46,643 nucleotides of DNA from Candidatus Saccharimonadota bacterium (GCA_022842995.1 JALHOM010000006.1:19459-66101), one strand, 5' to 3'; numbered from the stretch's first letter, positions 1 through 46,643 are shown. A program made the numbers and translations. Notes: generated from the letters alone by a model not told the origin.

Positions 1-1
1 A

Positions 2-829
2 TCTGTCGAGGCGGTACTTCGGAGCTTCTCTGGAGCTATAGGTCTTTTTGGTGAACAGGGGAGCGGCAGGTTTACTGTCGCCGCCCATATCATCGGTGAA
101 CTTGCTGATAAGCCAGCGGACAGCTTAGATAAGTGGCCCTACTTTAGGCGCCTCTCGGGTAAAGAGACGGGCATAGAATCGATAAGAGATTTGCAAAAGT
201 TTTTGCACTTAAGTGTACCTGGCGACGCACGCATCAAACGAGCGGTCGTTCTGGAAGATTTCGATCAAACATCGGCAGAGGCACAAAACGCGCTTCTCAA
301 AACTATCGAGGAACCACCAGTCGATACCGTCATAATAATCACCGCGAGCAGCGAAATCAGTATTTTGCCAACCGTTTTGTCTCGGATAACTAGTATCCCC
401 GTACTACCCATCTCAAAGTCCGAGATTATTAATCGTTTCTCGAGCGAAGTATCCGTGGCAGAGATCGATAGGTACTATAACTTATCAAGCGGACGAATCG
501 GAACGTTCATGGGGCTTATCAGCGCCGATACAGATAATCATGAAGTCCATGTCATAGAGTACGCCAAACAGCTACTGAGCCTATCTAGAGGTGAGAGATT
601 GGCGCGCATCGACGCAATAACTAAGTCAAAAGACCATACGCCGCTAGAAGTTATTGACGGGCTCGTCAAGATTCACCGAGCCATCCTCGTCTCGCGTCTC
701 AAACAAGCCAAAGACAAGGGCGAACTCACTGCTATGTATCGGAATCTCGAGGCATCATACGAGGCCCTGAGCGATGTCAGTAATGGAGTCCATGCTAAAT
801 TAGCGCTTTCACGACTCTTTATTTCTTGA
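2..829 (+). CDS. holB: DNA polymerase III subunit delta' (partial, 5' end outside window)
   Basis: Frame stays open from base 2; AQNALLKTIEEPP and SRITSIPVLP motifs typical of clamp-loader AAA+ delta' subunits. Confidence 0.8.
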   Translation, partial: SVEAVLRSFSGAIGLFGEQGSGRFTVAAHIIGELADKPADSLDKWPYFRRLSGKETGIESIRDLQKFLHLSVPGDARIKRAVVLEDFDQTSAEAQNALLKTIEEPPVDTVIIITASSEISILPTVLSRITSIPVLPISKSEIINRFSSEVSVAEIDRYYNLSSGRIGTFMGLISADTDNHEVHVIEYAKQLLSLSRGERLARIDAITKSKDHTPLEVIDGLVKIHRAILVSRLKQAKDKGELTAMYRNLEASYEALSDVSNGVHAKLALSRLFIS

Positions 830-854
830 GGTAGTGGTATAATAATAACTACAT

Positions 855-1511
855 ATGGCCGAATTATTGATCCTGGCCGGGATTAGCACTCTCGTATTCA
901 GGGCTTTTGTGAAACATACACCCGAAGACCCAGATATGCCACATAAACTGAGTGATAAGCTTGGTAAGTTGTGGGATGTCGTTCATCAGGGTATGCGTGA
1001 AAACAGGTTGCTTCGCGCTGAAAAGGCCTTACTGACCATCCTTAAGATCGACGAAAAGAATGCCGCTGCCTATAACCGCCTCGGTATTTTGTATGCCAAG
1101 CAAAAAGAATTTAAAGATGCGATAGATTGCTTCGAAATCGCTTGCAGTATTGAACCAACGGCCTCGAGTCTTCATAACCTCGGTTTGATCTTCTATGAAA
1201 CAGAGAACTACCAAAAGTCTGTAACCGCATTTGACGAAGCCTTAAAGCTAGACGAAGAAATGGCCGCTCGCCATATTGCACTGGCAAAAGCACTAGAAAA
1301 ACTCGGTAACGACAAGCGCATGATCGCCGAGCTTGAAAGAGCTGCCGAGTTGGAGCCGACGCACGAAACTTACACGTTGCTCATGAAGTCCTACAAAGAT
1401 CAGGGCATGGAAGACAAGGCTGATTTGGTAGAAGATAAGCTCAAAAAGCTCTTGGTGCCATCTGGCAAGCGACGAACGCGCGTACGCCGTGCTAAGCGCG
1501 TTGTTGTGTAA
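855..1511 (+). CDS. TPR-repeat protein with N-terminal membrane anchor
   Basis: Tandem TPR-like repeats (AAAYNRLGILYAKQKEFKDAIDCFEIACSIEP..SLHNLGLIFYETENYQKSVTAFDEALKLD). Confidence 0.75.
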   Translation: MAELLILAGISTLVFRAFVKHTPEDPDMPHKLSDKLGKLWDVVHQGMRENRLLRAEKALLTILKIDEKNAAAYNRLGILYAKQKEFKDAIDCFEIACSIEPTASSLHNLGLIFYETENYQKSVTAFDEALKLDEEMAARHIALAKALEKLGNDKRMIAELERAAELEPTHETYTLLMKSYKDQGMEDKADLVEDKLKKLLVPSGKRRTRVRRAKRVVV

Positions 1512-1568
1512 CTGAGATGCCTGAAGCCAACGAAATACTAGTTGAATAATATCTAAGGTATAGCCGGA

Positions 1569-2201
1569 TTAAGAAGTTTCTAATTGAACAGTTTTAGGCT
1601 CAATACTAAAACTGTCTGGATAAAATATTTGCGGTATTCCTATTGTAAGTACAGGCCGGTTTATCACATCATTTGGTAGCCAATAGTCAGGTGAACCTTG
1701 TTTAATTCCAACTGTAGAATTATGAATCGAAGATCCGTAAAATCCTGCAAAAATCGGGTCTTTAATGTTGGGAATATATGTTTGCTCCCCATATATATAA
1801 AGCTTTGTCTTGAATGGTTCAATTACTGTTGTGCTACCTAGTCTAATGGCTTGTAAGATATTTGAGATCACATCAGTCCGTGAAGCAAGTCCTTCAACAG
1901 TATGAGGGGCTGAACTCAATACGATCAATTTTGTTCTTTCCTCAAACTCAATAGCGGTATCTCGTCGGATATCTGTATTATTTAAACCTAGTTCAGTGTA
2001 ATGCTGACGAACTACGCAGCCTATTTCAGAATCTATATAATCGAGTGCGTCCACCATAGAACGGATAACATCCTGTGGCCCCCAATACCAATTACTTCTT
2101 TTGGATAATGGTCGCTCATCTTCAGGAATTGCGTCACGTATTATTTCCCACTGATGATTAAGAAATTCTAGACTATCTTTGAATTCTGCTCTATCACTCA
2201 C
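1569..2201 (-). CDS. hypothetical protein
   Basis: 210 aa ORF, no recognised motif. Confidence 0.55.
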   Translation of the reverse strand: MSDRAEFKDSLEFLNHQWEIIRDAIPEDERPLSKRSNWYWGPQDVIRSMVDALDYIDSEIGCVVRQHYTELGLNNTDIRRDTAIEFEERTKLIVLSSAPHTVEGLASRTDVISNILQAIRLGSTTVIEPFKTKLYIYGEQTYIPNIKDPIFAGFYGSSIHNSTVGIKQGSPDYWLPNDVINRPVLTIGIPQIFYPDSFSIEPKTVQLETS

Positions 2202-2399
2202 ATGCTTTCCTTATTGATTATTTCAGGATTTGAAGATACTTGATCAGTAATATGCACTAAAATAACAAATATTGCAATACTTATCTGAATGCCACAACTC
2301 ACTATACTTTATTGGGCCGAGGTATAAAATTAAGGTAAAGAGGGAAGACGCAGGATATCGTCTTGTCTATTGAATTTTATTTTTTAAAGAGCGGTTGTT

Positions 2400-2843
2400 T
2401 TATAGGTCGTTGAAGCCGGCAAGCAGTGCGAGATATTCTGGGTCATTGGCATTTCTACCCATAGTTATGAATTGACTTACTTTTGACTGACTAATCCAGG
2501 AACTTGCGGAATGATCACTGGGATTAAGCTTGATATCTTCTGGTGAGCTGACGAGTGTTGCGTAGTAAATGATTTCGACGGTGTGGACTGTGTTGTCGTC
2601 GTTAACGTAATCAAAAACATAAAATGGTTGCTGGACTTCAATATTGGCGCCAAACTCTTCAAGGATTTCTCTTTTAAGGCCAGCGATAATGTTCTCTCCA
2701 AACTCAATATGACCTCCAGGTAGCTCATAGACGCCGGGTAAAAACTTTTTAGTGTCGGCTCGTTTAGCAATAAATACCTTTTTTGTTCCCTCGAATTCGT
2801 GCCAAATAAAGGCGCAGGCGGTAATTTCTTGAGTTGTATTCAT
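2400..2843 (-). CDS. NUDIX hydrolase
   Basis: Nudix box GGHIEFGENIIAGLKREILEEFGANI; start chosen at internal ATG 2843 (MNTTQEITACAF) rather than the longer ORF to 2948. Confidence 0.85.
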   Translation of the reverse strand: MNTTQEITACAFIWHEFEGTKKVFIAKRADTKKFLPGVYELPGGHIEFGENIIAGLKREILEEFGANIEVQQPFYVFDYVNDDNTVHTVEIIYYATLVSSPEDIKLNPSDHSASSWISQSKVSQFITMGRNANDPEYLALLAGFNDL

Positions 2844-2855
2844 CCGGTTTTTCAA

Positions 2856-2881
2856 AATTAATCGTATATATACGATTAATT
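2856..2881. repeat. 26-bp perfect palindrome AATTAATCGTATATATACGATTAATT, 13 bp upstream of the NUDIX start
   Basis: Read directly; all 13 half-site positions are symmetric. Confidence 0.9.
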
Positions 2882-3115
2882 GCCTGTTTATATATGTAAG
2901 TGGATGGGACTTGACAGCGCGGATCACCCGACATACCACACCCATCATGCTAACATCTTATGGCTCGAGTTACGATTACCCATAAGCTTTCATATGAACT
3001 ATGTTCATGGCGTAGATCTAACTACGCTTCACTTACAGATTTATCATATCAATAATTAAATCCCCTTGCGAGGGTAAATTCATTTGGTGCAGGGTTATCA
3101 ACAAGGGCAGAATAC

Positions 3116-3508
3116 TCATATTAAAAGTTTGATCGCTGCCCATGTTGACGGGGCAAACTTATCGGGTCCTAAACTTGCAATTTCATCTATTGAAAGCTGT
3201 ACTTTTCCTTGCCCTTCGTAAACTTCAAAATCCAACTCGATGATGTCGGCTACAAATACGTAACGAATACCTAAACCTTCACGAGAAAGGTCTAGCCTGC
3301 CTAATTCCTTAAATTTCATCTTATCAACATCTAACGAAGTTTCCTCTGAAAGTTCACGTTTCGCGGCTTGAAGCGGCGTTTCGTCGGACTCGATAGCACC
3401 ACCAAAGCCTGCGAATAATCCAGGAGACGCAATTCCAGGCTTATTATCTCGATGCTGGAAGCAGTACTTACTACCATTCTTTAGTATGGTAAGTGCTACT
3501 GTATTCAT
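3116..3508 (-). CDS. NUDIX hydrolase (MutT-like)
   Basis: Nudix box GGAIESDETPLQAAKRELSEETSLD. Confidence 0.85.
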   Translation of the reverse strand: MNTVALTILKNGSKYCFQHRDNKPGIASPGLFAGFGGAIESDETPLQAAKRELSEETSLDVDKMKFKELGRLDLSREGLGIRYVFVADIIELDFEVYEGQGKVQLSIDEIASLGPDKFAPSTWAAIKLLI

Positions 3509-3558
3509 GGGTTAAGTATAACAAAAAGGACGCCGTAAAGAATTATAGGCTATTTTGT

Positions 3559-3588
3559 ATCGACTTGGTGCAGGGAGAGGGATTTGAC
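3559..3588 (-). repeat. Partial duplicate of the tRNA-Tyr 3' end (T-loop to CCA plus flank)
   Basis: atcgacttggtgcagggagagggatttgac repeats tctcgatttggtgcagggagagggatttgaac at 3739-3770, the 3' part of tRNA-Tyr. Confidence 0.85.
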
Positions 3589-3703
3589 CTTGCCTCGCAA
3601 ATGAAATTTACATTTGCTTAAGGCAATTTTTGAACACAGTTCAAAAACCAAGGGCGGGGTTAGTCCACAGGACTAACCCGTTCAAATCCACTCTTCGCCT
3701 CCA
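3574..3703. other. Multi-hairpin, tRNA-derived structured element
   Basis: Three consecutive hairpins (TTGCCT-c-GCAAATG/CATTTGC-tta-AGGCAA; TTTTTGAAC-aca-GTTCAAAAA; GGGTTAGTCC-aca-GGACTAACCC) enclosed by an outer helix AGAGGGATTTGA / TCAAATCCaCTCT; ends with tRNA-like TTCAAAT-CCACT-CTTCGCC-T-CCA. Confidence 0.7.
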
Positions 3704-3746
3704 CAAAATCAAAAAAGACTACCAGACTTGGTAGACTTTCTCGATT

Positions 3747-3831
3747 TGGTGCAGGGAGAGGGATTTGAACCCCCGAACCCGATGGGAGCTGATTTACAGT
3801 CAGCCGTGTTTGACCGCTTCACTATCCCTGC
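3747..3831 (-). tRNA. tRNA-Tyr (GTA)
   Basis: Reverse complement GCAGGGATAGTGAAGCGGTC...GCTGACTGTAAATCAGC...GGGGGTTCAAATCCCTCTCCCTGCACCA; long variable arm, encoded CCA. Confidence 0.95.
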
Positions 3832-3935
3832 ATGGTATGTAATTTATAGATTTCAATTATCAATTAGCATTCATTACGCCAAAATAGGAGTAGCAATAAA
3901 TGAAGTATGTAAAAGAAAAATGATAAATGAACTAA

Positions 3936-4012
3936 TGGAGCCACCTGTCGGACTCGAACCGACGACCCTCTGTTTACAAAACAGATGCTCTAACCAACTG
4001 AGCTAAGGTGGC
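3936..4012 (-). tRNA. tRNA-Thr (TGT)
   Basis: Reverse complement GCCACCTTAGCTCAGTTGGTTAGAGCATCTGTTTTGTAAACAGAGGGTCGTCGGTTCGAGTCCGACAGGTGGCTCCA. Confidence 0.95.
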
Positions 4013-4136
4013 GTAACTTCGGTCAGTATTGTATCAAATTGACCGGAGTGGGGCAAGGTAAAGTATTTTTCATTTCTTCTAAACAATAATACTAGGTTAT
4101 GACCTCCATTTTTGCTATAATTTTCTTCTAGATTGT

Positions 4137-4211
<75 letters not shown>

Positions 4212-4250
4212 TTTACATCTGTTAAAAAATTTGATATAATTTACAACCAT

Positions 4251-4457
4251 ATGGGAAAAAAGAACGACAAACGTAAGTTGGTAGGACTAGTTTCGGAAGA
4301 GACAGGACATCGAACTTACTACACCACCAAGAACACGATGAATACTCCGGACAAATTACAGCTTCGGAAGTATGACCCTATTGCTCGCAAGCATGTACTG
4401 TACGTTGAGACCAAGAAAAACTTGGGTCGCAACGAAGTCAAACCACGCAAGAAATAG
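4251..4457 (+). CDS. rpmG: 50S ribosomal protein L33 (Cys-less form)
   Basis: [59 protein letters not shown] at 4251. Confidence 0.9.
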
Positions 4458-4477
4458 TTAATTCGTATTTGAAATCA

Positions 4478-4510
4478 CTCTCGTAAGCTTAGTCTTGGCG
4501 AGAGTTTTTT
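4478..4510 (+). terminator. Rho-independent terminator after rpmG
   Basis: CTCTCG...CGAGAG followed by TTTTTT. Confidence 0.75.
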
Positions 4511-6458
4511 AATCTTTAAATTTCGTATAGAAGTCTAGTACCGTATTAATGTATTCGGCGTGACTCCAGACAAGGGGCGTGACTGAAATCGGTGAACGAT
4601 CTTTTGATGACATTTGTTCTGGCATTATCCCGCTTGGTAGGGCGGCTGCCTCGGCAATTTGAATCAATTTCTCGGCTTGGTATTTGTTCGATGAGCGGAT
4701 GTAATATTGAGCCAACCACATTGTAGTCACGATCCAAGGGTTGCCGTACTGCTCGTCATCAGGTTTGAAGTAGTAGTCTCCGATATAGCGTACGATTCCC
4801 GTATGCTCAACTCTCTCAAGGCTGATAGTCTGTATCATTGTGTCGACAGTCGACTGCAGGAGTGTGTGTTCTTCGGGTTCGTAATACCCAAATATCATAC
4901 CTCCCCAGAAGCTGGAGCAATCGAGGGTGTTGTCGTACGACAAATCACCAGTGCGTGTATCGAGCAACAATCCTTTACGTAGTGTTCCGTTCTCTGGATT
5001 TGTAAAGGCGGCTCGTGAGTTTTTGATGGTTTCGGCGGACTTCAACCAACCGGCGGACAGCTCGGATTTGCCTAATGTCTGAGCGAGCTCTGCAGCCGTA
5101 AGTAGGCCAGCGTATGTACAGGCAGTCGTATAAGTGCTGGTTAAAAATCGTTCTTCCCATAAATCGTAGCTGGCATGCGGCAGGCCTGTTTGTTCGTCCA
5201 TGAAGGTCGACAGGAAATTTGCTGCGGGTACAACGTAACCGTTAAACATTTGCCTTACGAAATCTTCATCACCAGAGTAGCGGAGATATTCACCGAGCAT
5301 AAAGATAGTGATTGCTGTTTCGTCCTCTTGAATAGGTAACTCCTCAACACTATTCCGAAGCAAGGGATGCCAAGTACTACCGACGGTTCGGTCGGGCTGA
5401 TACTTGTGCATCAGAAAACCCTCGATTGTGATGATATCTCGGCAGAAGTTAAAGAAACTTTTAGCCTCTTCATAAAATCCCATCCGAATCAGGGGCCAGA
5501 TAGCCAAAGATCCATCCCTCGGCCAAACGTAGGAGTAGTAGTCCCTGCCATAGTTGTATATCGAAGAATCGCAGGAGGCTATGATTCCTCCGCGCGCGTC
5601 ACAATGAGCCTTGATGACGAGTAATGATTTTTTGATCAACTTTTGGCGCTCAGAAGGGATGTTGTCGAGTGATTTACTCTGCATGAACCAATTATTCCAA
5701 TATAGCAGATTCATGTTTATCCGCGTGAATAAGCCTTGTTTTAGAGTCTCGTTAATTTTTTCACATTCGTATTGCGAGTCGGCGGCGATGACCCAATAGT
5801 CAATTGACTCGGATTTACCCGGCTCTAGATCGACAGAAAATCGAATAACAGAGTCAACGCCACCGTGCTCGACGCTATTACCCGATAATTCTCCGTCTTC
5901 GGCATCGGCATAGGTGCCACTTTTGCCTTCAAGGCCATAATTTCCAACGGCAAATTGATCGAATGATTGATTGTCCTGTAGATTACTTCCACTGATGAGT
6001 AAGCTGCATCGGCCTTTATAATCCAAGATGTAATTATGGCCCGGTACGTAAAGCGCTGTATCGGCTCGACCATGATTAGAGATTTCGAACACTTGGTGCA
6101 TAAACAGGCGAATAGATTGCTTCTGCTTGGAATTATTGGTGATTTTTATCTTTCGGCAAAAGGCGTTGTACTCATAGTCGACAAAGTCGGTCGAGGCTAA
6201 TTCTACTTCGAGATGAGGGTTCACCATTGAAGTGGTTGCCACTAAAGCTCCGTCCGACAGATCGACTTGGCAGCCCCAGTCGTTGCTATCTACCCAAGAA
6301 AATACATCATTGACCGAAACGCCGATTCGGTGGTGCATACTCCGAGCGGTCGTCAAATTTTCTTGTCCAACGTAAGGATAATAGAAGTCATGGACCATCC
6401 CAATTTCGTTCAAGCCTACCGTTAGCTTGCCATTGCCCAAAATGACAGCGCGTCCCAT
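4509..6458 (-). CDS. Glycoside hydrolase family 15 (glucoamylase-like)
   Basis: GH15 features: YVWPRDGSLAIWPLIRMGFYEEAKSFF, EEDETAITIFMLGEYLRYSGD-type region, DLWEERFLTSTYTTACTYAGL. Confidence 0.85.
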   Translation of the reverse strand: MGRAVILGNGKLTVGLNEIGMVHDFYYPYVGQENLTTARSMHHRIGVSVNDVFSWVDSNDWGCQVDLSDGALVATTSMVNPHLEVELASTDFVDYEYNAFCRKIKITNNSKQKQSIRLFMHQVFEISNHGRADTALYVPGHNYILDYKGRCSLLISGSNLQDNQSFDQFAVGNYGLEGKSGTYADAEDGELSGNSVEHGGVDSVIRFSVDLEPGKSESIDYWVIAADSQYECEKINETLKQGLFTRINMNLLYWNNWFMQSKSLDNIPSERQKLIKKSLLVIKAHCDARGGIIASCDSSIYNYGRDYYSYVWPRDGSLAIWPLIRMGFYEEAKSFFNFCRDIITIEGFLMHKYQPDRTVGSTWHPLLRNSVEELPIQEDETAITIFMLGEYLRYSGDEDFVRQMFNGYVVPAANFLSTFMDEQTGLPHASYDLWEERFLTSTYTTACTYAGLLTAAELAQTLGKSELSAGWLKSAETIKNSRAAFTNPENGTLRKGLLLDTRTGDLSYDNTLDCSSFWGGMIFGYYEPEEHTLLQSTVDTMIQTISLERVEHTGIVRYIGDYYFKPDDEQYGNPWIVTTMWLAQYYIRSSNKYQAEKLIQIAEAAALPSGIMPEQMSSKDRSPISVTPLVWSHAEYINTVLDFYTKFKD

Positions 6459-6460
6459 GA

Positions 6461-7666
6461 CTACCTGAAATCCCCAGACCTTAATCTCATGTCCTGCCAG
6501 GCGTTCATAAAGGCAATAAAGGCGTCATACGGGTTATCGTAAGGACTGAAATAGGCATGGATATCGCCGTCGTTAAACCACTTGGTACACATATAATAAA
6601 AATGGTCAGACGTCTGGAGTTTACGCCAATCGTCAATGAGTGTTTGGTTTCCCGAGTTCAATACAGCATCTTTGATCGAATATATGGCATCCAGTGCTTG
6701 TTGTTGCATGCTATTTCCGACCCAGGCAGATAGATCACGCTCGGTATCTGCCCACGTAACGACGTTAGGCATATCAACACGATCAACCGTTGGGTACGAA
6801 TCGGCTGTTTCGGACACAGTCTTGAAATCATGCTCTGGATTTGTTAGCCAGATTTCAGGGAGATGAGTCAAGAAGTCGAAAATCCCGGATTCGTGCCATT
6901 GGTGCTCACCGAAGGTCTCGTAATCCATAAATAGATTGAAGTTGGTAGCATCTCCTGACTCACTGAGCCAATGCGAGAATTTATCGGCGGTCAATGGCCA
7001 CTCGGCCCATGACTGATCGCCGAATCGAAAGGCGATATCGTCACTGAGCTTGTAGTTTTTGAGTAGAAGCTTCAGATTCCCGTCGATATAGGATGGCTGA
7101 TAAACGAAATTCGGGCTCCTCCAGTCCAAGATTGGATCCCAGCCCTCGGCCAAGATTACTTTGTAGCCTGCTTCGTTAGCCCACCAAGCGAGGTCGTTGT
7201 TATAGGCAAGCTCGGTGTTTCGGAAGGCTGTCGGAGTTTGGCCGAAGGTGTCCTGAATGAGATTTTTATGTTGGTCTACTTGGGCAATAAACTCATCTCG
7301 GTCGTAGAAAAAGGCTAAGGAGTGGTGATACGTTTCACCGACGATTTCAACTCGTCCTGTTTGAGCAAGCATTTGAAAGGAACGGAGGCTCTCTGGACTC
7401 CAGCGTTTCATTTGCTCTATGGCCGTACCGGTAATCGACAAGCTGATTTTGAAGCCAGGGTGTTTATGAAGAAGATCTAGTAACCGGGCGTTGGTTGCCA
7501 GATACGACTTTTCGGCGACTTTATGCATGATTCTTTCGTTGCTGGTGCGGTCGTGGTATTCGGCGTCAAAGTAGTCGCTCCTCAGTCCGCTATCGAAGAC
7601 AGAGTAGTGTCTGACCCTAAAGGGCTGATGCACATGGAGGTATAAAACGATTGATTTTTGGCTCAT
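6461..7666 (-). CDS. Glycoside hydrolase family 57 (alpha-amylase-like)
   Basis: YLHVHQPFRV N-terminus, GETYHHSL, FRNTELAYNNDLAWWANEAGYKVILAEGWD, LFMDYETFGEHQW. Confidence 0.9.
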   Translation of the reverse strand: MSQKSIVLYLHVHQPFRVRHYSVFDSGLRSDYFDAEYHDRTSNERIMHKVAEKSYLATNARLLDLLHKHPGFKISLSITGTAIEQMKRWSPESLRSFQMLAQTGRVEIVGETYHHSLAFFYDRDEFIAQVDQHKNLIQDTFGQTPTAFRNTELAYNNDLAWWANEAGYKVILAEGWDPILDWRSPNFVYQPSYIDGNLKLLLKNYKLSDDIAFRFGDQSWAEWPLTADKFSHWLSESGDATNFNLFMDYETFGEHQWHESGIFDFLTHLPEIWLTNPEHDFKTVSETADSYPTVDRVDMPNVVTWADTERDLSAWVGNSMQQQALDAIYSIKDAVLNSGNQTLIDDWRKLQTSDHFYYMCTKWFNDGDIHAYFSPYDNPYDAFIAFMNAWQDMRLRSGDFR

Positions 7667-8856
7667 ATCGCTACCGCCTGATGGTGCTCCTTATATGTTG
7701 AAAGGAGAGTTTTTGCGGTCTTATCCCAGCTCAATTTACTGAGTTCACGGTTTAAGTCGTATTTTAGTGAGCTTTGTAATCCGTCATAACTGACAAAAGA
7801 GATAATTTGATCAGCCATCTTGTGAATATCCCAGAAATCTACCTTTAGACAGCTTTGCAAAACTTCAGCAATTCCAGATTGGCGGGATATTAAGGACGGC
7901 GTATCGTAGTAGGCAGCTTCTAGTGGCGTCAGCCCGAAAGGTTCTGAAATAGAGGGCATAACGAATAAGTCGCTAATAGCAAAAGCGTCACGCCAGCGTT
8001 TGCCGCGCTGGAAATCTACAAAAATAACATTCCTGGCAATCCCCAAGCTAGCTGCCAGTTCGATGAGCTCTCTTTTTTGATCACCAGAGCCGATAATCAA
8101 AAAAATGGTCTTTGGCTGTTTTTCAACGACTAATTGAGCAGCCCGCAGGAAGCCACCAAGACCTTTTTGGATTGTCAGTCTACCGATATTTGTAACGACG
8201 CGGTAGCCTTCTTGTTTAAGTTTCGACAGCAGCCGATATTCGTTATCGCCCTGTAGATCTTCCATAAAATCGAGATCGAGACTATTGTGAGCCACGACGA
8301 TTTTGTCGGCAGGAATGCCGTATTCATGAACAATCTTTTGTTTGGTGAGCTCACTAACAGCCACGATACGATCGGCAATCGACAGACCCATCCTCTCGAT
8401 TTCATGCACTAGTGGATTCCCGTGCTTGCCGCCAGCTCTATCAGATTCAATCGAATGTACATGTAGAATAAGTGGCTTACCTGAAAGCTCTCTGGCACGC
8501 AGTGCCGCGCGGAATGTTAACCAGTCATGGGCATGGATTATATCGAAATCAGTTTCAATAACGATTTTTTCAATTGCTTTTTGGTAGTTTGCCTCGACAG
8601 AGTAAATATCTTTACCGAGTGTTGACGATCCTTCGTAAAATGTTGCCGAATCATAAACTCCAGAAATCACGGCAGGGTGAGCTAATTTTGCGTAAATCAC
8701 ATTCATGAAATCGAACTGCTCGTTGCCGACGTAGGGGACAACAAAATCGATCTTAGCGCCAAGTTTAGACAATGATTTAGAGAGCTGAAGGCAGGCGACA
8801 CCTAAGCCACCACTGTTATGTGGCGGCAATTCCCACCCAAGCATCAATACCCTCAT
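7663..8856 (-). CDS. Glycosyltransferase (GT4/glycogen-synthase-like)
   Basis: MRVLMLGWELPPHNSGGLGVACLQLSKSL; HAHDWLTFRAAL; NIGRLTIQKGL; MPSISEPFGLTPLEAAYYDTPSL. Confidence 0.9.
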   Translation of the reverse strand: MRVLMLGWELPPHNSGGLGVACLQLSKSLSKLGAKIDFVVPYVGNEQFDFMNVIYAKLAHPAVISGVYDSATFYEGSSTLGKDIYSVEANYQKAIEKIVIETDFDIIHAHDWLTFRAALRARELSGKPLILHVHSIESDRAGGKHGNPLVHEIERMGLSIADRIVAVSELTKQKIVHEYGIPADKIVVAHNSLDLDFMEDLQGDNEYRLLSKLKQEGYRVVTNIGRLTIQKGLGGFLRAAQLVVEKQPKTIFLIIGSGDQKRELIELAASLGIARNVIFVDFQRGKRWRDAFAISDLFVMPSISEPFGLTPLEAAYYDTPSLISRQSGIAEVLQSCLKVDFWDIHKMADQIISFVSYDGLQSSLKYDLNRELSKLSWDKTAKTLLSTYKEHHQAVAI

Positions 8857-8990
8857 AATGCGTTAATTTTGCCTCTTACGTTGCTAGCTAATCTATCTGC
8901 TTAAAGTATAAGCGTTTACTAGATGAACAGCAACCACTTTAATCTGTAATTGCTTGACTGTTAGTGCCGTAAATCACACTGGACAGAATG

Positions 8991-8999
8991 TGGTATAAT
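8991..8999 (+). promoter_or_regulatory. Extended -10 promoter element (TGGTATAAT) upstream of the ileS T-box
   Basis: TGnTATAAT located just before the leader; no good -35 seen. Confidence 0.5.
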
Positions 9000-9008
9000 A
9001 TTAGCAAA

Positions 9009-9236
9009 TACATTCTGAAATTATACAAATTTTAGATGAGTGGCAATCAACCACGAATGTAGCAAGAAGAACAACCAAAAAGTTAAGTAGAACTTGCCGG
9101 ACAGACACCGTAAAAAGTCTAGAATAGAGTGTCAAAAAAGATCATCTTTTTTGAAAACTGGATGGTACCGTCCGCCGTAGCTCAGAAAGAGCAAAGGTGG
9201 ATTCCAGTGGTCAAAACAGGTGATTTTTTATTGGAG
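9009..9236 (+). ncRNA. T-box leader (tRNA-Ile sensing), apparently translational
   Basis: Antisequestrator: ACTGGA(9157-9162)/TCCAGT(9203-9208), T-box bulge TGGTACCG(9163-9170), A2 stem TCCGCC(9171-9176)/GGTGGA(9196-9201); basal stem TACATTC(9009-9015)/GAATGTA(9055-9061); alternative pairing TTCCAGT(9202-9208)/ATTGGAG(9230-9236) covers the SD. Confidence 0.8.
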
Positions 9237-9241
9237 AAAAT

Positions 9242-12130
9242 ATGAAATATAAGCATGGAACACGCCGCAGGGCCAATGAGTACGAAAAAGATCTTGTAAA
9301 TCAGTGGAAGGCCAATAAAACATTCGAAAAATCTATCGAAAACCGGCCAATTGACAACTCTTTTGTGTTTTATGATGGTCCGCCGTTCTTGACTGGAACT
9401 CCTCATCATGGACATCTTCTCATTTCAACAGTTAAAGACAGCGTGGCACGCTACCAAACAATGCAAGGCAAGCGTGTTGAACGTCGCTGGGGCTGGGATT
9501 GTCATGGTCTGCCGGCAGAGGTATTTGTAGAAGGCAAATTAGGTATTAAGAACAAAAAAGAAATCGGCACAAAAATCAGCATCGAAGACTACGTTCGTGA
9601 ATGTCGTTCGGCAATGGTTAAGACGGGGACAGAGTGGGAAGATACCGTTGAGCGCCTCGGCCGATGGGTTGAGTTCAGAGGTGCCTACCAAACCATGGAC
9701 AACGACTATATGGAATCTGTTTGGTGGGCATTCAAAAAACTGTATGAAGACGGCAAAATCTACGAGGGTGAAAAAATCTTAATTTACTGCACCAAAGACG
9801 CTACTCCTATCAGTAAATCTGAAGTGGCTATGGAAAATAGCTATCAAATGGACACCGACCCAAGTGTCTATGTGTATTTTGCACTCGAAGACAGCGACGA
9901 ACTTGTTCTAGCATGGACGACGACGCCGTGGACATTGCCTGCCAATGTTGCAGTAGCGGTACATCCAGAACTGGAATACACTCTACTTGCCTACGGGGAT
10001 AAGAAATTCTATATCGCTACTGAGACGATAGAGCGAGTAATGGTAGACGAGAAAAAACAACCACTGGTTTTTGAGGTAATAAAAAACGTCAAAGGTAGCG
10101 AGCTGGTTGGTAAAAAGTACCATCCGCTTTTTGAGAACAGAGGGCCACAGGCTCACCGGATCTTGGCTGCTGACTTTGTAACATCTTCTGATGGAACCGG
10201 TATCGTTCACGAGGCACCAGCTTACGGTGAAGAAGACTATGAACTCTGCAAAAAAGAGGGAATCCCCGTTATTTCAATAGTCGATGAGAACGGCCACTAC
10301 ACAGAAGGTCGCTGGCAGGATGCCAATATTTGGGAAGTAAACAAAGAAATTGCCAAAAATTTGGTAGAAGAAGGCAAAGCACTTAAGGTCGAATATATCA
10401 GACATGAATATCCTCACTGTCACCGTTGTGGTGAAAAACTGATGTATCGCGCGCACCCGAGTTGGTTTATGGATATCACCGGACAAAAGCAGCAAATGCT
10501 CGATCAAAACCAAACCACATCCTGGATACCGGAACATCTTAAAAATGGTAGGTTCAATAACATCCTAGAATCAGCCCCCGACTGGAATCTTAGTCGTGAT
10601 AGATATTGGGCGACACCAATTCCTGTATGGCGAGGCGTGCGCAATGACGGCACCGAAGTGGTGAAAGTCATCGGATCCTTCGAAGAATTCAAAGAACTGA
10701 CCGGTCTTACTCTGGATGATTACCATCTACCAAACGTTATGGATGTCGAGTTCGAACACGATGGGACAACCCTTCGCCATATCGGTAAAGTGCTGGACTG
10801 CTGGTTCGAAAGCGGCAGTATGCCTTTTGCCCAATTCCACTACCCATTTGAGAACGTAGAAGTATTTGAACGGAGTTTTCCGGCAGATTTCATCACCGAA
10901 GCCATCGACCAAACGAGGGGTTGGTTTTATTCATTAATGGCGGTTAACGTTGGCCTTTTTGGTCAGGCGCCATTTAAGAACGTCATTAGCACAGGACACA
11001 TAAATGCCTCTGATGGCAAAAAACTGAGTAAAAAACTCAAAAACTACACACCTCCGATAGAACTGATGGACAAGGTGTCGGCCGATTCTTTCAGATTCCT
11101 TATGCTCTCCTCTCCATTAACCAGTGGCGAAAACTTTGCCCTTAGCGATAAAGATGTGGTCAATGTCGCCAGGAAGCTGTCTATGGTCTGGAACATGTAC
11201 GACTTCTTTACGATGTATGCAGAGGTAGATGACTGGGAGTGGACTAAATCTCCAGAAAATATCCTCGCAGAAGTTACTAACCCACTAGACAGATGGGTCG
11301 TATCTCGCGTTCACCAACTAGCTGTCGAAGTGAAGGAGTGTATGGACAGCTACCAGATATCTGACGCTACCAAGCCTATATTGGAAGTTATAGATGATGC
11401 GTCGAATTGGTATGTACGTCGTAGTCGACGTCGTTTCTGGAAGTCAGAGGACGATCATGACAAGAACGATGCCTACAAGACCCTGCACTATATTCTAGTG
11501 AAGCTTGCAATTGTCATGGCACCGTTTACGCCGTTTCTTGCTGAAGAACTCTACCAAAAACTAACTGGCGGAGAAAGCGTACATTTGCTTGATTGGCCTA
11601 CTGACAATCAGGTAGACCAAGAGATATTGGATTCAATGGCCAAAACACGAAAAGTCATCGAGACAGGACTTGGCCTCAGAATGTTGAAGTCAGAAACCGA
11701 AGAATCGATCAAGGTGCGCCAGCCTCTCCAAAGCTTGTCGTACACGGGGGCAAAACTTTCTGACGAGTTGGAGCAGATTATCCTCGAAGAAGTAAATGTA
11801 AAAGAAGTTAAGCATTCCAAACCGGAAGACACCGACTTTACGTGCCAGATAGATAAAACACTTACCAAAGAATTAATCCTAGAAGGGAAATCGCGAGAGG
11901 TTATTCGCCTGGTTCAGAACGCTCGCAAAGAAGCAGGACTCCAAGTTGACGACCGGATTGATCTGAGCCTTAAAACAGAGTCCGCAGAGCTGAAACAAGC
12001 GATAGCTGCTCATAAAGATGAAATCATGAACGAAACGCTGGCTTCAAACATGACGCAAGCTGATTACGACTATGTTGCTGACCTATCTGCCGATGGCGAA
12101 AAAATCATTGTTTCACTGCAAAAAAGCTAA
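9242..12130 (+). CDS. ileS: Isoleucyl-tRNA synthetase (eukaryote-like/IleRS2-type signature)
   Basis: YDGPPFLTGTPHHGHLL, GWDCHGLPAE, ASDGKKLSKKLKNYT (KMSKS-like). Confidence 0.95.
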   Translation: MKYKHGTRRRANEYEKDLVNQWKANKTFEKSIENRPIDNSFVFYDGPPFLTGTPHHGHLLISTVKDSVARYQTMQGKRVERRWGWDCHGLPAEVFVEGKLGIKNKKEIGTKISIEDYVRECRSAMVKTGTEWEDTVERLGRWVEFRGAYQTMDNDYMESVWWAFKKLYEDGKIYEGEKILIYCTKDATPISKSEVAMENSYQMDTDPSVYVYFALEDSDELVLAWTTTPWTLPANVAVAVHPELEYTLLAYGDKKFYIATETIERVMVDEKKQPLVFEVIKNVKGSELVGKKYHPLFENRGPQAHRILAADFVTSSDGTGIVHEAPAYGEEDYELCKKEGIPVISIVDENGHYTEGRWQDANIWEVNKEIAKNLVEEGKALKVEYIRHEYPHCHRCGEKLMYRAHPSWFMDITGQKQQMLDQNQTTSWIPEHLKNGRFNNILESAPDWNLSRDRYWATPIPVWRGVRNDGTEVVKVIGSFEEFKELTGLTLDDYHLPNVMDVEFEHDGTTLRHIGKVLDCWFESGSMPFAQFHYPFENVEVFERSFPADFITEAIDQTRGWFYSLMAVNVGLFGQAPFKNVISTGHINASDGKKLSKKLKNYTPPIELMDKVSADSFRFLMLSSPLTSGENFALSDKDVVNVARKLSMVWNMYDFFTMYAEVDDWEWTKSPENILAEVTNPLDRWVVSRVHQLAVEVKECMDSYQISDATKPILEVIDDASNWYVRRSRRRFWKSEDDHDKNDAYKTLHYILVKLAIVMAPFTPFLAEELYQKLTGGESVHLLDWPTDNQVDQEILDSMAKTRKVIETGLGLRMLKSETEESIKVRQPLQSLSYTGAKLSDELEQIILEEVNVKEVKHSKPEDTDFTCQIDKTLTKELILEGKSREVIRLVQNARKEAGLQVDDRIDLSLKTESAELKQAIAAHKDEIMNETLASNMTQADYDYVADLSADGEKIIVSLQKS

Positions 12131-12218
12131 AACCTCATATCCAGCAATATTTGGTTTCCTTGACACGTGGTATATAATACGACATATAAAGGGTGTTACT
12201 CGTGAAAGGAGTAGTTGA

Positions 12219-12545
12219 ATGAACAAGCAACTTAAAGGGTTCATGGATTTTGTGCGCGATCACGGCGTGGTTGGCCTTGCGGTCGGTTTGGCAATTGGTA
12301 CTCAAGTTGGTGCCACAGTCGAAACAATTGTTAAAGGTTTAATCGATCCACTCGTCGGATTCATTATCGGAGACACAGAAGGACTATCAGCTGCAGCATT
12401 TACGCTTACCGCTGGTGACCGCTCAATGACTATCATGTGGGGTGCAGTTCTGTCCGCCATGATCACTCTTTTGGCTGTTTCTGCTTTGATCTACTACGTT
12501 GTCATGGGTCTCAAGCTGGACAAAGTCGACAAGAAAAAAGCTTAA
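12219..12545 (+). CDS. mscL: Large-conductance mechanosensitive channel family protein
   Basis: GFMDFVRDHGVVGLAVGLAIGTQVGATVETIVKGLIDPLVGFIIG; two TM segments; RBS aaaggag. Confidence 0.8.
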   Translation: MNKQLKGFMDFVRDHGVVGLAVGLAIGTQVGATVETIVKGLIDPLVGFIIGDTEGLSAAAFTLTAGDRSMTIMWGAVLSAMITLLAVSALIYYVVMGLKLDKVDKKKA

Positions 12546-12568
12546 TTTCTAAATCAATACAAAATAAT

Positions 12569-12625
12569 AAACTCCTAGAAGCTCTACCTCGCATAGCGAG
12601 GAAGCCACAGGAGTTTATTTTTTTA
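12569..12625. terminator. Bidirectional terminator between convergent genes
   Basis: AAACTCCT...CCTCGC-ata-GCGAGG...AGGAGTTT followed by T-run, between convergent mscL and the 12615 ORF. Confidence 0.75.
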
Positions 12626-13448
12626 TATGTCGAAGAAACCCAAGAAGTGCCAATACGGAAAAAAGAATCATCCCGACCGCAAGTACACCTAGTAGCGTAT
12701 TCTTTCTGGAATTGTCTGTGACATTTGGCGTTGAATCGCTAGATGAATTGTTTACCGTGGTCTGTGGTGAGTTCGGTTCCGTAGGAGTGCTTTGGCCCTG
12801 TTCGAGTGACGTGGTGTTTTGTATGCATGGGTAACTCTTGCCAAGTTCTGTGAGTGGTGAATTATCGGGCACTCGACGAATAGACATCACGTCAAAGCCA
12901 TTTTTGAAATCGAGCGACCGTGCTGTTTGCCACCATAAATCGAGTGAGCGCTGGTAGCCATTCACTGGACCGCCTCCTTGGCCAACATCGAGTTTTTCAG
13001 CAACTAAACATTTTCCTCGATAGCTAATCTCTATTTTTGCACCCAGTGGTAAATCACCGAGTGCAGAAAAATCTTTTGCCGATGGGTCGGTACTTAACTC
13101 AGCAAAACTAACTCGGTTGTGTAACTTAGTTCCTTCGACAAAACCTTCGCCATTGTCGTCGCTGCAGGTGGGCGAAAGTTCCCCCGATAATGATTGTGCG
13201 CTAAATTCACCACCCCGTACTCTGTCGCATTGATCTTTATTGTCGATTATCCAGGCTTTTTTTGATTCATCCCAGTTGCCGCCATAATACGTAGTTCCGA
13301 CTAAAGTAGGCTCGGTAGTTACATTGATGGCCTGTGTTTCGGATAGCAAAAAATACCCAGTGATCAAACAAACAAACCCTACAATTAGCCCAAGGATTTT
13401 CACCGACATCCAACCATCATACCATTTACGGAGAGAATGAGCGGTCAT
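12615..13448 (-). CDS. Membrane-anchored protein with RlpA/3D-like double-psi beta-barrel region
   Basis: DLPLGAKIEISYRGKCLVAEKLDVGQGGGPVNGYQRSLDLWWQTARSLDF resembles DPBB; TM segments at both ends; ATGA overlap with upstream gene. Confidence 0.55.
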   Translation of the reverse strand: MTAHSLRKWYDGWMSVKILGLIVGFVCLITGYFLLSETQAINVTTEPTLVGTTYYGGNWDESKKAWIIDNKDQCDRVRGGEFSAQSLSGELSPTCSDDNGEGFVEGTKLHNRVSFAELSTDPSAKDFSALGDLPLGAKIEISYRGKCLVAEKLDVGQGGGPVNGYQRSLDLWWQTARSLDFKNGFDVMSIRRVPDNSPLTELGKSYPCIQNTTSLEQGQSTPTEPNSPQTTVNNSSSDSTPNVTDNSRKNTLLGVLAVGMILFSVLALLGFLRHIKK

Positions 13449-16400
13449 TGCACTGAGGCCGTCCGCTTTAACGTACCCCAGCCGTGCATAGTTCCTCGTA
13501 GTGCCCGCAGAAACGACACGAGGGTTGCATAGCTGAGTATTGTTTTGTAGATAATAATGTAAAACGGCAAAATCAGCACAAGTTTCATTGCTGATTTACG
13601 AGATTGAGCATCCCTGAAGATGGCAAAGATCGTGGTTGCAATTTCCAGGATTATAATGCTGCTAGAGACTGCGACAAAACCTGGGTTCGTTATGAACTCC
13701 AGTTCAGCAGGGACCGGAAGGGTCATTCCAAGGATAAAGTAGGCCAAAATAGTCAACGAGAATACCAAAAGAACAGGGAAGAAGATCGCACCTACTAGCT
13801 CGATATAAAACATTGGCAAACCGACATATCCGAGTAGCTTGTAACGGTAATTGAACAGGCCTCGACTATGTTTAAATAATGCCTGCATATTCCCGAGCTG
13901 CCAGCGTGTGCGCTGTGTCATGAGCTGTGATACTTTTTCGGGAGCCTCGGTCCGTGCGCCAATGTTAGAGATATACTTGACGCGGTAACCGGCTGCTATT
14001 ACCTTCATCGTGGCGTCAGCGTCTTCTGCTAACGTGTCGTTGGTAAAGCCTCCAATTTTCATTAACACATCACGCCTCCATAGCCCAAGCGCTCCAGGTA
14101 CGACAATGATACTATTTATCAAGTCCTGAGCAGTCTTTATGAACATGTGCGACATACTGTATTCGATAAACTGGGATCGAGTAAGCAAATTATGGTCATT
14201 ACCAACTTTGATATTGCCCGCGATAGCTCCTATCATCGGATCTTTGACTGCTTCTTTGGCGAAGCGTTCCAGAGCGTCGGGGGCAAAAACAGTATCGGCA
14301 TCACAGAAAATCAGCCAGCGGTTACGCGTTTTTCTTATGGCGAGGCTGAGGGCGTTCGCCTTGCCGCCGTTCGGAATATCGATCACTGAAAGTCGTTTAT
14401 CTTTTCGAGCGTAGGCCTTCAGAATTTTGAGAGTATTATCTTTCGAACCATCGTTGATGACCACGATCTTAAACTTTTTGTATGTGTTATTAAAAAGCGC
14501 CTCGATGGTCTTGCCGATTACGGCCTCTTCGTTGTAGCAAGCGATAATAACCGCTACCGTTGGTAAACGCCTTGACGGTCGATAACGTTTCGTCCGAGAA
14601 AGCTGGATACGCCGAAATAAATGATATGCCAGCGTCCCAAATAACATCCAGGCATATTTCAATATGGCAAACCCGAGGATCACTAAGTTCACATATATAA
14701 CAGCCCTGGCCCAGCCGTCGCGAAGCGTTAAAGCACGGTAAGTCGTCGTTACGCCGGCAACTTGAGGTTCGGATTCGGTGAGTTGATCGACTCTAACGAT
14801 CTCGATATTTTTGGATTTTAAGTACTGGATAACTCGGGGAAGGGCTTCGAAAGTTATTTCTGGACGTGAGTGTATGTCATGGAAGAGTATTTGAGAATAC
14901 GATCCGTTGGAGGCTTCTATATCGCGAATTACTTTTTGTACAACTTCATCAGCACTGCCGAGTTCCCAGTCTTTGGAGTCGATATCGTACTCGCTAGAAA
15001 GCAGTCCGAATTGTTGTAGCATCGCCAGGTACTCTATCTCGTTGGAGGTGTTGATCGGCCCATTATCGCTATAGGGTTTCCGGAAGTATTTTGGTGTTTC
15101 ACCAGTCACATCCTTGATGATTTTATTTGTCGCTTCAATTTGGTTGGCCTGACTTTTAGCGTCAATTTTGCTGAATATTGGGTGAGAAAAGGAATGGTTT
15201 TCTAACTCATGCCCACGAGTAACAATCTCGCGGGCTGTGCTTGGACTGGCGCGGACTTTTTCTCCAAGAGCAAAGAAAGTGCCTTTAACCCCATTGCTAT
15301 CGAGGATGTCGAGTACTTTACGGGTTGTAACGGGGTGAGGGCCATCATCAAAAGTGAGTGCAATTTTATTTTGTTTTTTGCCAGAAGCTACAACAACGGG
15401 ATCAATGCCGTTTGATTGAAGCTGGCTAGAAATAACCAGCTTGTCGGAGTTATAGGCGAGAGTCCGCGTTCCGGGGGTTCCGGTATTTTCGACTTTAAAG
15501 ACTTGTCCAGCTCCTTGCTTGGTGACTTTTTGCGAGCCGGTAACTTGTTTTGTTAAGACGTGATCTACTTTAGTTGCGTCAAAGTATCCAGACAAGACAT
15601 TCCAAATGCTATACTCCTCGAAGCCCGGGTTAGCTACGGCATATTGCAGCCGACTAACCGCATTATGAGCAGACTTTTCGGCTTCGGATAACCGCATGAA
15701 ATTATAGCCACTAACAGCGTCGTATATGACGTGACGAGAAGTCGCCGTATCTAGCTTAATCGGGCCATCGCTTCGCTCGGAAATATTTCTATCTATCAGC
15801 GAATCTTGTACAGAAGAATATTCAACACTTCTGTTATATTGATTGGGGTCTGCAAAATCAAGGCGACTGCTGACTGTAGGTAGCTCGAGGATGATCTGGC
15901 CGGGTATTGTATACAGTTTTTTCGCTAACGTTTGGTAGGAGCCGCGCGAAGATGCGTCGTAGTTTTGCGAGATGTATACGACATCGAATTGATTGGCTTC
16001 TCCCAAGATAATATCGTTATGGTCGCCAGACTTTAGCATCAGTCCAAAAGACAACTGATGGGCATCGAGTTTGTTTTTTGTCGATACAACCCACGCAGAG
16101 AGCTTGGAGATATCATCAGGAGAGGTCACCATACGAGAATCAAGCTCAATTGCAAGTCCGTGCCCGTGTGCTGCACGAATGTCATTAATTATGTTTTCGA
16201 GAGTCGTTGAGTCGATCAACTGATGTAGACGTGAGTCAATCTCGGGCTTAGATTTCCTCTCGAGAGGGAGATCAGTGTATCGTTTACTGCTTAGGATGAA
16301 GTATTTGTTATATGAAACAACTTTATTTTCGCTTAAAAACTCAATATCGTCATTCAGTGAAATGTAATATTCTGGTGACTCGTATCCATTTGAGTTCAAA

Positions 16401-16684
16401 ATGTACCGAGGAACCATAACAGTCTTTACTTTTGATATCTGTGCACTTGCAATTGAATAGGCCCTTTCGTGGTTGTCGTTATATAGCATAGCCATAGGCA
16501 TGTCTGCATGGGCCACGATGGTGTCATTGCGGGCAATATTGCTGATCCGGTTCAACTTATTAACCGAATACGTTATCAGAACGGCAGACGAAAGAGTGAA
16601 GGCAATAAATAATAAGAGCGCCAGATTAATAATCTTTTTACGACGCCCAGATTCATCAACAAATATCTGGTGCTTACCTGCCAT
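13445..16684 (-). CDS. Fusion: N-terminal extracellular glycosidase-like region + NodB polysaccharide deacetylase + membrane GT2 glycosyltransferase
   Basis: NodB motifs TFDDGPHP and HSFSHP; GT2 motifs IIACYNEEAVIGKTIEAL, VINDGSKDNTL, FCDADT, AEDADAT, QRTRW; multiple TM. Confidence 0.9.
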   Translation of the reverse strand: MAGKHQIFVDESGRRKKIINLALLLFIAFTLSSAVLITYSVNKLNRISNIARNDTIVAHADMPMAMLYNDNHERAYSIASAQISKVKTVMVPRYILNSNGYESPEYYISLNDDIEFLSENKVVSYNKYFILSSKRYTDLPLERKSKPEIDSRLHQLIDSTTLENIINDIRAAHGHGLAIELDSRMVTSPDDISKLSAWVVSTKNKLDAHQLSFGLMLKSGDHNDIILGEANQFDVVYISQNYDASSRGSYQTLAKKLYTIPGQIILELPTVSSRLDFADPNQYNRSVEYSSVQDSLIDRNISERSDGPIKLDTATSRHVIYDAVSGYNFMRLSEAEKSAHNAVSRLQYAVANPGFEEYSIWNVLSGYFDATKVDHVLTKQVTGSQKVTKQGAGQVFKVENTGTPGTRTLAYNSDKLVISSQLQSNGIDPVVVASGKKQNKIALTFDDGPHPVTTRKVLDILDSNGVKGTFFALGEKVRASPSTAREIVTRGHELENHSFSHPIFSKIDAKSQANQIEATNKIIKDVTGETPKYFRKPYSDNGPINTSNEIEYLAMLQQFGLLSSEYDIDSKDWELGSADEVVQKVIRDIEASNGSYSQILFHDIHSRPEITFEALPRVIQYLKSKNIEIVRVDQLTESEPQVAGVTTTYRALTLRDGWARAVIYVNLVILGFAILKYAWMLFGTLAYHLFRRIQLSRTKRYRPSRRLPTVAVIIACYNEEAVIGKTIEALFNNTYKKFKIVVINDGSKDNTLKILKAYARKDKRLSVIDIPNGGKANALSLAIRKTRNRWLIFCDADTVFAPDALERFAKEAVKDPMIGAIAGNIKVGNDHNLLTRSQFIEYSMSHMFIKTAQDLINSIIVVPGALGLWRRDVLMKIGGFTNDTLAEDADATMKVIAAGYRVKYISNIGARTEAPEKVSQLMTQRTRWQLGNMQALFKHSRGLFNYRYKLLGYVGLPMFYIELVGAIFFPVLLVFSLTILAYFILGMTLPVPAELEFITNPGFVAVSSSIIILEIATTIFAIFRDAQSRKSAMKLVLILPFYIIIYKTILSYATLVSFLRALRGTMHGWGTLKRTASVQ

Positions 16685-16839
16685 TTCCCCATACGCTTTC
16701 GTCTCTTAAGCGTTACTACTGATACTATATTCTGAAAATGACAATTAAGCTATTGCTTTACAACAGTTTACTTCATTTCACAACGATGTTGTGTACAACT
16801 GTACAAGTCGAGTCGATGATTAGATTTCTTAGTAAAATG

Positions 16840-17079
16840 CAGGTTCCTTATTGACGTACGATGTCCGTGTCCCGGAAGAATTATTAGTCTGACGATAACG
16901 AACAGGCCGGTAAGCTTCCCGACACGCCAAAAGACGCAAAGCTATATATTTTCTGCCGTAGTGGCAACCGTTCCGCGGAAGCAGCTGATCTACTCAAGCA
17001 AGCGGGCTTTACTAACGTAGTTGATTTGGGCGGACTCAGCGACGTTCAAAAAATCGGCGGAAAATTATCGAAAGGGTAG
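16840..17079 (+). pseudogene. Degraded rhodanese-domain protein
   Basis: In-frame remnant ...LPDTPKDAKLYIFCRSGNRSAEAADLLKQAGFTNVVDLGGLSDVQKIGGKLSKG* with active-site CRSGNRS; 5' portion (DVRVPEE) lies in other frames. Confidence 0.75.
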
Positions 17080-17091
17080 AGGGGGGTTACT

Positions 17092-17211
17092 ATGAAGATA
17101 GCTGCGTACAGCTCCGCAACTTGTCCGTACTGCGTGATGCTCAAAAGATGACTAAAAGATATTATGCTCGAGTTTACCGAATACAATGAAATCCTAATTG
17201 AGCTGAAGTAG
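17092..17211 (+). pseudogene. Truncated glutaredoxin-like gene with in-frame TGA
   Basis: MKIAAYSSATCPYCVMLKR*LKDIMLEFTEYNEILIELK*; CPYC motif. Confidence 0.65.
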
Positions 17212-17507
17212 ATTGTCTATATAGTCCAGTTTATTTCAAATTGATATATAGAACAGCTGCGTGAAGAGCGCAGAGTATTTCTATCAATAGGCCCCGAGGT
17301 CATTCACAGTACTGGATTTTACGTTGGAATATATTCTGGATTTAAACCAGTAGCTTAAGTGGGGTCACGTCTTGGTACTGGTCCGGATAAAATAGACAAT
17401 AATACACCGCCCTTCTCAAATAGACGAAGAATTTACGCATAAAATCCGATTAACTGCCTCAATAAGATATGAAGCAATTTGCCAGCTAGACCAAATTTTT
17501 TGAGTAG

Positions 17508-18305
17508 TTAGTCATACTTAAAAACGGGCCAATTACCGCTGTAGCCTCTCCGATTGTTATTGGTTTTTGCATGATCTACATTGCAAACTAGACGTAATGA
17601 GGCAGCCTTTGGCATAGGGAGTATAACTCGCTGAGGGACAACACCCGGCATCATATCAAACATGTACGTGTAAGTACCTTTGAACGGTCGCGATACTAGA
17701 TCGCTTTCAGCTGATCGATCAGGCCTTACGCAATGTATCCAATTGGTCTGAGCAATAGGCATGGCCATCGATATTTTATCGCCAAAACCACGTCGCAATA
17801 GCCTGGCATTGTAATCTCTCCGTCGTTCCATGTATACGTACGATTTAGGCGAGAAGCGTGAGGTGATGAGTGTTTCGGGCGTTACTACAAAATCTTGTCT
17901 TGCGTTTGGGTTATTCCTTGTACCGATCCGGTCGATAAGAGTTACCTCCTCTACTCTCTCAAGACCTTGGCCAGTACAATGGCTTGTGCCACTCCTCGTG
18001 TAAAAAGATAGGCCAGCTGGCCAGCCTTGCAGGGGAACTAAAGGAAATGGCTCGATAGACGGCAGCATACCAGAAAGCCGACATTTAATTTCTAGTTCTC
18101 GCCCTGTATTATCCTTAAAAGCAATTGGGGTATTGTTTTTCAAATGTACAGCACCAGGAAAAGCATACGGATCATGCCTATTGATTTTCCAGACTTGCTG
18201 AGCAACAGCATCTGTCGGTGTTCCAACCATAATGAGCGAAGATAAAACAAACCCAGTAGCAGCGAGAGGGCATCTATTTCCAAAAATGAATTCAGGTTGT
18301 TTCAT
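17508..18305 (-). CDS. Secreted protein of unknown function, IPT/TIG-like motif family (P1)
   Basis: N-terminal signal-like segment ending AVAQ; CTGQGLERVEEVTLIDR...DFVVTPETLITSRFSP; several Cys. Confidence 0.7.
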   Translation of the reverse strand: MKQPEFIFGNRCPLAATGFVLSSLIMVGTPTDAVAQQVWKINRHDPYAFPGAVHLKNNTPIAFKDNTGRELEIKCRLSGMLPSIEPFPLVPLQGWPAGLSFYTRSGTSHCTGQGLERVEEVTLIDRIGTRNNPNARQDFVVTPETLITSRFSPKSYVYMERRRDYNARLLRRGFGDKISMAMPIAQTNWIHCVRPDRSAESDLVSRPFKGTYTYMFDMMPGVVPQRVILPMPKAASLRLVCNVDHAKTNNNRRGYSGNWPVFKYD

Positions 18306-18763
18306 ATCATTCCTTTCAACGACATTGATTCTTGATCAAAAAAAACTAAATCTATGCTTCAGAATCAGCCTAACATCATGCCTATTTAATCAATGCGAAT
18401 TAATATACCATCTACCACCAGCATTGTCATTCACTTCGTAATGGGTTCAGTTTACTACTCCGGAACATAGCGTAATTCTAGGTAAGCTTGTGGCGAGGTG
18501 AACCAGCTTGGCTGGTTCTCCCGAGTTATCTAATCGAAGAGATCGAGCCTGAGGTTTTTGGTCAGCACACATCCATAGAGTTTGCGAGAATGTCACTTCT
18601 GAACAGAAGTGTTTGATATTTTCCAAACTTTATTGCGAATTATTTTTACAAATAAGGGATTTTATCTGTTAAGCACACAAAATTCGCGAAGATAATTGCA
18701 AAAAATGTAACTGAATTTCACCAAATTTTAGGAGGCCAGAAATGACTAACCAAACCGTAAAAA

Positions 18764-18790
18764 AAGACCCTCATAACAAGGGTCGTCTAA
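18764..18790 (-). terminator. Rho-independent terminator of tRNA-Trp
   Basis: Minus strand ACCCT-tgttatg-AGGGT-CTTTTTTT. Confidence 0.7.
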
Positions 18791-18816
18791 CACTACTCGA
18801 ACGTAGCCGTTCTATA

Positions 18817-18891
18817 TGGCAGGGGCACGTGGAATCGAACCACGATCTAAGGTTTTGGAGACCTTTATACTAACCGTTGTACTATGCCCCT
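18817..18891 (-). tRNA. tRNA-Trp (CCA)
   Basis: AGGGGCATAGTACAACGGTTAGTATAAAGGTCTCCAAAACCTTAGATCGTGGTTCGATTCCACGTGCCCCTGCCA. Confidence 0.95.
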
Positions 18892-19138
18892 ATGGCTGGT
18901 CAATTCTTGAAAGCAATGCTTTAGTTGCTGAACGACTTCTTTTTAAAGTATTTTCACGTTTACGAGCCTGCGCCTCATTGTCGTATGCTTCGTAATAGCG
19001 TAATTTTAATGGCAAGTATGGTTTGGTCGACGAGACTAATCCTGAACTATGTTGCAGAATCCTATTTTTTAAATCCTTCGTAAAACCATAGTAATGCCAA
19101 GTTTTATCCCGAGACTCTAATAGGTATACGTACCACAT
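18890..19138 (-). CDS. GIY-YIG nuclease-domain protein
   Basis: MWYVYLLESRDKTWHYYGFTKDLKNRILQHSSGLVSSTKPYLPLKLRYYE; stop TAG shares two bases with the tRNA-Trp 5' end. Confidence 0.85.
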   Translation of the reverse strand: MWYVYLLESRDKTWHYYGFTKDLKNRILQHSSGLVSSTKPYLPLKLRYYEAYDNEAQARKRENTLKRSRSATKALLSRIDQP

Positions 19139-19154
19139 CGGTATAGATTATCGT

Positions 19155-19222
19155 GGAATCGCCCGTACCTTGCAAGGTACGGGTTGGAGACCTTTATACT
19201 TACCGTTGTACTATGCCCCTTT
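19155..19222 (-). pseudogene. Chimeric tRNA-Trp pseudogene with inserted perfect palindrome
   Basis: Minus strand AGGGGCATAGTACAACGGTAAGTATAAAGGTCTCCAA + CCCGTACCTTGCAAGGTACGGG + CGATTCCACG; 5' half nearly identical to tRNA-Trp. Confidence 0.85.
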
Positions 19223-19265
19223 AGACAACAAAACAATAGTAGCAAAATCCACGTAGTTTTGCGAG

Positions 19266-19988
19266 ATGGCATATTCAGAGATAACTCTTTTTATTACGGG
19301 TGAAATCTGCTATAAAGTTATGAGAATGTCAGGCAAAATAACTCCTAAAAAGCCATTCGTGGTTATGATGTACGGCTTTCCAGGCTCCGGGAAAACAGCT
19401 TTTGCGCGTCAAATGAGCGAAGAATTAGGGGTTATTCACCTCCAGGAAGACCGTATTCTTCATGAATTGTTCGGAGGAAATATCTCTCCGGCAACTAAGA
19501 AGGCGTCACGTAAAGTCATGAACTTTATATTGGGCGATTACCTAAAATCCGGTATGTCAGTGATGTATGACGCAAGCGTTCTACGGTCTAGTGAACGTCG
19601 TCGCGTCAGAGAGATCGTACATCAATACCGCGCAACTCATCTCCTGGTCTGGTTACAGGTCGATCCCGAAACTTGTTATGAGCGAACCCGTAAGCGTGAT
19701 CACCGCAAAGCAGACGATAAGTACGCCCCCGACTATACCGAAGACGACTTTCGGGAAATCCTATCGTTCATGCAAAACCCGAACATGGAAGACTACATTG
19801 TTGTCAGTGGTAAGCATACATTTAACACTCAACGCTCGGCGGTAGTCAAAAAACTCATGGATCTCGACATTATAACTGTCGAAGAAGCCTCCCAGAATAT
19901 CGTTAAGCCAGGCCTTATGAATCTCGTTCCAAAGTCTAACTTACAGATGCGCGGGGATATTATTAACCGCAACATCCCTCTGAGATAA
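19266..19988 (+). CDS. P-loop kinase (AAA_33/zeta-toxin-like)
   Basis: VVMMYGFPGSGKTAFARQMSEELGVIHLQEDRILHELFGG; real start may be internal (e.g. MRMSGKITPKK). Confidence 0.7.
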   Translation: MAYSEITLFITGEICYKVMRMSGKITPKKPFVVMMYGFPGSGKTAFARQMSEELGVIHLQEDRILHELFGGNISPATKKASRKVMNFILGDYLKSGMSVMYDASVLRSSERRRVREIVHQYRATHLLVWLQVDPETCYERTRKRDHRKADDKYAPDYTEDDFREILSFMQNPNMEDYIVVSGKHTFNTQRSAVVKKLMDLDIITVEEASQNIVKPGLMNLVPKSNLQMRGDIINRNIPLR

Positions 19989-20710
19989 TGCCAGATTATG
20001 AGTTAGAGCTTGCAGGCATCGGCACTGTAGCTGTAACCGAAAAACGTGGTATGCGTTCACTCCGCATGCGGATTTCGCCAAAAGGCCAGGTCCTCGTCTC
20101 TGTTCCGCCTCGTGTTCCGCACGATTATGTAGAAAAATTCATACTAGATCGTCGTGACTGGATCTTAGACAATCTCCCCAAAAACCAGCCAGTGATCATA
20201 AACGGGGGCTATTTCGCAGGCAATGTAAAACTCGTGATCCGTGAAGGTGCCGTATCAAGAAGTCGTAGTGCAATGATGCAAAGCAACCTCATCATTCATC
20301 TTAAGGGTATCTACGACCCAATTAATAAGACTCAGCAGGAGTACATCGAAAAAAAGATTCTCTTAGCGATGAACACCCTGGCCGAAAGAACTCTTCTGCC
20401 GAGGCTCGAAGAACTAGCCACAAGATCTGACCACAAGTTTAATCAGGCGTACGTTAAACCGCTTATCAGCCGGTGGGGAAGTTGCGACAGCAATCAAAAC
20501 ATCATCCTTAATACCTACCTGGTTCAAGTACCAAAAATTCTGCAAGATTACGTAATCTACCACGAATTAACGCATACCAAACACATGCATCATGGCAAAG
20601 AATTCTGGAGTCACATGGCGAGCTTGCAGCCAAGCTACAAACTTTACCGCTCCATGCTAAAAAAATACCAAACAGCTATTGTAATGACCGAAAATCCAAG
20701 CGAGCCGTAA
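19988..20710 (+). CDS. YgjP/WLM-like metallopeptidase (DUF45 family)
   Basis: SRWGSCDSNQNIILNTYLVQVPKILQDYVIYHELTHTKHMHHGKEFW (HELxH). Confidence 0.85.
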   Translation: MPDYELELAGIGTVAVTEKRGMRSLRMRISPKGQVLVSVPPRVPHDYVEKFILDRRDWILDNLPKNQPVIINGGYFAGNVKLVIREGAVSRSRSAMMQSNLIIHLKGIYDPINKTQQEYIEKKILLAMNTLAERTLLPRLEELATRSDHKFNQAYVKPLISRWGSCDSNQNIILNTYLVQVPKILQDYVIYHELTHTKHMHHGKEFWSHMASLQPSYKLYRSMLKKYQTAIVMTENPSEP

Positions 20711-20733
20711 TGCTTATGGCATAATAGGACTAT

Positions 20734-21897
20734 ATGCCGAACAAAAAGCCTCTCAAAAAGACCAAACCAAAGCCAACAGTCGAAGCGCTTATTTCCGAGC
20801 ATCAAGCAGCCTCATTAGTTTCTGCAGAGCTAGAAAGAGAACGCTTGCTTTCATTGATCAACAGCATGGCGGACGGCGTTATTGCTACCGACGAACATGG
20901 CAAGATAGCTCTGTATAATGGCGCGGCTCTCAATATCCTTGACCAGAATATCAATCTCGCGAAAAAAAAGATCGATTCAGTGGCCAAAATTGTTGATAGT
21001 AACAACCAGCCAATCTCACTGACCGACATGATTATCACGACGACAACTCAAGTTACCTCCCGAGATCACAAGATTATTTACGCCGATGGCAGTATCGGCA
21101 ACCTCTATTTATCGATTGCTCCCGTAAAACTTGGTTTCGGCGTAGATGGCAACAAGGGATTCGTCGTCTTACTACGTGATATCACCAGAGAAAAATCACT
21201 CGAAGAAGAACGAGATGAATTCATCAGTGTTGTCAGTCACGAACTCCGCACGCCAATCGCCATAGCCGAAGGACACATTGGTAACGCCCAGTTTATGTTC
21301 GAAAGAACCGAAGGCAATCCCGAAGTCAAAAAAACACTCGATATCGCTCATGAACAAGTCGTCTTTTTGGCTGGGATGATCAACGACCTCGCAACGCTCT
21401 CTCGGGCCGAACGTGGAGTCTTGAAAGTCGAACCCGAGCCGATCAACACGCACGACCTCGTCAAAGAACTTCACGCTACTTATAGTATTGATGCTGCGGC
21501 AAAAGGCCTCAAGCTGAATATTCGACTTGACCCCAAGCTCGAACTACTCAGTAGCAGTAAACTCTACGTAAAAGAAGTTCTACAAAACTTCATTACAAAT
21601 GCAATCAAATATACCGAAAAGGGCAGCATTTTATTGAGTGCCACACATAGGCTCGACGGCGTACTTTTTGAAGTATCGGACACTGGTATCGGGATATCTA
21701 AAACAGATCAAGAAAGAGTGTTCGATAAGTTTTTTAGGAGCGAAGACTTCCGAACACGTGCTAGTAGCGGAACCGGACTGGGCCTTTACGTGACCATGAA
21801 GCTGGCTCGGTTAATCCACGCCGAGATAAGTCTTCACAGTGGACTAAATCACGGCACGACGTTCTCTATATTTATACCAAATTATTGCGAAATCTAG
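20734..21897 (+). CDS. Soluble PAS-domain sensor histidine kinase
   Basis: PAS-like N-terminus (INSMADGVIATDEHGKIALYNGAAL), H-box SVVSHELRTPIA, N/G boxes NFITNAIKYTEKG, DTGIGI, GTGLGLYV; no TM seen. Confidence 0.9.
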   Translation: MPNKKPLKKTKPKPTVEALISEHQAASLVSAELERERLLSLINSMADGVIATDEHGKIALYNGAALNILDQNINLAKKKIDSVAKIVDSNNQPISLTDMIITTTTQVTSRDHKIIYADGSIGNLYLSIAPVKLGFGVDGNKGFVVLLRDITREKSLEEERDEFISVVSHELRTPIAIAEGHIGNAQFMFERTEGNPEVKKTLDIAHEQVVFLAGMINDLATLSRAERGVLKVEPEPINTHDLVKELHATYSIDAAAKGLKLNIRLDPKLELLSSSKLYVKEVLQNFITNAIKYTEKGSILLSATHRLDGVLFEVSDTGIGISKTDQERVFDKFFRSEDFRTRASSGTGLGLYVTMKLARLIHAEISLHSGLNHGTTFSIFIPNYCEI

Positions 21898-21910
21898 ACT
21901 TTCGAAGAGA

Positions 21911-23413
21911 CTATCTAATTTTTGGCAATCGGGGAATAGTCGTTAATACTGGTCGACAGACGTTACGTCCCTTCCAGACTACTTCAGAGAATTCATATGC
22001 CCACATAGAATAGATCATGACGATGATCTCTAGGATTACACTTACAGGGAACAAAACAACTTTACGCATACTTATAGAGCCCGATACAGCCCTACAAACA
22101 CGGGCTTGGATATATAGCAGAACTAATGAAGCAAGCAGACTAAGAAGTAGTATGTAGGCCGGGAATCCATAGATGACTGAGGCGATACAGATAAGTCCAG
22201 GCGACAAAAAGAAAACTGCATACCACACAGAAGATACGATTATACGCTCTATTTGGTTCCCGGACTCTGGATATCGTGTCCTGACGGCCGTGTTCCACTG
22301 TGCCTTGAGGCTTTTAACGCTATAAAGACCTAAGCCACTGCCTGCAAGGAAAAACGAATATGAGCCCGATCTACTACCTAAGCGGGCAAAGAACCTTTCG
22401 GGACGAATCGTTTTTTTAGCAGCACCAAAACCGCCTGATTTAGATAGAAAGCTACGCTCTGCTAGCCACACAGTACTTATGACTGGCGGAACTCTGCTGA
22501 AAATTTTTGGCAATACCAGCTCACGATAGTAACGCAGCGGTTGCAGTATGAAACCGTCATCATACGCTTTCGGTCGGCTAGGCAGTATGGAGCACACTCG
22601 TGTTTTTTCAGCTAAAACGCGTGAAAAGATTGTGCGCAGATCTGTTTTGGCGAACCGGACATCTACTCCACAAAAAAGGACATATCGCCCCTGGGACTCA
22701 TCCAAAAGCTGTTGATAGGCATAGTTTTTGGCTAGCCAAGATTGAGCAGGTGCTTTGCCTTCAATAAAACGCACTCCTCTGTGGGCAAAGTCGCGGATAA
22801 TCTGCGGGGTCGTATCCTGTGAACAGTCATCTAAAACGAGTATCTCCATTTTTGGGTAATCTGACTCAAGAATAGACTCAAGGCAATCTTCTAGTTCGGC
22901 TGTTTCATTTCTGGCTGGAATGGCTACCGTTATGGTCGGCAGATTTTTGTCACTTAGCATTTTCTTGGCACTTTGAAACCGAGATTTAGCCACTGCATCT
23001 CTCGTATGGAACAAAAATACGAGGGCAACAACAAACTGTAGAGTAACTATGGCACCGAGTAACTGAATACCCGTAACTGAGTATTCTTCGATAATCGCTA
23101 TCGATAGAATGAACGCCGTCAGCATACAACTGAGCCATAGCGATGAAATAAAATGTCGTTTCCTGAGCTCAATATAGCGTGATGGTCGATGTGCGAGGCG
23201 CAAGATCGAAAACAAGTGGAATAATTGTAAAATAGCGAGTGTAACGGAGAAGATTAAGCCTTCATTAGCAACGAGCAAAAGTCCAACTGAAACCCCGATC
23301 AACACAACATTCAACGAAGACAGCAAAAGTCGAGCGGGCCATAGTAGCTTACTCGATATAACGAGCGAAATCAGAAAAGTCGCAATGACCAACCAAAGAT
23401 ACTGTTCGTTCAT
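21911..23413 (-). CDS. Membrane GT2 family glycosyltransferase
   Basis: TITVAIPARNETAELEDCLESILESDYPKMEILVLDDCSQDTTPQIIRDF plus N- and C-terminal TM segments. Confidence 0.85.
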   Translation of the reverse strand: MNEQYLWLVIATFLISLVISSKLLWPARLLLSSLNVVLIGVSVGLLLVANEGLIFSVTLAILQLFHLFSILRLAHRPSRYIELRKRHFISSLWLSCMLTAFILSIAIIEEYSVTGIQLLGAIVTLQFVVALVFLFHTRDAVAKSRFQSAKKMLSDKNLPTITVAIPARNETAELEDCLESILESDYPKMEILVLDDCSQDTTPQIIRDFAHRGVRFIEGKAPAQSWLAKNYAYQQLLDESQGRYVLFCGVDVRFAKTDLRTIFSRVLAEKTRVCSILPSRPKAYDDGFILQPLRYYRELVLPKIFSRVPPVISTVWLAERSFLSKSGGFGAAKKTIRPERFFARLGSRSGSYSFFLAGSGLGLYSVKSLKAQWNTAVRTRYPESGNQIERIIVSSVWYAVFFLSPGLICIASVIYGFPAYILLLSLLASLVLLYIQARVCRAVSGSISMRKVVLFPVSVILEIIVMIYSMWAYEFSEVVWKGRNVCRPVLTTIPRLPKIR

Positions 23414-23586
23414 ACCTATTTACCAATCATAGAGTTTACGCTTATTTTATCATTTTTTAAAACAGTGTATTTGTTTTCTTGTCGACAAAAGATTGACCAA
23501 ACGGCGGACTTACGGTAAGCTATTGACGAAAGCACGAAATAGTCTACTTAAGTTATAGGTAGGCTTTTTTAATTGGAGAAATACGC

Positions 23587-24012
23587 GTGGCCGAGGAAGA
23601 CAAGACAGTTAACAAACGTACGAAACGCAGTAATGCACCGAAGAAAACTCAATCTGTTCGTGAAAAACGCGAAGCTCATACAACCGCCAAACCTAAGCGC
23701 ATTCGATCAACTGCCGGCAAGATAACGACGCCCATCAAGAGCACGAAGAAGCTCGCTACTAAAGAAATACACGTCGTACCTCTACCCGATAACCGCATCG
23801 GTAAGTTCCTCGGCAAGAAAGGCCGATTGACGCCTAAGTTTGTGCGCGAAGCCTTTGCCGAAGTAAAGCTTGTGACTTGGCCGGATCGTAAAAATACGGT
23901 TAAGCTTACTATGGCAGTTTTTATTTTTGCTGTTATTTTTGCAGCAATTGTAGGCCTGCTTGACTGGGGACTTGGCGAATTGTTTGAAGAGTTTGTAGTT
24001 AAAAGAACGTAG
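23587..24012 (+). CDS. secE: Preprotein translocase subunit SecE with long basic N-terminal extension
   Basis: FVREAFAEVKLVTWPDRKNTVKLTMAVFIFAVIFAAIVGLLDWGLGELF; GTG start; directly upstream of nusG. Confidence 0.9.
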   Translation: MAEEDKTVNKRTKRSNAPKKTQSVREKREAHTTAKPKRIRSTAGKITTPIKSTKKLATKEIHVVPLPDNRIGKFLGKKGRLTPKFVREAFAEVKLVTWPDRKNTVKLTMAVFIFAVIFAAIVGLLDWGLGELFEEFVVKRT

Positions 24013-24059
24013 TAACGCTGCGTCGTTTAGTCCTAGCACAATCAATCACGGAGAAAAGC

Positions 24060-24602
24060 ATGTCAAAAAGATACGATTCTAAAAAACACTGGTACGCCAT
24101 CCATACCTATAGTGGCTACGAAGAGAAGGTTGCTGAAAGTATTCGCCAACGAGCCGAGAGTCTCGATATGGGAGATAAGATCTTTGACGTCCTGGTACCT
24201 AAAGAGAAGATGATAGAAATCAAGAACGGCAAACGCAAAGTCGTCGAAAAGAAGATTTTTCAAGGCTACGTACTGGTTCAGATGAAGCTTTCTGAGGATG
24301 CATGGTACATTGTGCGAAACACACCCAACGTCACTGGATTTGTCGGTACGGGCATCGACCCTACCCCGGTTAGCGATGACGAGATGGAGAAAATCAGCAA
24401 ACGCATGGGGCTCGAGCAGCCAAAACACAAGATAGATTTTTCTGTCGGCGAAGTTGTGAGCATTACAGACGGACCATTTAAGGGCTTCGACGGCTCCATT
24501 AGCGAAATTGACCCTACTAAAGGCAAGATCAAAGTCTTGGTCAACATGTTCGGCCGAGAAACACCGGTAGAACTCGACAGTCTCCAGGTCAAAAAAGTCT
24601 AG
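24060..24602 (+). CDS. nusG: Transcription termination/antitermination factor NusG
   Basis: WYAIHTYSGYEEKVAESIRQRAE, FQGYVLVQMKLSEDAWYIVRNTPNVTGFVG, KOW region GPFKGFDGSISEIDPTKGKIKVLVNMFGRETPVELD. Confidence 0.97.
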   Translation: MSKRYDSKKHWYAIHTYSGYEEKVAESIRQRAESLDMGDKIFDVLVPKEKMIEIKNGKRKVVEKKIFQGYVLVQMKLSEDAWYIVRNTPNVTGFVGTGIDPTPVSDDEMEKISKRMGLEQPKHKIDFSVGEVVSITDGPFKGFDGSISEIDPTKGKIKVLVNMFGRETPVELDSLQVKKV

Positions 24603-24677
24603 TATATTGCCACAGCAATTGTGGCAGATCTGCTTCCTAAAAGTTCAATATTCTTCATTTAGAGAAATGTAACAGTA

Positions 24678-25409
24678 ATGATAAATCCTAATTCTCAACC
24701 CACATTTCCTAGTATTACCGAAGGGCATTATTATGACTCCCGCAGCCTCTGGCGAAGATGCATTGTTACTACGCTGGCAGGTTTACTATCAACAGCAATG
24801 CAGCCTGCTAAACTAGATGCGATTCCGCGGCCTGTTGACTCGTCGCAGAGAGGACAGGAGCCCCCGGACCCTATGGGCAATCTTTGTGCAATCCCAGACG
24901 GCTATAGGCCTATCGGCGACTATACTAGAACCAACTCAGACACAGTAAAAGGTGTTGATACACACATTAAGGTTCTCGGCATGCCCCCACGTATCCTGAG
25001 GCCAAAAAGACGATTAGGCCCCAATTTTATACAGAATATTCCAGGTCGCATTACCCTACGCGGTTCAACAGAGGCACTTTCAAAAATTCAGAGTCTGGAA
25101 GTTTTCTCGTGTCAACGATTTGAACCAGTAGATAGTCGTAAGGCAATCTATTCTGCGCCAGTTCGGAAGGCATCTATAAATGACTATCAGGACATTCAGA
25201 ACGGTATTCGTGGATCGATTGTAATGAGAGAAAGATCGCTCGAACTGAACCTGGCTCCTACCAAAATGAAGTGCGTAGGACTCAGGGGTAGATATTTCCC
25301 AGCCTCCGGGATCGCAGCCGCATTTAGATTTTTCGATGACCCACTTATTTATGTGACAAAAACATATATAGACAGATCTTATCCGACGGGACTCATTATT
25401 CGCTGCTAG
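24678..25409 (+). CDS. Secreted protein of unknown function (P2)
   Basis: Signal-like CIVTTLAGLLSTAM; KMKCVGLRGRYFPASGIAAAFRFF aligns by eye with P4 TIKCRLSDRDRYFMAGVSLSLIYV. Confidence 0.65.
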   Translation: MINPNSQPTFPSITEGHYYDSRSLWRRCIVTTLAGLLSTAMQPAKLDAIPRPVDSSQRGQEPPDPMGNLCAIPDGYRPIGDYTRTNSDTVKGVDTHIKVLGMPPRILRPKRRLGPNFIQNIPGRITLRGSTEALSKIQSLEVFSCQRFEPVDSRKAIYSAPVRKASINDYQDIQNGIRGSIVMRERSLELNLAPTKMKCVGLRGRYFPASGIAAAFRFFDDPLIYVTKTYIDRSYPTGLIIRC

Positions 25410-25564
25410 TCCCTGTGCTCATGCTTGGCTCTTGTTTGAATCGACTAGACCTCGTTTCTCAGGTCCTCAAAGTTTGTCCGTCATACGATAATTTAAGCTG
25501 CTCATTCGGAAGAGGCCCTCTCCGATTTATCAATCGAAATATCGGGTGGGGGGGTATTGATCGG

Positions 25565-26407
25565 TTAACGTCGAAGCTGAGGGGTTGGCTGGGGATAACC
25601 GCTAACAATTGGGCGCACAACTTTGTTCTTACGAACGAAAAGAGGATCTTCGGAAACCTGGCTTGGTGAATGAGGCCCAACCCATGCACGCGTACAGTTT
25701 AATGACGTGCTAGGGAATAACGAGCTGTAATTCACTGCCAGACCCAAGCCTGCTACTGCAGTCAAACTGCCACAAAGCATGTCGCGTCTAATTCCAGTAT
25801 CTTGGTCGTAGGCGACTAGTACGATTTTGCCCCTATTCTTTGGTTCGGCCTTTACAGGTTTACCGTTTCGGTCTGGCGTACGGTTAGCATGGAAAGCATA
25901 CACTTCTCTTCCTAGCAGCAGGGCCGACCCAGTGGCCAATACATAGCGACCGTATTTCAACCTAGGTGGCATAGGCGGTGGCGGAGTTGAAGTATTGTTA
26001 CGGGCAAAGGGATTATCTATAGTAGGTAACTCTATAGGAGGTGATCCAGACTGTCTCCAGAGCACATATCCTCCTCCGATGATCAGCGGTCCTACTGGAC
26101 CAGTTGGAGATAATAAACCTACAAGGCTCTGAGCAGCTCTCTCCTTGGCAGGTTCTGGTGCGGTTTCGGTGCTACCACCGGTTATGGACCCTCTATCAAT
26201 TGTGATGGGCTTGTTTGCTTGGCCCGTTTGAGCACCGTGAAGATTGGGAACTGCAAATGCAGCAGCAAAACTTGCAACTGCTATTGCAGTAAGACGTTGT
26301 AAGGTATGGGTCCGAACAGTTGTCGGTACGCCTTCATGAGTACGTTGCTCATGAGGTGCTCGTTGTTCTGGTTTTCTTCCTTGATTATTGGTGGCACTAC
26401 GTAACAT
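25565..26407 (-). CDS. Predicted membrane/secreted protein, Pro/Arg-rich, unknown function (P7)
   Basis: Hydrophobic segments AVASFAAAFAVPN, GPLIIGGGYVLW, LATGSALLLGREV; Pro-rich STPPPPMPPR. Confidence 0.6.
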   Translation of the reverse strand: MLRSATNNQGRKPEQRAPHEQRTHEGVPTTVRTHTLQRLTAIAVASFAAAFAVPNLHGAQTGQANKPITIDRGSITGGSTETAPEPAKERAAQSLVGLLSPTGPVGPLIIGGGYVLWRQSGSPPIELPTIDNPFARNNTSTPPPPMPPRLKYGRYVLATGSALLLGREVYAFHANRTPDRNGKPVKAEPKNRGKIVLVAYDQDTGIRRDMLCGSLTAVAGLGLAVNYSSLFPSTSLNCTRAWVGPHSPSQVSEDPLFVRKNKVVRPIVSGYPQPTPQLRR

Positions 26408-26605
26408 AATTTGTCCTAAAAAAGTTATTTATTCAAGCATTTATATAGCTAGCTTGACGAGGATGCAAGAAAAATATTTTTTGACAACGTTCTGAATGGT
26501 TACTCCAAGTAGTTATTCTGTTGTAGAAAATGGGACAGCCTTGTATACGGAGTATCGGAATTGCTAAGCTTGAATTTATTTTAAAAGCCAATTAAGCAAA
26601 ACTTT

Positions 26606-27355
26606 ATGTCCGAGACAGTACCAAAACAATCACGCAATTATCATTACCGGCCCCCTCGTTCTAAGAGAGTACTCGTCAGGGCTGCTATGTTAACTCCTTT
26701 TCTGATTAGCTTTCAGCCCTCTGATTTATCAGATAAAGCAGCGGCAGCAAGAACCCCTTTATCCGAATCATTTTGCCAGCCAAGCACCCTGTTCGCAGGA
26801 ATGCAGCCAGTAACCCTGTCAATACATGACAACAACTATCCGTTACGAAACATCAGCTTCGGGATAAAAGCGCCCGACAGAGTTCGTGCTTGGCCGCTTA
26901 GACCTGCTCCGGCACAGCATCGTTATTCTCGAGCACTTACCCCTGGCTCTATCGAGTTATCTGGGACTGGTCTTGAACGATTGGCTTATTTTACTGTAAC
27001 AACGTGCTTCGGTCCGATCCCTGCCGGCTATCCACAGGGGGTTGCCCCACCCAGAGAATATAGAGTTAGGCGAACTTATTGCAATGAGATAATGCCCCCA
27101 TCAATACTTAATACAAGCTGCCAGGGTTACTTTAATCCGTATTTCGCTTATCAGCGTATCGGCAACCAGCAAATCCGCAAAAAGACATGTCTCCCTGGTA
27201 GAATCCAGGCATCGTCTCTAACAGGAATCCAAGTTTCGGCTGGGCTAGTACGATTGCCAGAAGCCAGTTCTAGTTCGCTAGGTCCAGTAATTCCAGTTCA
27301 CCTACGGTCAACTATAAAACGCGATGACACGGCCAACTGCCTCGTGAGAATCTAA
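26606..27355 (+). CDS. Secreted Cys-containing protein of unknown function (P3)
   Basis: N-terminal basic plus hydrophobic segment; PGSIELSGTGLERLAYFTVTTC motif. Confidence 0.65.
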   Translation: MSETVPKQSRNYHYRPPRSKRVLVRAAMLTPFLISFQPSDLSDKAAAARTPLSESFCQPSTLFAGMQPVTLSIHDNNYPLRNISFGIKAPDRVRAWPLRPAPAQHRYSRALTPGSIELSGTGLERLAYFTVTTCFGPIPAGYPQGVAPPREYRVRRTYCNEIMPPSILNTSCQGYFNPYFAYQRIGNQQIRKKTCLPGRIQASSLTGIQVSAGLVRLPEASSSSLGPVIPVHLRSTIKRDDTANCLVRI

Positions 27356-27393
27356 ATGCAGATTAGATAAATTTAATGAAGTCAGGTTAGCTT

Positions 27394-28113
27394 ATGCACC
27401 CAGAAAGAATTAAACCAAGGTTCAGCACCCTACTAGCAGCTGGTCTCGCGTGTGGAGCCGGGATCAACCCCGGCTTAGGTGTCGCGATAAGCGGAGTGAT
27501 GACGCCGGAGACCGCGAGAATAGCAACCGGCTGTTTTCCGAATACTCAATTTCGAGACTTAGATGTTCGTCTCGGGACGGACAGCACTGTTCCATTGCTT
27601 GGCGCCAGCGTGATAAAGACAATAGGCGGCCCTTCAATTTTCGGGACTAGGCCGTCTATCAAAACAGCCGCACTATCCGGGCCATCCGTGGTCGAGATCA
27701 ATGACTTCTCTAGGGTTCATGGAAGTGGCATCTCGCAAATAGCCAGAGTAGAAGCCAGGTCGTATTTGGCAATATATCCAAAGAACATGATACCCGGAGC
27801 TGACGTTAAGCCAGTGTGCTTGCCGTCAAGAAACCCGGCAGTGATTACTAGAGGAAACCCAAGATGGCGGGACACTAAGATCACTTTGACATCAACAGTG
27901 CCTACTATTAAATGCAGGCTCTCAGACAGAGATCGTTACTTTATGGCTGGGGTTTCACTTAGCCTCATCTATGTTCGGGGCCAACCCGACAATCCATTTA
28001 GGTTCGGGTTTCATATCAATGACGCAGGGCCATTAACAACATTTTGCCGACCGATGTATTCCAGGGCTGAATTACAGAGAATACGAGATGACCCACTTAC
28101 CAAAAAGCGGTAA
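27394..28113 (+). CDS. Secreted Cys-containing protein of unknown function (P4)
   Basis: Signal-like TLLAAGLACGAGINPGLGVAISG; VHGSGISQIARVEARSY; KC..L..RYF..G motif shared with P2. Confidence 0.65.
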   Translation: MHPERIKPRFSTLLAAGLACGAGINPGLGVAISGVMTPETARIATGCFPNTQFRDLDVRLGTDSTVPLLGASVIKTIGGPSIFGTRPSIKTAALSGPSVVEINDFSRVHGSGISQIARVEARSYLAIYPKNMIPGADVKPVCLPSRNPAVITRGNPRWRDTKITLTSTVPTIKCRLSDRDRYFMAGVSLSLIYVRGQPDNPFRFGFHINDAGPLTTFCRPMYSRAELQRIRDDPLTKKR

Positions 28114-28262
28114 CATTCGGTGTCAATAGTCCTTGAGGTTATGCAATGTTGTATTTTTACCTACATTGTCTAAGATAATACCGAACACTAATTGAGCAAT
28201 ATCTATTTACATTGCGCAACTATGTTTGGTAGTGTGAGGAAATTATTTTACAAAGGATTATT

Positions 28263-29231
28263 ATGAGACACAATGGTCAGAAATTACCGGTAAAATTAGT
28301 CCGCGTTGCAGCCGCAGCCGGATTAGCTGTGCCTTTCGTCCCAGTAGCAGGTGATAAGGTCGGTGAAATGTTCCCTGGGCAACAGACGCCTGCCCTTGAA
28401 CAAGCAGTTAATCCTGCTGCTGAGGCAGCTTCGAGACAGAGAACTATCGTCAAGACCAAAACAATTTGTATCGGTGCAGGAACTCATTTGTTTAGTACGC
28501 GTGCGGCTATCAACAATAGAGCCGGGGATGCAGGGGTCACTGAATCGCAAGCCACGGTCAATGCCGTTGTCCGAGGAGCAAGAAACCAAAGGCAAGATTA
28601 TTACGTCAGAACTGCACCTGGGCGACAAGATTTAGTAAAGAGGTGGTTTACATCGCTAAACATTGCGGGTCAAGAACCAAACATCACAAACGGCCCCTGT
28701 TCGCTCAGAGACTCAGAGACAGGAACTAGGCTTCGCCCCGACACGCCAGCTACTCAAACATTTCCAAAAAAACTGGTCAGAGACGTCAACGAAGATGGTT
28801 CAGCTGTTTTTGCAGATGTCGCAGCCCTGAGCACTTCTTGCGATATCTATTCTGGGGGCACTCCTAAAGCAACAGTTGAAGTGACTCTTAATACCAATAC
28901 GTCAAGAAGAGTCACCGGACTTAGGCTTGGATTTCATGATCCAACGAGATACTTCCCGCCATTCGATCTATTAACAGGCAACCAAGCTGCCCTTCCTGCA
29001 TGGTCAGACATAGCAAATCCAGCGCTTCAAAGAGACAAATTTAACCAAATTAGTGTTAGATACGGCGAGTTGACACTCCCTAGGTTTGGGGATGTCGTAT
29101 TATCCCTTACTGTCATCAATCCATCAGGAGGAGCCAGGTTCGTCCATATCGGACAACGGCTTGATGCAGAAAGTTGTAGCTTCGCCTCGGGCAATACTGG
29201 CACCAACAACCAACCACCGGAATTCGAGTAA
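28263..29231 (+). CDS. Secreted protein of unknown function (P5)
   Basis: Signal-like LVRVAAAAGLAVPFVPVAG; four or more Cys; GLRLGFHDPTRYFPPFD. Confidence 0.65.
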   Translation: MRHNGQKLPVKLVRVAAAAGLAVPFVPVAGDKVGEMFPGQQTPALEQAVNPAAEAASRQRTIVKTKTICIGAGTHLFSTRAAINNRAGDAGVTESQATVNAVVRGARNQRQDYYVRTAPGRQDLVKRWFTSLNIAGQEPNITNGPCSLRDSETGTRLRPDTPATQTFPKKLVRDVNEDGSAVFADVAALSTSCDIYSGGTPKATVEVTLNTNTSRRVTGLRLGFHDPTRYFPPFDLLTGNQAALPAWSDIANPALQRDKFNQISVRYGELTLPRFGDVVLSLTVINPSGGARFVHIGQRLDAESCSFASGNTGTNNQPPEFE

Positions 29232-29373
29232 ATGGACACCAGTCGGATTTGATTTACAACCGGGAAAAGTGTAAAATATTTAGGTTACGCACTTCTGTTC
29301 TTAAAAGAACGTTTATTAAAGTTTATAAGAAAAGGGAAGGAGCCCTTCGAGCTAGCTCAGGGCGAAATTACTT

Positions 29374-29802
29374 ATGGAAGCAAAAAAAGTACGTGCCAAT
29401 CTTAAAATGAAGATTCCGGCCGGAAAAGCAAGTGCTGCTCCACCAGTTGGTAGCACACTCGGTCAATACGGTGTTAATATGATGGATTTTATCCAGCCAT
29501 TTAACGACCAAACAAAAGAAATGCGCGGCACAGTAACTGCGCATATCACTATTTTTGACGACAGAACTATGGAGTTCCGTGTTGTGTCAGAGCCAACCGA
29601 CGACCTTATCCGAGCCAAACTCGGTATTCAAAAAGGTTCTGGTAAGCCAAACAGCGAAAAAGTCAGCAAGAAGCTGAGCCAAGCTGATCTAAATGCCATT
29701 GCAGAAGCCAAGGCAGCAGACATGAATGCCGATGACATAGAGGCTGTCAAGAAAATGGTAGCCGGAACAGCCCGCAGCATGGGCGTGGAAGTCGAAGGTT
29801 AA
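29374..29802 (+). CDS. rplK: 50S ribosomal protein L11
   Basis: ANLKMKIPAGKASAAPPVGSTLGQYGVNMMDFIQPFNDQT; GTARSMGVEVEG. Confidence 0.97.
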   Translation: MEAKKVRANLKMKIPAGKASAAPPVGSTLGQYGVNMMDFIQPFNDQTKEMRGTVTAHITIFDDRTMEFRVVSEPTDDLIRAKLGIQKGSGKPNSEKVSKKLSQADLNAIAEAKAADMNADDIEAVKKMVAGTARSMGVEVEG

Positions 29803-29810
29803 TTCAAAAG

Positions 29811-30029
29811 ATGGGAAACCCGGAACGACCCGAAAAGATTATCGTTCCTGGGCTTGATGGAACTTTCTACGAAGTTGACCTGAAAAGACTTGCCGAACTA
29901 TATGGAACCGAAGCTCCATATGAGGAAAACACAGTGGAAATCGGCGATCCAATAGAGTTTGAACCGCCAGCAAAACGAAAGATAACTGAGGACCCGGTAC
30001 CTGAACCAGGCAGTAAATTTAACATTTAA
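29811..30029 (+). CDS. Small acidic hypothetical protein between rplK and rplA
   Basis: 72 aa ORF closely spaced between rplK and rplA. Confidence 0.55.
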   Translation: MGNPERPEKIIVPGLDGTFYEVDLKRLAELYGTEAPYEENTVEIGDPIEFEPPAKRKITEDPVPEPGSKFNI

Positions 30030-30122
30030 TTAACACGTGGGACCCGACTTCGCTAAAGCTACGACGGGCTTGCCCGATTCGCTCGAAGCCAAGAAGGGGT
30101 TTGAACCACGAAAGGATATAGA

Positions 30123-31145
30123 ATGAGCAAGGAAGCTATAGAGAAAAAAGACGAAAGTTTAAAGATTAAAGATGAAAGTCCAAAGTCTGAGGACGAAAGT
30201 ACTCAGACGAATAACGAAAGCCTAGAGATTAAAGAGGAAGCTCAAGTCACTGAAGCATCTTCGGAAGCTCACGATACAACAGAGGCCGAAACAAAAGAAG
30301 TAAAAGCTACTGCGAAGGCGGGCAAGAGAAGCGAAAAAGGCATCAAAGAAGCTGAAGAAAAGGTTGCCAAGATCGAGAAGCAAAAACATGCTGCTGAAGC
30401 AAAAGCCGAAGAAGCCGAGAAGCCAAAGCAACACCGCAACCCAACACGTTCACGACTGGATCGACGTGGTAAAAAGTTCAAAGAAGTTGCCAAACTCGTA
30501 GAAGTAGACAAACTCTACACCTTCAAAGAAGCTGTTGAGCTATCTCTCAAAACCTCTACAACCAAGTTTGACGCTACCGTCGAGCTCCACGTTAGACTGA
30601 ACGTTGATCCACGTCAAGCCGACCAAAACTTGCGAGACAACCTTGTTTTGCCAGCTGGTACCGGTAAGACCGTGAGAGTAGCCGTATTCGCCGACGAAGA
30701 CATTGCCAAAGATGCCAAGAAAGCTGGAGCCGACATTGCCGGTGCCGATGACTTTTTGAAGCAGCTAGACAAAGGCGAGATCAACTTTGATATTTTGATC
30801 GCAACTCCTAATGTTATGGCTAAGTTAAGTAAATACGCCCGTGTTCTGGGACCAAAAGGTCTCATGCCTAACCCAAAGAGTGGCACCGTAACAACCGATG
30901 TTGCGAAGGCCGTATCGTCAGCCAAAGCTGGTCGTGTCGAATACCGTGTCGATAGCACAGGTATCGTACACCTCGGCATCGGTAAGGTAAGTTTTGGAGC
31001 CGCTAAAATCAATCAAAACCTTGACGCAGTGATTGCCAGCATCAAGAACAACAAGCCGAGCAGCATTAAAGGTTCGTACGTCAAGTCTATCACCCTGAGC
31101 ACCTCGATGGGTCCAGGCATAAAAGTTAGCCCAAGCGAAATCTAA
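30123..31145 (+). CDS. rplA: 50S ribosomal protein L1 with approximately 110-aa charged N-terminal extension
   Basis: L1 core from KKFKEVAKLVEVDKLYTFKEAVEL..., GPKGLMPNPKSGTVT; N-terminal KDESLKIKDESPKSEDES repeats. Confidence 0.95.
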   Translation: MSKEAIEKKDESLKIKDESPKSEDESTQTNNESLEIKEEAQVTEASSEAHDTTEAETKEVKATAKAGKRSEKGIKEAEEKVAKIEKQKHAAEAKAEEAEKPKQHRNPTRSRLDRRGKKFKEVAKLVEVDKLYTFKEAVELSLKTSTTKFDATVELHVRLNVDPRQADQNLRDNLVLPAGTGKTVRVAVFADEDIAKDAKKAGADIAGADDFLKQLDKGEINFDILIATPNVMAKLSKYARVLGPKGLMPNPKSGTVTTDVAKAVSSAKAGRVEYRVDSTGIVHLGIGKVSFGAAKINQNLDAVIASIKNNKPSSIKGSYVKSITLSTSMGPGIKVSPSEI

Positions 31146-31216
31146 GTATCAACCCACAAACATAGCTAGGGTACTCAAAACGTGCATCCTATTTTGTTGC
31201 ACGGAAAGCAAACAAG

Positions 31217-31870
31217 GTGTACATTTGGTTGATTATGAGATTCAATTTACCCCCCCAATCAAACCCAGCCCGCATAAGCAGACCTGTAGTCTGGGCTGTA
31301 ATAATTTCAGCTTTAAGTCCTCATCAAGTTCTAGGGCAGGTTGTGGACAACTTCTGCAAACCAATCGCCCCTCAATCCGACATGCATACTTGGCCAATAT
31401 TCCAACAAGGGCATTATGAAGTAATCTGTCCGCCAGAAGATGTATATCGTATAGGATCACCCGCCGTACGAACGGTTACTATTCAAAAAACCGGCATAAC
31501 AACATCATTCGTAGAACCTTCCCGACCTACCGAAATATATTGCGGAGGTAGCGCCACCCCCTATGTAGAGCGGATAACTACTGTAACCTGCATGGAATTA
31601 AAGCGACAAGCGAGGGGCGCGAAGCCAAGACTAGCATATAGCTCGGTGAGGAGGGACACAATTTATAGGCCGCTTGACGGATGGAGTGCTCGACCATTCC
31701 CAATTGCAGACGGCAGCTTTGGTCCAAGAAAAAAATGTCACCCGATACCTGCTGAAAGAGAACGCTACCTTGCCCGGAGCGGGGAATACCGAATATTCAA
31801 GTTCTCAGGTTCTGAACCGCCAAAATACACAAATTCATTCATTACAAGAACGAGAGTAGTTTGGTGTTGA
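31217..31870 (+). CDS. Secreted Cys-containing protein of unknown function (P6); alternative ATG at 31235
   Basis: Signal-like VVWAVIISALSPHQVLGQ; YCGGSATPYVERITTVTC; six or more Cys. Confidence 0.65.
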   Translation: MYIWLIMRFNLPPQSNPARISRPVVWAVIISALSPHQVLGQVVDNFCKPIAPQSDMHTWPIFQQGHYEVICPPEDVYRIGSPAVRTVTIQKTGITTSFVEPSRPTEIYCGGSATPYVERITTVTCMELKRQARGAKPRLAYSSVRRDTIYRPLDGWSARPFPIADGSFGPRKKCHPIPAERERYLARSGEYRIFKFSGSEPPKYTNSFITRTRVVWC

Positions 31871-31971
31871 TAAATCCCAGCACATGATCGTTGTGTAATA
31901 GTCCGATATATTTGCCCCGTCAAGCACGAGTACTTTAGAATATACACAAGGAAAGTGAGGGAAAAGCAACT

Positions 31972-32685
31972 TTGGGTGTTTATAGTAATATTGACATCAG
32001 GAAAGCGATCAAGGACGGCCACATTGTTTGCGTCCCGTTTAATGATAAACACATCAGTCACGCCAGTCTCGACGTGACACTTGGCTACTACTATTACCGA
32101 ACCGGGCGGGCTCCACGAGGTTATATCTATAACCCATTTGATGAAGTTTCGGTCAAAAAGTATTTTGGTGAAGTCCAGCAAGCCGTTCCGCACCAAGACT
32201 GGTGTGCCGAAAACGGCGTTCGGTTGCTCGAAGGTATCCCGGCCGATCATCCTGTTATCCCCCTCAAACCGGGCGAGAGAATCTTGGCTCACACCCACGA
32301 ATTCTTTGGCATTAAACCGCCAGGGGCTTACGAGGTTAAATCGCGCTCCAGTTGGGGCAGAAACGGCATAGCCGTCTGTTTTGACGCCGGCTGGGTAGAT
32401 CCTGGCTACATAAATCGGCTAACGCTTGAGATCTACAACCTCAACGAACACGAAACGGTTCTTTTGCCCGTTGGCGAACGCATCGCTCAGGCTGTCTTTT
32501 TGGAAACAGGCGAAGTCGAAGGCAACTACGGTGAAGGGCGAGACGATGGTATGAGCGGGAAGTATCAGCTTGGCACAAACCTCGACGACTTAATCTCTAA
32601 CTGGACTCCAGCACAAATGTTGCCAAAGGCCTACAAGGACACTCGTAGCCTCCCAGAAACGATTAAAGGTTTAAAAGCACGATGA
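31972..32685 (+). CDS. dcd: dCTP deaminase
   Basis: ISHASLDVTLGYYYYR, YEVKSRSSWGRNGIAVCFDAGWVDPGYINRLTLEIYN, GERIAQAVF; TTG start as given. Confidence 0.9.
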   Translation: MGVYSNIDIRKAIKDGHIVCVPFNDKHISHASLDVTLGYYYYRTGRAPRGYIYNPFDEVSVKKYFGEVQQAVPHQDWCAENGVRLLEGIPADHPVIPLKPGERILAHTHEFFGIKPPGAYEVKSRSSWGRNGIAVCFDAGWVDPGYINRLTLEIYNLNEHETVLLPVGERIAQAVFLETGEVEGNYGEGRDDGMSGKYQLGTNLDDLISNWTPAQMLPKAYKDTRSLPETIKGLKAR

Positions 32686-35012
32686 GCCCGACTATTGACC
32701 CTTCTCGAAATGGATTATTCCTGGTAATCGACGGCGCCGATGGCTCTGGCAAAAGCACTCAATATCGTCAATTAGTAGATAGATTAACCACCCTCGGCTA
32801 CGACGTAGATCTGATCAAGTTTCCTCAATACGACGAAGAATCTAGCTATTTCGTCAGGCAGTACTTAAATGGCGAGTACGGCAAAGCAGATGATGTTGGC
32901 CCCTACACAGGTTCGATATTCTATGCTCTCGACCGCTACGCCGCTTCCAAGCGGATATCATCGGCACTGGCACAAGGAAAAGTCGTCATCGCTGATAGAT
33001 ACACCAGCTCAAACATGGCCCACCAGGGGTTGAAGTTTGATAGCGACGAAGAGCGAAATGGCTATTTTTTATGGCTCGAAGCAATCGAGTTCAAGATGCT
33101 TGAAATCCCCCGGCCTGATATGACAGTCGTACTAAGGGTACCTCCTGAAATTTCTCAAAAACTGATAGAAAACCGCGAACAAGCAAAAGATATTCACGAG
33201 CTCGACCCAGATCATGCTAAAAAAGCAGTTCATGTCTATGACACCTTGTGCAGGCTTTTCCCAGAAGACTTTAAACAGCTAGACTGCGTACGCGGCGGCG
33301 AACTCATGAGTATCGACGAAATCGGTGATCTTGTCTGGAACACGGTGGAGCCGATGTTGCCAACGCCAAAATCGTATTATCCTAATCAAAATTCATCAGG
33401 ACTGGCGTCAACTAACCCCCCATTAAATAACGTATTCTTGTCTGAAGAAAACGGGGTGCTGTCCATCACCGAAGCCGGCCGTCAAGAGCTCGCCAAATAC
33501 ATTACTAACACCACTGGTAGCGTCTACGCCTTTAATGACCAGCTCAGCGCCACAACTATCGCAGCCGCTATGGCGCGCCTAAGCCGGCGCGGTGATGATA
33601 TGCGCATCACTATCCTGGATGAATTTTTAGGCGAAGCTGGTAAAGACGATGACCTGTTAAAGCGAGTTATCACCGCTTACGGCGACGATTCCGTACAGCA
33701 ATTGACCGCCAAGCATGTCGTTGTCGAAGGCGCCAGTAACTTGCTAACCAAGAAATTGGAGTGGGGAAGACTGGCATCGTACCTCGAGCAGTCGACGCGC
33801 TACATCTATTTCGACCAAAAAGACAACGCCGGGAAGTATAAGTACTTTACTCCTGACTACTTACCATCTGAGCTGACAGACGAGTACAACCGACGGATGG
33901 ACTTCATTTTCGAGACCTACTCCGAGCTCGTTCATAAGCTGACAGATTATGTCCGAAAAGAGTCAAAAGTACCTCTCAAAGATCAAGATGGAGCCTGGAA
34001 ATCGGCCACCCGTGCGCAGGCCTGTGACGCTGCACGGCCAGTCTTGCCCGTGGCCACGAAGTCAACAGTCGGCATCTTTGCATCCGGCCAAGCCCTGGAA
34101 AGCTTGATAATGCATTTGCTCAGCGATGATCTACCAGAAGCCCGCCAAACAGGACAAGACTTGCTTCATGAATCACGGAAGATTCTGTCGACCTTCCTCG
34201 AAAGAGCAGACAAACCCGATAGAGGCGGCGCCTGGCAAGCCTACCGATCTGAAACAGCCAATAACGTCGCCGACCTTGCCAATCAGTATCTTCCACAAGC
34301 CTACACCGGCTTAAGCAGCCGAGCTCCAGTTACTTTGACTTCCTATTGGCCTAAAAATGAATTCGACATAATTCCCGATATCTTATACGAGCACAGTGAG
34401 CTCTCGAAACAGGAAATCAAGGATATAGTCGCCAACTTCCCGTACATGCAGAAACTTGAGATTCTGAATTCCTTCATCGGTAAACGCCTCAACCGTCGAC
34501 AACGTCCGTCACGTGCCTTTGAGCAAGTGCATTACTCTTGGGACATTTTGTGCGACTATGGCATCTTCAGAGACCTCCAAAGGCACCGCATGGTAGACGA
34601 CCTCGCCTGGCAGAAATTATCTCCGCGCTACGGCTATGAAACCCCTGAACTCGTGTCGCGAGCTGGCCTAGACGACTATTTTGAGGCCTGTTTTGACGAA
34701 AGTTTGAAGCTCTATAGCTCACTCCAAGCCGCCGGATACGAGCTTGAGGCACAGTACGCAACCTTGCTTGGGCACAAAATGCGCTGGAAAGTCACCTTTA
34801 ACGCCCGCGAAGCGTACCAGATGATCGAACTCAGAACTTCACCCCAAGGACACCCTGGCTACCGCAAATTAGCTCAAGAAATGTACGACAAAATCCACGA
34901 AGTTCACCCCATCATCGCTACCGGCATGAAGTTCGTCAACCAAGACGAAGACCCAGAGCTATCGCGCCTTGCAGCAGAACGCTACACCCAATTCAAACTC
35001 AACCAAAAATAG
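32682..35012 (+). CDS. tmk-thyX: Thymidylate kinase - ThyX (tandem-domain FAD-dependent thymidylate synthase) fusion
   Basis: Tmk: LFLVIDGADGSGKSTQ, DRYAASK..VIADRYTSSNMAHQG; ThyX: YGDDSVQQL, LQRHRMVDDLAWQKLSPRYGYETPEL, NAREAYQMIELRTSPQGHPGYR; no internal stop; ATGA overlap with dcd. Confidence 0.88.
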   Translation: MSPTIDPSRNGLFLVIDGADGSGKSTQYRQLVDRLTTLGYDVDLIKFPQYDEESSYFVRQYLNGEYGKADDVGPYTGSIFYALDRYAASKRISSALAQGKVVIADRYTSSNMAHQGLKFDSDEERNGYFLWLEAIEFKMLEIPRPDMTVVLRVPPEISQKLIENREQAKDIHELDPDHAKKAVHVYDTLCRLFPEDFKQLDCVRGGELMSIDEIGDLVWNTVEPMLPTPKSYYPNQNSSGLASTNPPLNNVFLSEENGVLSITEAGRQELAKYITNTTGSVYAFNDQLSATTIAAAMARLSRRGDDMRITILDEFLGEAGKDDDLLKRVITAYGDDSVQQLTAKHVVVEGASNLLTKKLEWGRLASYLEQSTRYIYFDQKDNAGKYKYFTPDYLPSELTDEYNRRMDFIFETYSELVHKLTDYVRKESKVPLKDQDGAWKSATRAQACDAARPVLPVATKSTVGIFASGQALESLIMHLLSDDLPEARQTGQDLLHESRKILSTFLERADKPDRGGAWQAYRSETANNVADLANQYLPQAYTGLSSRAPVTLTSYWPKNEFDIIPDILYEHSELSKQEIKDIVANFPYMQKLEILNSFIGKRLNRRQRPSRAFEQVHYSWDILCDYGIFRDLQRHRMVDDLAWQKLSPRYGYETPELVSRAGLDDYFEACFDESLKLYSSLQAAGYELEAQYATLLGHKMRWKVTFNAREAYQMIELRTSPQGHPGYRKLAQEMYDKIHEVHPIIATGMKFVNQDEDPELSRLAAERYTQFKLNQK

Positions 35013-35047
35013 TTGTTTGAGATAAGATTTAATGTTGTAATAGTCTA

Positions 35048-36265
35048 ATGACTTCGACGCTCAGAGCTACAGATACCATCGAATTAACGGCCGAATTTTT
35101 ATCGGCTCGTTTAGACGGCGCCGAGCAGCTGACTATCGTATTATTTCCCGGACAAGGGCCTGATCCGCGCATTGTTCATGATGTCGATGATGTAGCGTCA
35201 CATGCCTTTGAAAAATGCGTTGGCATATCTCTCGCTCAGGCCAAGTCGTTGGACTCGGAAGATGCTTATCGTGGGCAAATTGCTCAACCACTCCATATTA
35301 TTCGTCTATATGCGATGGCACGTTCGTTGGATCAACTGCTGACTTCGCAAAATAAAAGCCCTCTATTTGAGCGTCCGGATAATGTAATAATACCGGCGTC
35401 ACTAACTGAATTCCTCCTCAATAGCCTCGTCAAAGCTTGGAAATTAGAGACATCCGTCGACGAGGCCCATAAACGAGGTCTCTTCTCCGATAATTTCGCC
35501 TTAGCGAATCCTGGCGTTTTTGGCATGGGTGCTACGTTTCTGCACGACATCCGAAAAAACGCAGGCCTAAAAACGCTCGTTCAAGGTCATGAGCCACCAG
35601 TACCTATTGTCGAGCGCATGAGAGATATTCTCGGCCCTGAAGACTATGATAATCGTCACCAATTATACTCAAATGTCTTTATCGGGTCACGTCCGTCACC
35701 TGGCATGGCAACCCTGACGGGGAGCAAGGATGAAATTCAAGAAATTGGCAATAAGTTGAGAGTACACAAAAGTCTCATCGGTTTTACATATCTGAATCGA
35801 ATCGATGGAGTCCCCTATCACTCACCCCAAAGCCAACCTATTCAAGATCAAATGAAACAAAATCCGCCAACTGAGAAGACAGGTGAGCCGGACCTTACCT
35901 GTGGGATTGTTATATCCCCGACAAGTCGACGACCTTTACTAACGAGCAATGATGTTAAGGATAACCGCCTGGATCTCATAGTATTGCCCGTTAACCAACT
36001 AGACATTTTACATTCGCTCCGCCTTGCCATAAGCTGTTCTTCATCAATCAAAAGAATTGTCGGACTAGAAATTGGCAATGTCGCTGATTACCCGTGGGGC
36101 AAACAACAGGGAGTGCAGACCGCCGCAATTCACGATTACTCTCGTTTTTTCCGATTTACGAACAAAAAAGGTCAATATGTTCCCATTTTTAGCTTGGCTT
36201 ACGACGGCTCACCCGAAGCACGCGGCTCGGTCGCCACTGCTGAATTTATAAATCAATTTCTGTAA
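35048..36265 (+). CDS. FabD-like acyltransferase (malonyl-CoA:ACP transacylase fold)
   Basis: IVLFPGQGPDPR; PASLTEF at the GHSLGE position with Ser retained; VPYHSP at the catalytic-His PFHSP position; IGSRPSPGMATLTG at the NSPRQVVISG position. Confidence 0.7.
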   Translation: MTSTLRATDTIELTAEFLSARLDGAEQLTIVLFPGQGPDPRIVHDVDDVASHAFEKCVGISLAQAKSLDSEDAYRGQIAQPLHIIRLYAMARSLDQLLTSQNKSPLFERPDNVIIPASLTEFLLNSLVKAWKLETSVDEAHKRGLFSDNFALANPGVFGMGATFLHDIRKNAGLKTLVQGHEPPVPIVERMRDILGPEDYDNRHQLYSNVFIGSRPSPGMATLTGSKDEIQEIGNKLRVHKSLIGFTYLNRIDGVPYHSPQSQPIQDQMKQNPPTEKTGEPDLTCGIVISPTSRRPLLTSNDVKDNRLDLIVLPVNQLDILHSLRLAISCSSSIKRIVGLEIGNVADYPWGKQQGVQTAAIHDYSRFFRFTNKKGQYVPIFSLAYDGSPEARGSVATAEFINQFL

Positions 36266-36294
36266 TTGTAAATAACAAAGAAACACAGTATAAT
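36266..36294 (+). promoter_or_regulatory. Sigma70-type promoter of rplJ-rplL
   Basis: TTGTAA (36266-36271) - 17 nt - TATAAT (36289-36294). Confidence 0.75.
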
Positions 36295-36302
36295 ACTACC
36301 TA

Positions 36303-36420
36303 GTTTCCGAAGACAGTGACGTCGGGGCAACCCGCTTGAAAATGTCACCGAGGCACACAATCTGTTTTATAGAATTGTATGTATTTATCGTCTTTGGTTA
36401 CTAGCCAAAGATTTTTTAAT
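36303..36420 (+). promoter_or_regulatory. L10-type r-protein leader with intrinsic terminator/attenuator
   Basis: ttccgaagacag...caccgaggcaca matches L10 leader pattern; TCTTTGG-ttactag-CCAAAGA-TTTTTT at 36391-36418 well upstream of rplJ. Confidence 0.7.
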
Positions 36421-36471
36421 TTTAAGGGTCGATAATCTTTGGATACGTAACATAACGAGGAAATTATAGTT

Positions 36472-36993
36472 ATGGCACTAACTAAAGCAAAAAAACAAGA
36501 AGTAATTGACGAAGTTTCCGAACTTTTGAAGTCTTCTAAAATGACAGTCGTTGCCGAGTATCAAGGCACAAGCGTGAAGCAGCTCCAAGCTCTTCGTCGT
36601 TCAGCCAAAGAGAACGGTAGCGTCGTTAAAGTAGTTAAAAACCGACTTGTCGTCCAAGCCCTCAAAACCAGCGATCTTTACAAAGACGCCGATATGAGCA
36701 ACCTGACCAGTCAGCTTTTATACGCTTTTAACGCTGAAGATGAAGTAGCGCCTGCTCAAAAACTCGATGAATTCGCCAAAAAGAACCCAACGATCAAGTT
36801 CGTTGGCGCCTTTACAAATGAAGGCGTGTTCATCGGTGCCGACGAAGTCAAGGCTCTTGCCAAGCTTCCAAGCAAGCCTCAGCTTATCGCTGGTGTTATT
36901 AATACACTTCAATCACCTGTCAACAACGTAATGAGCGGCCTTAAGGGCAATCTACACGGTCTTCTAGACGCTGTAGCAGCCAAAGCCGCCTAA
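36472..36993 (+). CDS. rplJ: 50S ribosomal protein L10
   Basis: MALTKAKKQEVIDEVSELLKSSKMTVVAEYQGTSVKQLQALRRSAKENG; downstream of L10-type leader. Confidence 0.95.
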   Translation: MALTKAKKQEVIDEVSELLKSSKMTVVAEYQGTSVKQLQALRRSAKENGSVVKVVKNRLVVQALKTSDLYKDADMSNLTSQLLYAFNAEDEVAPAQKLDEFAKKNPTIKFVGAFTNEGVFIGADEVKALAKLPSKPQLIAGVINTLQSPVNNVMSGLKGNLHGLLDAVAAKAA

Positions 36994-37022
36994 AGTAACC
37001 ACCATTGTAGAAAGGAACTATC

Positions 37023-37406
37023 ATGGCTACAGATTTGAAAAAATTTGCAGAACAGCTCGTTAACTTGAGCGTTCTTGAAGTAAACGAACTCAGCACTATT
37101 CTTAAAGACGAGTACGGTATCGAACCGGCCGCAGCTGCAGTTGCAGTAGCAGCCCCAGCAGCAGGTGGCGACGACGCTGGTGCCGCAGAAGCCAAGAGCG
37201 AATTCGACATCGTTCTTAAAGATGCTGGCGCACAAAAAGTTGCAGTCATCAAAGCCGTTAAAGACATCACCGGCCTCGGCCTTGGTGAAGCTAAAGCTCT
37301 CGTTGACGGCGCTCCTGGCACCATCAAAGAGAAGGTCGCAAAAGACGACGCCGAAGCCGCTAAAAAAGCTTTGGAAGAAGCTGGCGCTACTGTCGAACTT
37401 GCTTAA
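37023..37406 (+). CDS. rplL: 50S ribosomal protein L7/L12
   Basis: [70 protein letters not shown]. Confidence 0.98.
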
Positions 37407-37426
37407 TTTCGACACCGCCAACAGTT

Positions 37427-37461
37427 ACGGACGGAACATTTATAGTGTTCCGTCCGTTTTT
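37427..37461 (+). terminator. Rho-independent terminator after rplL
   Basis: ACGGACGGAACA-tttatag-TGTTCCGTCCGT-TTTT. Confidence 0.9.
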
Positions 37462-37585
37462 ATTGTCACTATATATAGGGTTTTCCACAGCTTTTTATTT
37501 ACTTAATTGATTAAGCGTGATACGCTTGCTCATGAAAGTGTGAAGTAAAACGGGAAAAAAGAGACAACAATCTTTTAAACTAAAC

Positions 37586-38095
37586 ATGGCTGACGTACCA
37601 GACAAACAAATAAAAAGACTTAGGGCACTCATTGTTGAAGCCGAGACTTCATTGGCAGCCGCCAAGGAGCTCCTTTTAAGTCTCCTCGGTGATGACCCTT
37701 CAGCTACTGTCAGTGCCAAAGAAGAAGGCATCGGCAAAGTTATAGAAGGCGTCTTTGACGGCCAGAACATGGTCGGTAGCGACAGCAAGACCTATCCCGT
37801 ACCTGCAAACTACGCCTCTAAGTCCAAGCTCGTTCAAGGCGACATCTTGAAACTAAGCATTGCAGAAGACGGAACCTTCCTGTACAAGCAGATCGGTCCA
37901 ATTCCTCGAAAGCAGATCGTCGGCTCTCTCGAACTCGTCGACGGACACTACTACGTCCATGTCGGAGAGAAGCAATACCGCGTACTTCTGGCAAGTGTTA
38001 CCTACTTTAAGGCGAAGCCAGGCGACCAAGTAAGCGTCAATATACCTCAAGATGAAGTAGATGCCGAATGGGCAGCCCTCGAAGCAGCGCTTTAA
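37586..38095 (+). CDS. Conserved-type hypothetical protein
   Basis: 169 aa ORF with good coding character between rplL and dnaX; no recognised family. Confidence 0.6.
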   Translation: MADVPDKQIKRLRALIVEAETSLAAAKELLLSLLGDDPSATVSAKEEGIGKVIEGVFDGQNMVGSDSKTYPVPANYASKSKLVQGDILKLSIAEDGTFLYKQIGPIPRKQIVGSLELVDGHYYVHVGEKQYRVLLASVTYFKAKPGDQVSVNIPQDEVDAEWAALEAAL

Positions 38096-38119
38096 TCGAA
38101 TAACGCAAATTATAGAGTC

Positions 38120-38155
38120 AACACACTCTCGTCAAAAGAGTGTGTTGTTTGTTTT
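38120..38155 (+). terminator. Rho-independent terminator
   Basis: AACACACTCT-cgtcaaa-AGAGTGTGTT followed by T-rich tract. Confidence 0.75.
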
Positions 38156-38164
38156 GCTGCTTGG

Positions 38165-38194
38165 CTTTTATCTTTAGACTTTTATCTTTAGACT
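38165..38194. repeat. 14-bp tandem duplication (CTTTTATCTTTAGA x2) upstream of dnaX
   Basis: Read directly. Confidence 0.85.
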
Positions 38195-38202
38195 AGATAT
38201 AT

Positions 38203-39696
38203 ATGGGAAAATCACTGTACCGGTCCTACCGATCAACCTCATTTGACGAAATCCTCGGGCAGGATCATATCGTTCAAGTACTCAAAAACTCGATCGCCAG
38301 CAACTCACTATCCCACGCCTACTTGCTAAGCGGACCACGCGGAACTGGCAAAACCTCCGTTGCGCGTATCCTGGCTTATGCCGCTAACAATCAAGTCTAC
38401 CGCTCTGAGGAAACCAATCTCGATATCATAGAAATAGATGCGGCATCGAATCGTAGAATCGACGAAATAAGAGAGATCAAAGAGCGGGTACATATCGCCC
38501 CTTTGCAGGGAAAGTACAAGATCTACATCGTCGACGAAGTCCACATGCTTACCAAAGAAGCCTTCAATGCCCTGCTAAAGACCCTGGAAGAACCACCAAA
38601 TCATGTGATTTTTATCTTGGCTACAACCGAATTTCATAAAGTTCCCGAGACTATTGTCAGCCGTTGTGTCCGGCTCACTTTCAAGCCCATTAGCGAGCAT
38701 GTTATCGCCAAACATCTCGAGACTATCGCCAAGAAAGAAAACATCGACATTAGCGCAGAAGCCCTGGCAATTATCGCCAAACACGGAAGAGGCAGCTTCA
38801 GAGACGCTATCTCACTGCTCGACCAAATCAAAAGCCTAGAAGGGACTATCGACACCGAAATGGTGCAGTCCATGTTGGGACTTACGTCGGTTGAATCGTG
38901 CCAGAGCATTCTCGACGCAACTTTATCGGGCGATTTACCAGTGATAAATGAGCTACTCTCGAAGTTAACTGAAAACGGCATACAGGCGGGCTCACTGGCT
39001 TCTCAGCTATCCGAGCTAATCCGCCGTCAAATTACCGATACGGATCTACCCCCTGACAATCAGCAGGGCATGATCCAGCTACTCCAAAAGCTCCTGGATG
39101 TGCCGAGTTCGACAAAACCGAATATCGCCCTTGAACTAGCACTCTACGGCCTCGCTATTTCTGTGCAAGAGCACCACGTCCAACCAGAAGAGCCCCATAG
39201 TCAAAGTCCGCAAGTAGCTAGTCCTGATACAAACAAACAAGTTGAGCCCACTCCCGTTCAGCCTGCCGCAAAGCTCTCCGACGATCAGCCCGATTCAACC
39301 GAACAAGAAGCGAAGCCTGTCGCTCATACCGAGCCATCAAAAAAAGTAATCGCAGCGCCTATCACCCCAAATAGTTCACCGTCTACAGCCAATTTCGAAG
39401 ATTTTTTGAAAGAACTTAAAAACCATAACAATACTCTGTACGGCGTCGCCCGGATGGCACAGGCTAATTTTGAGGGTAATCAACTATCGTTGTCATTCAA
39501 GTTTGCTTTTCACTATAAACAGCTAACTGATAGCAAAAACCTCAATCTCGTCACTGGCGTAGTAAAGAAAATCTACGGCGACAAAGCCATATTGTCGGTT
39601 ACAATGATAGAGAAAGAGAAGCCGGCGACCAACATCGAAGAAAGTCTCGACACAGTAGCCAGCATTTTTGGTGGGCACGAAGTATTGGAAGGCTAA
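38203..39696 (+). CDS. dnaX: DNA polymerase III subunit gamma/tau, lacking the Zn module
   Basis: SLYRSYRSTSFDEILGQDHI, GPRGTGKTSVARILAYAANN, IEIDAASNRRIDEIREIKE, VDEVHMLTKEAFNALLKTLEEPP. Confidence 0.95.
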   Translation: MGKSLYRSYRSTSFDEILGQDHIVQVLKNSIASNSLSHAYLLSGPRGTGKTSVARILAYAANNQVYRSEETNLDIIEIDAASNRRIDEIREIKERVHIAPLQGKYKIYIVDEVHMLTKEAFNALLKTLEEPPNHVIFILATTEFHKVPETIVSRCVRLTFKPISEHVIAKHLETIAKKENIDISAEALAIIAKHGRGSFRDAISLLDQIKSLEGTIDTEMVQSMLGLTSVESCQSILDATLSGDLPVINELLSKLTENGIQAGSLASQLSELIRRQITDTDLPPDNQQGMIQLLQKLLDVPSSTKPNIALELALYGLAISVQEHHVQPEEPHSQSPQVASPDTNKQVEPTPVQPAAKLSDDQPDSTEQEAKPVAHTEPSKKVIAAPITPNSSPSTANFEDFLKELKNHNNTLYGVARMAQANFEGNQLSLSFKFAFHYKQLTDSKNLNLVTGVVKKIYGDKAILSVTMIEKEKPATNIEESLDTVASIFGGHEVLEG

Positions 39697-39702
39697 ATAT
39701 AG

Positions 39703-41067
39703 ATGAATCCTCAGCAATCAAATCAAGCCAAAATCCCACCACAAAACCAAGAAGCCGAAGCCAGTCTCTTGGGAGCACTTCTTATCGATACCGACGCAAT
39801 CGTCAAAATCGCCGATAGTGTCCGACCTGGAGATTTCTACGACGAAAGACACCGCTATATTTACGAAGCAATTAAAAAGCTTTACGACCTACATTCTCCC
39901 GTGGACGTACTCACCTTGGCAGACGAGCTTAAAAACCAAGGAAGACTGCAAGATATCGGCGGCCCTAGCTATCTCACCGAACTCACCAACTTCGTCCCAA
40001 CTGCCGCACACGTAACGCAGTATGCCGAGATTGTTTCTACTAAATCTTTGCGCCGACGACTGATTAAGGCTTCACAGGATATTCTAGAATACGGCTATAA
40101 CGAGAGCGAAAGCCTCCAAGATTTGATAGAACAGGCCGAGACACGGTTATTTGAGGTTAGCCAACAACATGTCAAGCAAGACATTGTTAGTATGGAGCAA
40201 ATTTTAAGCGAAAGTTTTGATCGTCTTGACGAACTCCATAAAGATAAAGGCACTATCCGTGGTGTCCCGACAGGCTACCGTGATCTTGACGCCATTTTAG
40301 CCGGCCTGCAACGAAGCGATCTCTTCATCCTGGCTGCCCGCCCGAGTATGGGGAAAACCGCCATGGTCTTGAACTTAGCCCATAATGTAGCTGTTAAAGC
40401 CGGCCAGCCAGTACTTATATTCAGTCTAGAAATGAGTAAAGAACAGCTTGTCGACAGAGTCTTGGCGAAAGAAAGTGGGGTTAATGCCTGGAATCTTCGA
40501 ACGGGTAATTTGACCGACGACGACTTCGAGAAAATATCTCACGCCATGGGCCCACTGAGCGAAGCCCAAATCTTGATAGACGACACCCCTGGCATTACCG
40601 TTAGTGATATGCGCACCAAGGCGCGCAGAGAAGCTCACCAGCGACCTTTGGGACTCATAATCGTCGACTACTTGCAACTTATGAGCGGTGGCTCCAGATT
40701 CGCAGGAGAGGGGAACCGTGTTCAAGAAATTTCTGAAATCTCCAGGGGACTCAAAGGCATAGCCAGGGAGCTCAACGTACCATTAATTGCCCTCTCGCAG
40801 TTGAGCCGATCGGTAGAAAGTCGAAATCCCCAAATTCCACAACTTTCTGACTTGCGTGAGTCTGGATCTATCGAGCAAGACGCCGATGTTGTCGCCTTTT
40901 TGTATAGGGAAGAGTACTACAATCCCGACACCGAACGAAAAAACATCATGGACGTCCTTATCAAAAAACACAGAAATGGCCCAACTGGAACCGTTGAGCT
41001 GTACTTCGACCGCGAGAAACAACGCATTAGCAGTCTCGATACCAAACATTCTTCTCCATTTGACTGA
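39703..41067 (+). CDS. dnaB: Replicative DNA helicase DnaB
   Basis: PPQNQEAEASLLGALLID, FILAARPSMGKTAMVLNLA, IIVDYLQLMSG, LSQLSRSVESR. Confidence 0.97.
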   Translation: MNPQQSNQAKIPPQNQEAEASLLGALLIDTDAIVKIADSVRPGDFYDERHRYIYEAIKKLYDLHSPVDVLTLADELKNQGRLQDIGGPSYLTELTNFVPTAAHVTQYAEIVSTKSLRRRLIKASQDILEYGYNESESLQDLIEQAETRLFEVSQQHVKQDIVSMEQILSESFDRLDELHKDKGTIRGVPTGYRDLDAILAGLQRSDLFILAARPSMGKTAMVLNLAHNVAVKAGQPVLIFSLEMSKEQLVDRVLAKESGVNAWNLRTGNLTDDDFEKISHAMGPLSEAQILIDDTPGITVSDMRTKARREAHQRPLGLIIVDYLQLMSGGSRFAGEGNRVQEISEISRGLKGIARELNVPLIALSQLSRSVESRNPQIPQLSDLRESGSIEQDADVVAFLYREEYYNPDTERKNIMDVLIKKHRNGPTGTVELYFDREKQRISSLDTKHSSPFD

Positions 41068-41117
41068 TCAAGAAAATGAGCCTGATCTAAAGCAAATTTG
41101 ATAAAATAGATACCAAG

Positions 41118-42305
41118 ATGCATAAAACAGCCCAAAAGTGGCTAAGCAATAATTGGAAAAATCTCATTTACGGCGCCATCCTCATGGTCGCCTTAGCTAG
41201 CTTATACCTCTTTAAGCTGGGGTCTCTAGTGCGGGGTGACGGCTTCCGGGAGTCAATCCAGTATCTCGGAATTAATGGTCTCGGCAATATCAATAGCGAT
41301 ATCACCTATGGTCCTGTGAAATTTCTGCAACTACTCATGGTCAAGATCGACGAGCCTAACTCGACCTTACTGCGACTAGTTTCGGTGGCGTCGGTAATCC
41401 TGGCTGTTGTGTTGTTTTACCGTTTAATCCGAAAATGGCATACGCCCCGAATTGCCTTGCTTGCCAGTGCACTTTTTGCGACCTCCTCGTTCAGCCTTAA
41501 TCAAGGTCGATATTCATTACAAACTGCCGCATTGCTCATTGTCTTCCCCGCGCTCTTGCTATTTGGGACCTGGCTGAAGTCGAAAAAAAATGTAAAAAAG
41601 ATTATTGTTATTGGTCCGAGTGTAGCATTACTACTTTACATACCGGGGATGATGATCATAATCGCACTCCTAGGCATAGCATTCCGAAAGCGCTTGCTAC
41701 TTGCCACCCAGTTCATGAAACGCCGAGAACAATACACTGGAATGGCTCTAACGGGGATCTTGTTGGTACCATTGGTTGGCTCGATCATCCAAAAACCTGC
41801 AACGCTTTTCAGTCTTTCTGGCTTTGACTTCATCGCCAACAATGCGCTCAAGTCTAGTTTTGATAAATTTCTCCAAGTACCGATCGACCTTTTCTATGCA
41901 GCAGAGATTGATAACTATAGGTGGCTTACCGGGACACCGGTCCTCGACGTTGCTACGATAGTTCTTGTCATACTAGGGTTATACGGCTATGTACGGGGTG
42001 AGCATCCGTTGCGGTTGCGACTCCTCGGCCTTGGGATAGTATCTTCATGGCTGCTCATAACATCTTCAAGCTATCTTGGCCTCGGATTACTCATACCCCT
42101 GATCTACATTCTGGTGGCGAATGGGATCGCCTACCTACTCCAGACGTGGTTTACGGTCTTCCCGAAAAACCCGGCCGCAAGAAGAACGGGCATTATTGTC
42201 GTCAGTATACTGATCGCGGCGATCGGCTCATTCCAGTCTTATCGGTACTTTATCGTCTGGCCAAACACACCCGAAACTAAGAGTAGTTTAATCTCGCGTG
42301 ATTAG
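41118..42305 (+). CDS. Multi-pass membrane protein, GT39/ArnT-like glycosyltransferase
   Basis: Multiple TM segments; SLVRGDGFRESIQYLGINGL and YRLIRKWHTPRIALLASALFATSSF resemble dolichyl-P-mannose transferase families. Confidence 0.55.
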   Translation: MHKTAQKWLSNNWKNLIYGAILMVALASLYLFKLGSLVRGDGFRESIQYLGINGLGNINSDITYGPVKFLQLLMVKIDEPNSTLLRLVSVASVILAVVLFYRLIRKWHTPRIALLASALFATSSFSLNQGRYSLQTAALLIVFPALLLFGTWLKSKKNVKKIIVIGPSVALLLYIPGMMIIIALLGIAFRKRLLLATQFMKRREQYTGMALTGILLVPLVGSIIQKPATLFSLSGFDFIANNALKSSFDKFLQVPIDLFYAAEIDNYRWLTGTPVLDVATIVLVILGLYGYVRGEHPLRLRLLGLGIVSSWLLITSSSYLGLGLLIPLIYILVANGIAYLLQTWFTVFPKNPAARRTGIIVVSILIAAIGSFQSYRYFIVWPNTPETKSSLISRD

Positions 42306-42348
42306 ATAAAAATGATATACTAAACAATGATTTAAAGAAGGATTATAT

Positions 42349-42642
42349 ATGGGGAAAATCGATCAAGCAAAAATGCTCATGAAAGTTAAAAAAATGCAGA
42401 AAGAACTGCAGAAGCAGGTTATAACCGTTTCTGCAGGAGATGATGCTGTCATCGTAGAAATTACCGGTGAGCAAAAAATCAAAAAGATTCATATTGACCC
42501 AAAACAGGTGGATCTTGACGATATTACCGTAACAGAACGCTACGTAGAAGAGGCCGTTAAAAAAGCTATATCAGAGAGTCAGAGGATCGCAGCCGAGAAA
42601 ATGCAACCGATGATGGGGATGCTAGGAAACCTGGGGCTTTAG
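42349..42642 (+). CDS. ybaB: YbaB/EbfC family nucleoid-associated protein
   Basis: AKMLMKVKKMQKELQKQVITVSAGDDAVIVEITGEQKIKKIHIDP; upstream of recR. Confidence 0.9.
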   Translation: MGKIDQAKMLMKVKKMQKELQKQVITVSAGDDAVIVEITGEQKIKKIHIDPKQVDLDDITVTERYVEEAVKKAISESQRIAAEKMQPMMGMLGNLGL

Positions 42643-42674
42643 TAGGAAACTTCTAAGGCGCAGTACATAAGTCC

Positions 42675-42860
42675 GTGGCAAATACTTCTTCATCACGCAA
42701 ATTTGATCCCAAACGTTTATTCATCCTGATCGTTGTGTTCTGGATATTAAACTCGCTTTACGTCCTAATTTCTGGCGGTAACTTTCAGTTAGCAGATTAT
42801 ATAAATATCGCGATTGTCGTAATCATAGTAGACCTAATCCTTAGTTTTTTGAAAAAATAA
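42675..42860 (+). CDS. Small membrane protein
   Basis: GTG start; two hydrophobic segments; one base before recR. Confidence 0.6.
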   Translation: MANTSSSRKFDPKRLFILIVVFWILNSLYVLISGGNFQLADYINIAIVVIIVDLILSFLKK

Positions 42861-42861
42861 T

Positions 42862-43470
42862 ATGAGCTCAATTCTGCCTAAAGCACTTGAATCCGCCATA
42901 GAATCCATGCAAAGTTTGCCGGGGGTAGGGCAGCGCTCGGCCGAAAGATATGCAGCACATTTACTCCGCAGCAACCCATCTAAAGCTCAGAAAATTGCCG
43001 ATAGTCTCAAAAACCTCCACGACGATGTAGGTCAGTGCCCTGTAACGTTTATGCTTATTGACACTGGGCAAGATGTTTCTCCACTTTACAGCGATGAACG
43101 CCGTGACAAGCAGCAAGTTGTTATCGTTGAAGATGCCTTTGATATTGTAGCAATAGAAAAAACAGGCTTATTCAGAGGCACATACCACGTACTAGGCGGT
43201 CTGCTATCACCCATAGATGGTATTGACGCCGGCACTCTGCACATACCGGAACTGCTCGGCAGAATTAAAGCCGATAAAGTCACCGAGATTATCCTCGCCA
43301 TCAGCTCCAGCGTCGAAGGAGATTCAACGGCGCACTATATCCAATCACAACTCACCAAGTCAAAAGTAGCGATAACCAGATTAGCTCGAGGCCTACCAAT
43401 TGGCCTCGACATCGAATACGCCGATCATGTCACTCTGTCGCGGGCGTTCGAGGGGAGACAAGCCGTATGA
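42862..43470 (+). CDS. recR: Recombination protein RecR with degenerate Zn finger
   Basis: LESAIESMQSLPGVGQRSAERYAAHLL, toprim VVIVEDAFDIVAIEKTGLFRGTYHVLGGLLSPIDGI. Confidence 0.93.
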   Translation: MSSILPKALESAIESMQSLPGVGQRSAERYAAHLLRSNPSKAQKIADSLKNLHDDVGQCPVTFMLIDTGQDVSPLYSDERRDKQQVVIVEDAFDIVAIEKTGLFRGTYHVLGGLLSPIDGIDAGTLHIPELLGRIKADKVTEIILAISSSVEGDSTAHYIQSQLTKSKVAITRLARGLPIGLDIEYADHVTLSRAFEGRQAV

Positions 43471-44483
43471 GCGATATCAGCAAGCTGGCCAGCCAATTTC
43501 AGGATTTTATTAGCGACACAAAATCAATTGTCATCGTTCAAGCCGACAATCCTGATGGCGATAGCCTGGCATCGAGCCTCGCCTTAGAAGAAATACTATC
43601 CGAACTCGGACAAGAAATTATATTATATTGTGGCGTTGAAATACCCGGCTACTTAAGATACATGCCAGGCTGGGACAGAGTAGTTAGTGAGCTGCCTCAA
43701 AAGTTTGATGGCAGCATTATTGTCGATACTTCTGCCTTGAGTTTACTAGAAACGCTTACCAAAAAAGACGACTTGAAATGGCTACGACTTAAACCAGCAC
43801 TCTATATCGATCATCACCAGACCGAAGCCACTATAGATTTTGCGTCAGGCATTGTAGACGCAGCCGCAGTGTCTACAGGACAGGTTATCTACAATCTAGC
43901 GCGTGAACTGGAATTACCCATGCCGTTGCCAGCCTGCGAGTTTATCGGCTATTCAGTCCTGTCCGACAGCCTAGGCCTCACTTCTGAAGCAGTAGATAGT
44001 CCCACCTTCCAGCTCATGGCGGACATCGTAGAGCGAGGGGTTTCGGTAGCAAAACTGGATAACGCCCGCCGATCACTGAGCAAAAAATCTCGGCGCATTG
44101 TCGAATATAAAGGCAAGTTACTTACCAGAATCGAGTTTTTCGATGATCCACGCCTAGCTATGGTTACCATACCTTGGACTGAAATAGAGCAATACTCTCA
44201 TGAATACAACCCCTCGATGCTCGTCATCGACGAAATGCGTATGGTTGAAGGAGTGCAGGTAGCTATAGCTTTCAAAACCTACCCCGATGGCAAAATCACT
44301 GCAAAAATACGTTCTAATTACGGCTATAAGGTAGCGGCTGGTATCGCCGAACACTTCGGAGGCGGTGGACATCCGTACGCTGCTGGGTTCAAAATTACCA
44401 ATAATAATGATCTGGGATCTATAAAAATCGATTGTTTAACGGTAGCTTCCAAATTATTGGATGAACTCGACACTGCAGCGTAA
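43467..44483 (+). CDS. DHH/DHHA1 family phosphoesterase (NrnA-like)
   Basis: QADNPDGDSLASSLALEEIL, YIDHHQTE, AEHFGGGGHPYAAGFKI. Confidence 0.9.
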   Translation: MSDISKLASQFQDFISDTKSIVIVQADNPDGDSLASSLALEEILSELGQEIILYCGVEIPGYLRYMPGWDRVVSELPQKFDGSIIVDTSALSLLETLTKKDDLKWLRLKPALYIDHHQTEATIDFASGIVDAAAVSTGQVIYNLARELELPMPLPACEFIGYSVLSDSLGLTSEAVDSPTFQLMADIVERGVSVAKLDNARRSLSKKSRRIVEYKGKLLTRIEFFDDPRLAMVTIPWTEIEQYSHEYNPSMLVIDEMRMVEGVQVAIAFKTYPDGKITAKIRSNYGYKVAAGIAEHFGGGGHPYAAGFKITNNNDLGSIKIDCLTVASKLLDELDTAA

Positions 44484-44511
44484 TAATTTAAGACTAAAGC
44501 GAACTAGCGCC

Positions 44512-45921
44512 ATGAAACTATACAATACACTATCAAGAACAATAGAAGAATTACGACCTCTTGAACCAGGAAAAATCAAAATGTATACCTGCGGGCTGAC
44601 GGTCTATAGTCATCCGCAAATCGGGAATTGGGTCGCCTATATTTATTCCGACGTACTGACGAGGACACTCATCCTGTCCGGGTTTGACGTCAATCGCGTA
44701 CAAAACATTACCGATGTTGGACACCTCGTCAGCGATGACGACGATGGCGAAGACAAAATGGAAAAGGGAGCCCGCGCCGAGGGACTTACTGCTTGGGATG
44801 TTGCCGATAAGTACATCGCTGTCGCCACTGAAGAGGCAGCTAAACTCGGCTTACTAACCCCCACGAAGACGGTCCGCGCAACATCGCTCATCCCCGAGCA
44901 GATCGAGTTTGTTGAGGGTCTAGAGAAAAAAGGCTTTACCTACATCATAGAAAATGAAGGGGTCTATTTCGACACCAGCAAACTAGACGACTACGGTAAG
45001 TTGGCCAAACTCGATATCGAAGGCTTGCAGGCAGGAGTCCGCGTAGAAGTTAACGGCAAAAAGAACCCCACCGATTTTGCCATCTGGAAGTTCTCCCCCA
45101 AAAATCAGCAAAGAGACATGGAATGGGACAGCCCTTGGGGCAAGGGGTTCCCTGGATGGCACCTCGAGTGTTCAGTGATCGCACGAGAGAACCTTGGCGA
45201 CCAGCTTGATCTACACACTGGCGGGATTGATCATATCCCTGTTCATCACACCAACGAGATTGCCCAAACCGAAGCATTTACCGACAAACATTTCGTTAAG
45301 TACTGGTTCCATAATAACCACATGAAGATTAATGGCATAAAAATGTCTAAATCCCTTGGTAATAGTTATAAATTGCAAGATATTATTAGCAAAGGATACT
45401 CACTTAATGCCTTTAAAATTATGGTTCTGTCTTCTCATTATCGAACAGAGGGGAACTTTACGTGGGATATTTTAGATGCAGCCAATAATCGCTACCTTCA
45501 CTGGCAGTCTCTTTTAAACAGAAAGTGGCAAGATTTGGGTAAATCCCAAGATCAAACCGACTTGATACCGAGGATGGTCGAATCAGCGATAAATGATATG
45601 TCAGATGCCTTGCTGAACGACTTAGACACTCCCTCGGCATTTAGGATACTCGATGAAACAATTACAGACCTCGAAGAACTAGATATCGACATAAAGTCTG
45701 CGGGTAGCATCGAAAAACTAGAAGAATTTCTAGGGGATACTTTAGGCATTACATTCAATAATTCCGACTTAACATCTAGCCAAAAAGGCACGATTCGGAA
45801 ACGTCAAGAAGCTAGAGACAACAAAGATTACCTAGCCAGCGACAAATTGAGAGACGACCTAATGGGCGAAGGTATCGAGGTCAAAGATACCGCCGGCGGC
45901 CCAGTTTGGTCGAGACTTTAG
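44512..45921 (+). CDS. cysS: Cysteinyl-tRNA synthetase
   Basis: MYTCGLTVYSHPQIGNWVAYIYSDVLTR, GWHLECSVIAR, IKMSKSLGN; start chosen at internal ATG (MKLYNTLSR). Confidence 0.95.
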   Translation: MKLYNTLSRTIEELRPLEPGKIKMYTCGLTVYSHPQIGNWVAYIYSDVLTRTLILSGFDVNRVQNITDVGHLVSDDDDGEDKMEKGARAEGLTAWDVADKYIAVATEEAAKLGLLTPTKTVRATSLIPEQIEFVEGLEKKGFTYIIENEGVYFDTSKLDDYGKLAKLDIEGLQAGVRVEVNGKKNPTDFAIWKFSPKNQQRDMEWDSPWGKGFPGWHLECSVIARENLGDQLDLHTGGIDHIPVHHTNEIAQTEAFTDKHFVKYWFHNNHMKINGIKMSKSLGNSYKLQDIISKGYSLNAFKIMVLSSHYRTEGNFTWDILDAANNRYLHWQSLLNRKWQDLGKSQDQTDLIPRMVESAINDMSDALLNDLDTPSAFRILDETITDLEELDIDIKSAGSIEKLEEFLGDTLGITFNNSDLTSSQKGTIRKRQEARDNKDYLASDKLRDDLMGEGIEVKDTAGGPVWSRL

Positions 45922-45955
45922 TCTATCAATAACGTAAATGACAAACCAAGATTGA

Positions 45956-46642
45956 TCAACTTACATCGGCATGTGTAAGAGGTTTGATTTTCTTCGATTC
46001 GAAATAGTCATCAGCAATAACCTTTAGGCATCCGGCCACCGGTATTGCCAACAAAGCCCCCAAAAGTCCTCCGAGACCAACACCGAGAATTGCTGAAACG
46101 AAAACGAGTAGTGGAGTCAGTGTGTTCGTTCGCGACTGAATGAACGGCTGGATAGTTACATTCTCGATTTGCTGATAAATTATAAAGTATATTGCCATAA
46201 TTATTGCCAGCGGAACATTAACCAACAAGCAAGCTAGTACAACAATTACCGATCCTAGTGTCGTACCAATCAATGGCAATAGCGCAAACAATGCAACGAT
46301 TCCACCAAGAGCTATCGGATTTATATCTGCATTCGTAATCTGTGAAGCAATAAACAAAGTAATGGCTGCAAAAAGCCCACCAATACCAGCAATCAGAACC
46401 TGGCCGTTTACATAGCCGACAATCACTTTATACATTTGCCTCGCTAGCTTCTTCTGGTGAGAACGCGATTTTGGTTTAAGACTTTTGAAATATTTTTCAA
46501 TCCAGGCCGGACCTTCAACCAACATCATAAACGTCAATACGAGAACCGTAACTATGCTCAGTAAAGTAGTGCCTATCTTGCCAGCCGTCGATAATGCCGG
46601 CTTACCAAAGTCAGATACGCGCCCACCGAGATCATTCGTAAA
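45956..46642 (-). CDS. AI-2E family transporter/PerM-like permease (partial; runs off the window)
   Basis: NPIALGGIVALFALLPLIGTTLGSVIVVL, QQIENVTIQPFIQSRTNTLTPLLVFVSAILGVGLGGLLGALLAIPVAG; frame remains open to the window edge. Confidence 0.85.
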   Translation of the reverse strand, partial: FTNDLGGRVSDFGKPALSTAGKIGTTLLSIVTVLVLTFMMLVEGPAWIEKYFKSLKPKSRSHQKKLARQMYKVIVGYVNGQVLIAGIGGLFAAITLFIASQITNADINPIALGGIVALFALLPLIGTTLGSVIVVLACLLVNVPLAIIMAIYFIIYQQIENVTIQPFIQSRTNTLTPLLVFVSAILGVGLGGLLGALLAIPVAGCLKVIADDYFESKKIKPLTHADVS

Positions 46643-46643
46643 C

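Follow-up and report, generated by a model that had tools for sequence, protein, structure and literature searches.

Predicted secreted, cysteine-containing ORFans at the nusG-rplK junction of a Saccharibacteria genome

Why should a ribosomal protein operon of a Saccharibacteria genome (1.11 Mb, 30 contigs) be interrupted by genes for proteins with signal-like N-termini, and are these genes one family with a role in translation or something else? The stretch of DNA analysed here, called the window, is 46,643 nucleotides long and covers positions 19459-66101 of contig C6. A preliminary description had placed secreted-type ORFs inside the nusG-rplK-rplA region, with one of them (P6) after rplA, and both placements were confirmed (Table 1), the nusG-rplK gap measuring 4,774 bp by tblastn. 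Five ORFs occupy this gap (P2, P7, P3, P4 and P5), of which P7 lies on the strand opposite to the others, a point on which the preliminary description was silent; P1 is located 6 kb upstream of nusG. Past P6 the gene order continues with a dCTP-deaminase-like gene and a thymidylate kinase/ThyX-like fusion, both named by reading, and further on with rplJ and rplL. The fusion is found at the same place in most kin, with about 50–62% identity where the alignment is full-length. Among named genomes, NusG was matched best, at 82–89% identity, mostly in Candidatus Saccharibacteria/Saccharimonadales MAGs, and the comparison genomes belonged to the same family (five) or to the order level, none being of the same genus.

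Among about 95 loci compared, this gap was the widest: it was 6–1,300 bp (median 376) in 74 named Saccharibacteria loci and 15–3,140 bp in about 23 kin loci. Measured from stop to stop, the five frames are 332, 287, 256, 248 and 240 codons long, whereas the longest single frame in 300 dinucleotide shuffles of the gap was 223 (mean longest 127). The gap ORFs are therefore genuine and not chance open frames. Codon usage was set aside as a coding test for P2–P6, which score no better than neutral against the host's own bias, a bias too weak to decide. A promoter and terminator scan of the region returned nothing above shuffles.

Table 1. Features of the window, same-type ORFans elsewhere in the genome and sigma-70-like genes in kin; positions without a locus prefix are those of the window.
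Feature	Position	Strand	Description
P1	17508..18305	-	265 aa predicted secreted ORFan, 4 mature Cys; same type, outside the reported interval
secE	23587		start of gene upstream of nusG
nusG	24060..24602	+	left boundary of insertion
P2	24678..25409	+	243 aa predicted secreted ORFan, 4 mature Cys, 75 nt past nusG stop
P7	25565..26407	-	280 aa ORFan, signal-like N-terminus, 2 Cys, two further weakly/moderately hydrophobic segments
P3	26606..27355	+	249 aa predicted secreted ORFan, 6 mature Cys
P4	27394..28113	+	239 aa predicted secreted ORFan, 4 mature Cys
P5	28263..29231	+	322 aa predicted secreted ORFan, 4 mature Cys
Promoter-like site before rplK	29249..29280	+	TTGATT-17-TAAAAT, overlapping TTTACA-16-AATATT; such sites at chance level in the region
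rplK	29374..29802	+	right boundary of insertion
X72	29811..30029	+	72 aa ORFan, 8 nt past rplK stop, rplK-rplA slot, non-secreted
rplA	30123..31145	+	
P6	31217..31870	+	217 aa predicted secreted ORFan, 6 mature Cys; likelier start ATG 31235
Thymidylate kinase/ThyX-like fusion	32682-35012		776-aa ORF, thymidylate kinase fused to ThyX-like domain (by reading)
L10 leader RNA	36289-36426		before rplJ
Same-type ORFan	L056:232-867		just upstream of rplC
Same-type ORFan	L066:82-801		
Same-type ORFan	L067:7567-8250		upstream of nusA/infB
Same-type ORFan	L075:11529-12212		
Same-type ORFan	L158:2102-3148		
Same-type ORFan	L168:17234-17896		
Same-type ORFan	L171:5580-6272		just below Arg cut
Same-type ORFan, lipoprotein-like	L170:8583-9296		
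Sigma-70-like gene in kin	L048:1638-2681		reverse complement of locus
Sigma-70-like gene in kin	L049:1712-2758		reverse complement of locus
Sigma-70-like gene in kin	L135:5922-7007		

From reading the sequences and from a hydrophobicity rule, Sec-type signals were predicted in seven of the seven proteins, P1–P7, each N-terminus having a basic part and a hydrophobic core, with small residues close to where cleavage could plausibly occur, in agreement with the signal-like N-termini described before. A permissive rule flags 27% of genes; here seven ORFans with signal-like N-termini lie within 14.4 kb. In P2, P7 and P3 the hydrophobic core of the signal is preceded by unusually long stretches of about 20–40 residues. 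The earlier impression that most of the proteins have several cysteines and look basic holds for P1–P6, which are cationic and arginine-rich and have 4 or 6 cysteines in the mature part. P7 may, judging from its sequence, be partly membrane-associated or membrane-bound instead of secreted, and is perhaps not a member of the group because of its two cysteines and extra hydrophobic segments.

A VKOR (E 2.5e-41) and two Thioredoxin_4/DsbA-like proteins are encoded in the same genome, and oxidative folding outside the membrane would therefore be available. Both marks of a disulfide-bonded exported protein, an even number of mature cysteines and an oxidative-folding system, were thus found together, the disulfides themselves being putative.

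The seven proteins were then compared with each other. The best BLASTP hit among them had E = 0.46, and an all-vs-all profile comparison with hhalign, one of the checks proposed in the preliminary description, detected no homology (probability at most 3%). In Smith-Waterman comparisons of the mature parts against 100 shuffles the smallest p was 0.02 over 21 pairs, as chance predicts. The motifs thought to be common to P2 and P4, P1 and P3 and others were at chance level (P2/P4 p = 0.17, P1/P3 p = 0.09), and with none of the 21 pairwise comparisons above chance the proposal of a diversified paralogous set found no support. A multiple alignment had no invariant cysteine column, so the cysteines could not be aligned, and AlphaFold2 single-sequence models (pLDDT 32.5 for P4 and 35.0 for P2) were too poor for fold comparison. 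Paralogy was tried by BLASTP, hhalign and shuffled Smith-Waterman, none of which gave anything beyond chance. As far as their sequences tell, P1–P7 appear alike in delivery route and physical chemistry but not in sequence, and paralogy is not demonstrable.

They could still be one hypervariable family with a common small disulfide-bonded fold, driven past detection by duplication and diversifying selection, for instance against host receptors. Size, signal, cysteine pairing and arginine-rich composition are all common to the set, and five to six of the genes are clustered in one place, as such a family would be. We nevertheless regard this as an unlikely account, although one to be kept in mind, given that no pair in the window rose above shuffles, that BLASTP and hhalign were negative, and that the cysteines could not be aligned, the AlphaFold2 models being uninformative.

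Homologues elsewhere were sought at several levels. The preliminary description had recognised no family, and named confident matches to unrelated known families as evidence against its reading; there were none, with no match in Pfam for P2–P7 or in NCBIfam and PHROGs for P1–P7. There was no match in the PDB or in viral contigs for P4 and P5, nor in phages for P1–P6 (P7 was left out of the query). Single-protein queries of P2, P3, P4 and P6 against 197 order genomes each returned no homologue, the best weak hit (P3, 57 aa aligned in a single genome, E 0.0025) being at chance level for that many genomes, and P5 had no homologue in family genomes. P1 and P7 had no match in kin genomes in the one search that covered them there, a less sensitive concatenated query of all seven proteins against 392 order genomes, which found again no more than three of the seven sources from which it was built. 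Six peptides used as patterns against 85,462 genomes, a scan of low sensitivity, found no relative. In the searches run, the ORFans thus had no homologues outside a narrow lineage.

A wider repertoire was looked for in the same genome, using 438 kb including the window and then 320 kb more (together 759 kb, or about 68% of it). To pass the fixed rule a protein needed 180–350 aa, a signal-like N-terminus, no further strong hydrophobic segment, R/(R+K) >= 0.6 and at least two mature cysteines. Eight further ORFans of the same type were found elsewhere in the 759 kb (Table 1), with a Pfam match in none of the eight; these members were chosen partly by eye, and the second sample is small. This brings the set to about 15 ORFans among 634 genes, and seven lie inside 14.4 kb. 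Compared with the genome's proteins, the first 11 ORFans contain 10.0% arginine (vs 4.9%), 3.3% lysine (vs 6.1%) and 2.1% cysteine (vs 0.6%), and their mature parts have a charge of +4 to +13. The number of mature cysteines is even in 15 of 15 ORFans (4, 4, 2, 6, 4, 4, 6, 4, 4, 6 and 2 in the first sample; 4, 2, 2 and 2 in the second, with the lipid-anchor cysteine of L170 excluded), against 92 of 162 (57%) non-membrane genes of the genome. On the second sample the fixed criterion also returned non-members, one with an odd cysteine count (L165:631-1206); a non-ORFan of this sample, fasciclin-like by eye, has three cysteines. A further predicted secreted protein of 259 aa (L169:10358-11137) has a lysozyme/transglycosylase-like stretch by eye (ESR...GLFQIGTYN...NAYLAVWAINEYG) and no Pfam match at E 0.1.

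When the fixed rule was run on the surroundings of nusG in 80 kin loci (1,204 genes), it picked out nothing but cytoplasmic genes flagged in error and one or two cases open to doubt. With the R/(R+K) cut loosened to 0.55, the yield from 400 kb of three kin genomes, of which two belong to the same family, was a single pilin-like protein among 376 genes. An ORFan cluster that is missing from kin could also have come in with a mobile element or phage, or be an artefact of chimeric assembly, but this is very unlikely: phages (P1–P6), PHROGs and viral contigs (P4 and P5) gave no match, no long flanking repeats or integrase were seen, both flanks consist of normal operon genes with a GC content like that of the insertion, and ORFans of the same type occur on other contigs. 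The even cysteine numbers and the genome-wide excess of cysteine and arginine point to selected, exported proteins. On balance we think it rather likely that the ORFans are a genus-private, disulfide-stabilised, cationic secreted repertoire, probably facing the envelope or a host, whose members are not demonstrably paralogous.

The position of the cluster was assessed by comparing the same junction across kin. ORFs of at least 60 aa are present in the nusG-rplK gap of 43 of the 74 named loci, and the 52 ORFs in these 43 loci fall into 49 families at E < 1e-3; all but two (50/52) are on the nusG strand. The first same-strand ORF begins a median of 6.5 nt past the nusG stop (42 loci) and lies within 40 nt in 37 of the 42, which suggests that the slot ORFs are translationally coupled to nusG. 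A second slot, between rplK and rplA, holds 30 ORFs of 28 families in kin (27/30 on the same strand), and those are unrelated to X72, its occupant in the window. Our literature search found no paper that describes the nusG-rplK junction as an ORFan slot.

Several other features of the slot were observed. Two hydrophobic segments, as in small helical-hairpin membrane proteins, occur in sixteen of the 50 slot ORFs coupled to nusG (examples are L076:6142, L086:10546, L106:6894, L115:10545, L120:10545, L132:10540, L151:10545 and L154:10546), and leave-one-out profiles suggest weak kinship among several of them, which may be composition only. A gene of about 350 aa that is sigma-70-like by eye is present in the gap of three kin genomes. 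In several unrelated slot ORFs (L076, L086, L113, L142, L154 and L084) the C-terminus is at or close to QQG, a short distance before rplK; these endings may be the trace of a conserved element, DNA or RNA, in the leader of rplK.

Synteny in the sense of the same genes at the same place in kin was not observed, the junction being filled by unrelated ORFs; the insertion in the window is therefore an extreme filling of a variable slot and not a conserved association. It also differs from the usual occupants in that P2–P6 are longer, predicted to be exported and uncoupled from nusG, P2 being at a distance and P7 on the other strand. Co-location with the translation operon, as described before, is real as a position, while a functional link is probably absent, since kin fill the junction with unrelated small ORFs. 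The link is probably incidental because, besides the variable junction, the strand of P7 and the distance of P2, same-type ORFans lie near rplC, nusA/infB and other genes. That the genes are linked to the ribosomal operon because they regulate translation or take part in it is accordingly highly improbable: position speaks for it, and the signal peptides, the opposite strand of P7, the failure of kin to keep the genes and the presence of same-type genes elsewhere in the genome all speak against it.

A junction that turns over ORFans across the order could also be a tolerant place in which genes arise from non-coding DNA. The ORFans would then be recently born or very young, mostly without a settled function, with a signal-like N-terminus and a near-random composition as what remains. 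By KL, their composition indeed differs less from random translation (0.037) than from the genome's proteins (0.068), and their codon usage is neutral. Frames of 240–332 codons were nevertheless absent from the shuffles, and even cysteine numbers in all ORFans, with the cysteine and arginine excess common across the genome, point to selected, exported proteins; we consider such an origin improbable. Also rather unlikely is a bolder version of the repertoire, in which exported, cationic, disulfide-stabilised proteins would share one sequence-invisible fold and form a genus-private arsenal, diversified in an arms race with bacterial hosts and nursed in a ribosomal junction that serves as a landing site across Saccharimonadales.

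Under the preferred reading, that of a secreted repertoire, each protein would be made with a Sec signal peptide and then leave the cell, Saccharibacteria being assumed monoderm. Outside the membrane, VKOR/DsbA-type enzymes would oxidise the exported protein, the even cysteines would pair as disulfides, and the protein would remain on the cell surface or close to it; there its strong positive charge would help it to bind anionic wall polymers or a host cell. The ORFans would be part of a larger repertoire scattered over the genome, with its densest cluster at the nusG-rplK junction, which across the order would readily gain and lose ORFans. We infer secretion, disulfides and surface or host contact alike, host contact from lifestyle only; such contact is plausible for a Saccharibacterium.

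Secreted ORFans are candidates for the means by which Saccharibacteria make contact with their hosts. Their signature (signal, arginine-rich composition, even cysteines) allows searches and tests that do not depend on homology. In this reduced-genome lineage, moreover, the junctions of a highly conserved operon carry a differing, apparently co-translated small gene in the majority of genomes, which offers a fixed and presumably highly expressed position at which to follow ORFan turnover.

Secreted, cysteine-paired, lineage-private effector-like proteins are known from symbionts and parasites in general. As a working analogy, the ORFans resemble these in being small, predicted to be exported, cysteine-paired and private, with no sequence family.

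Parallels also exist within the Patescibacteria, which are reported to have an unusually high share (53%) of novel membrane/signal-peptide families (PMC10849945) and tens of thousands of unknown clusters at species or genus level, the levels to which most of their lineage-specific unknown clusters belong (PMC9132574). Like the FESNov families (PMC10849945) and AGNOSTOS clusters (PMC9132574), the ORFans are taxonomically restricted, lack domains, have a signal peptide and come from a CPR genome; these catalogues, however, list multi-member families, whereas every one of these ORFans is a singleton, and several of them lie in one ribosomal junction. An MdbA/VKOR disulfide pathway has been described in CPR bacteria (PMC6744442), and this genome likewise combines VKOR and Thioredoxin_4 proteins with even-cysteine exported ORFans; the clients of the described pathway are thought to be pilins, and its link to these ORFans is putative. 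The ORFans probably belong with the Patescibacterial lineage-specific secreted proteins, and what is new is the eight further ORFans of the same type and the lineage-wide slot after nusG.
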